Positions 1-64,000 of a stretch of 64,000 bases of DNA are shown in pieces. The notes below the pieces were generated by a model. It had not been told where the DNA came from. It did not search any database and worked only from the letters and a program-made list of their open reading frames with translations. Within the stretch, counting starts at the first letter, position 1. Each line of letters opens with the position of its first letter. The stretch lies in the NCBI RefSeq assembly GCF_000022145.1, contig NC_011891.1, forward strand, positions 1,624,001-1,688,000, read 5' to 3'. Both the position numbers and the translations under genes were made by a program. Origin of the DNA: Anaeromyxobacter dehalogenans 2CP-1. GTDB taxonomy: Bacteria; Myxococcota; Myxococcia; Myxococcales; Anaeromyxobacteraceae.

Positions 1-361
1 CGACCACGGCGTCGAGCTCGACCCCGAGCGCGCTCGCGTTCCGGCGGACGCACACGGCGGTGAGGACCTCGTGCCGCGTCCCGGAGAGCGCGCGCAGCAT
101 CCGCCGGGCGTCGTCCGCGTCGCGCGGCTTGCCGAGCACCTCGCCGCCGAGGACCACCGCGGTGTCCGCCGCGAGCACCAGGTCCCCGGGCACCGCGCGC
201 GCCTTCTCCCGCGCCACCCGGAGCACGTAGTCCCTGGGCGGCTCGCCGGGCAGCACGCGCTCGTCGGTGTCGGCCGGGCGGATCTCCAGCGCGAGCCCGA
301 GCTGCGCGAGCAGCTCGCGCCGGCGGGGGCTCTGCGACGCGAGGACGAGCCGGGGCGCCAC
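1..361 (-). CDS. maf: Maf-like nucleotide pyrophosphatase (partial, C-terminus outside window)
   Basis: This is the N-terminal 120 codons of a Maf/HAM1-type protein, a house-cleaning pyrophosphatase that hydrolyses dTTP, UTP or modified nucleotides in the cytoplasm. The frame opens with a GTG one base after the stop codon of the upstream foldase gene, so the two are probably co-transcribed. Visible family motifs are the N-terminal [12 protein letters not shown] loop, the catalytic-base region AADTAVV, and the GKP and SGTRHEV stretches. The gene runs off the left edge. The family assignment is firm; substrate preference cannot be read from this fragment. Confidence 0.9.
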
Positions 362-362
362 G

Positions 363-1934
363 TCAGGGCTGCGGCGCAGCCGGCTGGGCCGCGCCCAGCA
401 GCGCCACGTTCTCCTCGATCTTCGCCTTGCCGCGCAGCTCCTCGAGCCAGGCGCGGCGCACCTGCTCCGCCTTCATGCCCTGGAGCCGCGCCTCGATGCC
501 CGCGCGCTCCGCCTCGAACCTCGCGGGATCCGGCGACTCGCGCAGCTTGACCACGGCGATCACCGGGCCGCTCGGCGTGTCGAAGACCTTCGGGAGCACC
601 TCGCCCGCCTTCGCGGAGAGCGCGGCCTGCGCCAGCTCCGGCGCGGCGCCGACGCGCGGCACCACCGGCGAGCCGGCGCCGAACGGCCCGGTCTCCTCGG
701 CGGCGAGGGCGGTGCCGCCCAGCGTCACCTTGCCCTTGCCGGCGGGCGGGAACAGCTCGTCGAGCGCCTTGCCCTTGCGCGCCGCGTCCAGCGCGGCCTG
801 CGCCTTCTCGCGGGCCAGCGCCTGCGCGCGGTCGCGGGCCAGCAGCTCGCGGGCGATGTCGAGGCGTGCCGCCTCGAGCGTCACCTTGCGCGCGGGGACG
901 ACCTCGTCGGCGCGGATGAGGTGCCAGCCGGCGGGGGTGCGCACCGGCTCCGAGACCTCTCCGGCCTTCAGGGCGAGCGCGGCCTTGGCGAACGCGGCGT
1001 CGGCGAGCCCCTCGGAGACGAAGCCGAGGTCGCCGCCCCGATCCTTGGTGTTCGGGTCGTCGGACAGCGCCGCAGCCACCTTGGCGAAGTCCTCGCCCTT
1101 CTTCACCCGTGCCGCCGCCTCGTCGATCTTCTTCCGCGCGGCCGCCTCCTCGTCGGCGGAGGCGCCCGGCGCCACGCGCGCCAGCACGTGCCGGACGTGG
1201 GCCTTGGCCCTCTGGTCGTAGCGATCGGCGTTCTCCTTGTAGAACGCCTCGACGCGCGCGCCCTCCTTGTCCGCGAACGCCTTCGCTTCCGCGTCGGGCA
1301 CCTTCACCTCGGCCTGCGCCGCGGCGACCGGGAACCGCACGAACTGCAGCGAGGCGCGGTCGGCCGAGGCCGCCCACTGCGCGCGCACCTCGGTGGCGGG
1401 CACCTTCACGGTCTCGACGAGCGCGCCGAGGATCTTCTGGTAGAGCAGGTCGTCGCGGACCGCCGCCTCGAAGTTGCCGGGCGAGCCGTAGTTCGCGCGG
1501 ACCGCCTCGAGGTAGGTCTCGTAGCGGAACTGGCCGTTCTCCTGGAACGCCGGCATCTGGTGGACCGCCTCGGACACCTCGCGGTCGGTCACCACCACGC
1601 CGCGGCGCCGCGCCTCCTGCAGCGCCAGCTCGCGATCCTCCAGCACGCCCAGCGCCTGGCGCCCGAGGCCGAGCTGCGCCGCGAGCTCGCGGGTGAAGCC
1701 CTCACCGGCCTGCTGCTGGTAGAAGCGGAGCAGGTTCTCGTACTGCCGCTCGAAGTCGGCGGCCGAGATGCTCTTCCCGTTGACCCGGGCGGCGTAGGCC
1801 GGGGCGCCGCCGCAGCCCGCGCCCCCCTTGGACAGCGAACCGGGACCGAAGTTGATGGCGAACACCACCACGATCCCGAGGACGATGAGCCAGGAGAAAA
1901 TGCCCTTCTTGTTGGCCCGGACGATATCGAGCAT
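363..1934 (-). CDS. PpiD/SurA-like periplasmic peptidyl-prolyl isomerase
   Basis: The product is a 523-residue membrane-anchored folding factor for exported and outer-membrane proteins. A single N-terminal anchor (about residues 12-30, [15 protein letters not shown]) follows a short basic stretch, as in PpiD. A SurA-N-like chaperone region (about 50-230) comes next, including the [15 protein letters not shown] helix. A parvulin-type rotamase domain (about 230-350) follows, with the HVRHVLARV strand and [10 protein letters not shown] loop. The C-terminal part is a further chaperone-like region ending in Ala/Pro/Gln. The ATG at 1934 is chosen because it precedes the charged anchor flank. The gene is divergent from mreC and sits one base upstream of maf. 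The exact name (PpiD or a PrsA-like protein) is uncertain. Confidence 0.88.
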
Positions 1935-1994
1935 GAAGCGATGCTCCGAGTTGTTGTAAGACGAACGCCCTGGAAAGGGGTGGGCGCCGCGAAG

Positions 1995-2024
1995 TTGAAC
2001 ACCCTAGTCAACAAGGGCTAAAAT
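1995..2024 (+). promoter_or_regulatory. Sigma-70-type promoter for the mreC operon
   Basis: TTGAAC (1995-2000) and TAAAAT (2019-2024) are separated by 18 bases, unusually close to the sigma-70 consensus for such G+C-rich DNA. They lie 40-70 bases before the mreC start. On the opposite strand the same stretch contains TTGACT, part of an imperfect inverted repeat of about 17 bases, so an element for the divergent foldase gene may be interleaved. The spacing and location are seen; the activity is inferred. Confidence 0.6.
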
Positions 2025-2063
2025 GCAAGGGTTTTTGGCCCTGCTGGAGTCTCCGGAGTCCCC

Positions 2064-2939
2064 GTGTTCGCCTTGCTCAAGCGGTACCGCGAGCTGATCC
2101 TGGTCGCGGTCCTGCTCCTCGTGCCCCTCGGGGTCTTCTTCGCCCACGCAAAGCAGCCCAGCGAGCGCACCCGCCTGGATCGGGTGGTGCTCTGGATCAC
2201 CTATCCGGTCCAGCGGGTGGTGGCCTGGGGCGTCACCGGCGTGCTCGACGGCTGGCGCGGATACGTCGCCCTGCGTCACGCGCAGGAGCGCGCCGTCGAT
2301 CTGTCACGGCAGGTCAACCTGCTCCAGATGGAGAAGCAGCAGCTCGTGGCCGAGCGCGCGGAGGCGGAGCGCATCCGCAAGCTGCTCGCGTTCGCGGAGG
2401 CGACCCCCGAGCGCACCTACGTGGGCGGGCGGGTGATCGGCGTCCGCCTCGGGACGGCCGGCCTGCAGATCGTCACGCTCGACCGCGGCGCCGCGGACGG
2501 CGTGGACCGCGCCATGCCGGCGGTGGTGGCGGAGGGCGTGGTCGGGCGGGTGCACTCGGTGACGGACCACACCTCGGACGTGCTGCTGCTCACGGATCGC
2601 AACAGCTCCATCGCGGTGCGCGTGGACCGCACCCGCGCGCGCGCGAACGTGCGCGGCACCGGCAAGCCCGACGGCTGCAAGCTCGACTACGCGCTCCGCA
2701 CCGAGGACATGATCGAGGGCGACCAGCTCGTCACCTCTGGCACCGACGGCGTGTTCCCGCCCGGCCTGCCGGTCGGCCGCGTCACGCACCTGCAGCGGAG
2801 CGCGAACGGCCTGTTCCAGGAGGCGCAGGTGGTCCCCGCCGTGGACGTCACGCGCGTCGAGGAGATGCTGGTGATCACCTCTGCGGAGCGCGCCGCCGAG
2901 GCGCAGCCCTCCGCGTACGCGCCGGGGACCCAGCGGTGA
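2064..2939 (+). CDS. mreC: Rod shape-determining protein MreC
   Basis: MreC is a bitopic inner-membrane scaffold that links the MreB cytoskeleton to the elongation-specific peptidoglycan synthases. The 291-residue protein has one N-terminal membrane segment (about residues 10-28), a coiled coil (about 68-110, with the QVNLLQMEKQQLVAERAEAE heptads), then the two beta-barrel domains typical of MreC, including GVVGRVHSVTDHTSDVLLLTD. The GTG start is supported by the charged pre-anchor residues. The stop overlaps the mreD start. It is the first gene of mreC-mreD-mrdA-rodA; mreB itself is not in the window. Confidence 0.96.
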   Translation: MFALLKRYRELILVAVLLLVPLGVFFAHAKQPSERTRLDRVVLWITYPVQRVVAWGVTGVLDGWRGYVALRHAQERAVDLSRQVNLLQMEKQQLVAERAEAERIRKLLAFAEATPERTYVGGRVIGVRLGTAGLQIVTLDRGAADGVDRAMPAVVAEGVVGRVHSVTDHTSDVLLLTDRNSSIAVRVDRTRARANVRGTGKPDGCKLDYALRTEDMIEGDQLVTSGTDGVFPPGLPVGRVTHLQRSANGLFQEAQVVPAVDVTRVEEMLVITSAERAAEAQPSAYAPGTQR

Positions 2940-3445
2940 AGCCGCTCGCGCACGTCGTGTTCGCCCTGCTGCTGGCCGGGCTCCAGGCCGCGGTGCTCCG
3001 CTGGGTGGGCGGCGGCGCGTTCTCGGTCTCGCTGCTCGCCGCCTGCATCGTGTACCTCGGCCTGCAGGCCGGGAACGTGGACGGCTCGGTGGCCTCGGCC
3101 GGGGTCGGCTACGTGCTCGATCTCATGACCGGCTCGCCGAAGGGGCTCATGACGTTCCTGGCGGTGGCGGTGTTCGTGCTCGCGCGCGGCGCCGGCGCCG
3201 CGGTGGACGTGCGCGGGCGGGCGGGCTTCGCCGCGCTCTCCGGGCTGGGCGCGCTGGTGCTGTCGCTCGGCGCGCTGCTGCTGACGCGGCTGACCTCGGC
3301 CCCGGAGGTGCAGCCCGGCGCCGCCCTCCTGCCGCGCATGCTCCTCGAGGCGCTCCTCACCGCCGCCGTGGCCCCGCTGATCGGGGCGGGCATGCGCCGC
3401 ATCGACGGCCTGTTCCACCGCGAGGAGCCGGGGCTCCTGCGCTGA
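2936..3445 (+). CDS. mreD: Rod shape-determining protein MreD
   Basis: This 169-residue, almost wholly hydrophobic protein with about five membrane segments matches MreD in size and position. MreD is the membrane partner of MreC in the elongasome. The GTG start overlaps the mreC stop by four bases (GTGA), showing translational coupling, and mrdA begins one base after its stop. Sequence conservation in MreD is generally low, so operon position carries much of the weight of the call. Confidence 0.92.
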   Translation: MKPLAHVVFALLLAGLQAAVLRWVGGGAFSVSLLAACIVYLGLQAGNVDGSVASAGVGYVLDLMTGSPKGLMTFLAVAVFVLARGAGAAVDVRGRAGFAALSGLGALVLSLGALLLTRLTSAPEVQPGAALLPRMLLEALLTAAVAPLIGAGMRRIDGLFHREEPGLLR

Positions 3446-3446
3446 C

Positions 3447-5501
3447 ATGTCGCTCATCCCGCCCAGCGCGCCCGGTGCGGCGCAGAAGGAGTTCAGGCCG
3501 CGGCTGGCCTGGGCCACGGGCCTGGTGGTGCTCGTGTTCCTGACGCTGCTCGGGCGTCTGTACCAGCTCCAGATCCTCCGCGGCGACGAGTACAAGGAGC
3601 GCGCCGACGAGAACTTCGTGAAGGAGCTGCGCATCCCCGCCGACCGCGGCCTGATGCTCGACCGCAACCGGCGCGTGCTGGTGGACTCGCGGCCCTCGTA
3701 CGACGTGACGCTCACGCCGTACTTCTGCGGGAAGCAGTGCGACGAGATCCTGGCGCGCGTGGCGGCGCTGCTGCAGATGTCGCCCGAGGAGGTGGCCCGC
3801 GCGCAGGGGCAGCTCCGCTCGGCGCGCAAGCTCGAGCGCTTCCGCCCGTTCACCGTGAAGGTGGACATCACGCGCGAGGAGCTGGACCGGTACCTGGCGC
3901 GCCAGATGGACCTGCCCGGCGTGGACGTCCAGCCCATCCCGCACCGCAACTACCGCTTCGGCGGGCTGGGCGGGCACCTCATCGGCTACATGAACGAGGT
4001 CGGGGGCGAGGAGCTGAAGCGCCTCAACGAGGAGCTGCAGCGCACCGCCTCGCCGCAGGGCCCCTACTACATGGGCGACTACGTCGGCCGCCGCGGCCTG
4101 GAGCGCCGCTTCGAGCGCGACCTGCGCGGCGTGGACGGCAAGGAGCGCGTGCCGGTGGACGCGAAGGGGCGCCGCAAGGAGGACGCGGACGACCTCATCC
4201 CGCCCGACCAGCGCGTGGTCCCGAGCGTGCCCGGGCGCAACCTGGTGCTGTCCATCGACTGGCGCCTGCAGGAGTTCGCCGAGCAGACGTTCCCCGCCAC
4301 CGCCGGCGTGGTGCTGGCGATGGACGCGAAGACCGGCTTCCTGCTCGCGCTGGTGGACCGCCCCGCGCCGGATCCGAACAAGATGTCCGGACGCATCACC
4401 GCGGCCGAGCTGGCGGCGATCCACTCGGACCCGCTGCAGCCCGAGCTGTTCCGCGCCATCCAGCAGCACTACCACCCCGGCTCCACCTTCAAGGCGCTCA
4501 CCAGCATCGCGGCGCTGGAGGAGGGGGTCTACAAGCCGAACACCTCGGTGTACTGCCCGGGGCACTTCAGCATGGGCCGCGCGCGCTGGCGCTGCGACAA
4601 GGACAGCGGCCACGGCTACGTGGACTTCGAGCACGCGCTGGGCGCGAGCTGCGACGTGTTCTTCTACGCGGCCGGCGCGCAGCTCGGCGCCGACGCCATC
4701 GCGAAGTGGGGCCACCTCTCCGGCCTGGGCGTGCCCACCGGGTTCGACATCGCCGGCGAGGTGCCGGGCGTGGTGCCCGACGCGGCCTGGCACGACAAGC
4801 ACCAGGCCGGCGGCTACCAGCGCGGCATGGCGGTGAACCTGTCCATCGGCCAGGGCGACGTGAACGTCACGCCCATGCAGCAGCTCGTGTTCTACGGCGC
4901 GCTCGCCACCGGCAAGATCTGGAAGCCGCAGGTGGTGCTGCGCGTGGAGGACCCGGACGGCCAGGTGCTGCAGGCGTTCACGCCGGAGACGCGCGGCGAG
5001 CTGCCGGTCAAGCCGTCCACCCGCGACACCGTGCTGAAGGGGCTGCTCGCGGCGGTGAACCAGCCGTTCGGCACCGCCTACTCGCAGCGCTCCGCCGACT
5101 ACGTCATGGCGGGCAAGACCGGGACGGCGCAGGTGGTGAAGCTGGGCGCGCGGCGCCTCAAGGCGTCGCAGGTGTCGTACTTCGAGCGCGACCACGCGTG
5201 GTTCGCGGCGTTCGCGCCGGCGGAGGATCCGGAGATCGTGGTGGTGGTCCTGAACGAGCACTCGGGCTTCGGCTCGTCGAACGCGGCGCCGACCGCGTCG
5301 GCGCTGGTGAAGCGGTACTTCCAGCTGAAGGCGGAGGACGCGGCCGAGCGGGCCGGCCCGGCGCAGGGCCCGGCGCCCGAGCGCGCCCCGGCGCCTCCCG
5401 CCGCGCCGCCCGCGGCGCCGCCGCCCGGCGCGGTCGAGCCGGCCAGGCTGGGCACGGGCGGCGCGTCCGCCGCGGTGCCGGGGGTGGACCGTGGCGCCTG
5501 A
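3447..5501 (+). CDS. mrdA: Penicillin-binding protein 2, elongation transpeptidase
   Basis: PBP2 is the transpeptidase of the rod elongation complex, working with RodA on the periplasmic face. The 684-residue protein has an N-terminal membrane anchor (about residues 22-42), a dimerisation domain (about 60-250) and a penicillin-binding domain. The three active-site motifs are visible: S346-TFK349, S401-C-D403 and K557-TG. The last 60 residues are a Pro/Ala-rich tail, a common feature of high-G+C genomes and probably unstructured. The ATG follows mreD by one base, and the 3' end overlaps rodA by 11 bases. Confidence 0.97.
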   Translation: MSLIPPSAPGAAQKEFRPRLAWATGLVVLVFLTLLGRLYQLQILRGDEYKERADENFVKELRIPADRGLMLDRNRRVLVDSRPSYDVTLTPYFCGKQCDEILARVAALLQMSPEEVARAQGQLRSARKLERFRPFTVKVDITREELDRYLARQMDLPGVDVQPIPHRNYRFGGLGGHLIGYMNEVGGEELKRLNEELQRTASPQGPYYMGDYVGRRGLERRFERDLRGVDGKERVPVDAKGRRKEDADDLIPPDQRVVPSVPGRNLVLSIDWRLQEFAEQTFPATAGVVLAMDAKTGFLLALVDRPAPDPNKMSGRITAAELAAIHSDPLQPELFRAIQQHYHPGSTFKALTSIAALEEGVYKPNTSVYCPGHFSMGRARWRCDKDSGHGYVDFEHALGASCDVFFYAAGAQLGADAIAKWGHLSGLGVPTGFDIAGEVPGVVPDAAWHDKHQAGGYQRGMAVNLSIGQGDVNVTPMQQLVFYGALATGKIWKPQVVLRVEDPDGQVLQAFTPETRGELPVKPSTRDTVLKGLLAAVNQPFGTAYSQRSADYVMAGKTGTAQVVKLGARRLKASQVSYFERDHAWFAAFAPAEDPEIVVVVLNEHSGFGSSNAAPTASALVKRYFQLKAEDAAERAGPAQGPAPERAPAPPAAPPAAPPPGAVEPARLGTGGASAAVPGVDRGA

Positions 5502-6612
5502 CGTCTCGCTCGCGGCCACGCCGCACCGGCGCGTGTTCGCGCACTTCCCCTGGCACCTCGCGCTGATCGTCCTGTCGATCTCGGCGATCGGGATCTGGAA
5601 CCTCTCCTCCGCCTCGCGCAGCGCGCACGCGCCGGTCTGGATCTCGCAGACCTGGTGGATGGGCGCCGGCGCGGTGCTGGCGCTCGCCATCACGCTGGTG
5701 GACCACCGCGCGTTCCACCGCATGGCCTGGGTGTTCTACGCGGTGGTGCTGGTGCTGCTCGTGCTGGTGATGGTGAAGGGGCGCTACGTCATGGGCGCCC
5801 GGCGCTGGTTGACCATCGGCCCGGTGAACTTCCAGCCCTCCGAGCTGGCGAAGCTCTCGGTGGCGCTCGCGCTGGCGAGCTTCTTCGCGTCGGACACCGA
5901 GAAGCGCAAGGACGGCTACGGGCTGCTGCGCCTGATCGCGCCGATGCTGATCGCGCTCGTCCCGGCGGTGCTCATCCTGAAGCAGCCGGACCTGGGCACC
6001 GCGCTCATCGTGCTGTCGGTCGGGTTCACCCAGATCCTGTTCGCGAAGGTGCGCTGGAAGACGCTGGCGCTGCTGGCGGGCGTGGCGGTGGTCGGGTCGG
6101 TGCTCGTCTACCCGCACCTGAAGCCGTACCAGAAGAAGCGCGTCGAGACGTTCATCAACCCGGAGGCGGACGCGCTCGGCGCGGGCTACCACGCCACCCA
6201 GTCGATGATCGCGGTGGGCTCGGGGCAGGGGCTGGGGAAGGGCTGGGGGCAGGGCACCCAGACGTACCTGTCGTTCCTCCCCGAGCAGCACACCGACTTC
6301 ATCTTCTCGGTGTGGGCCGAGGAGCACGGGTTCGTCGGCTGCCTGCTGCTGATCGCGCTCTACTTCGCGCTGGTGACGAGCGCCATGGACGTCGCGGGCA
6401 ACGCGCGCGACCGGTTCGGGCACTTCCTGGCGGTGGGGCTCACCGGGATGCTCTTCTGGCACGTCGCCATCAACATCGGGATGGTGATCGGCCTGCTGCC
6501 GGTGGTGGGGGTGACGCTCCCGCTGATGAGCTACGGCGGGTCGAGCGTGATCGTCATCTACAGCGGGATCGGCCTGCTCGCGAACGTCGGGATGCGCCGG
6601 TTCGTGAACTGA
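5491..6612 (+). CDS. rodA: Rod shape-determining protein RodA (SEDS glycosyltransferase)
   Basis: RodA is the SEDS-family peptidoglycan polymerase that partners with PBP2. The 373-residue protein has about ten membrane segments and the family signatures WLTIGPVNFQPSELAK, the HTDFIFSVWAEEHGFVG loop and the terminal LPLMSYGGSS motif. The GTG start lies inside the end of mrdA in another frame, indicating coupling. A strong hairpin follows the stop codon, and trxA converges from the other side. Confidence 0.97.
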   Translation: MAPDVSLAATPHRRVFAHFPWHLALIVLSISAIGIWNLSSASRSAHAPVWISQTWWMGAGAVLALAITLVDHRAFHRMAWVFYAVVLVLLVLVMVKGRYVMGARRWLTIGPVNFQPSELAKLSVALALASFFASDTEKRKDGYGLLRLIAPMLIALVPAVLILKQPDLGTALIVLSVGFTQILFAKVRWKTLALLAGVAVVGSVLVYPHLKPYQKKRVETFINPEADALGAGYHATQSMIAVGSGQGLGKGWGQGTQTYLSFLPEQHTDFIFSVWAEEHGFVGCLLLIALYFALVTSAMDVAGNARDRFGHFLAVGLTGMLFWHVAINIGMVIGLLPVVGVTLPLMSYGGSSVIVIYSGIGLLANVGMRRFVN

Positions 6613-6620
6613 GGGTGACG

Positions 6621-6656
6621 CGTGCCGCGCGCGCGTCGAGCGGTCGACGCGGCACG
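6621..6656. terminator. GC-rich hairpin between convergent rodA and trxA
   Basis: The left arm (6621-6639, starting CGTGCCGCG) pairs with the right arm (6644-6656, ending CGGCACG) around a GCGG loop, with a small internal bulge. It sits about ten bases after the rodA stop and about 65 bases beyond the trxA stop. There is no T-tract on either strand, so it may act as a bidirectional barrier or stabiliser rather than a classical intrinsic terminator. Confidence 0.5.
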
Positions 6657-6722
6657 TTGCCGCACCTCGCGCCCCCGCCCGCCCGCGGCCCGCCGTGGCG
6701 GCCGCGAGCGGGGAACGACCGC

Positions 6723-7052
6723 CTAGCCGATCGCCTTCTTGACGCTGTCCTCGAGGCGCGTCTTGTCGGCGCCGATGACGGTGTCGACCACGCGGCCGCC
6801 CTTGAACACGAGCAGCGTGGGGATCGAGCGGATGCCGTACTGCTGCGGCACGTTCTGGTGCTGATCCACGTCCATCTTGGCGACCTTCAGCTTCCCCTTG
6901 TAGCGGGCGGCCAGGTCGTCCACGACCGGCGCGATCGCCTTGCAGGGCCCGCACCACACCGCCCAGAAGTCCACGAGCACGGGGGTCTCGCTCTTCAGCA
7001 CCTCCTGCTCGAAGGTGGAGTCCTGCAGCACTACGACGTCGTTCGAGGCCAT
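6723..7052 (-). CDS. trxA: Thioredoxin
   Basis: This 109-residue thioredoxin reduces protein disulfides in the cytoplasm. It has the active-site WCGPC motif at about residues 33-37, the cis-Pro loop RSIPTLLVF, and normal family length. The ATG at 7052 is chosen because it gives the canonical N-terminus and is preceded by GGGAG. A well-formed promoter lies just upstream on the minus strand. The gene converges on rodA and is divergent from the small conserved gene at 7197. Confidence 0.97.
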
Positions 7053-7082
7053 GGAATCTCCCGATGTCCGAAGTTGGCGCGA

Positions 7083-7111
7083 GTAATATCCGCGCGGTCC
7101 GAGGCTGGCAA
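7083..7111 (-). promoter_or_regulatory. Sigma-70-type promoter for trxA
   Basis: Reading the minus strand, TTGCCA (7111-7106) and TATTAC (7088-7083) are separated by exactly 17 bases. A start site near 7076 would leave a leader of about 24 bases containing GGGAGATT, a plausible ribosome-binding site. This is one of the few consensus-like promoters in the window. Confidence 0.6.
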
Positions 7112-7196
7112 GCGGCGCGGCGGGCGTGCTAATTTCCGGCTCCGCCGTGCGCGCCTCCGCGCCGCGGCGAGCGGGATCCGCGGAACGGAACGGCGC

Positions 7197-7658
7197 ATGG
7201 CAGGTCTCCTCTTCGTCACCCAGTCGATGCTCGACAGCTGGGCCGAACAGGGGCGCATCGACTTCGTCGGCAACGTGATGACCCTCCTGGCGGGAGAAGG
7301 AAAGGGGCGCAGCTACGCGCTCGAGCCCGCGCTGCGGTTCATGGCGGTGCTCGGCGCGGAGGGCGATCCGCACGGGCTCCTCCACAAGGTGAAGACGGCG
7401 GCGCAGCTGCGCGAGCTGGGCGCCGAGCCGGTGAACGACTCCTGCATCCTGGGCGAGGTCGCCTACGAGGTGCAGCCCGGGTTCCTCGCCGAGGCGGCGG
7501 CGCTGCAGGCGGCCGTCGCCGCGCCGGGTGGGCGGCCGCGCGCCGGAGCGCAGGGCGGGACGGCGGGGGCGGGGAAGGCCCCGCTGCCGCGCGAGCTGGA
7601 GGAACGTCGGAAGGAGGCGGAGGCCCTCGCCCGTTTCCTGCTGGAGAACCTGTCTTGA
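7197..7658 (+). CDS. Conserved hypothetical protein, 153 aa
   Basis: I do not recognise a named family. The first 100 residues look like a compact soluble domain ([20 protein letters not shown] followed by a strand-rich region, then [20 protein letters not shown]), and the remainder is Ala/Gly/Pro-rich with a final charged helix. No signal peptide or membrane segment is present. The ATG at 7197 lies at the start of the conserved-looking part. It precedes the CcsA-like gene by 61 bases and may be its operon partner. No function is proposed. Confidence 0.7.
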
Positions 7659-7719
7659 CCGGAGCCTCGGCCGGAGAGCGCGCGACGACGGCCCGGCCGT
7701 CCGCCGCGGGGAAGCGACC

Positions 7720-8574
7720 ATGAGCGTCATCATCCTGCGCGTCGCCGCCGCAATGTACGCGGCGGCCGCCACGTCCTACATCGTGTACTTCGCCCGCCCT
7801 CGCCTGGCCCGCGCCGCCACCGCCGGCTACTGGCTGCTCGCGGCGGCGTTCGCCATCCACGCGGTCGCCATCGGCGTGGGCTGCGCCGAGTTCGGCGGCC
7901 GCGAGTTCTTCAGCCTGCGCGGCGGGCTGGTCCTGATGGTCTGGCTGCTGGCGGGCGCGTACCTGGTGCTCCAGCGGCGCTACCACCTGCCGACCGTGGG
8001 CGCGTTCATCACGCCGCTCATCCTGATCGTGCTCCTGCCCGCGATGTTCGGCGACCCCGGCCACCCGGGCGTGCCGCCCGAGACGCTGCGGCACAAGTCG
8101 GTCACCATCCACATCCTCACCGCCGGCCTGGGCGTGGCGCTGTTCGGCCTCGCGTTCGCGGTGGCGCTCATGTACCTGCTCCAGGAGCGCGAGGTGAAGG
8201 GCAAGCGCTTCGGCGCCCTGTTCTCCCGCCTGCCCTCGCTCGACGCGCTGGACAAGCTCAACCAGCGGCTGGTGCGCGCCGGCTTCGTCTCGTACACCAT
8301 CGCGCTCATCGCCGGCACGGTCACCGCCACCGCGATCTGGAAGAGCCCCTGGTCCTGGGACCCGCAGCAGGTCATCTCGCTGGGCGTCTGGATCCTGTAC
8401 GGCGCCATGGTGCAGCTCCGCCACACCGGCTGGCACGGCCGCCGGTACGCGCTCCTCACCCTGGTCGGGTTCGTGCTGGTGCTGGGCTCGATGGTGACCC
8501 TGAGGACCGTGCCGGGCGTCACGCGCCACGCCGGGGACTACGCGGGGTCGGCCCACACCGGAGGGGCGCAGTGA
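7720..8574 (+). CDS. CcsA/HemX-like cytochrome c assembly family membrane protein
   Basis: The 284-residue protein has about eight membrane segments and the heme-handling motif of the CcsA/CcmC/HemX family, seen as [10 protein letters not shown] near residue 210. Conserved histidines occur in the membrane region. Family members bind heme for cytochrome c maturation (CcsA) or lie beside hemA and affect its level (HemX). The direct overlap with hemA (GTGA) favours the HemX-like context. The ATG at 7720 is the first start that puts the membrane segment at the N-terminus. Assignment to the family is firm; the exact role is not. Confidence 0.85.
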
Positions 8575-9911
8575 CCGGCGATCGCCGCCTCTTCCTGGTC
8601 GGGCTCTCGCACAAGAGCGCGCCCATCGACGTCCGCGAGCGCGTGGCGCTGACCGGCGACGCGCTCAAGGCGGCGCTGTGCGAGCTGAAGGCGATGGAGG
8701 GCGTCACCGAGGCGCTGGTGGTCTCCACCTGCAACCGGGTGGAGGTGTTCGTCCACTCGGACCGGCCCGACGCCGCCCGCCGCTTCTTCACCGAGCGCTC
8801 GCCCGCGGCAGCCGACCACCTCTACGCGAAGGACGGGGTGGAGGCGGTCCGGCACCTGTTCCGCGTCGCCGCCAGCCTCGACTCGATGGTGGTCGGCGAG
8901 CAGCAGATCCTCGGCCAGGTGAAGGAGGCGTACGGGCTCGCCAGCGCCGCGTCGGCGGCGGGCTCCTACTTCTCGCGTCTGTGCAACCGCGCGTTCGCGA
9001 CCGCGAAGCGCGTGCGCACCGAGACCGAGATCGGCCGCGGCGCCACCAGCATGTCGCAGGTGGCGGTCGAGCTGGTCGAGAAGATCTTCGGGCGGCTGGA
9101 GGGCCGGGCCATCCTGCTGGTGGGCGCCGGGAAGATGGGCGCGCTCTCGGCCAGGGCGCTGGCGGTGCTCGGCGCGGATCGCATCCTCGTCACCAACCGC
9201 TCCCCCGAGCGCGGCCTCGCGCTCGCGGCGCAGGTGAACGGCAGCTACCGCGGCTGGGAGGAGCTGCAGCGGCTCCTCGGCGAGGCCGACGTGGTGATCG
9301 TCTCGACCGGCGCGCCCACCTACGTGGTGACGCGCGAGTCGATGCAGGCCGCCATGAAGGCGCGGCGCCGCCGCTCGATCTGCCTCATCGACCTGGCCGT
9401 GCCGCGCAACGTGGATCCCGCCTGCGCCGAGCTCTCCGACGTCTACGCCTACGACGTGGACGACATGGAGCGCGTCGTCGCGACCAGCAAGCAGGCGCGG
9501 CAGGGGGAGGCGATCCGCGCGGAGGCGATCGTGGAGGCCGAGGTGATGGCCTTCGCGAAGGAGCGCGAGGCGCGCGCCGCGCTGCCGGTGCTGGCGCAGC
9601 TCCGCCGGCACGCCGAGCGGATCGCCCGGGCCGAGGCGGAGCGCACGCTCGCGCAGGTCGGCGGGAAGCTGGACGACAAGGGCCGCAAGAGCGTCGAGGC
9701 CATGGCCCAGGCCATCGTGAACAAGCTCCTCCACGGGCCGACCTCGCGCCTCAAGGAGGCGGCCTCCTCCGGCGACAGCGCGCTCCCGGGCGCCGCCGCG
9801 GAGCTGTTCGGGATCGAGAACGAGCCGGCCGGCGGGGAACGGCGGGAGGGCGGGGCCGAGGGCGCCGCCGCCGCGCCGGGCGCCGGGCCGGTCCGCAGCC
9901 AGGGAACATGA
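8571..9911 (+). CDS. hemA: Glutamyl-tRNA reductase
   Basis: HemA reduces glutamyl-tRNA to glutamate-1-semialdehyde, the committed step of C5-pathway tetrapyrrole synthesis. The 446-residue product has the catalytic cysteine C54 in STCNRVE, the GLSHKSAP N-terminus, the [10 protein letters not shown] motif, a Rossmann NADPH domain (LVGAGKMG) and the helical dimerisation domain. A Gly/Ala-rich tail of about 35 residues extends beyond the usual end. The GTG start overlaps the ccsA-like stop and the 3' end overlaps hemC by four bases. Confidence 0.97.
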
Positions 9912-10867
9912 ACGGAGACAGGATGATCCGCATCGCGACGCGCCGCAGCCCCCTCGCCAAGTGGCAGGCGAACCACGTGTCCCAGCTCCTCCGCGACCGC
10001 GAGCCGGGGCTCGAGGTCCGGCTCCACGAGCTGGTCACCCGGGGTGACAAGATCCTCGAGGTCCCCCTCGCCGACGTCGGCGGGAAGGGGCTGTTCGTGA
10101 AGGAGATCGAGGACGCGCTCCTCAACCGCGACGCCGAGGTGGCGGTCCACTCGATGAAGGACCTGCCCGCCGTGCTCGCGCCCGGCCTGGTGCTCGCGGC
10201 CGTGCCGCAGCGCGAGGACCCGCGCGACGCGCTCTGCTCGCCGCGCTGGAAGACGCTCGCCGCGCTGCCGAAGGGGGCGCGGGTGGGCACCTCCAGCCTC
10301 CGCCGCTCCGCGCAGCTCAAGGCGCTCCGCCCCGATCTCCAGATGGAGATGGTGCGCGGCAACGTGGAGACGCGCCTCCGCAAGGCGTCGGAGGGGCTGG
10401 ACGCGGTGGTGCTCGCCTACGCCGGCCTGCGCCGCCTGGGCCTGGCCGAGCACGCCACCTACGTGTTCCCGCCCGAGGAGATGCTGCCGGCGGTGGCGCA
10501 GGGCGCGCTGGCGCTGGAGGCGCGCGCCGACGACGCGCCGACGCTGGCGCGGCTCGCCGCGCTCGAGGACCCGGACACGCGCGTCCGCATCGAGGCGGAG
10601 CGCGGCTTCCTCGCGCGCATCGAGGGCGGCTGCCAGGTGCCCATCGCCGGCCACGCCACGCTCGCCGGCGGCAAGGTCACCATCCGCGCGCTGGTCGCCT
10701 CGCTCGACGGCGCCCGGGTCATCCGCGGCGAGCGGACCGGCGCCTACGCCGAGGCGCGCGCGATGGGCGAGTCGCTGGCCGACGAGCTGCTCTCGCGCGG
10801 CGCCGACCAGATCCTGCGCGAGACCGAGGGCAAGGCGCCCGGGCTCGCCGCGCCGAAGCGCGGGTAG
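9908..10867 (+). CDS. hemC: Porphobilinogen deaminase (hydroxymethylbilane synthase)
   Basis: HemC polymerises four porphobilinogens into hydroxymethylbilane. The 319-residue protein has the N-terminal [15 protein letters not shown], the VHSMKDLP active-site loop, the SSLRR substrate-binding arginines, and C242 in EGGCQVPI, which carries the dipyrromethane cofactor. The chosen ATG overlaps the hemA stop (ATGA); an in-frame ATG five codons later is the alternative. It is followed by hemD after nine bases. Confidence 0.97.
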
Positions 10868-10876
10868 GGGGACGCG

Positions 10877-11671
10877 GTGCCTGCCGCGCCCGCGCGGCCG
10901 CTGGCCGGCCGCACCGTGGTGGTGACCCGGGGCAAGGGCTCCGAGGGCAAGGACGCGCTCGCGGCCCGGCTCGAGGCGCTGGGCGCGGAGGTGCGCGCGC
11001 TCCCCTCGATCGCGTTCGCTCCGCCCGCCGATCCCGCGCCGCTCGACGCCGCGCTCCGCGCGCTCGACCGCTTCGACTGGGCGGTGTTCACCAGCGCGAA
11101 CGCGGTGGACCGGACGGTGGAGCGGCTGCGCGCGCTCGGCCTCGATCCGGCCGCCCTGGGCCGGCTCCGCCTCGCCGCCGTCGGGCCCGCCACCGCCGAG
11201 CGGCTGGCGGCGGCGGTGCGCGCGCCGGACGTGGTGCCGGTCGAGGCGAAGGGAGACGTGCTCGCCCGCACCCTGGGCGACCACATCCGCGGCCGGCGGG
11301 TGCTGTTCCCGCGCCCGGCCGAGGGCCGGCCCGAGACCGTGGCCGGGCTCCTCGCCGCCGGGGCCGAGCTGACCGCGGTCGAGGCGTACCGGACGGTCCC
11401 CGCGCCCGCCGAGGCGCTGGCGCACCTGGCGGGCTGGCTCGCGGCCGGTGAGGTCGCGGCGGTCGCGTTCGCGTCCCCCTCGGCGGTGGCGGCCGTGCTG
11501 GCGGCGCTCGGGGACCGGTCGGCCCTCCTCCGAGGGGTGCTGATCGCGGCGATCGGGCCCACCACTGCGGACACGCTGCGCGAGGCGGGGCTCCCGGTGG
11601 GCGCCGTCCCGGCGCACTACACCGGCCGAGACCTCGCGGAGGCCATCGCCGAGCGGCTCGGCCCCGGGTAG
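10877..11671 (+). CDS. hemD: Uroporphyrinogen-III synthase
   Basis: HemD cyclises and inverts ring D of hydroxymethylbilane to give uroporphyrinogen III. The 264-residue protein shows the bilobed pattern of the family: N-terminal GRTVVVTRG, the FDWAVFTSANAV segment, the linker region VEAYRTVP, and C-terminal AFASPSAV with IAAIGPTTADTLREAGL. Sequence conservation in HemD is low, but position directly after hemA-hemC makes the call secure. The GTG start lies nine bases after the hemC stop. Confidence 0.95.
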   Translation: MPAAPARPLAGRTVVVTRGKGSEGKDALAARLEALGAEVRALPSIAFAPPADPAPLDAALRALDRFDWAVFTSANAVDRTVERLRALGLDPAALGRLRLAAVGPATAERLAAAVRAPDVVPVEAKGDVLARTLGDHIRGRRVLFPRPAEGRPETVAGLLAAGAELTAVEAYRTVPAPAEALAHLAGWLAAGEVAAVAFASPSAVAAVLAALGDRSALLRGVLIAAIGPTTADTLREAGLPVGAVPAHYTGRDLAEAIAERLGPG

Positions 11672-11694
11672 ATTCGGTCGGGGGTGCCGCGTCG

Positions 11695-12171
11695 ATGACC
11701 GTCGAGCTCGAGGCCGCCGAGGGGCTGGTGCGAGTCCGGGTGCCGCTGGACCGGGCGCCCGGGGAGCCCGGGCCCGCCGAGGATTGGATCTGGGCGGAGC
11801 CGCTGGGCAGCGGCCGCTTTCGGGTGGAGAGCTGCCCGTTCTTCGCCTACGGCGTCTCGCGCGACGACGTGGTGAGCGCGGCCGCGGTGGAGGGCGACGA
11901 GAGCCCGCGCCTCGACGACGTGGTGGAGAAGGGGGGCCACCGCACGCTCCGCCTGGCGCTCGACGCGCGGGCGGAGCTCGGTGAGCGCCCGGTGCAGGGG
12001 CTGCTGGAGCGCCTGCTCGAGGTGGGCTGCACGCACGAGCTGCTGCGCCCGAAGATCGTCGCGATCGACGTGCCGCCCGAGGCGGATCTGGACCTGGTCG
12101 CCGAGCTGCTCCAGGACCGGGCGCGCGAGGGCACGCTGGTGTGGGAGTGGGCCGACCCGCGGCCGTGCTGA
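11695..12171 (+). CDS. DUF4265-like protein
   Basis: This 158-residue soluble protein has the pattern of the uncharacterised DUF4265 family: a WAEPLGSGRFRVESCPFFAYGVSRDDVV core followed by a ferredoxin-like fold ending in an acidic region (written here in parts: WAEPLGSGRFRV, then FFAYGVSRDDVV). No enzyme motif is visible. The ATG lies 23 bases after hemD, so it may be read from the same transcript, but nothing ties it to heme synthesis. It converges on truD. The family call is from memory of the motif and is moderate. Confidence 0.65.
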   Translation: MTVELEAAEGLVRVRVPLDRAPGEPGPAEDWIWAEPLGSGRFRVESCPFFAYGVSRDDVVSAAAVEGDESPRLDDVVEKGGHRTLRLALDARAELGERPVQGLLERLLEVGCTHELLRPKIVAIDVPPEADLDLVAELLQDRAREGTLVWEWADPRPC

Positions 12172-12198
12172 GGACCTCGGCCCCGCTCGCCCCGCGGC

Positions 12199-13566
12199 TC
12201 AGCGCCTCGGCTTCGCCGTCGCCTTGCCCGCCGCGCGACGCTCCGCGCGCGCCGCCTTCTCGGCGCGCTTCCGGGCCAGGAAGCCCTTCGGCGCGGCGGG
12301 CGCCCGCGGCGCCTCGACCGGCTGTTCCGCCTCCGGCGCGCCCCGCGTGGACGGCGCGGGCGCCCGGGACCGGACGCCCTCGCGCGCGCGGCGCGGCTCG
12401 AGCGTCCAGTGGAACAGCCGCTTCACCACCAGCGTCGCGTACGCGCCGGGCGGCAGCGTGAAGGCGACGTTCACCCGGAACCGGTCGCGGTTCAGCTCGT
12501 CCGGGCGCGCCTCGCCCACCGCGAGGCGGCCCGGGAACGAGAACAACGGCCGCTCCTCGGGGTCGAAGTGGATCTCCGGCGTCCCCGGCACCGCCAGGTC
12601 CGCGAGCCCCATGTCCTCGCGGCCGAGCACCGACAGCGCGGCGCGCTCCACCGCCGGGTCGTCGAAGCGGGTGGACGGCGCGAGCAGCGGGAAGGTCTTC
12701 GACGAGAGCAGCCGCACCAGCGCCGCGTCCAGCTCGCGCGGGAACAGGAGCGACCCGGCCTGGTAGCGCAGGGACACGAGCCGCTGGATCCCCACCACCT
12801 CGCGCAGGTACTGCTTCACGCCCTCGTTCCAGAGCCAGCTCTGGTAGGCGAACACCTGCAGCCCGCGCCAGCGCGGCTCGGTGCGGAGCAGCGCGCCCCG
12901 GTAGTCCTCCGGGTGATCGCGCAGCCACTTCACCACCGCCTGGTAGCGCTCGGCGCCCGGGTTCGGGTTGCGCCGGTCCCACTCGCCCCAGTGCTCCTTC
13001 CAGAACGCCTTCACCTTCGCGTCGCCGGACTGGTCCAGCTCGCTCGGGCGGGCCAGGACGTTGCGCAGCGCGATCTCGAAGTCGCCGCGCATCAGGTCCT
13101 TCACGATGAAGCCCTGGCCGTGCTTCAGCGAGCCGAAGCGCTGCGAGTCGAAGTAGTTCACCACCCCGAGCCGGCGCACCTCGGCCACCGACGCGGGCAG
13201 GCGCGCCACGTCGTCCTCGCCGAGGTCGCGCACCGTCACCGCGAAGCGGTTGGAGGTGGTGTTCGCGGCGGACAGCCGCGTGCGGCTCCGGCCCAGCGGC
13301 TTGAGGCGCAGGTCGGTGTCCTGCAGCTCGATCTCGCGGCGCTCGAGGGCGACGAGCTGGGTGGTGCGCCCCTGCTTGTCCTTCAGCCCGCAGTAGCTCA
13401 CCGACGCCCGCGGGATCTTGAAGCGCGTGCAGATGCGGTCGACCGCCTCGAAGGTCGACAGCTTCTGCTTGTCCATCAGGTAGACGAACCAGGCGCCGCG
13501 GGGGTCCTCGTCGAACTTCCAGGACTCCGTCACCTGGAAGTCCTCCGGTCGCTGCTTGAGCCTCAT
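12199..13566 (-). CDS. truD: tRNA pseudouridine(13) synthase TruD
   Basis: TruD makes pseudouridine at position 13 of tRNA-Glu. The 455-residue protein has the catalytic Asp63 in [11 protein letters not shown], the [10 protein letters not shown] motif, and the long insertion typical of the family. The last 70 residues are a Pro/Ala/Lys/Arg-rich basic extension that could assist RNA binding. The ATG at 13566 gives the canonical [14 protein letters not shown] start. It is convergent with the DUF4265 gene and divergent from tatA. Confidence 0.93.
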
Positions 13567-13689
13567 GGCCGCTCCGTACCACGCGCGCGCCGCGGCGTGG
13601 GGGTCGAACGGAAGGGGCGCGCGCTGCGGCGCTGGCGCGCCAGCCCGAACGAGTGTATCGAAACCGCCGGGAGCGGGTGGGGGCGCGCG

Positions 13690-13908
13690 ATGGGAGAGCT
13701 GGGAATGGGCGAGCTGCTGATCATCCTGGTCGTGGTGGTGCTGCTCTTCGGGACGAAGAAGCTGCCCCAGCTCGGCGAAGGCCTCGGCAAGGCGATCCGG
13801 AACTTCAAGGACGCCGCGAGCGGGAAGGGGGGGCCGCCCGGCCCGCCCGCCGCGCAGCCGAGGGAGCTCCCGCGCCCGCCCGAGCCGCCCGCCGGCGGCG
13901 CCACCTAG
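13690..13908 (+). CDS. tatA: Sec-independent protein translocase subunit TatA
   Basis: TatA forms the pore-like assembly of the twin-arginine translocase. The 72-residue protein has the short N-terminal membrane helix ([14 protein letters not shown]), the FGxKKLP hinge ([11 protein letters not shown]) and an amphipathic helix KAIRNFKDA, then a Pro-rich tail. The ATG at 13690 gives the canonical length. It could be TatA or TatE; no tatC is in this window. Its stop codon shares the bases CTAG with the stop of the convergent gene. Confidence 0.93.
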
Positions 13909-14129
13909 CCCCGCGAGCCGCCCGGGCCCTGGGCCGGCGCCTGCGCCTCGCGCGGCCGGTAGAAGATCACGATGCTCAGGCAGTGGAACTCGTCGTCGCT
14001 CGACTGGGAGACGACGCGGTCCACCACCTCGACGTCGTTGGACCGAAGCCAGCGCGTGACGGTCTCGCCGAGCTCCTCGCGCTCCTTGGCCTTGGTGGCG
14101 GAGAAGACCTTCACGCCCGTGAAGTGCAT
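13905..14129 (-). CDS. Conserved hypothetical small protein, 74 aa
   Basis: I do not recognise the family. The 74-residue protein begins [20 protein letters not shown], has a helical segment with [18 protein letters not shown], a strand-like [10 protein letters not shown] and a Pro/Gly tail. Its alternating pattern resembles small alpha/beta proteins of the DUF4177 kind, which is only an impression. The ATG at 14129 is preceded by GGGAGAG and fits better than the in-frame ATG ten codons upstream. It converges on tatA with stop codons that share bases. Confidence 0.65.
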
Positions 14130-14344
14130 CGCGCTCTCCCCTTCCCCGGCACGCAACACCCTCGCCCCCGCCGGCGCGTTCCCCCTTCAGGTTGTGCCAG
14201 ACGCCCATGCCGGTGTCAAACCTGCGACCGCTCCAAGCTGCGAGCGTTCCTCGCGCTTTTGGGATCGCCCCGCGCGCGACCGGTTCCCCTGGCGCCGCCG
14301 GTCCCTAGATTTCGTCGCGCGGCGGCGCGGGGACGGAGGCGGGC

Positions 14345-14605
14345 ATGGCGAGCGTGAAGAAGGGCCACGCGGTGGACTTCATCAACCGGATCCGGACGAT
14401 GGAGTCCGCGGACCTCAACGCGCTCATCGTGCGCGAGGCCGGCGAGGAGCTGGCGCAGTTCTTCCTCTCGTACAGCGCGAGCCTCATCTCGCGCGATCCC
14501 GAGCGCGCCATCGAGAACACCTCCAGCCTGATGCTGATGGGATACCTGATCCGCGCGGCCGAGGAGCGGCGCGCAGCGGCGCCGCGCGCGTCCGCGCTCG
14601 CCTGA
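14345..14605 (+). CDS. Small helical hypothetical protein, 86 aa
   Basis: This 86-residue protein is predicted to be largely alpha-helical (HAVDFINRIRTMESADLNAL, then AGEELAQFFLSYSASLI), without signal peptide or membrane segment. A TAGATT element at 14306-14311 and a GGACGGAGG ribosome-binding site precede the ATG. The codon pattern is that of a real gene with strong third-position G+C. Function unknown. Confidence 0.65.
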   Translation: MASVKKGHAVDFINRIRTMESADLNALIVREAGEELAQFFLSYSASLISRDPERAIENTSSLMLMGYLIRAAEERRAAAPRASALA

Positions 14606-14693
14606 GCGGCCCGGGCGCGGGGCGTCGCGTCCTTCAAAAGCCGCGCGGCGCGTGCTAAGGCACCGGGACCGATCCGCACCCCGGGGCGACGCC

Positions 14694-15494
14694 ATGCTCA
14701 TCGACCTGCACGTCCACAGCCATCACACCCGCGGTTGCGCGCTGGCGCCGCGGGACGTGGTGCGGCGGGCCCGCGAGGCCGGCCTGGACGGCGTCGCCTT
14801 CACCGATCACGACACGCTCGAGGGGCTGGAGGAGATCCGGGCCGCCGCGCGGGACGAGGGGCTGGTCGCGCTGTGCGGCGTCGAGGTGACCACCGATCGC
14901 GGCCACTTCCTCTGCTTCTTCCCCGACCCCGCCGCGGTGCCCGCGCCCGTCCAGCTGTTCGGCGCCGCGCGGCCCTGGCCCGTGCGCGAGGTGCTCGCGC
15001 GCGTGCGGCAGCTCGGCGGCGCCGCGGTGGCCGCCCACCCCTACGACAAGACCGTGGAGCGCCCCTGCGGCGACGTGGTGTTCACGCTCGACGGCCTGTC
15101 GGCGATCGAGGGGCTGAACGCGCGGCGCAAGGGACCCGCGAACGACCTCGCCATCGAGGCCGCCGATCACATGAGCCTGCCCTGCACCGGCGGCTCCGGC
15201 GCGCACGAGCTCGCCGAGATCGGGAAGGCCGCGACGCTGTTCCGCGACCCCGTGGCGAGCGAGGCGGACGTCGTCCGCCAGCTCCGCGCCGGCACGGTGT
15301 ACTGCGTCGCCGTGGGCGTGACCCCCTCGGAGCCCGATCGCGCACCCCGCGATCGCGGCGGCGAGCGAGGCGACCGCGGAGATCGCGGCGACCGGGGCGG
15401 CCACCGAGGGCACGGGCACGGCCGCGGCCGAGGGCACGGCGGCGGTGGTGGCAGTGGCGGTGGCGGCCACGGTGGCGAGCGCCGCCGGCGCTAG
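14694..15494 (+). CDS. PHP-domain phosphoesterase-like protein with Gly/Arg/His-rich tail
   Basis: Residues 1-216 form a PHP domain, a trinuclear-metal hydrolase fold found in polymerase exonucleases, histidinol phosphatase and the RNase AM (TrpH) group. Metal-ligand motifs seen are DLHVHSH, TDHDT, CGVEVT and AAHPYDK. The last one, usually SDAH, reads SGAH here, so a conserved ligand Asp is replaced by Gly. Residues 217-266 are an unusual RGD/RGG- and Gly-His-rich tail that resembles nucleic-acid-binding low-complexity segments. The ATG at 14694 gives the canonical MLIDLHVHSH start. It overlaps the stop of the convergent HNH gene by four bases. Substrate unknown. Confidence 0.82.
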   Translation: MLIDLHVHSHHTRGCALAPRDVVRRAREAGLDGVAFTDHDTLEGLEEIRAAARDEGLVALCGVEVTTDRGHFLCFFPDPAAVPAPVQLFGAARPWPVREVLARVRQLGGAAVAAHPYDKTVERPCGDVVFTLDGLSAIEGLNARRKGPANDLAIEAADHMSLPCTGGSGAHELAEIGKAATLFRDPVASEADVVRQLRAGTVYCVAVGVTPSEPDRAPRDRGGERGDRGDRGDRGGHRGHGHGRGRGHGGGGGSGGGGHGGERRRR

Positions 15495-16198
15495 GCGCCG
15501 GTCCCCGAACGCAGCTCCGAGCTCGGCCCAGGTCGCGCGAGAGCGTCTCGGCCCGAGCTGCCGCGCCGAGCGAAGGTGTACGCGTCCATCACCCGGTCCC
15601 CGAAGATCCGCCGCGCCTCCTCGAGGTTGTGCCCCCGGCAACGAATGCGAAGGTTGTCCGCGGTCGAGGTCCCGCCGCGTGCCCGTGGGACCACGTGGTC
15701 GAGCTCGAGCCGGTGCGTGGAGCCGCAGGGCTCACCGGATGGCAGCGCGAAGGTGCACCGCCCGCCGTCGCGCTTCCAGACCTCGCGGCGAACGTGGGCA
15801 GGGATGTGGTCAGGCTTCGCGGGCCGGCGGGTCTTCTGGGGTCGTGCCGTGAGCCCCGTTCGCCGCGCACGCTCCGCGAGCAACGCGTCCAGCGCCGCCT
15901 CGAGCACGCGCTCGCGCGAGGCGCCGGTCATGCCGTGCGAGAGCGCGTCGCGGGCCGCGTCGAGCTTCTTCAGGAAAGCCTTGGAGACGGTGAGGTGCAT
16001 GCGCGCCGAATCGCCGTCGAGCCAGTCCACCGAGCTGGGCTTGGCGGAAGGCGTTGCGGCGTCGGTCGCGTGGGGGACGCGCGCGGCCGGAGCGAGCGCG
16101 AGTGGGCACGCATCGGGCGGCTCGGCCCGGCTGGGTGCATTTGGTTCGGGCGCCCGAACTGGACAGGGAACCCGAATTTCGCGCTCCGTAAAACGCAC
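15491..16198 (-). CDS. HNH endonuclease, probably N-terminally shortened
   Basis: The C-terminal 100 residues form an HNH nuclease: AHVRREVWKRDGGRCTF, a second Cys, LELDHVVPRARGG and ADNLRIRCRGHNLEEAR. The segment before it (MHLTVSKAFLKKLDAARDAL) matches the linker helix I associate with larger Anaeromyxobacter HNH proteins, which carry about 200 more residues at the N-terminus. Here the first 60 residues are Pro/Ala-rich with no clear fold, so this may be a truncated copy. An internal ATG at 16000 would give 169 residues and is an alternative start. No associated methylase or phage genes are nearby. Confidence 0.75.
   Translation of the reverse strand: MRFTEREIRVPCPVRAPEPNAPSRAEPPDACPLALAPAARVPHATDAATPSAKPSSVDWLDGDSARMHLTVSKAFLKKLDAARDALSHGMTGASRERVLEAALDALLAERARRTGLTARPQKTRRPAKPDHIPAHVRREVWKRDGGRCTFALPSGEPCGSTHRLELDHVVPRARGGTSTADNLRIRCRGHNLEEARRIFGDRVMDAYTFARRGSSGRDALARPGPSSELRSGTGA
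16144..16159. repeat. 16-bp perfect palindrome near the HNH gene 5' end
   Basis: GTTCGGGCGCCCGAAC is its own reverse complement. It lies inside the first 20 codons of the annotated HNH frame, in a locally A+T-richer patch. If translation really begins at the internal ATG (16000), the palindrome would sit upstream and could be an operator. A related half-site (GGGAACCCGAA) lies about ten bases further on. Confidence 0.45.
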
Positions 16199-16630
16199 GA
16201 GGATCGCCCAGGACGCGCGAACGCGCCCAGGGCCCCGCGCCCCCTCGGCTCACGCCCGCTCGCCGCAGCGCCGCCGAGCGAGCGCGCCAGACGCCTGCCC
16301 AGCGGTGGATCCGCAGGCGCGAACTGCTCCTTGCTCGGAGCGCGTCAAGCCTTCACCCAGAGACAAACGGGTGCCCCGCGACGCCAAGCCATCCGCCGCC
16401 ACCCGCGCCCGCCGCCCCCCACGGCCTCGCGCCGCAACCGAGCCAACCGCGCCCCGCGCCCCGCCCTCGCGCTTCTCGTGAGCCGATCGCGCGCTCCCGG
16501 TTCCGGGCACGCGCAACCGCTCCCGATCCCGCCGGGCCCGTCTCAGCCAAGCCCCGCTGCCCCGGCCCGGCCACACCCGCGAAGCCGCCCCGCCGCGGCC
16601 CCCTCGACAGCCTGAAGAACCGCGGCCCCC
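16199..16630. other. Gene-free interval between HNH gene and lipoprotein gene
   Basis: No frame in this 432-base stretch on either strand shows recognisable protein content; the open frames are Arg/Ala/Pro-rich shadows. It is C-rich on the plus strand and could contain the eroded N-terminal part of the HNH gene, though I see no surviving motif. Both flanking genes are on the minus strand. Confidence 0.5.
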
Positions 16631-17329
16631 CTACCGCTGCCTCACCAGCCGCTCGACCCGGTCGTCGCGCAGGAACGCGCGCCGCTTCCCCTCGGCCCAC
16701 GACCACTCCTCGGTGCCGGCGGGCCGGTCGATGCGCTTCCGCTCGGGCACGCCCCACGCCATCTCGAGCGCGCGGGCGCTCATCCCCTCGAGCGCCTCCT
16801 TGCGCATGACCGCCTGCCGGTGCTCGGGCGGCAGCGCAGCGAACACGGCGCTCGGGTCGTCGGCGGTGAGCAGCCGCTCCAGCTCGCCGCGGACGTCCTC
16901 CAGGCTGGCGGCGGTCTGCGAGAGCACGATCACGTGCGGGCGCGAATCGCCGGCGACTTTCACGTACGCCCACGGGTGGTACCGGGGCGTGGTGACGACG
17001 CGCTGCGAGATCATCCAGCCGGTCGGCACCTCGATCTCGTCCACCCGCACCGGCGTGCCGGGCGGCAGCACGCGCTCCGCGGCCGGCGGGGCGATGGGCT
17101 CGCCGCCGGGCGTCTCCACCAGATCCACCTCGGCGGGCGGTGCGTCGGAGAGGAACACCTTGCCGGTGTCGCCCCAGAGCGGCCCCGCGTAGGCGGCCAC
17201 GCGCAGGTAGCGCTGGGCGCCGTCGAGCGAGCGCGAGATGCGCTCGCGCTCGGCATCGGGGATGGTGGCTCGGGGGGCGCACGCCGCGAGGGCGAGCAGG
17301 GCGAGGGCAAGGGAGAGGGCGCGTCGCAT
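16631..17329 (-). CDS. Hypothetical lipoprotein, 232 aa
   Basis: The protein starts with a type II signal peptide (MRRALSLALALLALAAC, lipobox LAAC, Cys17), so it is an exported lipoprotein. The mature part contains a strand-rich region (PAEVDLVETPGG, VRVDEIEVPTGW) and a C-terminal segment reminiscent of SmpA/OmlA-like domains: EALEGMSARALEMAWGVPER followed by EEWSWAEGKRRAFLRDDRV. Such domains occur in outer-membrane biogenesis lipoproteins; this is an inference from pattern. Signal peptide and lipobox are clearly visible. Confidence 0.78.
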   Translation of the reverse strand: MRRALSLALALLALAACAPRATIPDAERERISRSLDGAQRYLRVAAYAGPLWGDTGKVFLSDAPPAEVDLVETPGGEPIAPPAAERVLPPGTPVRVDEIEVPTGWMISQRVVTTPRYHPWAYVKVAGDSRPHVIVLSQTAASLEDVRGELERLLTADDPSAVFAALPPEHRQAVMRKEALEGMSARALEMAWGVPERKRIDRPAGTEEWSWAEGKRRAFLRDDRVERLVRQR

Positions 17330-17387
17330 GCGCCCTTTCTCGCACCGGTCGGGATGGCCCGCAAGCGTGCGCTCCGCGGGCCCTCCC

Positions 17388-17573
17388 TCATTTCCGCTCG
17401 GCCTGCTTGCCTTCCTCGATGAGCTCGCGCACCCGCTGCCCGCCCTTGTGGCCCAGCTCCGCGTAGCCCTTCGAGCCCAGCTGTTCCTTGCGCGCCTCGC
17501 CGCCGAGGCGGCCCGCCTCGCGCACCGTCATGCCCCCGCCGTTCCGGCGCCGGTCCCTGTCCTTGTCGTCCAT
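17388..17573 (-). CDS. KGG-repeat stress-type small protein
   Basis: This 61-residue, highly charged protein has two KGG/Em-like repeats ([20 protein letters not shown] and [10 protein letters not shown]), the motif of stress-induced hydrophilins such as GsiB and YciG-type proteins. It is probably cytosolic and disordered. The ATG at 17573 is chosen because AGGAGG stands just upstream; an in-frame ATG five codons earlier would overlap that site. It is divergent from nrdJ, with 161 bases between start codons. Confidence 0.85.
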
Positions 17574-17721
17574 CCGTGCCTCCTGCACGCGTGAAGCGGC
17601 CTCGCCGCGGAGCGAATCTGGGAGCCCCCCGCAGGTGCGGCAAGGGCGCGCGCCTCCTTCCGGCGCGGGACCGGCCGGGCCCTCGGCGCGCGTGCCCCCG
17701 GCGGCGGGCCCGCCACCCGGC

Positions 17722-17734
17722 TACATTCCCCCTC
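17722..17734 (+). promoter_or_regulatory. Leaderless-type -10 element before nrdJ
   Basis: TACATT (17722-17727) ends seven bases before the ATG of the ribonucleotide reductase gene, and there is no ribosome-binding site between them. The spacing would place transcription start at or next to the A of ATG. It belongs to a group of similarly placed elements in this window. Confidence 0.45.
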
Positions 17735-19522
17735 ATGGTCCGGCTCGGCGAGAACGCCCGGCACGTGCTCGAGCGGCGCTACCTGCTGCGCGACGAGGGC
17801 GGGCAGGTGATCGAGACCCCCGAGGCGATGTTCCGCCGCGTGGCGCAGGCGGTTGCGGCGGCCGAGCACCCGGCGGCGCGGGCGCTCTGGGCGGAGCGGT
17901 TCGAGGCGCGGATGGCGGCGCTCGAGCTGCTGCCGAACTCGCCCACCCTCATGAACGCCGGGCGGGCGCACGGCCAGCTCGCCGCCTGCTTCGTGCTGCC
18001 GGTGGACGACGACCTCGCCGCCATCTTCGACGCGCTGAAGTGGGCGGCGCTCATCCACCAGTCCGGCGGCGGCACCGGGTTCTCGTTCTCGCGCCTCCGG
18101 CCACGCGGCGACGTGGTGAAGACCACGCACGGCGTGGCGAGCGGGCCGGTGTCCTTCATGCGCGTCTACGACGCCGCGACCGAGATCATCAAGCAGGGCG
18201 GCGTGCGGCGCGGCGCGAACATGGCGGTGCTCGCCGCCGACCACCCGGACGTGCTCGAGTTCGTGGACGCGAAGCGCGCCGCGGGGCTGGAGAACTTCAA
18301 CATCTCGGTGTCCGCGCCGGACGCGCTCTTCCACGCGGCCGCGCGCAGCGGAGGCTGGGCGCTGCGCCACCCGCGCGGCGGCGCGGTGGTGCGCGAGGTG
18401 GACGCGGCCGGGCTGCTGGAGCGCATCGCCGCCTCGGCCTGGGCCTCGGGCGAGCCGGGCCTGGTGTTCCTCGATCGCGTCGAGGCGGCCAACCCCACCC
18501 CGGACCTGGGGCGGTTCGAGGCGGTGAACCCGTGCGGCGAGCAGCCGCTGCTGCCGTTCGAGGCGTGCACGCTCGGCTCGGTGAACCTGGCGCGGTTCGA
18601 GCGCGGCGGGCGGGTGGACCTCGAGCGGCTGGGCGCGTGCGTGCGCGACGGCGTGCGGCTGCTCGACGACGTGCTCGACGTGAACGTCTGGCCGCTGCCG
18701 CAGATCGCGGAGATCTCGCGGCGCAACCGGAAGATCGGGCTCGGGGTGATGGGCTGGGCGGACCTGCTCGTCGCGCTCGGGATCCCCTACGACGCGCCGG
18801 AGGCGCTGGCGCTCGCGGGCGAGGTGATGGGGTTCGTGCAGCGCGAGGCGCACGCGGCGAGCGAGGCGCTCGCCGCCGAGCGCGGGGCGTTCCCGGGCTT
18901 CGCGAGCAGCGCGCCCGCGCGCTCGGGCGGCCGTCCCCGGCGCAACGCCACCGTCACCACCATCGCGCCCACCGGCACGCTCGCCATCATCGCGGGCTGC
19001 TCCTCGGGCATCGAGCCGCTGTTCGCGCTCACGTACGTGCGGCACGCGCTCGACGACGCGGCGCTGCCGGAGGAGCACCCGGCGCTCGGCCGCGCGCTCC
19101 GCGCCGCGGGGGCCGAGGCGGCGCTGCCCGCGGTGCGCGCGGCCGGCCGGGCGCGGGGCGTGGCCGGCGTGCCGGACGCGGTGGCGCGGGTGTTCGCGAC
19201 CGCGCACGACGTGACCCCCGAGGCGCACGTGCGCATGCAGGCCGCCTTCCAGCGCCACGTGGACAACGGCGTCTCGAAGACCATCAACCTGCCGCGCACC
19301 GCGTCGGTCGAGGACGTGGCGTGCGCCTACCGGCTCGCGTTCGAGCTGGGGTGCAAGGGCATCACGGTCTACCGCGACGGCTCGCGGGAGAAGCAGGTGC
19401 TGGTGAGCGGCGCCACCCGCAACGGCGAGCTCTGCCCGCAGTGCGAGGGGCCGGTGTCGCTCTCCGGCGGCTGCCGCACCTGCCCGCGCTGCGGCTGGGG
19501 GAGCTGCGAGACCACCGAGTAG
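17735..19522 (+). CDS. nrdJ: Adenosylcobalamin-dependent ribonucleotide reductase (class II)
   Basis: NrdJ makes deoxyribonucleotides using adenosylcobalamin, so it works with or without oxygen. The 595-residue protein has PNSPTLMNAG, the LAACFVLPV redox cysteine region, SGGGTGFSFSRLRP, the radical cysteine C267 in NPCGEQ, LGSVNL, and APTGT...GCSSGIEP. The C-terminus carries a zinc-ribbon-like cluster (CPQCEG and CPRCGW) that may include the redox tail. It lacks a long N-terminal ATP-cone, making it a compact class II form. The ATG is preceded by a -10-like element, not a ribosome-binding site. Confidence 0.93.
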   Translation: MVRLGENARHVLERRYLLRDEGGQVIETPEAMFRRVAQAVAAAEHPAARALWAERFEARMAALELLPNSPTLMNAGRAHGQLAACFVLPVDDDLAAIFDALKWAALIHQSGGGTGFSFSRLRPRGDVVKTTHGVASGPVSFMRVYDAATEIIKQGGVRRGANMAVLAADHPDVLEFVDAKRAAGLENFNISVSAPDALFHAAARSGGWALRHPRGGAVVREVDAAGLLERIAASAWASGEPGLVFLDRVEAANPTPDLGRFEAVNPCGEQPLLPFEACTLGSVNLARFERGGRVDLERLGACVRDGVRLLDDVLDVNVWPLPQIAEISRRNRKIGLGVMGWADLLVALGIPYDAPEALALAGEVMGFVQREAHAASEALAAERGAFPGFASSAPARSGGRPRRNATVTTIAPTGTLAIIAGCSSGIEPLFALTYVRHALDDAALPEEHPALGRALRAAGAEAALPAVRAAGRARGVAGVPDAVARVFATAHDVTPEAHVRMQAAFQRHVDNGVSKTINLPRTASVEDVACAYRLAFELGCKGITVYRDGSREKQVLVSGATRNGELCPQCEGPVSLSGGCRTCPRCGWGSCETTE

Positions 19523-19525
19523 CGC

Positions 19526-20031
19526 ATGATCCAGCGCTTCCCCATCCCTGCGCTGCGGCCGTTCGTGGCGCGGCTCTGGGCGTCCGAGGACGCCGACGCG
19601 GCCGCGCCCGGGAGCGCCGGCCGCGAGCGGCTCCTGCCCACCGGCGCCATGCACCTCGCCTTCCGCGCCGCCGGGGATCCGGTGCGCCTCTTCGACGGGC
19701 CGGACGACGCGACCGGCCGCGCCATCGGGCGGGCGGTGGTGGCGGGCGCCCGGGCCGCGCCCTACCTGCGCGATCGCTCGCCCGGCGCGCGCTCGGTAGG
19801 CGCCATGCTGCGGCCCGGCGCGGCGCGGCTCCTGTTCGGCGCGGGCGCGGGCGAGCTGGCCGCTACGCCGACCAGGCCCACCTCGGGCGCGAGTTCCTGG
19901 CGCTCGCCGGCGTCCCCCCGGCCCCGGTTCCGCCGGCTCGCGGCGCCCTTCCCGAACCACCTGCCGCTCGGCCCTTCCGGGCCTCCCTGAAGGTCAGATT
20001 CCTTCAAGACGGTCGGCCCGCGCGCCCGTAG
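19526..20031 (+). pseudogene. AraC-family regulator with internal deletion and frame change
   Basis: The first 110 residues (MIQRFPIPALRPFVARLW through SVGAMLRPGAARLLFG) match the N-terminal sensor-like domain seen before AraC helix-turn-helix domains. At about 19860 the reading changes frame: the plus-one register then encodes RYADQAHLGREFLALAGVPP, which is the second helix-turn-helix of an AraC domain. About 100 residues normally between these parts, including the first helix-turn-helix, are missing. The intact-looking 154-residue frame is therefore a remnant and is unlikely to bind DNA normally. It begins three bases after nrdJ ends. Confidence 0.8.
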
Positions 20032-20061
20032 GTTCACCGGGCGAGGAGGACGACCAGGCAG

Positions 20062-20139
20062 ATCAAGAAGCTGTTCCCGTACCTGTCGCCCGAGGAGATG
20101 CAGCGCCGCTGGGACGCGATGCTCGGCGGCGCGCGCTGA
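20062..20139 (+). other. Short open stretch with protein-like content (25 codons)
   Basis: In the frame ending at the TGA at 20139, the sequence reads IKKLFPYLSPEEMQRRWDAM before a short Gly/Ala/Arg end, which looks like real protein rather than a shadow. GAGGAGGA lies 12 bases upstream of the ATC that begins this stretch, but there is no ATG, GTG or TTG in the right place. It may be the tail of a gene removed by the same deletion that damaged the AraC gene, or a small protein using a rare start codon. Both readings are inference. Confidence 0.3.
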
Positions 20140-20143
20140 GGCG

Positions 20144-20590
20144 CTACCGCGGGGGCTGTCCGGCGCAGCGGCCGCGGGCGTCGGGCTTCGCGCTGGGAAC
20201 GCCCAGCTCGGCGTCGATGCCGCGGATCAGGCGGTCCTGCACCGCGCAGAGCGCCTTCGGCCCGCCCAGCGCCAGGAACGACTCCACCAGGCTCACCTGG
20301 TAGCCGCTGCCCGACCGCTCGAGCTGGATCGTCACCTGCGCGCTGCGCGTGCCCACGTCGGCGGGGAAGCAGGAGAGCAGCACCGGGCCGGAGCCCTCGC
20401 GGCACTCCATCCGGTCCGTCGCGACGACGTCGCGGATGGCGCGGGCGATCCGGTACTGCTGCGCGTCGGCGACCGCGCCCGGCTCGGAGGGCGGGGGATC
20501 GACGCGCAGCACCGCGCCGGCGGTGGTGCGGCAGGCCGCCAGCGCGAGCGCGGCGGCGAGCGCGGCGGTGCGGGCGCCGGGGCGGATCAC
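20144..20590 (-). CDS. Hypothetical lipoprotein, 148 aa
   Basis: A signal peptide with lipobox (RTAALAAALALAAC, Cys20) makes this an exported lipoprotein. The mature part contains two conserved-looking cysteine-bearing segments (DRMECREGSGPVLLSCFPAD) and an amphipathic region near the end (RLIRGIDAELGV). I do not recognise the family. The GTG start overlaps the proC stop (GTGA), so it is the last gene of the flavoprotein-proC operon, although a function in that pathway is not evident. Confidence 0.72.
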   Translation of the reverse strand: MIRPGARTAALAAALALAACRTTAGAVLRVDPPPSEPGAVADAQQYRIARAIRDVVATDRMECREGSGPVLLSCFPADVGTRSAQVTIQLERSGSGYQVSLVESFLALGGPKALCAVQDRLIRGIDAELGVPSAKPDARGRCAGQPPR

Positions 20591-21411
20591 TTGGCCGCCT
20601 TCTCGCCCAGCTCGCGGGAGCGGCGGGTGGCGGCCTCCACCGCGGCGATGAGCGCGGCGCGCAGCCCGCCCACCTCCAGCGCGTGGACGCCCGCGATGGC
20701 CGTGCCGCCGGGGCTGGTGACCTGGTCCTTGAGGCGCCCCGGGTGCTCGCCGGTCTCGAGCACGAGCTTCGCCGAGCCGAGCACCGTCTGCGCCGCGAGC
20801 GCCATCGCCACCGGCCGCGCCAGGCCGACCTTCACGCCGCCGTCGGCGAGCGCCTCGATGGCGAGGAACACGAACGCGGGGCCGGAGCCGGAGAGGCCGG
20901 TCACCGCGTCGAGCAGCGGCTCCTCCACCACCTCGGTGGTGCCGACCGACTGGAACAGCGCGCGCGCCTGCTCCAGGTCGGCGTCGGTGGCGTGCGCGCC
21001 GCGGGCCAGCGCGGTCGCGCCCGCGCCCACCAGCGCCGGCGTGTTGGGCATGACGCGGACGATGCGGACTCCGGCGCCGAGCTTGCGGGCGATGGCGAGG
21101 ATGGGGATGCCGGCCGCGATGGAGATCACGAGCTTCCGGTGGTCGATGGCCGGGGCGATCTCCACCAGCAGGTGCTCGATGATCTGCGGCTTCACCGAGA
21201 TGACCACGATGTCGGCCCGCTCGGCGAGGGCACGGTTGTCCCCGGAGGTCTCCACGCCGTAGCGCGCCTGGATCTCCGCGCGCCGCTCGGCCCGCGGCTC
21301 CGAGCAGAGGATCTCCTCGCGGCTGGCGGTCCCGGCCCGCAGCAGGCCCTTCACCAGGGCCTCGGCCATGTTCCCCGTCCCGAGGAACGCGATCTTCTTC
21401 CCGAGTGGCAT
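20587..21411 (-). CDS. proC: Pyrroline-5-carboxylate reductase
   Basis: ProC reduces 1-pyrroline-5-carboxylate to proline with NAD(P)H; relatives reduce other cyclic imines. The 274-residue protein has the Rossmann motif AFLGTGNMAEAL, SVKPQ, RVMPNTPA, and the C-terminal family signature VTSPGGTAIAG. Start at ATG 21411 gives the usual N-terminus. It lies 15 bases after the SoxB-like oxidase gene and overlaps the lipoprotein gene, so it is embedded in a likely amino-acid-oxidation operon. Confidence 0.96.
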   Translation of the reverse strand: MPLGKKIAFLGTGNMAEALVKGLLRAGTASREEILCSEPRAERRAEIQARYGVETSGDNRALAERADIVVISVKPQIIEHLLVEIAPAIDHRKLVISIAAGIPILAIARKLGAGVRIVRVMPNTPALVGAGATALARGAHATDADLEQARALFQSVGTTEVVEEPLLDAVTGLSGSGPAFVFLAIEALADGGVKVGLARPVAMALAAQTVLGSAKLVLETGEHPGRLKDQVTSPGGTAIAGVHALEVGGLRAALIAAVEAATRRSRELGEKAAK

Positions 21412-21426
21412 CCGGGCAGATTACCG

Positions 21427-22929
21427 CTACCCGATGATGAAGTCCTCCCGGGCGACCGCGCCGGACTCGAATCGGCCCAGGGTGAAGCGCTCGAAGATCT
21501 CGTCCTTGCCCCGGCCGGCGAGCCAGTCCGCGTACCGCTCGGCCACCGCCGGCGCCATCATGAACCCGTGCCCGACGAAGCCGGAGCACTGGTGGAAGTT
21601 CTCGAAGCCGGCCGGGCCCAGCACCGGGTTGTTGTCCGGGGTGACGTCGTAGCAGCCCGCCCACTGGCGGATCACCTTCACCTCGCCGAGCCGCGGCACG
21701 GTCTCCACCGCGGCGCGGGCGAAGCGGGCCAGGAAGCGCAGGGTCGAGCCCTGCACCACGCCCTCGGGCTCCTCGGGATCGCCCATGCCGCCCACGATCT
21801 CGCCGCGCTGCGACTGCGAGAAGTACAGGCCGTTCCCCAGCACGGACACGAGCGGCCCGAGCCAGGGCTTGAGCGGCTCGGTCACCAGGATCTCGTGGCG
21901 GGTGGGGCGGTTCGGGAGCGAGACCCCGGCGAGCGCGGCCACGTCGCGAGACCACGCGCCGGCGGCCACCACCACCAGCTCGCACGCCACCCGGCCGCGA
22001 TCGGTGCGCACCGCGGTCACGCGCGCGCCCGCGGTGTCGAAGCCCGTGACGCGGGTGAACGTCCGGACCTTCGCGCCGAGCGCCTCGGCCCGCGACGCGT
22101 AGCCCCACAGGAACGGCCAGGGGAACACCACGCCGTCGTCCGGGTTCCAGGCCGCGGCGCGGAACCGGCGCGGGTCCAGCTCCGGCACCACCTGCAGCGC
22201 CTCGTCCGGCCCGATCACCCGGGTGCGCAGCCCCTCGCGCCGGTGCAGCTCGGCGTTCTTCTCGATCCGCGTCACCTGCTCGGCGGTGGGCGCGAGGAAC
22301 AGGTAGCCGCTGCGGCGGAACCAGACGTTGATGCCCATCTCCACCGCGAACCGGTCGCACAGCTCGAGCGAGCGGCGGGCGAGGCGGATCATGGTCGGGG
22401 TGGTCCACTGCGCGCGGACCCCGCCGCCGTTCCGCCCGGAGGCGCCGGCGTTCAGGTATCCCTGCTCCAGCACCAGCACGTCGCGCACGCCCCGCCGCGC
22501 CAGCTCGTACGCGATCGCCAGCCCCTGGATCCCGCCGCCCACGATCACCACGTCCGCGCGGGCCGGGAGCGGGTCCGGCTGCGGGTGCGCGGCCGGGGAG
22601 GGCGGGCCCGACGAGGCATCCGCGGCGGGCGGCGGGAGCGGCACGCCGTCGTCGAGCGGCAGCCCGGCGGGATCGAGCGCGGCCAGCGCCGCGAGCGGCA
22701 CCGGCTGGACCGGGGTGCGGGCGGTGAACGGCTGGATCTCGGCCGGCGTGGCCCCGAGCCGGAGCAGCTCCTGCGCGACGCGCGTCACGCAGGACTTGCC
22801 CTGGCATGGCCCGGTGCCGAGCCCGGTGACCCGCTTCACCGACTCGAGGTCGCGGTGGCCCGCCGCGAACGCGCGGCGCACCTCCTCCAGCGACACGTCC
22901 TCGCACGCGCACACCAGCCGCTTACCCAC
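21427..22929 (-). CDS. FAD oxidoreductase (SoxB/HcnC-like) with N-terminal [2Fe-2S] BFD-like domain
   Basis: The N-terminal 60 residues form a bacterioferritin-associated-ferredoxin-like domain with four cysteines (CACED and GPCQGKSC). A Pro/Ala linker leads to a D-amino-acid-oxidase-fold domain starting at about residue 126 (DVVIVGGGIQGLAIAYELA) with SGRNGGGVRAQW and the terminal GFVGHGFMMAPAVAERYADW. This is the catalytic subunit type of sarcosine oxidase, hydrogen cyanide synthase, opine oxidase and dye-linked proline dehydrogenase. In those complexes the BFD-like domain usually sits in the partner subunit, so its position here is odd. It overlaps its partner gene by eight bases and precedes proC. 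Substrate is inferred only: an imino or secondary-amine amino acid. Confidence 0.85.
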   Translation of the reverse strand: MGKRLVCACEDVSLEEVRRAFAAGHRDLESVKRVTGLGTGPCQGKSCVTRVAQELLRLGATPAEIQPFTARTPVQPVPLAALAALDPAGLPLDDGVPLPPPAADASSGPPSPAAHPQPDPLPARADVVIVGGGIQGLAIAYELARRGVRDVLVLEQGYLNAGASGRNGGGVRAQWTTPTMIRLARRSLELCDRFAVEMGINVWFRRSGYLFLAPTAEQVTRIEKNAELHRREGLRTRVIGPDEALQVVPELDPRRFRAAAWNPDDGVVFPWPFLWGYASRAEALGAKVRTFTRVTGFDTAGARVTAVRTDRGRVACELVVVAAGAWSRDVAALAGVSLPNRPTRHEILVTEPLKPWLGPLVSVLGNGLYFSQSQRGEIVGGMGDPEEPEGVVQGSTLRFLARFARAAVETVPRLGEVKVIRQWAGCYDVTPDNNPVLGPAGFENFHQCSGFVGHGFMMAPAVAERYADWLAGRGKDEIFERFTLGRFESGAVAREDFIIG

Positions 22930-24211
22930 GGGCCGCCTCCCCCGCGCGCCGCCCGGCCTCGGCCGCGCGCGCCGCGTCCATCGCCCCGGTCACCTCGCCC
23001 GCGGCGAGGAGCCCCGGGACCCCCGTGTGGCCCCGCCCGTCCACCTGGAGCGCGAACGCGCCCAGCGCCGGGTCGAGCGCCACCGGCGCCCCCATCGACC
23101 GCGCCAGCTCGGTCGCGGGCGCCGGCGGCGTCGCCACGGCCAGCACGTCGCAGCGCACCCGGCGGCCGTCCGCGAGCGCGAGGCCGCGCACCCGGGCCCG
23201 TCCGAGGACGCGTCCCTCCGCCGCCTCCACCCGCTCCACCTCCACGCCCGCCGCGGCGAGCCGCGCCGCGAGCGCCTCCGGCTCGGGCCCGCCGCCCAGC
23301 ACCACCGCGCGCCGCCCCGGCACCACGCCGTGCTCGGCGAGCGCGCGCGCCAGCCCGCGGCCGGCGACGACGCCGGGCCGGTCGTCGTCCTCCAGCCCGG
23401 GCGGCTGCGGGTGCCCGCCGGCGCAGATCAGGATCGCCGCCGGCCGCACCAGGCGCAGCGCGCCGGAGGCGGGCGCGAGCGCGGCGAGCGGGGCGCCGCC
23501 GTCGCGCCAGAGCCCGAGCACCGTCGTGGCGGAGGCCACCTCGCCGCCGGCCGCCGCGACGCGCGCGGCCGCCGCCGACGCCCACGCCAGCGGCGGATCG
23601 CCGGGGAGCTCGAGGCGGCAGCGCAGCCGGCCGCCCGGCGCCGGCTCGGCGTCGGCGAGCAGCACGCGCCGCCCGGCCCCGGCCAGCGCCTCCGCCGCGG
23701 CGAGCCCCGCCGGCCCGGCCCCCACCACCAGCGCGTCGAACGCCTCCTCGCGCGGCGCGGGCGGGAGCGGCCCCGCGGCGCGCTCCGGGCCGGGGAGCTT
23801 CCCCAGGCCGGCGAGCTGGCGCGAGAACGCCACCGCGGCGCGGTTCGCGAGCGGGTTCCAGGTGGCGAGGTGGTGGTGGTCGAGGCCGTGCGGGAACGCG
23901 CGGTCGATGACGCCGAGCAGGTCGTGCGCCGCGTCGGGGAGCGCGTTCTGCGTCTCGACCGTGAGGCCGTCGGCGCACGCGGTGCGGCAGGCGCGCTGGT
24001 CGGGCAGCCCGTCCACCCGCACCAGGCAGCTGCCGCAGGAGCCGGCCAGGCAGAACGGGCCGCGCGGGCGGTGGTACTTGGCGCTGCGCGCCAGGAGCGG
24101 CCGCCCGTCCGCGAGCAGCGCCGAGGCGATCGACTCGCCGCGGCGCGCCGGTACGGCGCGGCCGTCGAAGGTGATGGTGCAGTCGGCGGGGAAGTCCGGG
24201 AGTCTGGGCAT
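22922..24211 (-). CDS. Iron-sulfur FAD/NAD(P) oxidoreductase (SoxA/HcnA-HcnB-like)
   Basis: Residues 1-100 are a 2Fe-2S ferredoxin-type domain with the sarcosine-oxidase-alpha motif RSAKYHRPRG and cysteines in FCLAGSCGSCLV and RACRTAC. Residues 150-425 are a pyridine-nucleotide-disulfide-oxidoreductase-like FAD domain (ALVVGAGPAGLAAAEAL) with a final GHTGVPGLLAAGEVTGAMDA. It resembles a fusion of HcnA and HcnB without the BFD-like tail. It is the first gene of the minus-strand operon and would pass electrons from the partner oxidase. The ATG at 24211 gives the complete ferredoxin domain. Confidence 0.84.
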   Translation of the reverse strand: MPRLPDFPADCTITFDGRAVPARRGESIASALLADGRPLLARSAKYHRPRGPFCLAGSCGSCLVRVDGLPDQRACRTACADGLTVETQNALPDAAHDLLGVIDRAFPHGLDHHHLATWNPLANRAAVAFSRQLAGLGKLPGPERAAGPLPPAPREEAFDALVVGAGPAGLAAAEALAGAGRRVLLADAEPAPGGRLRCRLELPGDPPLAWASAAAARVAAAGGEVASATTVLGLWRDGGAPLAALAPASGALRLVRPAAILICAGGHPQPPGLEDDDRPGVVAGRGLARALAEHGVVPGRRAVVLGGGPEPEALAARLAAAGVEVERVEAAEGRVLGRARVRGLALADGRRVRCDVLAVATPPAPATELARSMGAPVALDPALGAFALQVDGRGHTGVPGLLAAGEVTGAMDAARAAEAGRRAGEAARG

Positions 24212-24326
24212 GGTGCGCGCGCTCGGGGGTCCGGAAGGCGGCCGGAGGATAGCGCCGGAGCGACTCCGCGTCTCGGGGGGCGGCGGGGCGTCCGGAGCGC
24301 GGCGGGTGGGGCGCGGGGTGGCGCGT

Positions 24327-24338
24327 TATGATCCCGGG
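24327..24338 (+). promoter_or_regulatory. Leaderless-type -10 element before the phosphomutase-like gene
   Basis: TATGAT (24327-24332), one base from the sigma-70 -10 consensus TATAAT, ends six bases before the GTG start. No ribosome-binding site separates them, so translation may begin at the 5' end of the mRNA. Confidence 0.5.
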
Positions 24339-25322
24339 GTGACGACGCTGTTCGTGTTCGTGGACGGGGTGGGCGCCGGCGACCGCGACCCGGCGACGAA
24401 TCCGCTCGCCCGCGGGGACTTCCTGCTCTCGCGCTTCGCGGACGGCGGCGGCGCGCCCCTGCCGCGCGGCGGCCGGGCGGCGCTGGCCGACGCCTGCCTG
24501 GGCGTGGCGGGCCGGCCGCAGTCGGCCACCGGCCAGGCCACCCTGCTCACCGGCGAGAACGCGCCGGCGCACCTCGGCCGCCACCTGCTCGGCTTCCCCA
24601 ACGCGCCGCTGCGGGCGCTGCTCCAGGAGCGATCGCTGTTCCGCGCGCTCGCGGCCGCGGGGCGCCGCGGCGCGTTCGCGAACGCGTACCCCGTCGCCTA
24701 CCTCCGCGCGCTCGGCCACGCGGCCGACGGCGCGCCCGAGCCCGCCCTGGCGGGCTCCCGCCGCCGGGCCCGCGCCGCCGCGACCACGGTGGCCTACGCG
24801 GCGGGCGGCGGCCGGTTCCGGACGCTGGAGGACGCGCGCCGCGGGGAGGGGCTCACCCACGATCTCACCGGGGAGCGCGCGCGCGGCCTCGGGGTGTCGC
24901 TGCCCCGGCGCGCGCCGGAGGAGGCGGCGGAGATCCTGCTGCGCCTCGCTGCCGGCCACGATCTCGCGCTGTTCGAGTTCTTCGAGACCGACGAGGCGGG
25001 CCACGCCCGCTCGATGGAGCGCGCGCTGGACGCGCTCGGGCGGCTGGACGCGTTCCTGCGGGCGCTGGTGGACGGGCTCGGGCCGGAGGACGCGCTGGTG
25101 GTGACGAGCGACCACGGCAACCTGGAGGACCTCTCGCTGCGCAACCACACCCTGGCGCCGGTACCGCTGCTCGGCTTCGGGCGCGCCGCCGCGGAGGTGG
25201 AGCAGGTGAGGGACCTCACCGGCGTGGCGCCGCTGCTGCTCCGGCTGGCGGGCGCGGACGCCCCCGCGGGCGGTCAGCCGCGGCGGACCACGCTCGCCAC
25301 CAGCCAGAGCCGGTCGCCGTAG
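24339..25322 (+). CDS. Alkaline-phosphatase-superfamily / phosphoglycerate-mutase-like metalloenzyme
   Basis: The 327-residue protein has the two-metal fold of cofactor-independent phosphoglycerate mutase and related phosphatases: N-terminal FVFVDGVGAGD, the nucleophile region SATGQATLLTGEN, EFFETDEAGH, and the C-terminal DHGNLEDLS with HTLAPVPLL. It is much shorter than canonical iPGM (about 510 residues) and lacks the inserted transferase domain, so a phosphatase or peptidase-regulating relative is possible. The GTG start follows a -10 element. The 3' end overlaps the convergent gene by 49 bases. Confidence 0.8.
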   Translation: MTTLFVFVDGVGAGDRDPATNPLARGDFLLSRFADGGGAPLPRGGRAALADACLGVAGRPQSATGQATLLTGENAPAHLGRHLLGFPNAPLRALLQERSLFRALAAAGRRGAFANAYPVAYLRALGHAADGAPEPALAGSRRRARAAATTVAYAAGGGRFRTLEDARRGEGLTHDLTGERARGLGVSLPRRAPEEAAEILLRLAAGHDLALFEFFETDEAGHARSMERALDALGRLDAFLRALVDGLGPEDALVVTSDHGNLEDLSLRNHTLAPVPLLGFGRAAAEVEQVRDLTGVAPLLLRLAGADAPAGGQPRRTTLATSQSRSP

Positions 25323-25762
25323 GCCCGCTCCGCGCACATCCACACCCGCGCCGGCTCGCCGCCGACCTCCAGCGCGGCCCCGGACTCCGGGCCCCAGATC
25401 CACTCGCGCGCCTCGCCGCCGCCGCCGGTGCGCGGCGGGCCCACCTCGCCGACGAGCGCGAGCGCCACCCGCACCGGATCGGCCGGCTCGGCGCCCACCA
25501 CCTCCACGTTCGTGACCCGGCCCTCGCGATCGGTCTCGACGCTCGCGACCGCGGCGAGGCCGCCCTCCGCGTCGAGGAACGCCATCTCCGGCTCGGTGAG
25601 ATCGATGTTGAGCAGGCGGCGCCGCTCGGCGTCGAGCGAGATGGGCGTGGCGTAGGGCCGCCACCCGGCGCGCGCGAACGCGTCCAGCGCGGCGCGGCGC
25701 GGCTGGAGGAGGATCGACTCGAGCGGCGGGACGGGGAGGGGGGTCGAGGTGGGCGTGCTCAT
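25274..25762 (-). CDS. Hypothetical protein, 162 aa, coupled to the TldD-like gene
   Basis: I do not recognise the family. The soluble protein has a Pro-rich start, then mixed alpha/beta content (RRRLLNIDLTEPEMAFLDAE; VASVETDREGRVTNVEVVG) and a strand-rich end (ALEVGGEPARVWMCAERAYG). The ATG overlaps the stop of the upstream TldD-like gene by four bases, so the two are translated together and may act together. The last 49 bases overlap the convergent phosphomutase-like gene. Confidence 0.68.
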   Translation of the reverse strand: MSTPTSTPLPVPPLESILLQPRRAALDAFARAGWRPYATPISLDAERRRLLNIDLTEPEMAFLDAEGGLAAVASVETDREGRVTNVEVVGAEPADPVRVALALVGEVGPPRTGGGGEAREWIWGPESGAALEVGGEPARVWMCAERAYGDRLWLVASVVRRG

Positions 25763-27618
25763 CGGGCGTGCTCCGGCTGCTCCGGCGGGACGGCGGGGTG
25801 CGCCGGCGGCGGCGCAGGGACGGGGGCGGGCGCGGTGGGCGGCGCCGCGGCGGGCGGGGTGGCGCCGCGCTCGCTCCAGGGCGCCGGCAGGATGGGGCTG
25901 CGGTCGGTGGCGCGCGCCACCCGCTGCAGCTCCAGCTCGGCGATCAGCACCGCCGGCGCGACGGTGGACACCGGTACGTAGCCGCTCTCCGCGCCGCAGT
26001 AGCCGTTGAAGACGCGGGGGCGCTCGCCCGTGGCGAGGACCTTGTTGATCGCGGTGAGCGGCGTCCCGACCAGCTCCACGCCGCGGACCAGCTCCTCCGC
26101 GCCGGTGCGGGCGTCCACCCGGTACACCAGGCGCGGGGTGCCCTTGAACGCCTGGTACCCCATCGACATGGTGTTGGTGTTGCCGCCGGTGATGTCGCGG
26201 ATGACGAGCCCGTACGGCTTGCCCTGCCGCCGCGCCTCGGCCATCAGCATGCGCTTCAGCTCGGCCGCGCCGGCGCGCTTGCGCGACTCCACCACGAGGT
26301 TCGCCATGCGCGCCACCGGCTGGCGCCCGGCCTGGGCGCGGCCGTGGCCGTTGGAGCGGTCGAACGGCTTCACCGGACGGCGCGAGAGCAGGAAGCTCTC
26401 CAGCCGGCCGTCGCGGACCAGCACCGTGCGGCGCGCCGGGACGCCCTGCTCGTCGAAGCCGTAGGTGCCGTTCAGCGCGACGCCGTCCACGCGATCGGCG
26501 GTGGGATCGTCCACCACCGTCAGGAACGGCGGCAGCACCGGCCGCCCCACCTGTCCCTTGAACGTCTGGCCGTCCTGCTCGTCCTCCATCCGCTCGCCCT
26601 CGAGCCGGTGGCCCACCGCCTCGTGGAACAGCACGCCCGCCGCCTCCGGCTCGAGCACCGCCGGGCCGGTGTACGGGTCGATGGCGGGCGCGCGGCGCAG
26701 CGCCTCCAGCTCGGCGATGACGGTGCCGGCGGCCGCGCGGAGCGCCTCGGGCGAGGGCAGCTCGGCCTCGCTGCGGGCGTAGAAGTCGCGGCCGTCCTCA
26801 AGGAGCTGGCCGTCCGGCGCGCGCGCCACGGCCTCGAGGTGGACGGAGTAGACGGTCCGCTCGGTCACGAGCGCCGACCCCTCGCTGGAGGTGAACCAGC
26901 GGACCTGCTTCTCGGCCGAGACCCGGAGCTGCGCGTCGAAGACGTCGGGGTGCTCGCGGAACCGGGCGGTGACCTCGCGCACCACGCCCTTCCAGCGCGC
27001 GCGGTCGAACGCGAACGGGCGCGGTGGGTCCACGTGGCGGGCGGGCGGCTCGCGGGAGAAGCTGGGCGGCCGGTCGGCGTCGTCCTGACGGTACACCGCG
27101 CGCGACTTCTTCTTGAAGTACGAGGAGAGCGCCTCCTTGTACTTCTCGTCGGTGGCGAGCCAGAGCGCGTTCCGGAGCGCGCCCACGTCGCCGTCGAGCG
27201 GCGCGTCGCGGGGCGCGTACCAGCCCGGCCCGGCGTCGCCGCCGCCGATCACGATGGTGTTCTCCTCCGGCGCGGACGAGTCGAGCTCGTAGCTCCCCAC
27301 CCGCAGGTCCACCGCCAGGCTCCGGTCGCGCCGCGAGCGGTCGTCGAAGATGGCCCCGTAGCGCCCGCTCACCTCCTCGCGCGCCACCTCGGTCACCTGG
27401 TACGACGCGAAGTAGGGCGCCTCGTAGCCCTTCAGCCGGAGCCGCTCCATCGAGCGGGCCAGCTCCGCGCGCATGGCCTCGAGCGTGCCGAGGCGCGCGT
27501 CGGGCGCGTCCTGCACGCCGGGCGCGGCGGCGCCGGGGAAGGCGGCGGCGAGCAGCAGGAGGGGGACGAGCAGTCGGGCGGTGCGCAAGCGGGACCTCGG
27601 GAGCCTGATCCCGCCCAT
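25759..27618 (-). CDS. Secreted TldD/PmbA-family metalloprotease
   Basis: TldD-type proteases degrade unfolded or modified peptides. The 619-residue protein has the active-site H332-EAVGH337 within a conserved LFHEAVGHRLEGERMEDEQ, VDGVALNGTYGFDEQG, and the C-terminal domain with GGNTNTMSMGYQAFKG. Unlike the cytoplasmic TldD of E. coli it carries an N-terminal signal peptide (LLVPLLLLAAAFPGAAA), so it is exported, and it has a Pro/Ala-rich tail. No PmbA partner is adjacent; the 162-residue gene overlaps its 3' end. A TTG about ten codons in is an alternative start. Confidence 0.88.
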   Translation of the reverse strand: MGGIRLPRSRLRTARLLVPLLLLAAAFPGAAAPGVQDAPDARLGTLEAMRAELARSMERLRLKGYEAPYFASYQVTEVAREEVSGRYGAIFDDRSRRDRSLAVDLRVGSYELDSSAPEENTIVIGGGDAGPGWYAPRDAPLDGDVGALRNALWLATDEKYKEALSSYFKKKSRAVYRQDDADRPPSFSREPPARHVDPPRPFAFDRARWKGVVREVTARFREHPDVFDAQLRVSAEKQVRWFTSSEGSALVTERTVYSVHLEAVARAPDGQLLEDGRDFYARSEAELPSPEALRAAAGTVIAELEALRRAPAIDPYTGPAVLEPEAAGVLFHEAVGHRLEGERMEDEQDGQTFKGQVGRPVLPPFLTVVDDPTADRVDGVALNGTYGFDEQGVPARRTVLVRDGRLESFLLSRRPVKPFDRSNGHGRAQAGRQPVARMANLVVESRKRAGAAELKRMLMAEARRQGKPYGLVIRDITGGNTNTMSMGYQAFKGTPRLVYRVDARTGAEELVRGVELVGTPLTAINKVLATGERPRVFNGYCGAESGYVPVSTVAPAVLIAELELQRVARATDRSPILPAPWSERGATPPAAAPPTAPAPVPAPPPAHPAVPPEQPEHAR

Positions 27619-27693
27619 GTAGCACGGGCCCAGCGCCCGCGCTTCACCGCATCCCGCGGCGAGCGCCCCGCGGGTCCGCCGGGCCGGGCCCGC

Positions 27694-29040
27694 TCAGGCC
27701 TTCACGATCCTCTCGCGCCCGACGCGCACCGCGCGGCAGGCGTTGCGCGTGTCCACCACCAGGCGGGCGCGCTCCACCACGCGCGCGTAGTCCACGCAGC
27801 CGTGGTCGGTGGCGACCAGCACCGCGTCGGCGGTCTCGAGCGCCTCGTCGGTGAGCGGCACGCTGACCATGTCGAGCCGGTGCTGGCGCATGCGCGGGAC
27901 CCGGGGGACGTAGGGGTCGTGGTAGACCACCTCCGCGCCGCGCTCCTGCAGGAGCTCGATGATGCGGACCGCCGGGCTCTCGCGCATGTCGTCCACGTCC
28001 TTCTTGTAGGCGATGCCCAGCACCAGCACCTTCGCGCCCTTCAGCGTGCGGCCGCGCGCGTCGAGCGCCTCCATGGTCCGGTGCACCACGTAGCGCGGCA
28101 TCTCGGTGTTCACCTCGCCGGCCAGCTCGATGAAGCGCGTCTGGAACTCGAACTGCCGCGCCTTCCACGTCAGGTAGAACGGGTCGATGGGGATGCAGTG
28201 GCCGCCCAGGCCCGGGCCGGGCTGGAACGGCATGAAGCCGAACGGCTTGGTGGACGCGGCGTCGATGACCTCGTTCACGTCCAGGTCCATCCGGTGGCAG
28301 AGGATCTTCAGCTCGTTCACCAGCGCGATGTTCACGCTGCGGAACACGTTCTCGAGCAGCTTCGTCATCTCGGCCACCCGGGTGGACGAGACCGGCACCA
28401 CGCGGTCGAACGCCGACGCGTAGAGCGCGAGCGCCGCCTCGAGGCACGACGGCGTGTAGCCGCCGACGATCTTGGGGATGGCGTGGGTGGCCACGCCCGA
28501 GCCGGGGTCCTCGCGCTCGGGCGAGAACGCCAGGAAGAAGTCGCGCCCCGCGCGCAGCCCGCTGCCGCGCTCCAGGATGGGCAGCAGCACCTCCTCGGTG
28601 GTGCCCGGGTACGAGGTGGACTCGAGCACCACCGCCTGGCCCGCGCGGAGGTGCGGCGCGATCGCCTCGCCGGTCCGCTCGACGAAGGACAGGTCCGGCT
28701 CGCGCTCCCGGGTGAGCGGCGTGGGCACGCAGATCACCACCGCGTCGCAGGCGGTCACGCGGGCGAACTCGGTGGTGGCCTCGAGGCGGCCGTCCCGCAC
28801 CGCGTCGCGCACCGCGGCGCCGTCCACGGTCCGCAGGTAGCTGCGCCCCTCGCCCACCGCGCGCGCCTTGTCCGGATCGACGTCCACGCCCAGCGCGGAC
28901 AGGCCGCGGCGGGCGAAGGTGAGGGCGAGCGGCAGGCCGACGTAGCCGAGCCCCACCACCGCCACCCGGGCGGTGCGGGCGGCGAGGCGGGAGAGCAGGT
29001 CGGTGGCGTGGTCGGGCTCGGCGGCGTGGGTCTCGATCAT
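27694..29040 (-). CDS. Nucleotide-sugar dehydrogenase (UDP-GlcNAc/UDP-sugar 6-dehydrogenase family)
   Basis: This 448-residue enzyme oxidises a UDP-hexose or UDP-N-acetylhexosamine to the uronic acid with two NAD+. It has the Rossmann motif VVGLGYVGLPLALTFA, the VCVPTPL and ESTSYPGTT segments, FSPEREDPGS, the catalytic cysteine in GGHCIPIDPFYLTW, and the C-terminal NAD/UDP domain. The signature CIPIDP and YKKDVDDMRESP fit the WbpA/TviB (UDP-N-acetyl) branch more than UDP-glucose dehydrogenase. The ATG overlaps the stop of the heparinase-like gene by four bases. It probably feeds an acidic exopolysaccharide. Confidence 0.9.
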   Translation of the reverse strand: MIETHAAEPDHATDLLSRLAARTARVAVVGLGYVGLPLALTFARRGLSALGVDVDPDKARAVGEGRSYLRTVDGAAVRDAVRDGRLEATTEFARVTACDAVVICVPTPLTREREPDLSFVERTGEAIAPHLRAGQAVVLESTSYPGTTEEVLLPILERGSGLRAGRDFFLAFSPEREDPGSGVATHAIPKIVGGYTPSCLEAALALYASAFDRVVPVSSTRVAEMTKLLENVFRSVNIALVNELKILCHRMDLDVNEVIDAASTKPFGFMPFQPGPGLGGHCIPIDPFYLTWKARQFEFQTRFIELAGEVNTEMPRYVVHRTMEALDARGRTLKGAKVLVLGIAYKKDVDDMRESPAVRIIELLQERGAEVVYHDPYVPRVPRMRQHRLDMVSVPLTDEALETADAVLVATDHGCVDYARVVERARLVVDTRNACRAVRVGRERIVKA

Positions 29041-31145
29041 CGGGGGTGACTCCCTTCGGCTTCGACGTGGAGGAACAGCGTGGCGAGCGCGGCCGGACAG
29101 GCCAGCGGGCCGGCCAGCGTCGCGACGGACGCGGGGACGAGCTCGCCGTAGCCCGGCGAGCGCAGCGAGGGCGCCAGCTCGGGCGCGAGGCCCGCCGGCG
29201 CCGAGAACGCGACGAGGAGGTGTCCGGCCGGGCCGAGCGGCACCTCGATCACCCGCGCCGGATCCGCGGGCCGGCGCAGGCGGGCCAGCCGGGCGAGGCG
29301 CGCGAGCGCGGCGGCCTCGGCGGCGGTGGCCTCGCGGACCTGCGGCGCCGGGTGCGCGAGCGGCCAGCGCAGCTCCACCGCGTGCGTGCCGCGGCCCGCC
29401 AGCCGGTCGACCACCACCAGGCCGCCGTCGGCGAGCGCGAGCTCGCGCCGGTGGACCACGCCCGCGCGCGCCACGAAGCCGCGGTGCTCGCCGGCGAGCC
29501 GCTCCGCCTCGCCGCCCGGAGCGAACGCGAGCAGCCGCGCGCCGGCCGCGTCCGGCAGCGCGAACAGCCGGCCGGGCGGGATGGGCGACTGCTCCAGGCC
29601 GTCCACCGTCACGGTGGCGTGCGCGCGGGTGGACCGGAACGCGTCGCGCACCTCGGGGGCGCGCCCGTACACCGGCATGCCCGGATCGCATACCGCCAGC
29701 GCGCCGGCGGCGCGCAGCTCGAAGGAGAGCTTGTCGTTGTGGTCGTGCCCGCCGACGCCCCGCTGGCCGTGCGGGCCGCAGGAGACGAACGCCTCCAGCG
29801 CGCCGCGGCGGAGCGCGTGCACGCCGGCCGCCGGGAACGAGACGCTGCCGGGCGGCGGGCCGGGCCGGGCGCGGGCGAGCCAGTCGAGCGCCTCCGGCCC
29901 GAGCAGCCACGCCGCCTCCAGCGCGTCGTCCGGCGGCGCGCCGGGGCGGAGCAGCGCCGGATCGCGGAACAGCGCGGCGCCCAGCGCGCAGAGGTAGCCC
30001 GCCTCGGTGGGGCCGCGGGCGCGGAGCGCGAGCGCGTGGCCGGAGTCGTTGTCGCCGAGCTGCGGCAGGTCGCCGGACGCGGCGGCGAGCGCGCGGGTGG
30101 CCCGGAACATCGCGTGCAGCCGCCAGGGCTTCTGGGGCGGGGCGCCGCCGGCGCGCGCGAGCAGGAAGCCGGCCGCGAACAGCTCCAGCGAGAAGCGGTG
30201 GTACGGCACCGAGCCCTCGAAGCTGGTGCCCTCCGCGTGCACCTGCTCCGCGAGCGTCCGCGCCAGCCCGCCCGCCGCGAGCGCGCGCCAGCGGGGCGCC
30301 TCCGGCCACTCCGGCAGCGCCTCGGCGCAGGCGAGCAGGCCGAGCCAGTCGCACACCAGGTGGTTGTTGGGGACGGCGCCGCCGTCCTCGAGGTTCGCGA
30401 GCACGAAGCGGCCGCTCGCCACCAGCAGCCGCGCCGCCTCCGCCGCGAGCGACGGCGCCGGTGCGCGGCGCAGCGCGAGCACCCACAGCGCCGTGGCGAG
30501 GTGCCAGGCGCGCAGCCCCGCCTCCATGGCGCAGGTCCAGTGGACGCCGCGGCCCACCGGGTTCTGCGCCGCGAAGTCGGTCACCGACGCGGCGAGCGCC
30601 TCCGCCAGCAGGTCGCTGGCGGCGGCGCGCGGATGGAGCGCGGCGCCGCACGCGAGCGCGACCCAGTGCTCGCCCCGCCCCATCGCCCACGCCATCTTGG
30701 GATCGAGCCCGGGCGCCGGCGGCAGCGCCGCCGAGGGCGCCCGCCCGTCGAAGCGGCCGCCGTGGATCGGATCGCGCTGCCAGTCGGTGCCGCCGTCGGC
30801 GCGGCGGACGTCCACCTCGCGCCCGTACACCACCAGCCGTCCGGCCGCCGCCGCCTCGGCCCGCGCCAGCGCCCGCTCGACCTCGCCGGGCATGCGCTGC
30901 TCGAGCGCGCGGCGCAGGGCCTCCGGGCTCCAGGCCGGGCGCGCCGGGCGGGGCCGCGCCAGCAGCGCGGCCAGCCCCGCCGGCCCGTCGCAGCCGAGCG
31001 CCTCGAGCAGGGCTCGCGGCGACGGCGCGAGCGGCGGCGCCAGCCGGTTGCGGGCGCCCCGCACGGCGCGGCGCGCCGCGGTGGCGAGCAGCCGGTGCGG
31101 CGGCACGCGGGCCGCCAGGTATCCGTAGTAGCCGATCGCGCCCAT
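29037..31145 (-). CDS. Heparinase II/III-like polysaccharide lyase family protein
   Basis: The 702-residue protein has an N-terminal alpha/alpha-toroid region with PNNHLVCDWLGLLACAEALP and the EGTSFEGSVPYHRFSLELFA motif (active-site Tyr/His zone), followed by the heparinase II/III beta-sandwich with VGGHDHNDKLSFEL and the RSTRAHATVTVDG loop. Members cleave or edit uronic-acid-containing polysaccharides and often lie in exopolysaccharide loci. No signal peptide is obvious, so a cytoplasmic or non-classical location is possible. It is coupled to the nucleotide-sugar dehydrogenase, which makes such acids. Confidence 0.85.
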   Translation of the reverse strand: MGAIGYYGYLAARVPPHRLLATAARRAVRGARNRLAPPLAPSPRALLEALGCDGPAGLAALLARPRPARPAWSPEALRRALEQRMPGEVERALARAEAAAAGRLVVYGREVDVRRADGGTDWQRDPIHGGRFDGRAPSAALPPAPGLDPKMAWAMGRGEHWVALACGAALHPRAAASDLLAEALAASVTDFAAQNPVGRGVHWTCAMEAGLRAWHLATALWVLALRRAPAPSLAAEAARLLVASGRFVLANLEDGGAVPNNHLVCDWLGLLACAEALPEWPEAPRWRALAAGGLARTLAEQVHAEGTSFEGSVPYHRFSLELFAAGFLLARAGGAPPQKPWRLHAMFRATRALAAASGDLPQLGDNDSGHALALRARGPTEAGYLCALGAALFRDPALLRPGAPPDDALEAAWLLGPEALDWLARARPGPPPGSVSFPAAGVHALRRGALEAFVSCGPHGQRGVGGHDHNDKLSFELRAAGALAVCDPGMPVYGRAPEVRDAFRSTRAHATVTVDGLEQSPIPPGRLFALPDAAGARLLAFAPGGEAERLAGEHRGFVARAGVVHRRELALADGGLVVVDRLAGRGTHAVELRWPLAHPAPQVREATAAEAAALARLARLARLRRPADPARVIEVPLGPAGHLLVAFSAPAGLAPELAPSLRSPGYGELVPASVATLAGPLACPAALATLFLHVEAEGSHPR

Positions 31146-31481
31146 CCCGCCCCGATGCTTCCGTTCCGGGCCCCCCGCCCGCGCGGCCGGGAGCCGGGGT
31201 GATCACCCCGTGCCGCCCCGCCGGTCCTGGTGCCGCAAAGCAAAGGCCCGGCCACGCGCGCCGCCACGCCCCGGAGGCGAGCGCGCGCGCGGGCGAGGCG
31301 CGCCGTGCCCTCCGGCGGTGGCGCGGCGTTCGCCGGATGGGAAGCGCCGTTCCCACGGCCGCCCGCGCGAGCGGTGGCGGGGCTGCGCGGCAGCGGTCCG
31401 CGTCCCCTGGCCGGCGGCTTGCTAACCGACTCCGCGGACCCGGCCGGTTCCGGGTCTTGGACGCGTTCCCGGGAGGCTGGC
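31146..31481. other. Divergent intergenic region with a palindrome
   Basis: This 336-base interval separates the heparinase-like gene (minus) from the RsbRD-like gene (plus). I find no convincing gene. It contains a 14-base perfect palindrome, GGGGTGATCACCCC, at 31196-31209, about 50 bases upstream of the heparinase-like start, and a GGGAGG ribosome-binding site just before the right-hand gene. Confidence 0.5.
31196..31209. promoter_or_regulatory. 14-bp palindrome upstream of the heparinase-like operon
   Basis: GGGGTGATCACCCC is a perfect inverted repeat centred on GATC, placed where an operator for the minus-strand heparinase/dehydrogenase operon would be expected. The symmetry is seen; its use as a binding site is inferred. 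Confidence 0.35.
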
Positions 31482-32051
31482 GTGGGTGCGGTGGCGGTGG
31501 GGCTCCTCATCGAGGAGCAGCGGGGCGAGATCGCCGAGGCGTGGCGGCGCGCGGTCGCGAACGAGCTGGGGGGCGAGGAGGCGATCGGCTTCGCGATCGG
31601 GCCGCTCCTGCGCGAGCTGTCGCTTGCGCTCCGGGGCGATGCGCCGCCCGGGCGGGCCGCGCGCGCCGCCGACGGGTTGCTGCGCTGCGGGGTGCTGGTC
31701 CGCTCCGGCGCGCCGCCCGCGCGCGTGGCGCGGGAGTTCAAGCTGCTCCACCGCGCGCTCTGGGACACGCTGCGGCGGGCCGGGCGGATCGTGGCCATCG
31801 ACGAGCGGCGCGCCGCGGACGAGTGGCTCGACGAGGCGCTCGCCGCCGCGCTCGAGCGCCTGGACCGCGTGCGCATGCGCATCGACCTGCTGGAGCGCGG
31901 GCCGGCGGTGATCGCGCCCGCGCGCGAGGGCGGCCTCGCGACGCCGCACCCGGGTTCGCTCCGGCCTCCGCCGCTGCCGTCGCAGCGCGCGGCCGCGACG
32001 CCGCCGCCGCTCCCGGGCGCCGTGGCGGCCCCGTGGCAGCCGGGCGACTGA
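31482..32051 (+). CDS. RsbRD N-terminal-like helical domain protein
   Basis: The 189-residue protein is mostly helical from residue 5 to 140 (GLLIEEQRGEIAEAWRRAVA, EFKLLHRALWDTLRRAGR, ADEWLDEALAAALERLDRV) with a Pro-rich tail. This pattern resembles the sensory N-terminal domain found before RsbR-type antagonists and some histidine kinases in myxobacteria, here without any output domain. The GTG at 31482 is chosen because GGGAGG stands six bases upstream; a longer frame starting near 31230 is Arg/Ala-rich and unlikely. Family call is moderate. Confidence 0.6.
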   Translation: MGAVAVGLLIEEQRGEIAEAWRRAVANELGGEEAIGFAIGPLLRELSLALRGDAPPGRAARAADGLLRCGVLVRSGAPPARVAREFKLLHRALWDTLRRAGRIVAIDERRAADEWLDEALAAALERLDRVRMRIDLLERGPAVIAPAREGGLATPHPGSLRPPPLPSQRAAATPPPLPGAVAAPWQPGD

Positions 32052-32524
32052 TCGCTCCGCGGCGGTGCGCCGGGCCGGATCGCGGTCGCTGATCGCGGTC
32101 GGTGTTCGGACGCAGATCGCGGGCGCCGCTCGCGTTCGGGCCCTCGCCGGGAGTCCTCCGGCCCGGCGTCGCTGGGGTCTCCGGCGCGCCGCGGCCAGTG
32201 CCCGGCGCCGGCGAGCCCCAATTTCTCCACGTGCGGCGCTGCGCCCGGGGTGAGGCCCGGCGGCGCGGCGCCCGCACGCCCGGCGGCAGGGGGGCCGGCG
32301 CTGCACGCCGAGTGACGTGCTCGCAGCGAAAGAACGAGCGGGCGAGCCCGGTGTAGGCTCAGGTGAGGGAGTGCGGTCGGAGTGGCGGCGCGCGTGGGAT
32401 GGCATGCGCGCGCGGCCGACCTGCACCCTCTTCCACGCACCCCTGCCCCTCGGAAGGCGAGAAATTCGGTCGGTCGGCCTGTCGTTGTCCGGGCGCTGCA
32501 ACGAACCCGGAAAGGACGACCCCG
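32052..32524. other. Long leader region before the DUF4091 gene
   Basis: No gene is recognisable in these 473 bases. Near 32078-32103 a 13-base unit beginning GATCGCGGTCG is tandemly repeated, with a third partial copy after it. TAGGCT at 32354-32359 could be a -10 element, which would give a leader of about 160 bases. GGAAAGGA precedes the next ATG. Confidence 0.45.
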
Positions 32525-34354
32525 ATGAAGACCCGCCGCCGAGCCTTCACCGCCGCCGCCAGCGCGCTGGCGCTCTCGCTGCTGCCCCTGACGGCCTCCG
32601 CCGCCGACGCCTGGGTGGCGAGCGCCACCGAGAAGATCCGGCCGGACGCGAAGGCCCGCCCCCAGACCGAGGCGCACCTCTCGGCGGCCCGGAACGAGTT
32701 CGCCGCGTTCCAGGTGGTCGTCACCGGTCCCGCGAAGCGCGTCACCGCCCGCGTCGAAGGGCTGGACGGGATGGACGCCACGCTGTTCCGCGTGGACACG
32801 CTCGACGTGACCAGCCCGTCCGCGGTGGACGGCGGCACCGGCCGCTGGCCCGACGCGCTCGTCCCCGACGTGGACGACGTGGTGGGCGAGCAGCGCAACG
32901 CGTTCCCGTTCGACGTCGGCGCCGAGAGCCGCGCGGTCTGGGTGGACGTGCACGTGCCCGCCGACGCGCGCTCGGGCGTCTACCAGGGCGCGGTGGTGAT
33001 CTCCTCGGACGCGGGCGAGGCGCGCGTGCCGGTGGTGCTGAGCGTGTACGACTTCGTGCTCCCGTCCACCTCGTCGCTGCGGACGGCGTTCGGCCTCTCC
33101 TACGGCGTCATCGCCTCCGCCCACGGCGTGTCCGGCGACGCCGACGCGGCGCTCCGGGCCCGCTACGGCCAGCTCGCGCTCGACCACCGCATCACGCTCA
33201 CCGGCCTGAACGACGACGGCCAGCACGCCGACTTCGGCCACCTCGACCGCTTCTACGGCCCGCTCATCGCCGGGACCGCCCCGACCCGCCTCGAGGGCGC
33301 GAAGCTCACCGCGGTGAAGTACGTGGGCGGCCGCACCAGCGTGGACGAGCACGCCGCCTGGGCGAAGCACGCGCGCGAGCAGGGCTGGTTCGATCGGCTG
33401 TTCGACTACACCTGCGACGAGCCGCCGCTCACCTGCGCCTGGAGCGACATCCCGGCGCGCGCCGGCGCGGCGAAGCAGGGCGACCCCGAGTTCCGGACGC
33501 TCGTGACCACGCAGCTCTGGGACGCCGAGGACCACGGCGTCGCCGACGACATCGACGTCATGGTGCCGGTGGTGAACTGGATGGACGACCGGCCGGGCAG
33601 CGCCGTCGCCGGGGACCAGCGCGACCGGTACGATCCGTTCCTCGCCTCGGGCCCGCGCAAGGAGCTCTGGCTGTACCAGAGCTGCATGAGCCACGGCTGC
33701 GGCGGGACGGTGAACATCGGGTCGCCCTCCGAGTCCGACCGCTACTTCACCGGCTGGCCGAGCTACATGGTCGACGCCTCCGCCTCGCGGAACCGCGCCA
33801 TGGAGTGGATCACGTTCCTCGAGCGCGCCAGCGGCGAGCTGTACTGGGAGACGGCCTACAGCTTCCGCGCCGACCCGTGGTCGAGGCAGTGGGACTTCTC
33901 CGGCAACGGCGACGGGACCCTGTTCTACCCCGGCAAGCCCGCCCGCATCGGCGGCAAGACCGACGTCCCGGTGGCCTCGGTGCGCCTGAAGATGATCCGC
34001 GCCGGCATGCAGGACTACGAGTACCTGAAGGCGCTCGCCGACGCCGGCGACCCCGAGCTGGCCCGCAAGATCGCGCGCGACCTGTTCCCGAACGCGTGGT
34101 CCACCGACGTCGCGCCGGAGCGGTTCGACCAGGCGCGCGAGCAGATCGCGCGGCGCATCCTCGAGCTCGGCGGCAAGCCCACGCCGGCCGCGGTGGAAGC
34201 GGGCTTCTCCGGCACCCGCTCCGGCGGCGGCTGCGGCAGCGCGGGCGGGTTCGGCGGCGGCGCGCTGCTGGCGCTCCCGGCCCTGGCCCTGCTCGCGCTG
34301 GTCCCGCGGCGGCGCGCCCTGGCGCGGGCCGTGGCGGCGCTCCGGCGCCGCTGA
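32525..34354 (+). CDS. Secreted DUF4091 (glycoside-hydrolase-like) protein with MYXO-CTERM-like tail
   Basis: The 609-residue protein has a Sec signal peptide (MKTRRRAFTAAASALALSLL, cleavage after ASA), an N-terminal beta-sandwich (about 30-170; VPVVLSVYDFVLP end) and a DUF4091 region (about 180-540) related to GH123-type enzymes, with FDYTCDEPPL and the MIRAGMQDYEYLKAL motif. The last 35 residues have a Gly/Cys run, a hydrophobic helix (LLALPALALLALVP) and RRR, as in MYXO-CTERM surface-sorting tails. The tail suggests processing and surface anchoring in myxobacteria. Substrate is unknown, possibly amino-sugar glycan. The ATG has a GGAAAGGA site. Confidence 0.82.
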   Translation: MKTRRRAFTAAASALALSLLPLTASAADAWVASATEKIRPDAKARPQTEAHLSAARNEFAAFQVVVTGPAKRVTARVEGLDGMDATLFRVDTLDVTSPSAVDGGTGRWPDALVPDVDDVVGEQRNAFPFDVGAESRAVWVDVHVPADARSGVYQGAVVISSDAGEARVPVVLSVYDFVLPSTSSLRTAFGLSYGVIASAHGVSGDADAALRARYGQLALDHRITLTGLNDDGQHADFGHLDRFYGPLIAGTAPTRLEGAKLTAVKYVGGRTSVDEHAAWAKHAREQGWFDRLFDYTCDEPPLTCAWSDIPARAGAAKQGDPEFRTLVTTQLWDAEDHGVADDIDVMVPVVNWMDDRPGSAVAGDQRDRYDPFLASGPRKELWLYQSCMSHGCGGTVNIGSPSESDRYFTGWPSYMVDASASRNRAMEWITFLERASGELYWETAYSFRADPWSRQWDFSGNGDGTLFYPGKPARIGGKTDVPVASVRLKMIRAGMQDYEYLKALADAGDPELARKIARDLFPNAWSTDVAPERFDQAREQIARRILELGGKPTPAAVEAGFSGTRSGGGCGSAGGFGGGALLALPALALLALVPRRRALARAVAALRRR

Positions 34355-34441
34355 GCAGCGGTTCACGAGGGGCGGCCGGCCGGGCCGGTCGCCCCGGACC
34401 CTCCTCCGGCGGGGCGCGTCCACGCGGCGCGCCCCGCCGTT

Positions 34442-34479
34442 CCTTTCCTGGGAGTGACGGCCGGGTACAATCACGCCCG
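34442..34479 (+). promoter_or_regulatory. Promoter with leaderless spacing before the Ser/Thr kinase gene
   Basis: CCTTTCC (34442-34448) is followed after 17 bases by TACAAT (34466-34471), which ends eight bases before the GTG start codon. The same CC(C/T)TTCC plus TA-rich -10 arrangement occurs before hemB and purD. No ribosome-binding site lies between the -10 element and the start. Confidence 0.5.
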
Positions 34480-36126
34480 GTGAGGACGTTCGGAAAGTAC
34501 CGGCTGGTGGAGCTGCTCGCGTCGGGCGGCATGGCCGACGTCTGGCGCGCCGAGGTGGCGGGCGCGGCCGGGGTGGTGAAGGAGGTCGCGCTGAAGCGCG
34601 TCCGCGGCGAGCACGGCGCGCGCAGCGACTTCGTCCGGATGTTCATCGAGGAGGCGCGCCTCGCGTCGCGCCTCACGCACGCGAACGTCGTCCAGGTCTT
34701 CGAGTTCGACCAGGTGGACGGCCGCTACTACATCGCGATGGAGCTGGTGCGCGGGCGCCACCTCGGCCAGGTGGTGGAGCGCGCGCGCGAGGCGGGCGTC
34801 CGCCTCGGGCTGGCCCGCGCGGTCCACGCGTGCGCCGAGGTCGCGAGGGGGCTCTCCTACGCGCACCGGCTCGCCGACGGCGGGCGGCCGCTCGGGCTGG
34901 TCCACCGCGACGTCTCGCCCCACAACGTGCTCGTGTCGTTCGAGGGCGAGGTGAAGCTCGCCGACTTCGGCATCGCCCGCGCCATGAGCCAGGGCGGGCT
35001 CACCGATCCCGGCACCGTGAAGGGCAAGCTCGCGTACATGGCGCCGGAGCAGGCGCGCGGCGCGCCGCTGGACGCGCGCGCCGACGTGTTCGCGCTCGGC
35101 GTGGTGCTCTGGGAGCTGTGCGCGGGGCGCAGGCTCTTCGCGCGCGACAGCGAGGCGGCGACGCTCGCGGCGGTGCTGGAGGGCGTGGCGCCGCCGCCGC
35201 CCTCGGCGTGGAACGACGAGGTGCCCCCCGAGCTCGACGCGCTGGTGCTGGCCGCGCTGGAGCACGACCCGGCGCGCCGGACCGCCTCCGCGGGCGACCT
35301 CGCCACCGCGCTCTCGCGCGTGCTCCTGCGCCTCGCGCGCGCGCCGGAGGACTGGGATCTCCGCGCCCTCATGCACCGGCTCTGGCCGGACGGCACGGCG
35401 GCGCCGGTGGGCCCGGCCTCGCAGCCCACCCGCGTCCAGCCGGTGCCGCTCGCGGCGGAGCCGCCCGCGGGCGGCACCGGCGACGGGGCGGGCGCCGCGG
35501 CCGATCCGGAGGCGCAGGCGGCGCTCGCGGCCGAGGCCGCGGCCGGCGCCCCGGCCGGCGACGCCACCGCGCCGACCCGCACCCGCATCGCGCCGCCCCC
35601 GCCGGCGCGCCGTTCCCGCGGCCGGCTCCGGACCGCGCTCGCCATCGCCTCGGCGGCGGCGATCGCCGGCGCCGGCGCGGCGGCGCTCCGGTGGAGACCG
35701 GCGGCCCACGCCGGCGGCACGGCGGCCCCCGGCGCACGGGGCGATTCACCCATGGTCGATGCGCCCGCGCCCGGGGCCGCGACGCCTCCGGCCGCGGTCG
35801 CGCGCGCGCCGGCCCCCGCGCCCGGGCCCGCGCCGGCGGACCCGGCGCAGACCGCACGGACGTCGCCCGCGGTCGCCGCGCCGGCGGCGCCCACGGCCGC
35901 GCCCGGAGAGCCGGCGCGCCCCGGCGTGCTCCACGTCACCGCGACGCCGTGGGCGTACGTCCAGGTGGACGGGCAGGGCGTGGGCGAGACTCCGGTGACG
36001 CGGTCGCTCGCGCCGGGGCCGCACCGGGTCCGGGTGAGCCATCCCCGGTACGGCGCGCGCGAGCTGATCGTCGAGATCGCGCCGGGCCGCCGGACCGATC
36101 GGCACGCCAACCTGACGCTCCGGTAG
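34480..36126 (+). CDS. Ser/Thr protein kinase with PEGA domain
   Basis: The 548-residue kinase has a catalytic domain (about 1-280): the Gly-rich loop ASGGMADVW, invariant Lys in EVALKRV, catalytic D144 in LVHRDVSPHN, LADFGIAR and the activation-loop end YMAPEQARG. A Pro/Ala linker leads to one membrane segment (about 385-405, TALAIASAAAIAGAGAAA) and a C-terminal extracytoplasmic PEGA domain with ATPWAYVQVDGQGVGETPVT. This architecture is common in myxobacteria and links surface or periplasmic signals to phosphorylation inside the cell. The GTG start follows a -10 element. Confidence 0.94.
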   Translation: MRTFGKYRLVELLASGGMADVWRAEVAGAAGVVKEVALKRVRGEHGARSDFVRMFIEEARLASRLTHANVVQVFEFDQVDGRYYIAMELVRGRHLGQVVERAREAGVRLGLARAVHACAEVARGLSYAHRLADGGRPLGLVHRDVSPHNVLVSFEGEVKLADFGIARAMSQGGLTDPGTVKGKLAYMAPEQARGAPLDARADVFALGVVLWELCAGRRLFARDSEAATLAAVLEGVAPPPPSAWNDEVPPELDALVLAALEHDPARRTASAGDLATALSRVLLRLARAPEDWDLRALMHRLWPDGTAAPVGPASQPTRVQPVPLAAEPPAGGTGDGAGAAADPEAQAALAAEAAAGAPAGDATAPTRTRIAPPPPARRSRGRLRTALAIASAAAIAGAGAAALRWRPAAHAGGTAAPGARGDSPMVDAPAPGAATPPAAVARAPAPAPGPAPADPAQTARTSPAVAAPAAPTAAPGEPARPGVLHVTATPWAYVQVDGQGVGETPVTRSLAPGPHRVRVSHPRYGARELIVEIAPGRRTDRHANLTLR

Positions 36127-36289
36127 CGCCGCTCCACGCGGCGCCCGGCCACGTCCCGCGACCGCGGGGCGCGCCCGTCGCACGCCGCACGCCGCGATCC
36201 CCGCTCCGCCCGCCCCGGGTGATCGGCCGTGCCGCAGGCGCGGCGCAGGCCGCCGCGCACCTCCACGCCCCGCCCGTGCGCGCCTTCGT

Positions 36290-36321
36290 CCATTGACGTT
36301 CGCCATTCAATGGCTTAGCCT
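36290..36321 (+). promoter_or_regulatory. Promoter with overlapping inverted repeat for the MerR-type gene
   Basis: TTGACG (36293-36298) and TAGCCT (36316-36321) are 17 bases apart. A perfect 7-base inverted repeat, CCATTGA (36290-36296) and TCAATGG (36307-36313), covers the -35 element and most of the spacer. This A+T-rich patch stands out from the surroundings. Placement suggests autoregulation by the MerR protein; a classical MerR promoter would instead have a 19-base spacer. Confidence 0.5.
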
Positions 36322-36365
36322 CGAAATCAAGTTTTCAGTGTTCAACTCTCAAGCGAATCGATCGA

Positions 36366-36872
36366 GTGGATTTCCTCCGCAACGACGAGATCACCCGCCT
36401 CGAGCGGGAGCGCGCCGGCGGGATCACGAGCGGTGAGGTGGTCCGGCTGTTCGAGTCGCGAGGCGCCCGCCTGTCGGCGGCGACCTTCCGGAAGTACGTG
36501 CAGCTGGGGCTGCTGCCCCGGAGCCGGCGGGTGGGCCGCAAGGGCAAGCACACCGGCTCCACCGGGCTCTACCCGGTGTCGGTGGTCCGGCGCATCGCGC
36601 TCATCAAGCGGATGATGGCGGAGGGCTACACGGTCGAGGACATCCGCGGCAGCTTCGTGACGGTGCGGAACCGGCTCGAGGACGTGGAGCAGGGGCTCCA
36701 CGCGCTGCTGACGGAGCTGGCGGAGAAGGCGCGGGCGCACCCGCGCCGGAAGCGGTTCGAGGACGAGCTCGTGCAGGCCGAGCGCCAGCTGAAGCGGGCG
36801 CTCGGGCGGATCGAGCGGGTGGGTGGCGCGGTCGCGACGGTGGGTGCGGACGAGACGGTCCGGGCCGGCTAG
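36366..36872 (+). CDS. MerR-like transcriptional regulator
   Basis: The 168-residue protein has a winged-helix DNA-binding region of the MerR type (about 20-90: [50 protein letters not shown]) and a long helical C-terminal part suitable for dimerisation ([20 protein letters not shown]). No cysteine effector site is present. The GTG start lacks a clear ribosome-binding site. It is followed after 80 bases by the sigma-region-4-like gene, with which it may form a two-gene regulatory unit. Confidence 0.82.
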
Positions 36873-36952
36873 CGGCAGCGGCTGGGTGGTGCCCGAGGTG
36901 GATGGTGGCCGGTGCCCTCCGGGGTGCCGCAGGTGGAGAGGGAGGGCAGGGG

Positions 36953-37522
<570 letters not shown>

Positions 37523-37597
37523 TCGAGCGGGGCTGCCCATCGCCCCACCGACCCTGAGCTGGCCGAAGGGGCGGCGGGGCGTCGGGCACCCACGCCC

Positions 37598-37626
37598 TTG
37601 AAAGGTGTCGCCGCGAGCGTTACAAG
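37598..37626 (+). promoter_or_regulatory. Sigma-70-type promoter for purH
   Basis: TTGAAA (37598-37603) and TACAAG (37621-37626) are separated by exactly 17 bases. The expected start near 37633 gives a short leader with GGAGGAAG as ribosome-binding site. It is one of the best consensus matches in the window. Confidence 0.65.
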
Positions 37627-37653
37627 GGCGCCCTCCCACGGAGGAAGCCCGAC

Positions 37654-39228
37654 ATGACTCGCCGCGCGCTCGTCTCGGTCTCCGACAAGACCGGTCTCGT
37701 TCCTTTCGCCAGGCGGCTCGCCGCCCTCGGCGTGGAGCTGCTCTCCACCGGCGGCACGCAGAAGGCGCTCGCCGAGGCCGGCGTCCCGGTGGTCGGCGTG
37801 GGCGACTACACGCAGGCCCCGGAGATCCTGGGTGGCCGCGTGAAGACGCTCCACCCGCGCGTGCACGGCGGCATCCTCTATCGCCGCGGCCTCGCCTCCG
37901 ACGAGGCCGACGTGAAGGCGCGGGACATCCCGCCCATCGACCTCGTGGTGGTGAACCTGTACCCGTTCCGCGAGGCGGTCGCGGCCGGCAAGCCGTTCGA
38001 GACCTGCGTCGAGGAGATCGACATCGGCGGGCCGACCATGGTCCGGAGCGCCGCCAAGAACTCCGCGCACGTGGGCGTGGTGGTGGACCCGGCCGACTAC
38101 GAGAAGGTGGCGGCGGAGCTGGAGGCGACGCGCACGCTGTCCGCCGCGACGCGCTTCTACCTCATGAAGAAGGCGTTCGCGCACACGGCCGCGTACGACG
38201 CCGCCATCTCCGAGTACCTCACCGCGCGCGAGGCCCCCGAGGCCGCGCCGGCGCACTTCCCGGCCACGCTCGCCGCCGTCTACACGAAGGCGTACGATCT
38301 CCGGTACGGCGAGAACCCGCACCAGGCCGGCGCGTTCTACCGCGCGGCCCGCGAGCCGGAGGAGCCCTCGGTCGCGTTCGCCGACGTGCTGCAGGGCAAG
38401 GAGCTCAGCTACAACAACCTGCTCGACCTGCAGGCCGCGCTCGCCGGCGTGATGGAGTTCGACGAGACCGCCTGCGTGATCATCAAGCACAACACGCCGT
38501 GCGGCGTCTCCACCGGCCGCACGGCGGGCGAGGCGTTCGCGCGCGCCCGCGAGTGCGATCCGGTCTCGGCGTTCGGCGGCATCGTGGCGCTGAACCGGCC
38601 CGTGGACGAGGCCACCGCCTCGGAGCTCACCAGCCTGTTCCTGGAGTGCGTGATCGCGCCCGGCTACGACGCCGCCGCCCGCGCCGCGCTCGCGGTGAAG
38701 AAGAACCTCCGCCTGCTCGAGGCCCCGCGGCTCGGCGCCGCGCGCGCCACCTGGCGCCGGCGCCCCGAGGAGGGGCGCGAGCTCCGCTCCATCCCCGGCG
38801 GCCTGCTGGTGATGGACCGCGACCTCGGCTCGGTCCGCCGCGACGACTGCAAGGTGATGACGAAGCGCGCGCCCACCGAGCAGGAGTGGAAGGACCTGCT
38901 GTTCGCGTGGAAGGTCGTGAAGCACGTGAAGTCGAACGCCATCGTGTTCGCGAAGGACGACCGGACCGTGGCGATCGGCGGCGGCCAGACCAGCCGGGTG
39001 GAGTCGGTGAAGACCGCGGTGATGAAGGCGGCGCTCGACGTCCGCGGCTCCTCGGTGGGCTCCGACGCGTTCTTCCCGTTCGCCGACGGCGTCGAGGAGA
39101 TCATCAAGGCCGGCGCCACCGCCATCATCCAGCCCGGCGGCTCGATGCGCGACGCCGAGGTGATCGCCGCGGCCGACAAGGCCGGCATCGCCATGGTCGC
39201 GACCGGCATGCGGCACTTCCGGCACTGA
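37654..39228 (+). CDS. purH: Bifunctional AICAR formyltransferase / IMP cyclohydrolase
   Basis: PurH performs the last two steps of IMP synthesis. The 524-residue protein has the N-terminal methylglyoxal-synthase-like cyclohydrolase domain ([37 protein letters not shown]) and the C-terminal transformylase domain with [31 protein letters not shown] and [11 protein letters not shown]. Length is normal. It has its own promoter and is followed by purD after 149 bases. Confidence 0.98.
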
Positions 39229-39336
39229 CCGCCGGGGCGCCTTTCCGGGCGCGGCCGCGCGCCGGCCCGGGCCGGGGAGGCCCGCGGCGCCTGCGCCCCC
39301 GCCGCGCGGGGCCCCCTCCCTGCACGCCTCCCGCGG

Positions 39337-39366
39337 CCCTTCCGGCGCGGCGGCCCGTGGTATAAG
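39337..39366 (+). promoter_or_regulatory. Putative promoter for purD-purE
   Basis: CCCTTCC (39337-39343) is followed after 17 bases by TATAAG (39361-39366), which ends 11 bases before the purD ATG. No ribosome-binding site is visible, so the leader would be about four or five bases long. The arrangement resembles those before hemB and the Ser/Thr kinase. Confidence 0.45.
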
Positions 39367-39377
39367 CCCGGGTTCTC

Positions 39378-40640
39378 ATGCGAGTCCTCGTCGTCGGATC
39401 GGGTGGCCGCGAGCACGCGCTCGCCTGGAAGATCTCGAGGAGCCCGCTGGTGCGGGCCCTCTTCGCCGCGCCCGGAAACCCGGGCATCGCGCGCGTCGCC
39501 ACGCTCGTCCCGCTCGCCGCGACCGACGTGGCCGGCCTCGTGGCGTGGGTGCGGCAGAACGCCATCGACCTGGTGGTCGTGGGGCCCGAGGCGCCGCTCG
39601 TGGCGGGCCTGGTGGACCGCCTCCAGGAGGCCGGGGTCCCGGCGTTCGGGCCGGCCGCCGCCGCGGCCGAGATCGAGGGCTCGAAGGCGTTCGCGAAGGA
39701 CGTGATGCGGGCGGCCGGGATCCCGACGGCGGAGTACGAGACGTTCGAGGACGTCGCGCCCGCGGTCGCGTGGGCCAGGGCCCGCGACGGCCGGGTGGTG
39801 GTGAAGGCCGACGGCCTCGCGGCCGGCAAGGGCGTGGTGGTGTGCGGCGACGCCGCCGAGGCGGAGGCCGCGCTCCGCGCCATGCTGGTGGACCGGGTGC
39901 ACGGCGGCGCCGGCGCCCGGGTGGTGGTGGAGGAGCGGCTGGAGGGACCGGAGGCGAGCTGCATCTGCTTCACCGACGGCGAGCGGGTCCGGCTGCTCGC
40001 GGCCGCGCAGGACCACAAGCGCATCTTCGACGGCGACCGCGGGCCCAACACCGGCGGCATGGGCGCGTTCTCGCCCACGCCGAACGTCACCCCGGCGGTG
40101 GCCGGGATGGTCGAGCGCGACGTGCTGCTCCCGGCGGTGCGGGAGCTGGCCCGGCGCGGCCGCCCGTTCCGCGGCGCGCTCTACGCCGGCCTGATGCTCA
40201 CCCCGCGGGGCCCGCGGGTGCTCGAGTTCAACGCGCGCCTTGGCGACCCCGAGACCCAGCCCATCCTGCTCCGCATGGCGAGCGACGTGGTGCCGGCGCT
40301 GCTCGCGTCGGCGCGCGGCGACCTCTCCGCCGCCGAGATCGCGTTCGACCCCCGCGCCGCCGTGGGCGTGGTGCTCGCGGCCGAGGGCTACCCGGGCGAC
40401 GTGGCGCGCGGGGACGCCATCGACGGGCTGGACGGCCCGTTCGACGAGGGCGTGCAGGTGTTCCACGCCGGCACCGCCGCGGACGCGGCCGGCCGGGTGG
40501 TGACGAGCGGCGGGCGCGTGCTGACGGTGTGCGCGCTGGGCCGCGATCTCGACGACGCCGCGGCGCGGGCCTACGCCGCCGCCGGCCGGATCCGCTTCCG
40601 CGGCATGCAGTACCGAAAGGACATCGGCAAGAAGCCATGA
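39378..40640 (+). CDS. purD: Phosphoribosylamine-glycine ligase
   Basis: PurD is the ATP-grasp enzyme that joins glycine to phosphoribosylamine. The 420-residue protein has [61 protein letters not shown] and ARLGDPETQ, all family motifs. The 3' end overlaps purE by four bases (ATGA). Confidence 0.98.
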
Positions 40641-41149
40641 GCGAACCCAAGGTGCTGATCCTGATGGGCTCCGACTCGGACTGGGAGGCGATGTCGGAGG
40701 CGAGGAAGGCGCTGGAGGACCTGGGCGTCGCGACCGAGGTCCACGTCTCCTCCGCCCACCGCACGCCGGAGCGCACCGGCAAGCTGGCGCGCGAGGCGGC
40801 CGGGCGCGGCATCCAGGTGATCATCTGCGGGGCCGGCTCGGCCGCGCACCTCGCCGGCGTCTGCGCCGCCGAGACCGAGCTGCCGGTGCTGGGGGTCCCG
40901 CTCGCGGCGAGCGACCTGAAGGGCCTCGACGCGCTGCTCTCCACCGCCCAGATGCCGGCGGGCGTGCCGGTGGGCACGCTCGCCATCGGCAAGGCCGGCG
41001 CCCGCAACGCCGGCCTGCTGGCCGCGCGCATCGTGGCCCGCGTCGATCCCGAGGTGGCGGACCGCGTGCGCGCGCAGCGCCGCAAGATGGCCGAGGAGGT
41101 CGAGGCGAAGGACGCCGCGCTCCAGGCCAGGCTGGGCTCGAAGGGATAG
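40637..41149 (+). CDS. purE: N5-carboxyaminoimidazole ribonucleotide mutase
   Basis: PurE (class I) converts N5-CAIR to CAIR. The 170-residue protein has LMGSDSDWEAM, VSSAHRTPER, ICGAGSAAHLAGV and the VPVGTLAIGKAGARNAGLLA segment. The ATG overlaps the purD stop. A purK partner is not seen here. lptF begins eight bases downstream, so envelope and purine genes may share a transcript. Confidence 0.97.
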   Translation: MSEPKVLILMGSDSDWEAMSEARKALEDLGVATEVHVSSAHRTPERTGKLAREAAGRGIQVIICGAGSAAHLAGVCAAETELPVLGVPLAASDLKGLDALLSTAQMPAGVPVGTLAIGKAGARNAGLLAARIVARVDPEVADRVRAQRRKMAEEVEAKDAALQARLGSKG

Positions 41150-41157
41150 CCGGGCGC

Positions 41158-42273
41158 GTGGGCCTGATCGATCGCTACCTGGCACGGGAGATCCTGCTCC
41201 CGTTCGCCGCGGCCCTGCTGTTCCTGACCCAGATCCTGCTCGCCACGCAGATCCTGGGGCAGGCCGACGTCCTGTTCGGCTCGGGCGTGTCGCTCGTGGA
41301 CGTCGGGCTGGTGATGCTGTCCCTCATGCCGCACCTGCTCGGGTACGTCATCCCGGTGGCGTTCCTGCTGGGCGTGGTGCTCGGCGTCGGGCGCCTGGCG
41401 GAGGACCGCGAGGTGGTGGCGCTCGGGGCGGCGGGGCTCTCCCCGGTGCGCCTGGTGCGCGTGCCGCTGCTGCTCGGCCTGGTGGTGGCGGCGCTGGGCG
41501 CCTGGCTCTCGCTCTCGGTCGAGCCCGCCAGCATCCGGGCCGCGCGCCTGCGCCTGAACGAGGTGGTGAAGCGCAACGTCACGAACGACGTCCGCGGCGG
41601 CACCTTCTACGACCAGATCCCCGGCTACACCATCTACGCCGAGCGGGCGCGCGGTGGCCGCTGGGAGAACGTGCTCATCCAGGACCGCTCCAACCCCGAC
41701 GCGCCCATGCTGGCGCTCTCGCACCGCGGCCGCCTGGAGCCGGTCGGCGCGGGCCAGGACATGCGGCTCGTGCTGGAGCAGGGCGAGGTGCACCGCGAGG
41801 AGGTCGGCACCGCCGACTACGCCTCGGCCGCGTTCGGCAAGGCCGAGATCCTCGTGGGGCTGGGCACCGCGCTCAGCGATCGCAACGTGCTCGCGAAGTC
41901 GAGCCGCGAGGCCACCGTGTCCGACCTGCGCGCCCGCGCCGCCGCGGCGCGCGAGAAGGGGGACGTGGTGGAGGCGCGCCGGCAGGAGGGCTACCTGCAC
42001 CGGAAGCTCTCCGCGCCGCTGGTGGTCGTCGCGTTCGCGCTGCTCGGCGTCCCGCTCGGCGCGGAGCGCCGCGGCGGCCGCGCGTTCGGCATGGGCGCCA
42101 CCTTCCTGCTGGTGGTGGTGCACTACCTGCTGCTGCGCGGCGGCGAGGTGCTCACCCAGCTCGGCCACCTCCCGGCCGCGTTCGCGCTGCAGCTCCCGAA
42201 CCTGGTGCTGGGCGCGGCGGGGATCGGGCTCGTCCTGCTGATGGCGCGGCGCGGGCCCGAGGCGGTGCGGTGA
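41158..42273 (+). CDS. lptF: LPS export permease LptF
   Basis: LptF is one of the two inner-membrane permease subunits of the LptB2FG lipopolysaccharide exporter. The 371-residue protein has the family N-terminus (GLIDRYLAREILLPFAAALL), three membrane segments, a periplasmic beta-jellyroll with GYTIYAERA, and three C-terminal segments after LHRKLSAPLVVVAFALLGVP. The GTG start follows purE by eight bases, and the gene overlaps lptG by four (GTGA). Confidence 0.92.
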   Translation: MGLIDRYLAREILLPFAAALLFLTQILLATQILGQADVLFGSGVSLVDVGLVMLSLMPHLLGYVIPVAFLLGVVLGVGRLAEDREVVALGAAGLSPVRLVRVPLLLGLVVAALGAWLSLSVEPASIRAARLRLNEVVKRNVTNDVRGGTFYDQIPGYTIYAERARGGRWENVLIQDRSNPDAPMLALSHRGRLEPVGAGQDMRLVLEQGEVHREEVGTADYASAAFGKAEILVGLGTALSDRNVLAKSSREATVSDLRARAAAAREKGDVVEARRQEGYLHRKLSAPLVVVAFALLGVPLGAERRGGRAFGMGATFLLVVVHYLLLRGGEVLTQLGHLPAAFALQLPNLVLGAAGIGLVLLMARRGPEAVR

Positions 42274-43352
42274 TCCTGTTCCGCTACGTCGCGCGCCGCA
42301 TGCTCGGCGCGTTCCTGGTGGCGCTGACCGGCGTGGTCGGCATCTACCTGGCGGTGGACTTCGTGGACAACGCGTCCGCGTACACCGGCGCCGGCTGGCT
42401 GCCGGCGGTGCTGCAGCTCTACGCCTACAAGGCCGCCGGCGTGGTCTACATGGTCGCGCCGGCCGCGCTGATCCTGGGCGCGGGCATCGCCACCTCCATG
42501 TTCCGCCAGACCCGCGAGTACACCGCCATGCGCGCGGTGGGGCTCGGCCCCTGGCGGCTGGCGGTGCCGGTGCTGGCGGTGACGCTGCTCGCCGGCGGCG
42601 TCCTGGTGGTGCTGAACGACCTGGTGGGCGTGCAGGCGGCGGAGCGCGCCGAGGAGATCACCGCGCACCGCTTCGCGCGCGGCGGCAACCTGCGCCGGTT
42701 CCTCGCGGCGCGCGAGCCGAAGCGCTGGTTCCGCGGCATGGACGGCAAGCGCGTGTACCACCTGCGCGGCAACCTGCCCGACGGCGGCTTCGAGCGCGTC
42801 ACCGTGTACGAGCTGGGCGAGGGGTTCACGCTGGCGCGGCGGATCGACGCCGCCCGGATGCACCCCGACGGCCGCGCCTGGATCCTGGAGGACGTCGAGG
42901 ACCGGACGTTCCGGCAGGACGGGTCGATGGGGCTGGAGCGGGCGGACCGGAAGCGGTACGCGTTCGACGAGCCGCCCGACGCGTTCGCCGTGATCGCCGG
43001 CAAGCCCGACCAGATGCGCTGGAACACGCTCATCCGGCAGATCGGGATCCGCAAGCGGCTGGGCCAGCCGGTGACCGAGTTCCAGCTCGAGCGCTACGAC
43101 CGGCTCGCGTACCCGCTGGCCGGCATCCCCGGCGCGCTGCTGGCGCTGGCGCTCGCGCTGCGGCGCGACCGGAAGGGGCACCTCGCCGCGGCGCTCCTCG
43201 AGGCGGTGGGCGTGACGCTCCTGTTCTGGGGCATGCAGGGCGTGAGCTCGGCGCTCGGCCTGTCCGGGCGCGTCGCGCCCTGGATCGCCTCCTGGGCGCC
43301 CAACGTGGTGTTCCTCGCCCTCGGCGCGATCGCGGTGCACCGGGCGCGCTGA
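42270..43352 (+). CDS. lptG: LPS export permease LptG
   Basis: This 360-residue protein is the second permease subunit of the LPS exporter, with the same 3 + 3 membrane layout as LptF: N-terminal LFRYVARRMLGAFLVAL, MFRQTREYTAMRAVGLGPWR in the cytoplasmic coupling helix, a periplasmic domain with FRGMDGKRVYHLRG, and C-terminal YDRLAYPLAGIPGALLALAL. Start GTG overlaps the lptF stop. lptB and lptC are not in the window. Confidence 0.92.
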   Translation: MILFRYVARRMLGAFLVALTGVVGIYLAVDFVDNASAYTGAGWLPAVLQLYAYKAAGVVYMVAPAALILGAGIATSMFRQTREYTAMRAVGLGPWRLAVPVLAVTLLAGGVLVVLNDLVGVQAAERAEEITAHRFARGGNLRRFLAAREPKRWFRGMDGKRVYHLRGNLPDGGFERVTVYELGEGFTLARRIDAARMHPDGRAWILEDVEDRTFRQDGSMGLERADRKRYAFDEPPDAFAVIAGKPDQMRWNTLIRQIGIRKRLGQPVTEFQLERYDRLAYPLAGIPGALLALALALRRDRKGHLAAALLEAVGVTLLFWGMQGVSSALGLSGRVAPWIASWAPNVVFLALGAIAVHRAR

Positions 43353-43421
43353 CCCGCCCGGCGCCCCCGCCCCCAACACCCCGCTCGCGCCCGGCCGCCC
43401 GGCGCCCCACCTTGCGCCCGA

Positions 43422-44804
43422 GTGCCCCAGGCGGAAGCGGCGGTCGTGCAGGTGGAGCGAGGGCGGGCCGACGCGGCCCGCGCGGTGCTGGTGCGCCTGG
43501 CGTGGGCCGGCGCCGCGCTGACCGCCGTCTCGCTCCCGGTCTCGATCGCCGGGATGCAGATCGGCGCCGGGGTGGCGCTGGGCGCGCTCCTCCTCTGGCG
43601 CGTCGCCGGGGGTCGCGGGCCGCCGGTCCCGGCGCCGGGCGCGCAGGTGGCGCTCGCGACCCTGGTGCTGCTGGGCGCGGCGCTGGCGTCGATCGCGATC
43701 GCGGCGCTGGCGGGCGCGGGGGCGGCCCGCATGGATCACGTGCTCTACGCCCGGGGGCTGGCGCTGCCGCTCGTGTTCCTGCTCGCGATCGAGCGCGGCG
43801 ACGCCGGCGAGGATCCCGAGGCGCCGCGGCGGCGGGCGCTCGCGCTGGTGGTCGCCTGGGCGGTGGCGACGCTCCTGCCGGCCTCGATCGCCTGGGCGCA
43901 GCACCGGACCGGCTTCGACCTGCTCCACGCGCTCGGCCTGCGCGACGCGCCGCTCCGCGCGAAGCTCTACACCGGGGTCGGCCCGCTCGACGTGCCCACC
44001 GGGCGCTACGGGGCGGTCGGTTTCTTCAGCTGGTACACGCGGCTGGCGCTCTCGCTGACGCCGCTCGCCGCGCTGGCGGGGGGGCTCGCGCTGCTCGCGC
44101 CGCTGCGCCGGCGGACCCGGGTCGCGCTGGCGCTCGGCGCGGGGGGCGCCGCCTGGGCGGTGGTGCTCACCACCTCGCGCGCGGCCTGGGCCGGCCTGGC
44201 CGTGGCCGCGGTGGCGCTGGCGCTCTCGGCGGGACGGCGAGTCCGGCGGGTGGCGCTGCCGCTCACCGTCGCGGTGTCGGTGGCGGCCGGCTGCGCCGTG
44301 CCCGACCTGCGCGTCCGGCTGGGGCGGGCCTTCTCCGCCGAGAGCAACGCCGACCGCTCCGCCATCTGGCGCGCCTGCCGTGCGGTGATCGCCGACCACC
44401 CGCTCACCGGGGTCGGCTACAAGGCGCTCCCCCAGGTGGGCCGGCCCTACTACGAGACGTACAGCGCCGACACCCCGGTGCGCTCGTGGTGCCACGACAC
44501 GCCGCTCTCGGCCTGGGCGGAGGGCGGCCCGCTCCTGGCGGGCGCGGTGCTCGCCTGGATGGCGCTGCTCGTGCGCGCGTTCCTGCGCGCCCGCCGCGCC
44601 GGCGACCCGCTGGCCCGCGCCGCCGCGGCCGGCGCCCTGGCCGCGCTCGCCGCACTCACGGTGAACGCGCTGGTGCACGACGTCCTGTGGGCGATGGAGC
44701 CGCTCTACGCGAACGGGTTCCTGCTCGCGGCGGCCGCGGTGCTGGCGCACCCGCGCTCCGCCGGGGCGTCCCGCGCGCGGCCCGTCCTGCGGGCGGTGTC
44801 CTGA
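43422..44804 (+). CDS. O-antigen ligase/polymerase-like membrane protein
   Basis: The 460-residue protein has about ten to twelve membrane segments and the Wzy_C pattern: a periplasmic loop with RSAIWRACRAVIADHPLTGVG followed by SWCHDTPLSAWAEGGPLL, where the His lies in the region conserved in WaaL ligases. Such proteins transfer or polymerise O-antigen on lipid carriers. Presence of an ABC exporter downstream favours the ligase role, since ABC-dependent O-antigen needs WaaL but not Wzy. Start GTG 43422 is provisional. Confidence 0.82.
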   Translation: MPQAEAAVVQVERGRADAARAVLVRLAWAGAALTAVSLPVSIAGMQIGAGVALGALLLWRVAGGRGPPVPAPGAQVALATLVLLGAALASIAIAALAGAGAARMDHVLYARGLALPLVFLLAIERGDAGEDPEAPRRRALALVVAWAVATLLPASIAWAQHRTGFDLLHALGLRDAPLRAKLYTGVGPLDVPTGRYGAVGFFSWYTRLALSLTPLAALAGGLALLAPLRRRTRVALALGAGGAAWAVVLTTSRAAWAGLAVAAVALALSAGRRVRRVALPLTVAVSVAAGCAVPDLRVRLGRAFSAESNADRSAIWRACRAVIADHPLTGVGYKALPQVGRPYYETYSADTPVRSWCHDTPLSAWAEGGPLLAGAVLAWMALLVRAFLRARRAGDPLARAAAAGALAALAALTVNALVHDVLWAMEPLYANGFLLAAAAVLAHPRSAGASRARPVLRAVS

Positions 44805-44859
44805 GCCGGGGCGCGCGACCGCGCGGGGCAGGCGGGTGCCCGGGCGAGCGATCGACGCC

Positions 44860-44873
44860 TACGTTCCCTCGAC
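44860..44873 (+). promoter_or_regulatory. Leaderless-type -10 element before the ABC permease gene
   Basis: TACGTT (44860-44865) ends eight bases before the GTG start of the polysaccharide export permease. No ribosome-binding site is present between them. Confidence 0.4.
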
Positions 44874-45725
44874 GTGACCGCGCTCTCTCCCTCCGCCGGA
44901 TCGACCCGGACCCCCGCGCCCCCGGACGCGCCCGCGCTGGCGGGCGCCGCCGCCGACGTCTGGCGCTTCCGCGAGCTGCTCGCGCTGCTGGTGCTGCGCG
45001 ACCTGAAGGTCCGCTACAAGCGCAGCGTCCTCGGGATGGTCTGGACGCTGCTCAACCCGCTGCTCCAGATGGTCGTCTACACCCTGGTGTTCTCGACCAT
45101 CCTGCGGATCGGCGTCCCGGACTACCCGCTGTTCGTCCTGTGCGGCCTGCTCCCGTGGTCGCTGCTCGCGGTCGGGACCACCGGGGCGGCCACCGCGCTC
45201 GTCGGCAACCAGTCCCTCATCCGGAAGGTGGCGGTGCCGCAGGCGGTGTACCCGCTCGCGGTGGTGGGCTCGAAGCTCGCCGACGCGCTGCTCTCGATCC
45301 CGGCGCTGGCGCTCCTCGCGCTCGCCACCGGCCGGCCGCCCGGCGCGAGCTGGGCCTGGCTCCCGCTCGCGCTCGCCTGCGCGGCCGGCTTCACCGCCGG
45401 GCTGGCGCTGCTGCTCTCGTCGGCGACGGTGTTCTTCCGCGACCTGCGCCACCTGGTGGAGCTCCTGTTCCAGGTCTGGTTCTACGTGACGCCGGTGTTC
45501 TACCCGGCGAGCTTCCTCGAGCAGCTCCCGGTGCCCGCCCTGCGCGCCGTGCTCGCCGCGAACCCCGCGGCGCCCATCGTGCGGCTCTTCCAGGAGAGCG
45601 TGTACGAGGGTCGCAGCCCGGCCGCCTCCACCGTCGCGTTCGCGCTGCTGGCCGCCCTCGTCTCGCTCGCGGTCGGGGGCGCGGTGTTCACCCGCTGCGA
45701 GCACGGCCACATCCACCATCTCTGA
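44874..45725 (+). CDS. wzm: Polysaccharide ABC transporter permease (Wzm/KpsM/TagG type)
   Basis: The 283-residue protein has six membrane segments and the ABC-2 polysaccharide-export signatures VLRDLKVRYKRSVLGMVWTL near the N-terminus and FFRDLRHLVELLFQVWFYVTPVFYP near the C-terminus (given here as YKRSVLGMVWTLLNPL and FFRDLRHLVELL). With the adjacent ATPase it would export an undecaprenyl-linked glycan across the inner membrane. The ATPase gene begins one base after its stop. Confidence 0.92.
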   Translation: MTALSPSAGSTRTPAPPDAPALAGAAADVWRFRELLALLVLRDLKVRYKRSVLGMVWTLLNPLLQMVVYTLVFSTILRIGVPDYPLFVLCGLLPWSLLAVGTTGAATALVGNQSLIRKVAVPQAVYPLAVVGSKLADALLSIPALALLALATGRPPGASWAWLPLALACAAGFTAGLALLLSSATVFFRDLRHLVELLFQVWFYVTPVFYPASFLEQLPVPALRAVLAANPAAPIVRLFQESVYEGRSPAASTVAFALLAALVSLAVGGAVFTRCEHGHIHHL

Positions 45726-45726
45726 C

Positions 45727-46491
45727 ATGACCGGGACCATCACCTTCGAGGACGTGGGGATGTGCTACCGCCTGCACCGGGAGCGGGTGCGCTCGCTCAA
45801 GGAGGCGGTGCTGGGCGGCTTCCGGCACCTGCGCGAGGCGGACGAGCTGTGGGCGCTGCGCGGCGTGAGCTTCGAGGTGCGTCCCGGCGAGGCGGTCGGG
45901 CTGGTGGGCGCGAACGGCTCGGGGAAGAGCACGCTCCTCAAGCTCGCGGCCGGCGTGCTGCGCCCGACCGAGGGCCGGGTGCGGGTGGAGGGTCGGGTGG
46001 CGCCCATCATCGAGCTCGCCGCCGGGTTCGACCCCGAGCTGTCCGGCCGGGACAACGTGTTCCTGAACGGCGCGCTGATGGGCCGGGCCCGGCGCGACAT
46101 GGCCCGGCGGCTGGAGCGGATCTTCGCGTTCGCCGAGCTGGAGGGCTTCGAGGACGTGCCGGTGAAGAATTACAGCTCCGGCATGTACGCGCGGCTCGGG
46201 TTCGCCATCGCGGTGGACGTCGAGCCGGAGATCCTGGTGGTGGACGAGGTCCTGGCGGTGGGCGACGAGCGCTTCCAGGCGCGCTGCCTGGAGCGGATCC
46301 GCGCGCTGCTCGCCGGCGGGACCACGCTGTTCCTCGTCTCGCACCAGATGGACCAGGTGGCGGAGGTGTGCCGGCGGGTGCTGCTCCTCCACCGGGGCGG
46401 CGTGTGCCACGACGGCGCGCCGGCCGACGCCATCCGGCGCTACCGGGAGCTGCAGGGCTTCACGCCGCCGCCGGTGGCGCGGACCGGCTGA
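45727..46491 (+). CDS. wzt: Polysaccharide ABC transporter ATP-binding protein (Wzt/KpsT/TagH type)
   Basis: This 254-residue ATPase has Walker A GANGSGKST, the family-specific region PIIELAAGFDPELSGRDNVFL, signature motif NYSSGMYARLGFAIA and Walker B ILVVDEVLAVGDERF. It lacks the C-terminal carbohydrate-binding domain that some Wzt proteins use to recognise a capped glycan end, so it belongs to the short type, which usually does not couple chain-end capping to export. It pairs with the preceding permease. Confidence 0.93.
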   Translation: MTGTITFEDVGMCYRLHRERVRSLKEAVLGGFRHLREADELWALRGVSFEVRPGEAVGLVGANGSGKSTLLKLAAGVLRPTEGRVRVEGRVAPIIELAAGFDPELSGRDNVFLNGALMGRARRDMARRLERIFAFAELEGFEDVPVKNYSSGMYARLGFAIAVDVEPEILVVDEVLAVGDERFQARCLERIRALLAGGTTLFLVSHQMDQVAEVCRRVLLLHRGGVCHDGAPADAIRRYRELQGFTPPPVARTG

Positions 46492-46502
46492 GCGGAGGGC
46501 GC

Positions 46503-47945
46503 GTGGGCGAGGCGGTGCTCGCGGTGGCGGGCGGGGCCGAGCGCGCGCGGCGCGCGGGGGTGGCGCTCGGCCGCGGCGCGGCGCTGGTCGCCGCGGCCGC
46601 GGCCGGGCTGGCGCTGGCGGGCGCCGCGCTCTCCGCGGTCGCGCTCCACAACGGCTTCCCGCTGGTCTACTCCGACACCGGCACGTATCTGGAGTCGGCG
46701 CGGGTGCTCCAGCCCAACCCCGACCGGCCCATCGTCTACGGCCTGGTGGCGCGCGCGGTGGCGCTGGATCGCTGGCCGTGGCTGGTGGTGGCGGCGCAGG
46801 CGCTGCTGCTCGCGGCGCTCCTCCGCGCCGCGTTCCGCGCCGCCGGCGCCCCGCGGCCGGGCGCCTGGGCCGCCCTGGCCGCGCTCGGGCTCGCGGCGCT
46901 CACCAGCGCCGGCGTCACCGCCGGCCACCTGCTGCCGGACGTGCTCGCGCCGGGCGCGCTGCTCGCGCTGGCGCTCCTGCTCGGCGAGCGCGCCGGCCCT
47001 GCGACCCGCGCCGGCGCCTGGGCGGTGCTGGCGCTCGCGGTCGCGTCGCACGCCTCGCTCCTGCCCATCGGCGCGCTGGTGTGCGCGGGCGCGCTGGTCG
47101 TCGCCCTTCGGCGGGCGCCCGGGCGCCTGGCCCGGGCCGGCCGGGTCGCGGTGGCGGCGCTCGCCATCGCCGCCGGCGCGGCCGGGCTCGCCCTGCTGAA
47201 CCGCCACCTCGGCGCCGGCCTGGTGCTCGTCCCGGCCTCCCCGGTGTTCCTGGCCGGCCGCATGGCCGAGACCGGCCTCCTGCACGACGTGCTGGCGGCG
47301 CGCTGCCCCGCCGCCGGGTGGCGCCTGTGCCGGTGGCGCGCCCGGGTGCCGCACGACATCGACCAGTTCGTGTGGCGGCCCGACAGCCCGTTCTACCGGA
47401 TCGGCGGCTTCTCGCCGGCGGGCATCGCGGAGTGCCGGAGCATCGTGCGCGCGTCGCTCTCCGAGCCGCGCTGGCTCGCGCGGCACGCGGTGGACGCGGC
47501 GCGCGGCGGCGCCGAGCAGCTGGTGCGCTTCGACCTGCGCTGGGTGGACTCGGCGGAGGCGGCCGGCGGCTGGTCGCACGAGATGCTGGCGCGGAGCTTC
47601 CCGGGGCAGCTCGCCGCCTACGACGCGGGCCGGCAGCGGCGCGGGACGCTCGACCTCTCCGGCCTGGAGCGGGCCGAGCGCGCCTCGGTCGTGCTCGGCG
47701 CGCTCGTCGCGGCGGCGCTGCTCCTGCGACGGCCGCGCGACCGGCGCGGCGCGGACGCGCGGGCGCTCGCGGCGGTGCTGCTCGCGGGCGTGGTGGTGAA
47801 CGCGGCGGTGTGCGGGGCGCTCTCCTCGCCGAACGGCCGCTACCAGTCGCGGGTCGCGTTCCTGGTGCCGCTCGCGGCGCTGCTGCTCGCGGCGGCCCGG
47901 ACCGGCCGGAGCGGGGAGGAGGGGCCATGGCCGCCCACGCCGTGA
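46503..47945 (+). CDS. GT-C-like polytopic membrane protein, 480 aa
   Basis: About nine to eleven membrane segments follow a short N-terminal cytoplasmic stretch. The first periplasmic loop has LVYSDTGTYLESARVL, an acidic/Tyr motif like the one in GT-C glycosyltransferases that use lipid-linked sugars. A large soluble loop (about 260-380) has CRWRARVPHDIDQFVWRPDS. The GTG start lies 11 bases after wzt and the end overlaps the methyltransferase-glycosyltransferase gene. It resembles the protein at 52958 in layout. Transferase function is an inference from topology and neighbours. Confidence 0.65.
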   Translation: MGEAVLAVAGGAERARRAGVALGRGAALVAAAAAGLALAGAALSAVALHNGFPLVYSDTGTYLESARVLQPNPDRPIVYGLVARAVALDRWPWLVVAAQALLLAALLRAAFRAAGAPRPGAWAALAALGLAALTSAGVTAGHLLPDVLAPGALLALALLLGERAGPATRAGAWAVLALAVASHASLLPIGALVCAGALVVALRRAPGRLARAGRVAVAALAIAAGAAGLALLNRHLGAGLVLVPASPVFLAGRMAETGLLHDVLAARCPAAGWRLCRWRARVPHDIDQFVWRPDSPFYRIGGFSPAGIAECRSIVRASLSEPRWLARHAVDAARGGAEQLVRFDLRWVDSAEAAGGWSHEMLARSFPGQLAAYDAGRQRRGTLDLSGLERAERASVVLGALVAAALLLRRPRDRRGADARALAAVLLAGVVVNAAVCGALSSPNGRYQSRVAFLVPLAALLLAAARTGRSGEEGPWPPTP

Positions 47946-50113
47946 ACTCTGCCGCGTACTGGGAGGCGCGCTTCGCCACCGGCGACTGGGACGCCCACGG
48001 CGGCCCGGCCCAGGCGCGGTTCTTCGCCGAGGTGGCGCTGTCGCTCCTCGCGCCGGAGGTGGTGGACGACCTGCGCGCGCGCCGGGCGACGATCTGTGAC
48101 CTCGGCTGCGGCGAGGGGGAGGGGACCGCCACGCTGGCGGCCGGGCTCGGCGTGCCGGTGGCGGGCGCGGACGTGTCCGGCGCGGCCGTCGCCGTCGCGC
48201 GGCGCCGCCACCCCGGCCTCGCGTTCGAGCGGGCCGACGGCGCGCCGCCCGGCGAGGTGGACGCGCTGTTCACCTCCAACACGCTGGAGCACTTCCGCGA
48301 CCCGTGGGGCGTGCTGGCGGCGGCGCTGGGGCGGGTCCGGCGCTGGGCGGTCCTGCTCGTGCCGTTCGAGGAGCGGGAGCGCATCCCCGAGCACGAGGCC
48401 ACGTTCGAGTGGGAGAGCTTCCCCGCCGAGGTGGCGGGCTTCGATCTCTGGGACCTCCGGGCAGAGGACGTGTCGGCGCGGCCCGGGTCGCGCTGGCCCG
48501 GCGCGCAGGCGCTGGCGGTGTACGCGCGCCGCGGGGCCCCGGACCTGCCGGCGCGCCCGGCGCCGGCGGTGGCGGCGCTCGCCGCGCGCGCGGCGGCGCT
48601 GGCCGCGGTGGGCCGGGCGCTCGCGGCGGAGCGGGACGCCTGGCGGGCGGAGCGCGACGCGCTCGCGGCGGCGCTGGCCCGGGCCGAGGGGTGGCTCTCG
48701 CGCGAGGCCGGCGCGCTCGCCGCGGCGCTCGAGCAGGCCCGCGCGCCGCGCGGCTACGCGGCGGGCCGGCTGCTCGGCGCGCTCCGGCGCGCGCCCGCGG
48801 GCGCGCTGCGCGGCTCGCTGCGGGGCGCCCGGGCGCGGTGGCGCTCCGGTGACGCCGAGGACGATCGGTCCTGCGCCGCGGCCGCCGCCGATGCGCTGGG
48901 CGCGCCCGACCCGCTCCGCGACGGCGCCGCGGCCGCCCGCGCGCTCGCGGCCGGGCTCCCGCCGCCGCCGCCGTCGGCCGACCCGCCCTACCGCGCCCAC
49001 GTGCGGGCGCTGGCGGAGCGCGCCACGATCCCGGGGCCGCGGCGCTCGCGCTCCGGGGACGCGCTCCGCGCGCTCGCCGCGCGCGCCCGCGGCGCGCCCG
49101 CGTCGGTGGTGTTCCCGCCGCTCCTCCCCTGGACGTTCCTGCGGCAGCGGCCGCAGCAGCTCGCCCGGGCGCTCGCGCGGCGCGGTTGCGCGGTGGTGTT
49201 CTGCACCCCGGATCCGGCCCGCGACGACGTGGACGGGCTGCGCGAGCTCGAGCCCGGGCTGTTCCTCGCGTCCGACCTGCGCCTGGCCGGCGACCTGGAG
49301 CGGCCGGTGCTCTGGCTGATGTGGCCGCAGCAGCGCGTTCACGCGGCGCTCCTGCGGCGGCCGCGCCTGGTCTACGACTGCGTGGACCACGCCTCGCTCG
49401 ATCCGCTGCACGGGCCGGCGATGGAGGCGGACCGCGCCGCGCTGGCGCGGGAGGCGGAGCTGGTGCTCGCCACCGCCCCCCGGCTCGCGGACGGCCTGCG
49501 CCCGCTGCGCGACGGCGTGCTGCTCGTGCCGAACGCGGTGGCGCCCGAGGACTTCGCGGCGGCGCCCGGCGCGCCGGTCCCGGCGGACCTCGCCGCGGTG
49601 CTCGCCGGGGGGCGGCCGGTGGTCGGGTACATGGGCGCGTTCGCGCCCTGGGTGGACTGGGCCCTCCTGAACGCGGTGACCGCGGGCGCACCGGACCTCT
49701 CGTTCGTGCTGCTCGGGGCCGACTACGGCGGCGCGCTCGCCCGGCTCGCGCCGCGGCCCAACGTGCACGTGCTGGGAGAGAAGCCGCACGGGGCGCTGGC
49801 CGGGTACGCCTGCCGCCTGGACGCCGCGATGATCCCGTTCGTGCTGGACGAGGTGACCCGCGCCGCCTCGCCGGTGAAGCTCCACGAGTACCTCGCGGCC
49901 GGCGCGCCGGTGGTCTCGACGCCGATCGACGCGTGCCTGGGCGAGCCGGCGGTCGCGGTCGCAGACGGGCCGGACGCGTTCGCGGCGGCGCTGCGGGCCG
50001 CCGTCGGCCGGCGGGACGACCCGGCGCACCGCGCGCTGCGCGAGCGGGCGGTCGCCGCCAACACCTGGGCCGGGCGCGCGGAGCAGATCCTGCGGGCGCT
50101 CGGGGCCGGCTGA
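47927..50113 (+). CDS. Fused SAM methyltransferase and GT4-type glycosyltransferase
   Basis: Residues 1-205 are a class I methyltransferase (ICDLGCGEGEGTATLAAGLG as motif I, then LFTSNTLEHFRDPWGVLAAA). Residues 210-275 form an Ala-rich coiled coil. Residues 390-728 are a GT4-type glycosyltransferase with FPPLLPWTFLRQRPQQLARA, LVYDCVDH, VLLVPNAV, GRPVVGYMGAF and VKLHEYLAAGAPVVSTP. The protein would modify and extend a glycan in one polypeptide; methyl capping of O-antigen ends is a known strategy but is only inferred here. GGGGAGGAGGGG precedes the ATG, and the gene overlaps the previous one by 19 bases. Confidence 0.87.
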   Translation: MAAHAVNSAAYWEARFATGDWDAHGGPAQARFFAEVALSLLAPEVVDDLRARRATICDLGCGEGEGTATLAAGLGVPVAGADVSGAAVAVARRRHPGLAFERADGAPPGEVDALFTSNTLEHFRDPWGVLAAALGRVRRWAVLLVPFEERERIPEHEATFEWESFPAEVAGFDLWDLRAEDVSARPGSRWPGAQALAVYARRGAPDLPARPAPAVAALAARAAALAAVGRALAAERDAWRAERDALAAALARAEGWLSREAGALAAALEQARAPRGYAAGRLLGALRRAPAGALRGSLRGARARWRSGDAEDDRSCAAAAADALGAPDPLRDGAAAARALAAGLPPPPPSADPPYRAHVRALAERATIPGPRRSRSGDALRALAARARGAPASVVFPPLLPWTFLRQRPQQLARALARRGCAVVFCTPDPARDDVDGLRELEPGLFLASDLRLAGDLERPVLWLMWPQQRVHAALLRRPRLVYDCVDHASLDPLHGPAMEADRAALAREAELVLATAPRLADGLRPLRDGVLLVPNAVAPEDFAAAPGAPVPADLAAVLAGGRPVVGYMGAFAPWVDWALLNAVTAGAPDLSFVLLGADYGGALARLAPRPNVHVLGEKPHGALAGYACRLDAAMIPFVLDEVTRAASPVKLHEYLAAGAPVVSTPIDACLGEPAVAVADGPDAFAAALRAAVGRRDDPAHRALRERAVAANTWAGRAEQILRALGAG

Positions 50114-50117
50114 GCCG

Positions 50118-52814
50118 TCAGCCCTGCGCCGGCTTGCGGGCGCGTCGCCAGGCGTCCTCGAACGCGTCGGCGTACGCGCGCGCCATGCTGGCGACGTCCA
50201 GCTCGCCGAGCACCCGCGCGCGCCCCGCGGCCGCGCGCGTCCGCCACGCATCGCGGTGCAGGCCCACCTCGCGCATGGCCTCGGCCAGCGCCGCGAGGTT
50301 CGCCTCCGGGTAGCTGCGGGCCAGCGCGCGGAGCGCCGCGAGATCGAGCGTGGCGAGGCGCGGGTAGGGGTTGGGCAGCACCAGGCCGATTCCACCGCGC
50401 ACCACCTCCCGGGCGGAGCCGACGTCGGTGAGCACGAGCGGCAGCCCGTGGTACATCGCCTCCATCACCGCCACGCTCCAGCCCTCCACCAACGAGGGCT
50501 GCACCAGGCAGTCGCAGCTCCGGAGCAGCCCCGCCACCTCGGTCCGCCCGGCCTGGTGCACCTGGTGCACCCGGTCCTCCAGCCCCGTCCGCCGGATCGC
50601 CGCGGTCACCTCGGCGGCGTAGGCGGCGTCGGCCGGCGCGCCCGCCAGCACCAGGTGCGCGCCGGGGAGCGCGCCCGCGATCCGGCGGAACGCCTCGACC
50701 GTCACGCCCTGCAGCTTCTCGCGCGCGAAGCGTCCCACCTGCACGAAGACGACGTCCCCTGCGCCGATCCCGAGCGCGGCACGCGAGGCGGGCGGCGCCT
50801 CCAGGCCGCGCACGTCGAGGCCGTTCGGGATCACCCGCACCCGCCGCGCGTCCACCCCGAACACCTCCTCGACGTAGCGCTCGACCGGCGTGGAGACCGC
50901 CACCACCAGGTCCATGGCGCGCAGCGCCGCCGCGCGGCGCGCGCGCTCCGCGCCCTCCATCCACACGTACGCGTTGTGCGCGGTGTACGCGCTCGCGATG
51001 CCCCGCCGCCCCAGGTCGCGCGCGCCGGCCACGCTGTAGTGGAGGCTCATGACCTGGAGCTTCCGCTCCTCGGCCGCGCGCGCCAGCCGCCGCTCGTCTC
51101 CGCCGGTGATCACCAGGTCCACCCCGGCCTCGCGCAGGCGCGCGCCGATCGCGCCGGGCGCGCGCGCGTGGACCAGCACCGTGGCGCGAATCCGCTCGCG
51201 CGGCAGGTTGAGCGCCAGGTCGGCCACCACCTGCTCCAGGCCGCCCCGGTCGAGCCCCTCCGCCTGGAGGCCCACGCGCAGCGGCGCGGCCACGGGGTAG
51301 ACGCGCGCCGGCGGCTGCCGCGGCGCCGGGACGCGGCGCTTCTCGAACAGGCGGTAGGCGGCCACGCGCGCGAGCAGCGGCGCGCCGGCGGCCGGGTCGA
51401 GCAGGAACGCGCGCTCCGGGAACCAGCGGCTCGCGAGCGCCTGCGCGCCCGGCTCGCGGGTGAGGAGCAGGTCGTACCGGGCGAGCACCTCGCGCTCAAG
51501 CGCGTCGAGCGGCCGGTCCACCACGCACACCTGCAGCGCCTCGGGCCGGCGCGCCGCCTCCTCGACCGCGGGGTCGTCGCGGCGCGAGAGCAGGTGGGCG
51601 GAGACGTCGCACGGCTCGCCGGGCCCGGCCAGCCGCACGCCGGGGACCGCCACGCCGGTGCAGCGCCAGGCCAGCGGCGCCGCCAGGGCCGCGAGCCGCG
51701 CCTCGTGGCGCGCGCGCAGCCGGTCCACCGCGTCGGCGATGCGCAGCGCCCGCGCCCGGGCGTTCAGGCTGTTCTCGTGGACGCGGTACCGGTAGAGCAC
51801 CTCGTCCACGTGCCCGATCCCGAACAGCGCGTGCATGCGCAGCCAGTAGTCGTAGTCCTCGCCGCCGAACGTGTCCTCGGCGTACGGTCCGAGCAGGCGG
51901 GCCGCGTCGCGCCGGTACAGGAAGCTCGCGCCGATGAAGTTGTCGCCGCTCCGGAGCAGGTTCTCGGTGGTGACCTCGCGCGGCAGGCGCATGCGGCTCG
52001 GGTCGCGCGGATCCTGGTCCTGCGGCCGGAACGCGGGGTCGCGGAGCGGGCGGCCCTCGCCGTCGATGGCCTGGTAGTCCGAGTAGACCATGGCGAGGTC
52101 GGGCCGGGCGCGGAGCCGGGACAGCAGCACCTCGAGCTGGTTCGGCAGCATCAGGTTGTCGGCGGACGTCCAGGTGAACCACTCGCCGGTGGCCACGGCG
52201 AAGCCGCTGTTCAGCGCCGAGGGGAGCTTCTGGTTGGGCTGCGTGAGCACCACCACCCGCGGATGGTCGGCGTAGCGGTCCAGCACGCGCTCGACGCCGT
52301 CGCGCGAGCCGTCGTTCACCACGATGAGCTCGAGGTCGCGGTGGGTCTGGGCGAGCACGCTCTCGATGGCGGCGGGCAGCAGGTCGGCCTGGTCGAACAC
52401 CGGCAGGACCACGCTGACGCGGCCGCGGTGCCCGAGCGTCATCCCCGCGAGCGGCCCGGCGCCGCTCGCCGACGGGAGCCGCGCCGGCGCCCGCTCCGCC
52501 CCGCCCGCGCCGCGCCGCGCCCGCACGCTCCGGCGCAGCGCGCGGGCCGCCCGGCGCGCCCAGGCCGCCGCCGGCAGGGCGTCGCGCACGCGGTAGTACA
52601 GGAGCGCCGCGCGCCAGGCGCGGCTCGCCTCGACGTCGCGGAGCGCGCCCTCGACCGCCCGGAGCCGATCCTCCAGCGCCTCGGCGCGCCGGCGCTCGCG
52701 CTCGGCCACCGCGCGCGCGGCGGCGAGCTCGGCGGGGAGGCGATCCGCCTCCGGGGCGTCCGGAACGGGGAGGGTGTGGGGCTCGCGGGGCTCGCGCTCG
52801 AGGGCGATGGGCAC
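50118..52814 (-). CDS. Two-domain glycosyltransferase (GT2 plus GT4)
   Basis: The 898-residue protein starts with a charged coiled coil (about 20-75), then a GT2 domain (about 130-350: VSVVLPVFDQADLLPAAIES, ELIVVNDGSRDG, TSADNLMLP, FGGEDYDYWLRM) and a GT4 domain (about 510-880: GLDRGGLEQVVADLALNLP, VRVIPNGLD, VFVQVGRFAREK, SLVEGWSVAVMEAMYHGLP). A linker of about 160 residues lies between them. Two different linkages could be made by one chain. The GTG at 52814 is chosen because TAGCTT lies five bases upstream and the extra codons before it are shadow-like. It is convergent with the methyltransferase fusion and divergent from the gene at 52958. Confidence 0.88.
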   Translation of the reverse strand: MPIALEREPREPHTLPVPDAPEADRLPAELAAARAVAERERRRAEALEDRLRAVEGALRDVEASRAWRAALLYYRVRDALPAAAWARRAARALRRSVRARRGAGGAERAPARLPSASGAGPLAGMTLGHRGRVSVVLPVFDQADLLPAAIESVLAQTHRDLELIVVNDGSRDGVERVLDRYADHPRVVVLTQPNQKLPSALNSGFAVATGEWFTWTSADNLMLPNQLEVLLSRLRARPDLAMVYSDYQAIDGEGRPLRDPAFRPQDQDPRDPSRMRLPREVTTENLLRSGDNFIGASFLYRRDAARLLGPYAEDTFGGEDYDYWLRMHALFGIGHVDEVLYRYRVHENSLNARARALRIADAVDRLRARHEARLAALAAPLAWRCTGVAVPGVRLAGPGEPCDVSAHLLSRRDDPAVEEAARRPEALQVCVVDRPLDALEREVLARYDLLLTREPGAQALASRWFPERAFLLDPAAGAPLLARVAAYRLFEKRRVPAPRQPPARVYPVAAPLRVGLQAEGLDRGGLEQVVADLALNLPRERIRATVLVHARAPGAIGARLREAGVDLVITGGDERRLARAAEERKLQVMSLHYSVAGARDLGRRGIASAYTAHNAYVWMEGAERARRAAALRAMDLVVAVSTPVERYVEEVFGVDARRVRVIPNGLDVRGLEAPPASRAALGIGAGDVVFVQVGRFAREKLQGVTVEAFRRIAGALPGAHLVLAGAPADAAYAAEVTAAIRRTGLEDRVHQVHQAGRTEVAGLLRSCDCLVQPSLVEGWSVAVMEAMYHGLPLVLTDVGSAREVVRGGIGLVLPNPYPRLATLDLAALRALARSYPEANLAALAEAMREVGLHRDAWRTRAAAGRARVLGELDVASMARAYADAFEDAWRRARKPAQG

Positions 52815-52825
52815 GTCGAAAGCTA
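52815..52825 (-). promoter_or_regulatory. Leaderless-type -10 element before the GT2-GT4 gene
   Basis: On the minus strand TAGCTT (52825-52820) ends five bases before the GTG start at 52814. It supports that start over an upstream one and mirrors the element on the other strand of this divergent region. Confidence 0.4.
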
Positions 52826-52945
52826 GGGGGCGGGCGCCCGCGCGGCCAGCGCCCGGTGCCCCCGCGGCGCGCGCCGCAGGGGGCGCGCCACAGCCCCGGT
52901 GATGGCCTGCCACGCGCGGCGCCGCGGGGGGAGCCCTGGCCGCGA

Positions 52946-52957
52946 TAAGGTGGCGCG
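52946..52957 (+). promoter_or_regulatory. Leaderless-type -10 element before the second GT-C-like gene
   Basis: TAAGGT (52946-52951) ends six bases before the ATG at 52958, with no ribosome-binding site between. Together with the minus-strand TAGCTT it makes a compact divergent promoter region of about 140 bases. Confidence 0.4.
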
Positions 52958-54442
52958 ATGGACGCTGCGGGGACCGAGGCCGGCGGCGCGGCGGGGACGC
53001 GCGCCGGCGTCGCCGATCGCGCCGCGGCCGTCGCCGCGGTCGGCCTGCTCGTGGCGGGCGCGCTCGAGGCCTGGGCGATGCTGGGCGGGCTCGAGCCGGC
53101 CCGCTTCTGGGACACCCCGTCCTACCTCCACGACGCGGTCCACCTCGCCCGCGGCGAGGTCCCGCCGCTCGGCCTGCGCATGCCCGGGTATCCCGCGTTC
53201 GTGGCGCTCGTGGGCGGCCGCGCGCTCGATCTCGCGCAGGTCGCCGGGGCGCAGGCCGCGCTCTGGATCGCGAGCGTCGTCCTCGCGTACGCGCTGGTCC
53301 GCCGCCTCACCGGCGGCCTCGCCGCCGCGCTCGCCGCGGGGCTCGCCGCGCTCAGCTTCGTGGACCTGCTGTTCATGGCGGTGACCATCTACTCCGAGAC
53401 GCTCTGCCTGGCGCTGGTGTGCGCCGCGGCGCTCGCCACCGCCGCCGCGTTCACCGGCCGCACGCGCGGCGCGGTCGCCGGCGCGGGCCTGCTCTGGGCC
53501 GCGGCCGCGCTGGTGCGCCCCATCTTCCTCGCCTCCGCGGGCGTGTACCTCCTCGCGGCGCTGGTCCTGGCGCTGCGCCGGGCGCTCTCGCGACGCGACG
53601 TGGCGCTCGCGTGGGCCGGGGTCGCCGGGGTGGTGCTGGCCATGGCCTCGCTGAACCTGGCCCGCGCCGGCCGGCTCGAGTTCTCGCCGGGCGCGGGGCT
53701 CTCGCTGCTCAACCACGTCGGCCACCCCGCGGTGTACCGCCACCTGCCGCCCGACCAGGCCCGCATCCGCGAGGTGTACGAGCGGCTCGCCGCCGAGCAG
53801 GGGCGGGAGTGGATCGGGTGGTGGCGCGCGGTCGGGCCGCTCGCGCAGGTGGTCGCGCCCGGGGAGGCGGAGGCGGCTGGCCGGCTCGAGGTGACCGCCG
53901 CGGAGCCGGTCGCCGAGCGCGTCGCGCTGCGGGCGATCGCGGCGGTGCCGGGCGGCTACCTGCGCGTGTGGGCCGGCGCGGCGGAGCAGCTCCTCGGGCG
54001 GTTCGCGCTGCAGCTGGGGTGGAGCGCCCGGCCGGATGGCCCGCCGCAGTGGCCACCCGGGACGTGGCAGCACCGCGCCGCGCGTGCCGCGGAGGCGGCG
54101 TGGCAGGTGGGGATGCCGTGGCTCTCCGCGGGCGCGCTGCTCCTGCCGCCGCTCGCGCTCTGGCTGCGCGCGCGCCGCCGCCGGCGTCACCGCCGGGAGG
54201 ACGCGGCGGGACCGGCCGGGGCCGGCGCGGCGCTCGCCACGCTGTGGGCGATCGCGCTGGTGAACGCGATCCTCAGCCCGGCGCTCGAACCCTGGGCGGG
54301 GCAGATGCGCTACCGCTTCCCCATCCAGCACCTCCTGCTCGGGCTGGTGGTCAGCGCGGCGGTGCTGTCGGCGCGCGCCCTCCGCCCCGCGCTCGGGCTT
54401 GCCGGCGCGGGCGAGGGCGCGACCGGCGCCGGCGTCCCTTGA
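52958..54442 (+). CDS. GT-C-like polytopic membrane protein, 494 aa
   Basis: The protein has about ten membrane segments, and its first periplasmic loop has ARFWDTPSYLHDAVHLARGE and LRMPGYPAFVALVGG, similar to dolichyl-phosphate-mannose-type (GT39/GT83-like) enzymes that take sugars from polyprenyl phosphate. A soluble loop (about 250-330) precedes the final membrane block with NAILSPALEPWAGQMRYRFP. It may be a distant paralogue of the protein at 46503, which has the comparable SDTGTYL motif. The start follows a -10-like element. Transferase function is likely but unproven. Confidence 0.7.
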   Translation: MDAAGTEAGGAAGTRAGVADRAAAVAAVGLLVAGALEAWAMLGGLEPARFWDTPSYLHDAVHLARGEVPPLGLRMPGYPAFVALVGGRALDLAQVAGAQAALWIASVVLAYALVRRLTGGLAAALAAGLAALSFVDLLFMAVTIYSETLCLALVCAAALATAAAFTGRTRGAVAGAGLLWAAAALVRPIFLASAGVYLLAALVLALRRALSRRDVALAWAGVAGVVLAMASLNLARAGRLEFSPGAGLSLLNHVGHPAVYRHLPPDQARIREVYERLAAEQGREWIGWWRAVGPLAQVVAPGEAEAAGRLEVTAAEPVAERVALRAIAAVPGGYLRVWAGAAEQLLGRFALQLGWSARPDGPPQWPPGTWQHRAARAAEAAWQVGMPWLSAGALLLPPLALWLRARRRRRHRREDAAGPAGAGAALATLWAIALVNAILSPALEPWAGQMRYRFPIQHLLLGLVVSAAVLSARALRPALGLAGAGEGATGAGVP

Positions 54443-54592
54443 CGCTCCGTGACGTCCGCCCGCGGGCATCCGGGCCCCCGGCGGCCCGGAGCCTTGTCGC
54501 GCGCCGGGGGTGCACGCAGATCCTCCGCGAGACGGCGGCGCCGATGCGGTGAGGGGGGCGCGCGGGCGCGGGACGCCGTCCGGGGAGCGCGG

Positions 54593-55891
54593 ATGGTGCA
54601 GGCGGTGGCGGCGGTGTTCGAGTGGGGCCTGTTCGCCCTCATGGCGTACACGTTCGCGGTGGCGCTGGCGGGGTTCCTCCCGCGTCGCGCCCTCGCGCCC
54701 GCGCCGCCGCGCCACCGCTTCCTGGTGCTCGTCCCGGCCCACGACGAGGCCGCGGTGGTGGCGCACGCGGTGCGGGCGGCGCTCCGGCAGGACCACCCCC
54801 GGCCGCTGTTCCGGGTGGTGGTGGTGGCGGACAACTGCTCCGACGACACCGCCGCCCGGGCCCGCGCGGCCGGCGCGGACGCGGTGCTGGAGCGGCACGA
54901 CCCGCGCCACCTCGGCAAGGGCCACGCGCTCGCCTGGGCCCGCGAGCGCGCGCTGGCCCTGTTCCCGGCCGACGCGGTGTGCGTGTTCGACGCCGACAAC
55001 GTCATGGCCCCCGGCTTCCTCTCGGCCATGGACGCCCGCCTCTCGGCCGGTGCCCGCGTCCTGCAGGGCTCCATCGAGGCGAAGAACCCGGACGACAGCT
55101 GGGTCACGCAGGCGAGCGCGCTCCAGCACGCGGTCGCGGCGCGCCTGTTCGAGCGCTCGCGCGCGCGGCTCGGCTTCTCCGCCCTCCTGAACGGCACCGG
55201 CTACTGCGTGCGCACCGAGGTGCTGCGCGCCTGGCCCCCGGATCCCGCCTGTCTCACCGACGATCGCGAGCTGCAGCTCCGGCTGCTCCGCGCCGGCGTC
55301 CGGGTGGAGTGGGCGCCGGAGGCCGTCACCTACGACGAGAAGCCGGCCACGCTCGCCGCCTCGTGGCGCCAGCGCGTCCGCTGGGCGCGCGGGCACCTCG
55401 ACGTCGCCCGCCGGCACACGCTCCCGCTGCTCTGGCGCGCGCTCCGGCACCGCGACCTGGCCGCGCTGGACGGCGCGGTGGCCTGCCTGCAGCCGTCGCG
55501 ATCGGCGGTGGCGCTGCTCGCCGGCGCGGTGTTCGCGGCGCGGCTCGGGGGCGCGGCGCTGGGCCACCCCGCGGGCGCCCCGCACGTCCCGCTCGCCGCG
55601 TGGCTGCCGCTGCTCGCGTGCCCGGTGGCGTTCCCGGTGGCGGCGCTCGCCGCGGAGCGCGTGCCGGCGCGGGTGGCGCTCCGCTACGGGTACACGCTGC
55701 TCCTGCAGGCCGCCTGGGCGCCCCTGCTGGTGGCCGGCCTGCTGCGCCGGCGGGACCGGCGCTGGGGCGCGACGCGCCACACCCGGAGCATCTCGGTCGA
55801 GGCGCGGCTCGCGGCGGGCAACGTCGCCGCGTCGCCCGGCCCCGGCGGTGCGGCGTCGCGGCCGCGGCGGGGCGGGGAGAGCGTGGCGTGA
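54593..55891 (+). CDS. Membrane-bound family 2 glycosyltransferase
   Basis: The 432-residue protein has one N-terminal membrane helix (about 5-22), a GT2 catalytic domain (about 38-270) with LVLVPAHDEAAVV, VVADNCSDDTA, CVFDADNVMAPGF and the acceptor/processivity motifs TDDRELQLRLL and QRVRWARGHLDV (the latter a QxxRW-type motif), then three to four C-terminal membrane helices. QxxRW is typical of processive synthases such as cellulose or poly-GlcNAc synthases. The ATG at 54593 follows GGGGAGCGC; an upstream Arg-rich extension is unlikely. Confidence 0.87.
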   Translation: MVQAVAAVFEWGLFALMAYTFAVALAGFLPRRALAPAPPRHRFLVLVPAHDEAAVVAHAVRAALRQDHPRPLFRVVVVADNCSDDTAARARAAGADAVLERHDPRHLGKGHALAWARERALALFPADAVCVFDADNVMAPGFLSAMDARLSAGARVLQGSIEAKNPDDSWVTQASALQHAVAARLFERSRARLGFSALLNGTGYCVRTEVLRAWPPDPACLTDDRELQLRLLRAGVRVEWAPEAVTYDEKPATLAASWRQRVRWARGHLDVARRHTLPLLWRALRHRDLAALDGAVACLQPSRSAVALLAGAVFAARLGGAALGHPAGAPHVPLAAWLPLLACPVAFPVAALAAERVPARVALRYGYTLLLQAAWAPLLVAGLLRRRDRRWGATRHTRSISVEARLAAGNVAASPGPGGAASRPRRGGESVA

Positions 55892-56032
55892 GCCCTCACG
55901 GTGCGTCCGCGCGCCCCGGCCCGCGTCGCGGCGAGGGCAGCGCCCCGCGCCCGGGCTTCCGGGCGGGCGCCCGCGTCGCGACGTTGGTGGGACCGGCGGT
56001 GTTCGCCGGCAGGGATCACGCACGGTGAAGGC

Positions 56033-57445
56033 ATGCTGAAGGAGCGGGCAGGGGCGGTCTCGGCGGGGCTGCGCGCGCTCGACCTGGCGCTGGTGGCGGT
56101 CGCGTTCGGGCTCGCCCTCGCGCTCCGCGCGGCGGTGGACGTCGCGGCCGTGCCGCCGCTGCTCCCCGCCGGCCGGCACCTGGCGTGGCTCGCGGTGGCG
56201 CTCGCGCTCTGGCCGGCCGCGGCCGGCGCGGCGGGCGTCTACGGCCAGTACCGCACCCGCTCCCGCCGCGAGGAGATCCTCCGGCTCGCGCGCGCCATCG
56301 GCCTGCTGGCGCTGGGCGTGGCCGCGGCGAGCTTCCTCGGGCGCGACCGCGAACTCTCGCGCCTGCTGCTGCTCGGCTGGCTCGGGATCGCGTTCGCGCT
56401 GCTGGCCGGGAGCCGCGTGGCGGTCCGCACGCTCGCGCACGAGGCGCGCCGCCGCGGGCACAACACGCGCGCGTTCGCGGTGGTGGGGGGCGGGCCGCTG
56501 GCGCGGGCCATGCGGCAGCGGCTGCTGGCGCGCCCGGAGTGGGGCTTCACGTTCGCCGGCTTCGTCCTCGAGCAGGGCGCCGCGCGGCGGGGCCTCCCCG
56601 GCCCGGTGCTGGGCCGCGTGGACGAGCTCGCGGCGGTGCTGGAGCGGCACGTGGTGGACCTGGTGGTCTTCGCCGTCCCGCGCGACCGGCTCCCGGAAAT
56701 GGAGGCCGCGGTGGCCGCCTGCCAGGAGCAGGGCGTGGTCGCGAAGATCGGCCTCGAGCCGTTCCCGGCGCGCCACGGCCGCCTCACGGTGGAGGACCTC
56801 GACGGCATCCCGGTGCTCTCCTACGCCTCGGCGCCGCAGGACGCGCTGCCGCTGCTCGCGAAGCGGGCGTTCGACGTGCTGGCGAGCGCGCTCGCGCTCA
56901 TCGTGCTCTCGCCGGTGCTGGCCGCGGTGGCGCTCGCGGTGCGCCTCGGCTCGCCCGGCCCGGTGCTGTTCCGGCAGCGGCGGGTCGGGCTGTCCGGGCG
57001 CACCTTCACGCTCTACAAGTTCCGCTCCATGCGCGCCGGGGCCGAGGCGGAGCAGGCGCGGCTCGCCGATCGCAACGAGATGGACGGCCCGGTGTTCAAG
57101 CTGCGCGACGACCCGCGGGTCACGCGCGTCGGGAAGGTGCTGCGCCGCACCTCGCTCGACGAGCTGCCGCAGCTCTGGAACGTGCTCCGGGGCGAGATGA
57201 GCCTGGTGGGCCCGCGCCCGCCCTTGCCGGAGGAGGTCCGGCGCTACGAGCGCTGGCAGCGCCGCCGCCTCTCGGTGAAGCCCGGGCTGACCTGCACCTG
57301 GCAGGTGTCCGGCCGGTCCGAGGTCGGCTTCGGCCGCTGGATGCAGCTCGACCTCGACTACATCGACCGCTGGTCGCTCTGGCAGGACATGCGGATCGTG
57401 CTGCGCACCATCCCGGCGGTGCTGCTCGGGCGCGGCGCGCGGTAG
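56033..57445 (+). CDS. Polyprenyl-phosphate sugar-1-phosphate transferase (WbaP/WcaJ type)
   Basis: This enzyme starts glycan synthesis by placing a sugar-1-phosphate on undecaprenyl phosphate. The 470-residue protein has four N-terminal membrane segments, a Rossmann-like CoA-binding domain ([14 protein letters not shown]), a fifth membrane segment/re-entrant helix ([20 protein letters not shown]) and the catalytic domain with [40 protein letters not shown] and [11 protein letters not shown]. It ends with [15 protein letters not shown] and [15 protein letters not shown]. The ATG at 56033 fits the membrane N-terminus. It is probably the committing step for the glycan built by the neighbouring transferases. 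Confidence 0.93.
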
Positions 57446-57454
57446 AGTCCGCGC
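57443..57454 (+). promoter_or_regulatory. Leaderless-type -10 element before tsaC
   Basis: TAGAGT (57443-57448) ends six bases before the ATG of the YrdC-family gene. It includes the stop codon of the preceding sugar-phosphate transferase gene, so operon read-through is also possible. Confidence 0.35.
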
Positions 57455-58093
57455 ATGGACGCCCAGCTCGAGGCCCGGGTCGCGGAGGCCGCCGCCGTGC
57501 TGCGCGCCGGCGGCATCGTGGTCTATCCCACCGAGACGTTCTACGGGCTCGGCGCGCTCGCCTCCGACGACGCCGCGCTCGTCCGGCTCGCCGCCGCGAA
57601 GCTGCGGCCCGAGGGGAAGCCCCTGCCGCTCGTCGCGGCCGACCGGGAGCAGGTGGACCGCGTGGCGTCGCTGGAGGGCGCGGCGGCGCGGCTGGCCGGG
57701 CGCCTGTGGCCGGGCCCGCTCACGCTGGTGCTCCCGGCGCGGCCGGGCCTGTCCGAGGCCATCACCGCGGGCTCCGGCACGGTCGGGGTGCGGATCCCCG
57801 GGTCGGAGGTGGCGCGCGCGCTGGCGCGCATGGCTGGCGGGGCGCTGGTCTCCACCTCGGCGAACCTCTCCGGCGGTCCGCCGCCGGACCGGGTCGAGGC
57901 GCTCGACGCCGCGCTGCGCGGGCAGGTCGACCACGTGCTCGACGCCGGTCCGACGCCCGGGGGCCTCCCGAGCACCGTGGTGGCGATCGCCGGCGAGACG
58001 CTGCGGGTGGTGCGGCCCGGCGCCGTGTCCATCGAGCAGGTGACCGCGGCGCTCGGTGGCCCCACCGGCGCCTTGCACCGTACGGGGCCGTGA
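57455..58093 (+). CDS. tsaC: L-threonylcarbamoyladenylate synthase (YrdC/Sua5 family)
   Basis: The enzyme makes threonylcarbamoyl-AMP for the t6A37 modification of ANN-decoding tRNAs. The 212-residue protein has IVVYPTETFYGLGALA, the basic KLRPEGKPLPL pocket, WPGPLTLVLPA, VGVRIPGSEVARALA and STSANLSGG. It lacks the extra Sua5 C-terminal domain, fitting the short TsaC form. Confidence 0.93.
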   Translation: MDAQLEARVAEAAAVLRAGGIVVYPTETFYGLGALASDDAALVRLAAAKLRPEGKPLPLVAADREQVDRVASLEGAAARLAGRLWPGPLTLVLPARPGLSEAITAGSGTVGVRIPGSEVARALARMAGGALVSTSANLSGGPPPDRVEALDAALRGQVDHVLDAGPTPGGLPSTVVAIAGETLRVVRPGAVSIEQVTAALGGPTGALHRTGP

Positions 58094-58111
58094 TCTACGG
58101 TCCGGGGCCCC

Positions 58112-59461
58112 ATGGCCGAGATCGTCCCGTTTCGCGGCGTCCGCTACGCCGCCACCCGCGGCCGGGCCCTCGGCCAGCTGCTGGCCCCGCCCTACGATCT
58201 CGTCTCCCTCGAGCAGCGCGACGAGCTGCTGCGCCGCAGCCCCGAGAACATCGCGCACGTCGCCATCGGCGAGGAGCGCGCCGGCGACGGCCCGGGCGCG
58301 AACAAGTACACGCGCGCGGCCGAGACCTGGGCCGGCTGGATGCAGCAGGGCGTCCTGCGGCGCGATCCCGGGCCGGCGCTGTACGCGCTCGAGCAGGCGT
58401 TCTGGGCGCCCGACGGGCGGCAGGCGCGGCGCCGCGGCTTCCTTGCGGCGGTCCGCCTGCACGAGTTCTCCGAGGGCGTCATCGTCCCGCACGAGAAGAC
58501 GCTCACCGCCCCCCGCGCCGACCGGCTCGAGATCCTGAAGGCGGTCCGGGCCAACCTCTCGCCCATCATCGGCCTGTACCGCGACGAGGAGCGGACCACG
58601 TCGCGCGCGCTGGAGGCGGTCACCGCGGGCGAGCTGGTGGCCGAGACCGACTCCGACGACGGGGTGCACCACCGGCTCTGGCGCGCCGACCAGCCGGTCG
58701 TGGTGGCGGCGCTCCAGGCGGCGGTCGCGGACAAGCGGATCTTCATCGCCGACGGCCACCATCGGTACGTCTCCGGGCTCGCCTACCGCAAGCTGGTGGA
58801 GGCGCAGCGGCCGGGGCTGCCGCCGGACGCGGGGCACAACTACATCCTCATGTTCCTGTGCCCGATGAGCGACCCGGGCCTGATGCTCTTCCCGACGCAC
58901 CGGCTGGTGTTCGGCCTCAAGGACTTCTCCGTGGCGCGCCTCACGGACGCGCTCGAGCGGTACTTCCGGGTCGAGACGCTGCCGGAGGACATCCGCCGCC
59001 CGGCGGGCCGCGCCTGGGCGATCGCCAAGCTCTCCGAGCACTTCGGGAAGTCGTCCTCGTTCCTGATGGTCACCGCCGAGGATCAGAAGGCGCGCGTGCT
59101 CACGCTGCGCGACGAGGCGGACCTGGAGGAGGCGGAGCTGCCGCGCAACGAGACGCTCCGCGCGCTCGACGTCACCGTGCTCCACTCGGTGGTGCTGCAG
59201 CACGTCCTCGGCCTCTCGGCCAGCGCCCAGGAGAACCAGGAGAGCCTCACCTACGTCCGCGACGCGGGCGAGGCGGTGAACCGGGTCCTCTCCGGCGAGC
59301 ACCAGGTCGGCTTCCTGGTCAACCCGACCCCCATGTGGCAGGTCCAGGCGGTGGGCGACGCCGGGGAGACGATGCCGCAGAAGAGCACCTACTTCTACCC
59401 GCGGCTGCAGAGCGGGCTGGTGATGCGCGAGGTGTTCGAGCCCGGCACGCCGTCGCCCTGA
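58112..59461 (+). CDS. DUF1015 family protein
   Basis: The 449-residue soluble protein matches the uncharacterised DUF1015 family: N-terminal FRGVRYAATRG, LAPPYDLVS, SPENIAHV, the RRGFLAAVRLHEF region, HEKTLTAPRADRL, and the conserved IADGHHRYVSGLAYR with its His pair. Family members occur widely in anaerobes and have been linked by context to amino-acid racemase or kinase-like functions, but no activity is established that I can cite. TACGGT lies ten bases upstream of the ATG. It follows tsaC by 18 bases. Confidence 0.88.
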   Translation: MAEIVPFRGVRYAATRGRALGQLLAPPYDLVSLEQRDELLRRSPENIAHVAIGEERAGDGPGANKYTRAAETWAGWMQQGVLRRDPGPALYALEQAFWAPDGRQARRRGFLAAVRLHEFSEGVIVPHEKTLTAPRADRLEILKAVRANLSPIIGLYRDEERTTSRALEAVTAGELVAETDSDDGVHHRLWRADQPVVVAALQAAVADKRIFIADGHHRYVSGLAYRKLVEAQRPGLPPDAGHNYILMFLCPMSDPGLMLFPTHRLVFGLKDFSVARLTDALERYFRVETLPEDIRRPAGRAWAIAKLSEHFGKSSSFLMVTAEDQKARVLTLRDEADLEEAELPRNETLRALDVTVLHSVVLQHVLGLSASAQENQESLTYVRDAGEAVNRVLSGEHQVGFLVNPTPMWQVQAVGDAGETMPQKSTYFYPRLQSGLVMREVFEPGTPSP

Positions 59462-59513
59462 CCCCGCCCGCCGGGCGGCGGGCCGGGGCGCGGGCCCCCG
59501 GGGCACTCGGCCG

Positions 59514-59550
59514 CCTTTCCCGGCGGCCCCGACTGCGCTAGAAAACGCCC
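59514..59550 (+). promoter_or_regulatory. Promoter with leaderless spacing before hemB
   Basis: CCTTTCC (59514-59520) is followed after 18 bases by TAGAAA (59539-59544), which ends six bases before the hemB ATG. The arrangement matches those before the Ser/Thr kinase and purD. No ribosome-binding site is present. Confidence 0.45.
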
Positions 59551-60576
59551 ATGCCTTTCCCCCAGCACCGCCCCCGCCGCATGCGCCGCACCGAGGCCCT
59601 CCGGAGCCTGGTGCGCGAGACCACCCTCGCCCCGCAGCACCTGGTGTGGCCGCTCTTCGTGCTCCCCGGCACGAAGGTGCGGAACCCGGTGAAGAGCATG
59701 CCGGGCGTGTTCCAGCTCTCCGTGGACGAGCTGGTCGCCGAGGTGCAGCAGGGCTTCGAGGCGGGCGTCCGCTCGGTGATCCTGTTCGGCATCCCCGAGC
59801 ACAAGGACCCGCAGGGCACCGAGGCGTACGCCGACGACGGGATCGTCCCGCAGGCCATCCGGGCGCTGAAGGAGCGGGTGCCCGGCATGGTGGTGATGAC
59901 CGACGTGTGCATGTGCGAGTACACGGATCACGGCCACTGCGGCATCCTCAAGGCGTCGAAGGCCGGTGGCCCGGGCAACGAGCTGCAGGTCGACAACGAC
60001 CTCACGCTCCCGCTCCTCGCCAAGGAGGCGCTCGCCCACGCCCGCGCCGGCGCCGACATCGTGGCGCCCTCGGACATGATGGACGGGCGCGTGGCGGCGA
60101 TCCGCGCCGAGCTGGACGGCGCCGGCTACCAGGACGTGCCCATCCTGTCGTACGCGGCGAAGTTCGCGGGCGCGTTCTACGGCCCGTTCCGCGACGCCGC
60201 GGAGAGCGCGCCGGTGGAGGGCCCGGGCATCCCCAAGGACCGCAAGGGCTACCAGATGGATCCCGCCAACTGGCGCGAGGCGCTCCGCGAGGTGGAGCTC
60301 GACGTCGCCGAGGGCGCGGACATGATCATGGTGAAGCCGGCCGTGCCGTACCTCGACATCGTGCGCCAGGTGCGCGACCGCTTCGACCTGCCCACCGCCG
60401 CGTACCACGTGTCCGGCGAGTACGCGATGATCAAGGCCGCCGCCGAGCGCGGCTGGATCGACGAGGACCGGGTGGTGCTCGAGACGCTGCTCTGCTGCCG
60501 GCGCGCCGGCGCGGACCTCGTGCTCACCTACTACGCGAAGCACGCCGCCCAGCTCCTCTCCGGGAAGAAGCGTTGA
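59551..60576 (+). CDS. hemB: Delta-aminolevulinic acid dehydratase (porphobilinogen synthase)
   Basis: HemB condenses two aminolevulinates to porphobilinogen. The 341-residue protein has the zinc-binding cysteines C120, C122 and C130 in [14 protein letters not shown], so it is the zinc-dependent type, and the two Schiff-base lysines K204 ([16 protein letters not shown]) and K262 (MIMVKPA). The [11 protein letters not shown] motif is present. It lies 48 kb from hemACD. A four-base overlap (TTGA) joins it to the DUF4177-like gene. Confidence 0.97.
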
Positions 60577-60791
60577 CCGTGCTCCGGCCCGCGCCCCAGC
60601 CCGCCGCGTACAAGGTCGTCGAGGTCTCGCCGGTGTCCGACGAGACGCTCGAGCGCGCCCTGAACGAGCGGACGGGGGAGGGCTGGAGCTTCGAGTCGCT
60701 GCACTTCGTGACGCGCGAGGGCTCGCACCGCCCCGCGCTCGCCTACCTGTTCTTCGTCCGCGGCGATCCGCCCGTGGCGCGGGAGCGCTGA
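60573..60791 (+). CDS. DUF4177-like small protein, 72 aa
   Basis: The small alpha/beta protein has the DUF4177 pattern: a first strand YKVVEV, a helix [16 protein letters not shown] and strands FVTREG and [10 protein letters not shown]. Function is unknown. The TTG start overlaps the hemB stop (TTGA) with GGGAAG five bases before it; a GTG two codons later is the alternative. It lies between hemB and an RDD membrane protein. Confidence 0.72.
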
Positions 60792-60795
60792 CCCG

Positions 60796-61329
60796 ATGCG
60801 CGACGCGCGGCGAGAGGGCAGCCCCTATCCCAAGGCGGACCTGACGCTCCGGGGCCTGGCCCGCCTCGCCGACCTCACCGTCGCGTTCGCGCTCGCGCAG
60901 GTCTCGCCGCAGATCGGGCCGGTGCTCTCGGCGTTCTACCTGCTCGTCGCGGACGGGCTCATGCAGGGCCAGTCGATCGGCAAGAAGGTCTTCGGCGTGC
61001 GCACGGTGGTGGTCCCGCGCCGCGCCCCCGCCGGCTACCACGAGTCGATGCTGCGCAACGCGCCGTTCGCGCTCGTGGCGGTGTTCTGGTCCGTGCCGCT
61101 GCTCTGGCCGGTGTTCTTCGTGGCCGGGGTGCCCATCGTGGCGTTCGAGGCCTACATGATCGTCTCGGACCGGCTCGGCATCCGCATCGGCGACATCTTC
61201 GCGGACACGCAGGTGGTGGACGGGAAGGTGCTCGCGAAGGACGACGCGGTCGTCCGCGACCTCACGCACGCCGCGCCGGCACCGCCCAGCCCGCCGGCGA
61301 GCGCCACGCGCCAGCGCGCGGCCGCATGA
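60796..61329 (+). CDS. RDD family membrane protein
   Basis: The 177-residue protein has the RDD-family layout of about four membrane segments: an N-terminal LRGLARLADLTVAFALA (RxxD-type motif), LMQGQSIGKKVFGVRTVVV, and LRNAPFALVAVFW. Its C-terminus is an Ala/Pro tail. RDD proteins are small membrane proteins of mostly unknown function; some affect Na+/H+ exchange. It lies four bases after the DUF4177-like gene and upstream of the tandem ligase gene. Confidence 0.82.
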   Translation: MRDARREGSPYPKADLTLRGLARLADLTVAFALAQVSPQIGPVLSAFYLLVADGLMQGQSIGKKVFGVRTVVVPRRAPAGYHESMLRNAPFALVAVFWSVPLLWPVFFVAGVPIVAFEAYMIVSDRLGIRIGDIFADTQVVDGKVLAKDDAVVRDLTHAAPAPPSPPASATRQRAAA

Positions 61330-61396
61330 AACCCCCACCAGCCAGCGTCGTCCCGCCTCGAGCCCCGCGTCCCCACGGGCCGGGAGAGGTCTCGCC

Positions 61397-63583
61397 ATGC
61401 GCATCGCCCTGACCCACAACCTCCGGATCTCGGACTCCGAGGAGGAAGCCGAGTTCGACACCCGCGAGACGGTGGACGCGCTCGCCGGCGCCATCGAGCG
61501 GCTCGGCCACCGCGTCGAGCGCATCGAGGTCTCCGGCCCGGCGTCGCGCACGGTGACGCGCCTCGAGGCCTTCGGGCCGGACCTCATCTTCAACACCGCC
61601 GAGGGCCGGCGCGGCCGCTTCCGCGAGGCGTTCTTCCCGGCGCTGTTCGACGAGCTGGGCATGCCGTACACCGGCTCGGACGCGTACGCGCTCTCGGTGA
61701 CCCTCGACAAGCAGCTCACCAAGCTGGTGCTGGCCCAGAAGGGCGTCCGGACGCCGCGCTGGCAGTACGTCGAGGAGCCCTGGCAGCTGCAGGTGAACGC
61801 GCTCCGCTACCCGGTCATCGTGAAGCCCAACTTCGAGGGCAGCTCGAAGGGCATCACCCAGGACTCGGTGGTGGACGATCCCATGCGCCTGCACGAGGTG
61901 GTGCAGGACGGGCTGGCGCGCTACCCGGCGGGCCTGCTGGTGGAGGAGTTCGTGGTCGGGCGCGACCTGACCGTCCCGTTCCTGGAGGCGGCCGCGCCGG
62001 AGCGGCACGGCGTGCTCCAGCCGGTCGAGTACGTCATCGACCCCGCCGTCACCGCCGGCCGCAAGTACGCGATCTACGACTACGAGCTGAAGACGAAGCT
62101 CGACCAGGCGGTGTCGGTGCGCGCGCCCGCGAAGGTGAAGCGCGCCCAGGCAGAGCGGATCCAGCAGCTCTGCGAGACCGTCTACCGCGAGCTCGGCATC
62201 CGCGACCTGGGGCGCATCGACCTGCGCCTCGGCGACGACGGCGAGCTCTACTTCCTCGAGATCAACGCGCTCCCCTCGCTGGAGCCCGGGGCCGGCATCT
62301 ACGCGGCCGCCGCGCTGGAGGGGCTGCACGAGGACGCGGTGCTCGGGGCCGTCATCCAGAGCGCGGTGCAGCGCTGGAACATCGTGGACAAGAGCGCCCG
62401 GCGAGGGCGGCCCCGCCGCACCGAGCGGCTCAAGGTCGGCTTCAGCTTCAACGTGAAGCGCGTCACCCCCGATCCCGGCGGCGAGCAGGACGAGGAGGCG
62501 GAGTACGACTCGCCGAAGACGCTCCAGGCCATCCGCGAGGCCATCGCGAGCTGGGGCCACGAGGTGGTGGACCTCGAGGCGACCCAGGACCTGCCGCTGC
62601 AGCTCGTGTCCACGCCGGTCGACGTGGTCTTCAACATCGCCGAGGGCTTCAAGGGGCGCAGCCGCGAGTCGCAGGTGCCGTCCCTGCTCGAGCTGCTCGA
62701 CATCCCCTACACCGGCTCGGATCCGGCGGCGCTGTCGGTCTCGCTCGACAAGGCGCTCGCGAAGCGCATGGTGCGCACCCACGGGATCCTCACCCCCGAC
62801 TACCTGGTGCTGAACACCGGCAACGAGCGGCTGCCGCGCGAGCTGACCTTCCCGCTCATCGTGAAGCCGGTGGCGGAGGGCACGTCGAAGGGCGTCACGC
62901 GGAAGTCGGTGGTCCGGGACGAGCCCGAGCTGCGCGAGGTGGCCCGGGAGCTCATCGCGAAGTACCGCCAGCCGGCGCTGGCGGAGGGCTACGTCTCCGG
63001 CCGCGAGTTCACCGTCGGGCTGCTGGGCGAGCGGCGGCCGCGGGTGCTCCCGCCCATGGAGATCGTGTTCCTCGACGCGAAGGACCCCACGCCCATCTAC
63101 TCGTTCGAGATGAAGCAGGACTGGAACGAGCGGATCCGCTACGAGGTGCCGGCGAAGCTCACGCCGCGCGAGCTGGAGCGCCTGGAGAAGGCGGCGCGCG
63201 AGTGCTTCACCGCGCTCGGCTGCCGCGACGTGGCGCGGCTCGACTTCCGCATGGACGCCGAGGGGCGGATCCACTTCATCGAGTGCAACCCGCTCCCCGG
63301 CCTGGCCCCCGGCTGGTCGGACCTCGTGCTCATCGCGCAGGCCGCCGGCATGGACTACCGCGCGCTCATCGGCGAGATCCTCTCGTTCGCGATCCGGCGG
63401 TACCAGGAGCGCGAGCGCGAGCGCGAGCGGGCCCGCCGCGCGCAGGCCGCGGCCGAGCGCGAGGCGCTGGCGACGGCGGCGCAGGGGAACGGCGCGCCCG
63501 GCGCGGAGGCGCCCGCCGGCGGGAACGGCGGCTCGGGCGGCGAGGCTGGCGAGCGGCGGCCGCAGGCGCCGCACCGGCACTGA
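61397..63583 (+). CDS. Tandem D-Ala-D-Ala ligase-like ATP-grasp protein
   Basis: The 728-residue protein contains two complete D-alanine-D-alanine-ligase-like units. The first (about 1-330) has IFNTAEGRRGRFREAFFPAL, MPYTGSDAYALSVTLDKQLT, VIVKPNFEGSSKGI and FLEINALPSLEPG. The second (about 345-675) has FNIAEGFKGRSRES, IPYTGSDPAALSVSLDKALA, LIVKPVAEGTSKGV and FIECNPLPGLAPG. Both keep the ATP-binding lysine and the Glu-x-Asn metal ligands, so both may be active. A charged coil (RYQERERERERARRAQAAAE) and Gly-rich tail follow. A canonical ligase is about 310-370 residues. Substrate is unknown: peptide-bond formation between amino or hydroxy acids is the inferred chemistry. Confidence 0.87.
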   Translation: MRIALTHNLRISDSEEEAEFDTRETVDALAGAIERLGHRVERIEVSGPASRTVTRLEAFGPDLIFNTAEGRRGRFREAFFPALFDELGMPYTGSDAYALSVTLDKQLTKLVLAQKGVRTPRWQYVEEPWQLQVNALRYPVIVKPNFEGSSKGITQDSVVDDPMRLHEVVQDGLARYPAGLLVEEFVVGRDLTVPFLEAAAPERHGVLQPVEYVIDPAVTAGRKYAIYDYELKTKLDQAVSVRAPAKVKRAQAERIQQLCETVYRELGIRDLGRIDLRLGDDGELYFLEINALPSLEPGAGIYAAAALEGLHEDAVLGAVIQSAVQRWNIVDKSARRGRPRRTERLKVGFSFNVKRVTPDPGGEQDEEAEYDSPKTLQAIREAIASWGHEVVDLEATQDLPLQLVSTPVDVVFNIAEGFKGRSRESQVPSLLELLDIPYTGSDPAALSVSLDKALAKRMVRTHGILTPDYLVLNTGNERLPRELTFPLIVKPVAEGTSKGVTRKSVVRDEPELREVARELIAKYRQPALAEGYVSGREFTVGLLGERRPRVLPPMEIVFLDAKDPTPIYSFEMKQDWNERIRYEVPAKLTPRELERLEKAARECFTALGCRDVARLDFRMDAEGRIHFIECNPLPGLAPGWSDLVLIAQAAGMDYRALIGEILSFAIRRYQERERERERARRAQAAAEREALATAAQGNGAPGAEAPAGGNGGSGGEAGERRPQAPHRH

Positions 63584-63677
63584 TCTCGCGGCGCCGCGCC
63601 CCGGCGGGAGCCCCGCGGCAGGACCGCCCATCCGCGCCCCGGCGGGATTTCCGCTTCGCCCGGGGCCGCGGGTGGCG

Positions 63678-63689
63678 TAAGTCTTTCGC
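63678..63689 (+). promoter_or_regulatory. Leaderless-type -10-like element before the P1 peptidase gene
   Basis: TAAGTC (63678-63683) ends six bases before the ATG, with no ribosome-binding site between. It matches the TAnnnT pattern in only the first positions, so it is the weakest of the group. Confidence 0.3.
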
Positions 63690-64000
63690 ATGCCCGAGAC
63701 CGCACCGACCGAGCCGCGCTGCCGCGCCCGCGACCTGGGCATCTCGCTGGGCCGCTACAAGCCGGGCCGCTGGAACGCCATCACCGACGTGGCCGGGGTG
63801 CGCGTCGGCCACTCCACCGTGACCCGCGGGGCCGGGCCGCTCCGCGTCGGCAAGGGGCCGGTCCGCACCGGCGTCACCGCCATCCTCCCCAACCCCACCA
63901 ACGTGTTCGAGGACCGGGTGGTCGGCGGTGGCTTCGTGCTGAACGGCGCCGGCGAGGTCTCGGGGATGACCCAGCTCCTGGAGTGGGGGCTGGTGGAGAC
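63690..64000 (+). CDS. P1-family (DmpA-type) peptidase, partial, C-terminus outside window
   Basis: The visible 103 codons match the N-terminus of P1-family aminopeptidases, self-processing enzymes that include the D-/L-aminopeptidase DmpA and beta-peptidases: RDLGISLGRYKPGRWNAITD, VAGVRVGHSTV, GPVRTGVTAILP and GFVLNGAGEVSGMTQLLEWG. The ATG at 63690 starts the family-typical region. The nucleophile lies beyond the window. It follows the tandem ligase gene by 106 bases on the same strand. Confidence 0.87.
   Translation, partial: MPETAPTEPRCRARDLGISLGRYKPGRWNAITDVAGVRVGHSTVTRGAGPLRVGKGPVRTGVTAILPNPTNVFEDRVVGGGFVLNGAGEVSGMTQLLEWGLVE

Follow-up and report, generated by a model that had tools for sequence, protein, structure and literature searches.

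A candidate Myxococcota-wide lineage of degenerate PHP-domain proteins with eroded metal ligands and a basic tail

Comparison of a 266-residue protein of Anaeromyxobacter dehalogenans 2CP-1 with its phylum relatives suggests that evolution has conserved its PHP fold and its basic C-terminal tail rather than its metal chemistry. On our best reading, the protein would belong to a Myxococcota-wide lineage of degenerate PHP proteins. We further propose, tentatively and with a little less than even confidence, that it is a degenerate PHP scaffold whose tail would bind polyanions, with RNA the likeliest of them. The gene lies in a stretch of 64,000 nucleotides (the window, to which all coordinates refer) from a genome that forms a single contig of 5,029,329 bases.

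A predicted PHP fold with a wide distribution

The gene (14694..15494, + strand) runs from an ATG at 14694 to a stop codon at 15492-15494 and comprises 266 codons. Its product exceeds the gathering scores of Pfam PHP (PF02811; residues 4-68, 44.8 bits against a cut-off of 26.4) and PHP_C (PF13263; residues 148-202, 63.6 bits against 21.3), and in an alignment of 24 family members (A2) PHP_C matched all 24 and PHP 22 at E ≤ 0.01. Orthologues share an MLIDLH-type start, and the closest among named relatives come from Anaeromyxobacter. A scan for promoters and terminators found none. Fold matches and a predicted model place the folded PHP/PHP_C part at residues 1-212 (14694..15329, +); the model of this part, built from seven alignment rows, has a mean pLDDT of 86.3. 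The full-length model, built from five rows, averages 54, with values below 50 in the tail and likewise in other parts of the protein.

Comparison of the model of residues 1-212 with database structures by VIA-align gave Z 20.2 for BAD_1165 (3e0f; 191 aligned residues, rmsd 3.0), 19.4 for 7rty, 19.0 for 3e38, 18.6 for TM0559 of Thermotoga maritima (2anu), 17.6 and 17.4 for Endonuclease Q and 16.1 for 2yb1. With Z up to 20.2, the protein is predicted to have a PHP fold, and such likeness gives no proof of function. The fold is also held in common with RNase AM/RNase RNM (7ug9, the RNase AM PHP domain, Z 17.6; 9etk, Z 17.2), which the sequence matches over residues 1-67. The window protein differs from these enzymes in its incomplete ligands, in having no insert domain of that size and in its basic tail, and on its 45.8 bits against the RNase RNM model (NF047791; curated cut-off 375) we reject an RNase AM orthologue. 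The link to RNase AM drawn in an earlier note on this DNA is correspondingly weak; another PHP protein encoded in the genome, L002, fits better, with 167 bits to RNase RNM and 201 bits to a nucleoside bisphosphatase model, both again below cut-off. The nearest curated model is instead that of the CehA/McbA metallohydrolases (NF038032), matched by all 24 members of alignment A2 at E ≤ 0.001 and missed by the window protein by half a bit (79.5 against 80), a borderline score. Two further structures, 6k0b_C and 3wyz, both of Rpp30 of archaeal RNase P, a PHP-like barrel used in RNA binding, appear in the fold list at Z 6.9-7.0, values that may reflect only a common arrangement. No sequence link to Rpp30 of archaeal RNase P was found.

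Every one of the nine Anaeromyxobacter genomes contains exactly one match to the protein. Of 147 class genomes, 121 have a match at E ≤ 1e-10; as G141 and G142 match only weakly, and apparently to ordinary PHP proteins, the number with a strong orthologue (E 6e-40 or better) is 119. The other 26 gave no match at this threshold, and G123, G126 and G130 each have an additional match that is weak or partial. A phylum search with residues 1-212 matched 148 of 195 genomes at E ≤ 1e-8, a count that includes weak matches to ordinary PHP proteins. Deeper homologues, at 36-44% identity, come from 18 genomes of families f11, f12, f14, f16, f17, f18 and f19. None of the 12 genomes of family f2 matched in the class search, and the phylum search added only three weak matches there. 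A tblastn search of viral contigs found no relative, and no paper title among the open-access literature matches listed concerns this degenerate PHP family.

Erosion of the metal ligands

The nine metal-ligand positions of PHP proteins follow the consensus H H D/H H E H C/H D/N H (PMC3666897). Alignment to 3e0f and the family alignment place H6, H8, R13, H39, E64, H71, H115, G169 and H171 of the window protein at these positions; seven fit the consensus, and Arg13 and Gly169 depart from it. Gly169, where that consensus has Asp or Asn, falls in the SGAH codons (residues 168-171; 15195..15206, +) of the end motif TGGSGAHE, bearing out the earlier note, which had singled out SGAH. The same note had stated that all other ligands remain, which was wrong: the protein reads Arg13 (codon 14730..14732, +) against a consensus of Asp or His, and position 3 is therefore lost besides Gly169, in the region where the ligand alignment is least certain. 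The best sequence match, 3e0f, has Asp at both lost positions (13 and 169). The nine positions form three metal sites, as in YcdX: positions 1, 2, 5 and 8; positions 5, 6 and 7; and positions 3, 4 and 9. On that grouping, Anaeromyxobacter would retain the second site whole, and the Myxococcaceae pattern HHKTEQRDR would retain the first site whole with the other two lost. This pattern, in which positions 3, 7 and 9 each carry a basic Arg or Lys, is the commonest (62 of 130 rows).

We extended the comparison to the family, merging identical sequences into 115 distinct class sequences. Four incomplete sequences (L010, L025, L126 and L129) were dropped before the ligand alignment, and L130, a family f8 PHP protein of 29-32% identity that looks canonical, before the count of 128 members; L122 was retained although its tail looks out of frame against those of its relatives. 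Measured against the same consensus, no member keeps eight or nine ligands; seven are kept in 4 members, six in 18, five in 11 and four in 85, with a low end of three in 4 and two, one and none in 2 members each. At position 169, the 115 class sequences (L130 included) have Asp in 91 and Gly in 24; Gly is found in each of the 20 sequences of f1, the family to which the window belongs, and in four sequences drawn from f4, f7 and f9. At position 171 they have Arg in 94 and His in 12. Asp169 together with His171 occurs in none of the 128 members, which rules out an isolated strain mutation as the source of SGAH, the comparison with SDAH that the earlier note had proposed. The combination was seen in only two rows, the outgroup L019 and L130, both non-members. 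The HxH motif is wholly or partly lost in four f17 rows and in L031, L033 and L117. Members of f17 keep between none and two ligands, yet retain fold-type residues and long RG tails. As the Myxococcaceae subset differs from that of Anaeromyxobacter and f17 keeps almost none, no metal site is common to all family members.

Seven of the nine ligand positions of the window protein fit the consensus, HxH, E64, H71 and H115 among them, so catalysis is conceivable in that protein, which counts against the preferred reading. We weighed the alternative that the Anaeromyxobacter member retains enzymatic activity as a PHP phosphoesterase with one or two metals, a third site having been lost, and that the tail brings the enzyme to its substrate. 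H39 and the near miss to the CehA/McbA model speak for this reading. His39 is found in the window strain, L005 and L006, which sit among Anaeromyxobacter rows with Leu39 in a quick tree; their placement suggests that a lost ligand was regained, through mutation or conversion, in a tree of 64 rows with ligand columns removed that has strong support on 15 of 61 inner branches and some long branches meeting. The lack of a family-wide site argues against residual catalysis, as does the failure of any known PHP enzyme model to reach its cut-off, and we regard an active enzyme as unlikely, if the strongest of the alternatives. The TDHDT stretch of the protein, encoded at 14805-14819, is confined to the window strain and two of its near relatives; elsewhere in the genus these residues read TDLNT or similar.

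Gene neighbourhoods

The arrangement s84(-), s86(+), PHP(+), lipoprotein-like gene(-) is broadly conserved across Myxococcia. In the window, s86, a conserved gene for 86 amino acids (14345..14605, +), lies 88 bases upstream of the PHP gene in the same direction; the divergent s84 (13905..14129, -; 74 amino acids) lies further upstream, and the convergent lipoprotein-like gene (16631..17329, -), with a lipobox-like match below cut-off, lies downstream. Among distinct groups with enough flank, s84 was in place in 95 of 101, s86 in 68 of 104 and the lipoprotein-like gene in 76 of 85. Beyond these loci, s86 occurs in 105 of 195 phylum genomes, including nine f2 genomes and two f8 genomes (G138 and G139) without a clear PHP orthologue, and s84 in 166 of 195, often in two copies; neither is an obligate partner of the PHP gene. 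Near the 18 deeper homologues, s84 was recognised twice (L174 and L177). Both encoded proteins are small and strongly conserved, s86 with the sequence FINxIRTM...ENTSSLMLMGYLIR. Neither matched NCBIfam or PHROGs at E ≤ 0.01; in Pfam, s84 had no match and s86 two below cut-off (E 0.03), and in the PDB s86 had none and s84 only matches of E 0.08 or weaker. The PHP protein and three neighbours had no PADLOC match at E ≤ 0.01, and a defence-system reading was rejected on that basis.

Directly behind the PHP gene, an HNH endonuclease gene (15491-16198, -) sits within an insertion of ~1.1 kb (~15496-16600). It is confined to the window strain: L136 and L013, the nearest relatives that were checked, both lack the insertion. 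The HNH stretch has 15 matches in its own genome: itself, nine at 74-80% identity, four at 46-53% and one fragment. These matches and the absence from the two relatives suggest that the insertion belongs to a dispersed mobile family.

Neighbours vary by family: none is common to all families and none names an RNA process throughout, which weighs against the preferred reading. They bear also on a second alternative, that the tail binds inorganic polyphosphate and that the protein has a role in storing phosphate or at polyphosphate granules. A co-directional gene ~34-141 bases upstream is common to all four f17 loci and encodes a ppk1-like polyphosphate kinase in the copy scanned (L188), and a Na/Pi-cotransporter-PhoU gene, scanned in L176 and with a homologue in L178, is found two genes downstream of the f19 members. 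In Pseudomonas, AlgP, a basic protein resembling histone H1, has been linked with polyphosphate granules (PMC9239181). Against this, the window's class has s84, s86 and the lipoprotein-like gene as neighbours instead, the two adjoining genes common to all eight f11 loci, in two orientations, encode, in the copies scanned, a short member of the TsaD family and an M50 peptidase bearing PDZ domains, and the f19 homologues near the transporter have no tail. We consider polyphosphate binding rather unlikely.

A basic tail kept in charge but not in sequence

Composition, codon comparison and translation mark out residues 213-266 (54 residues; 15330..15491, +) as a basic Gly/Arg/His tail of RGD/RGG, GHG and Gly-Ser units, rich in Gly, Arg, His and Asp, in agreement with the low-complexity tail described in the earlier note. 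Arg, Lys and Gly make up 0.72 of its last 50 residues, against 0.38 for the next best of 40 other window ORFs picked by length and codon-position GC. Every complete distinct class sequence (111, not counting L130) has a tail of at least 19 residues after position 211, with a net charge of +5 or more in 110 of them. Among the deeper homologues, 16 of 18 have tails of 45-226 residues with RG motifs. Both f19 homologues (204 amino acids) have none, which counts against our preferred reading. Tail style differs between groups: RGG/GHG in Anaeromyxobacter, poly-Gly GGG-KRRR or Lys-rich with RRW (KKKKRRW) in other Myxococcia, and long RGG arrays outside Myxococcia. Clustered RG/RGG motifs in a low-complexity stretch, a mark of RGG/RG-motif RNA-binding proteins, are present in the window tail, and many Myxococcia tails are K/R- and G-rich instead. 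Repeated segments of the D-x-GNR type close the long RGG tails of four f17 homologues (L184, L188, L189 and L190); the corresponding DNA pattern occurs at 19 places in one f17 genome (G164), and only those in the PHP gene encode a Gly/Arg-rich tail.

As the full-length model is poor beyond the tail too, we judge from composition that the tail is probably disordered. Within the window's own genome, the RGG DNA pattern shows little excess over a reversed control (271+251 against 210+191). A search for similar tails on other RNA proteins of the genome found none; among the 12 of 15 Helicase_C proteins with their end in view, the R+K+G fraction reached 0.38 at most, and this too weighs against the preferred reading.

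Across the window strain and the two relatives closest to it, the tail codons look to be under purifying selection although tail length drifts. Pairwise dN/dS in the tail was 0.14 (0.044/0.323), 0.07 (0.022/0.296) and 0.16 (0.047/0.288), against 0.03-0.06 in the body; the tail values are plain counts without multiple-hit correction, drawn from 2-4 nonsynonymous and 10-12 synonymous changes per pair on an uncertain repeat alignment. The three proteins are 266, 255 and 255 residues long, and tail length changes in frame only. On this small set of strains and changes, the tail does not vary at random, the possibility that the earlier note had raised. A gene drifting to loss, its ligands and tail varying under little selection, would account for the variable tail length, for the short imperfect tandem repeats inside the tail region and for the class genomes with weak matches or none; the strong orthologues in most of the class, the conserved gene order and the low dN/dS of body and tail make it very improbable. 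Metal loading through tail histidines, another suggestion of the earlier note, draws on the five His of the window tail and seems less probable still, given that of 112 complete tails 63 have no His, 36 have one and only 8 have three or more (seven in the window's family and one in L128).

Discussion

We return to the preferred reading, a degenerate PHP scaffold that would act through its tail. The PHP barrel may have been retained as a folded scaffold while its three-metal site was lost piecewise, with different ligands kept in each family, so that the barrel would offer a pocket for a ligand or partner and not a hydrolytic site. What stays beside the fold is the basic, probably disordered C-terminal tail, which may grip a polyanion, RNA being the most likely. 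A nucleic-acid role, which the earlier note had found attractive, is plausible. A fold kept while ligands erode family by family, together with a tail kept in charge and not in letters, fits electrostatic contact with a polymer. A broader version is doubtful: the family would comprise, phylum-wide, PHP pseudoenzymes that abandoned the phosphoesterase site and took the disordered basic tail as their working part, organising RNA or polyphosphate, perhaps as the scaffold of a granule or ribonucleoprotein, with the f17 ppk1 neighbourhood and the GNR-type tail repeats as part of the machinery.

Among described proteins, the variant PHP domain of E. coli Pol III alpha comes closest: five of its nine ligands are replaced, position 9 is Arg and the role is described as structural, not catalytic (PMC3666897). 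This domain and the family studied here both retain the PHP fold with several ligands replaced and Arg at the last position (in most members here), and the ligands lost differ between the two. The Pol III alpha domain is part of a large C-family polymerase, whereas the window protein is a stand-alone ORF of 266 residues; by comparison, the family described here would be a stand-alone, phylum-wide protein with a tail.

A PHP domain readily earns its protein an annotation as a metal-dependent phosphoesterase, which the ligands seen in this family fail to support. With members that range from seven of nine ligands down to none, the family is a natural series for studying the passage from an enzyme fold to a binding protein, and a bacterial case of a basic tail outlasting an active site. 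If the proposed reading is true, myxobacteria would gain a testable RNA- or polyphosphate-binding protein.
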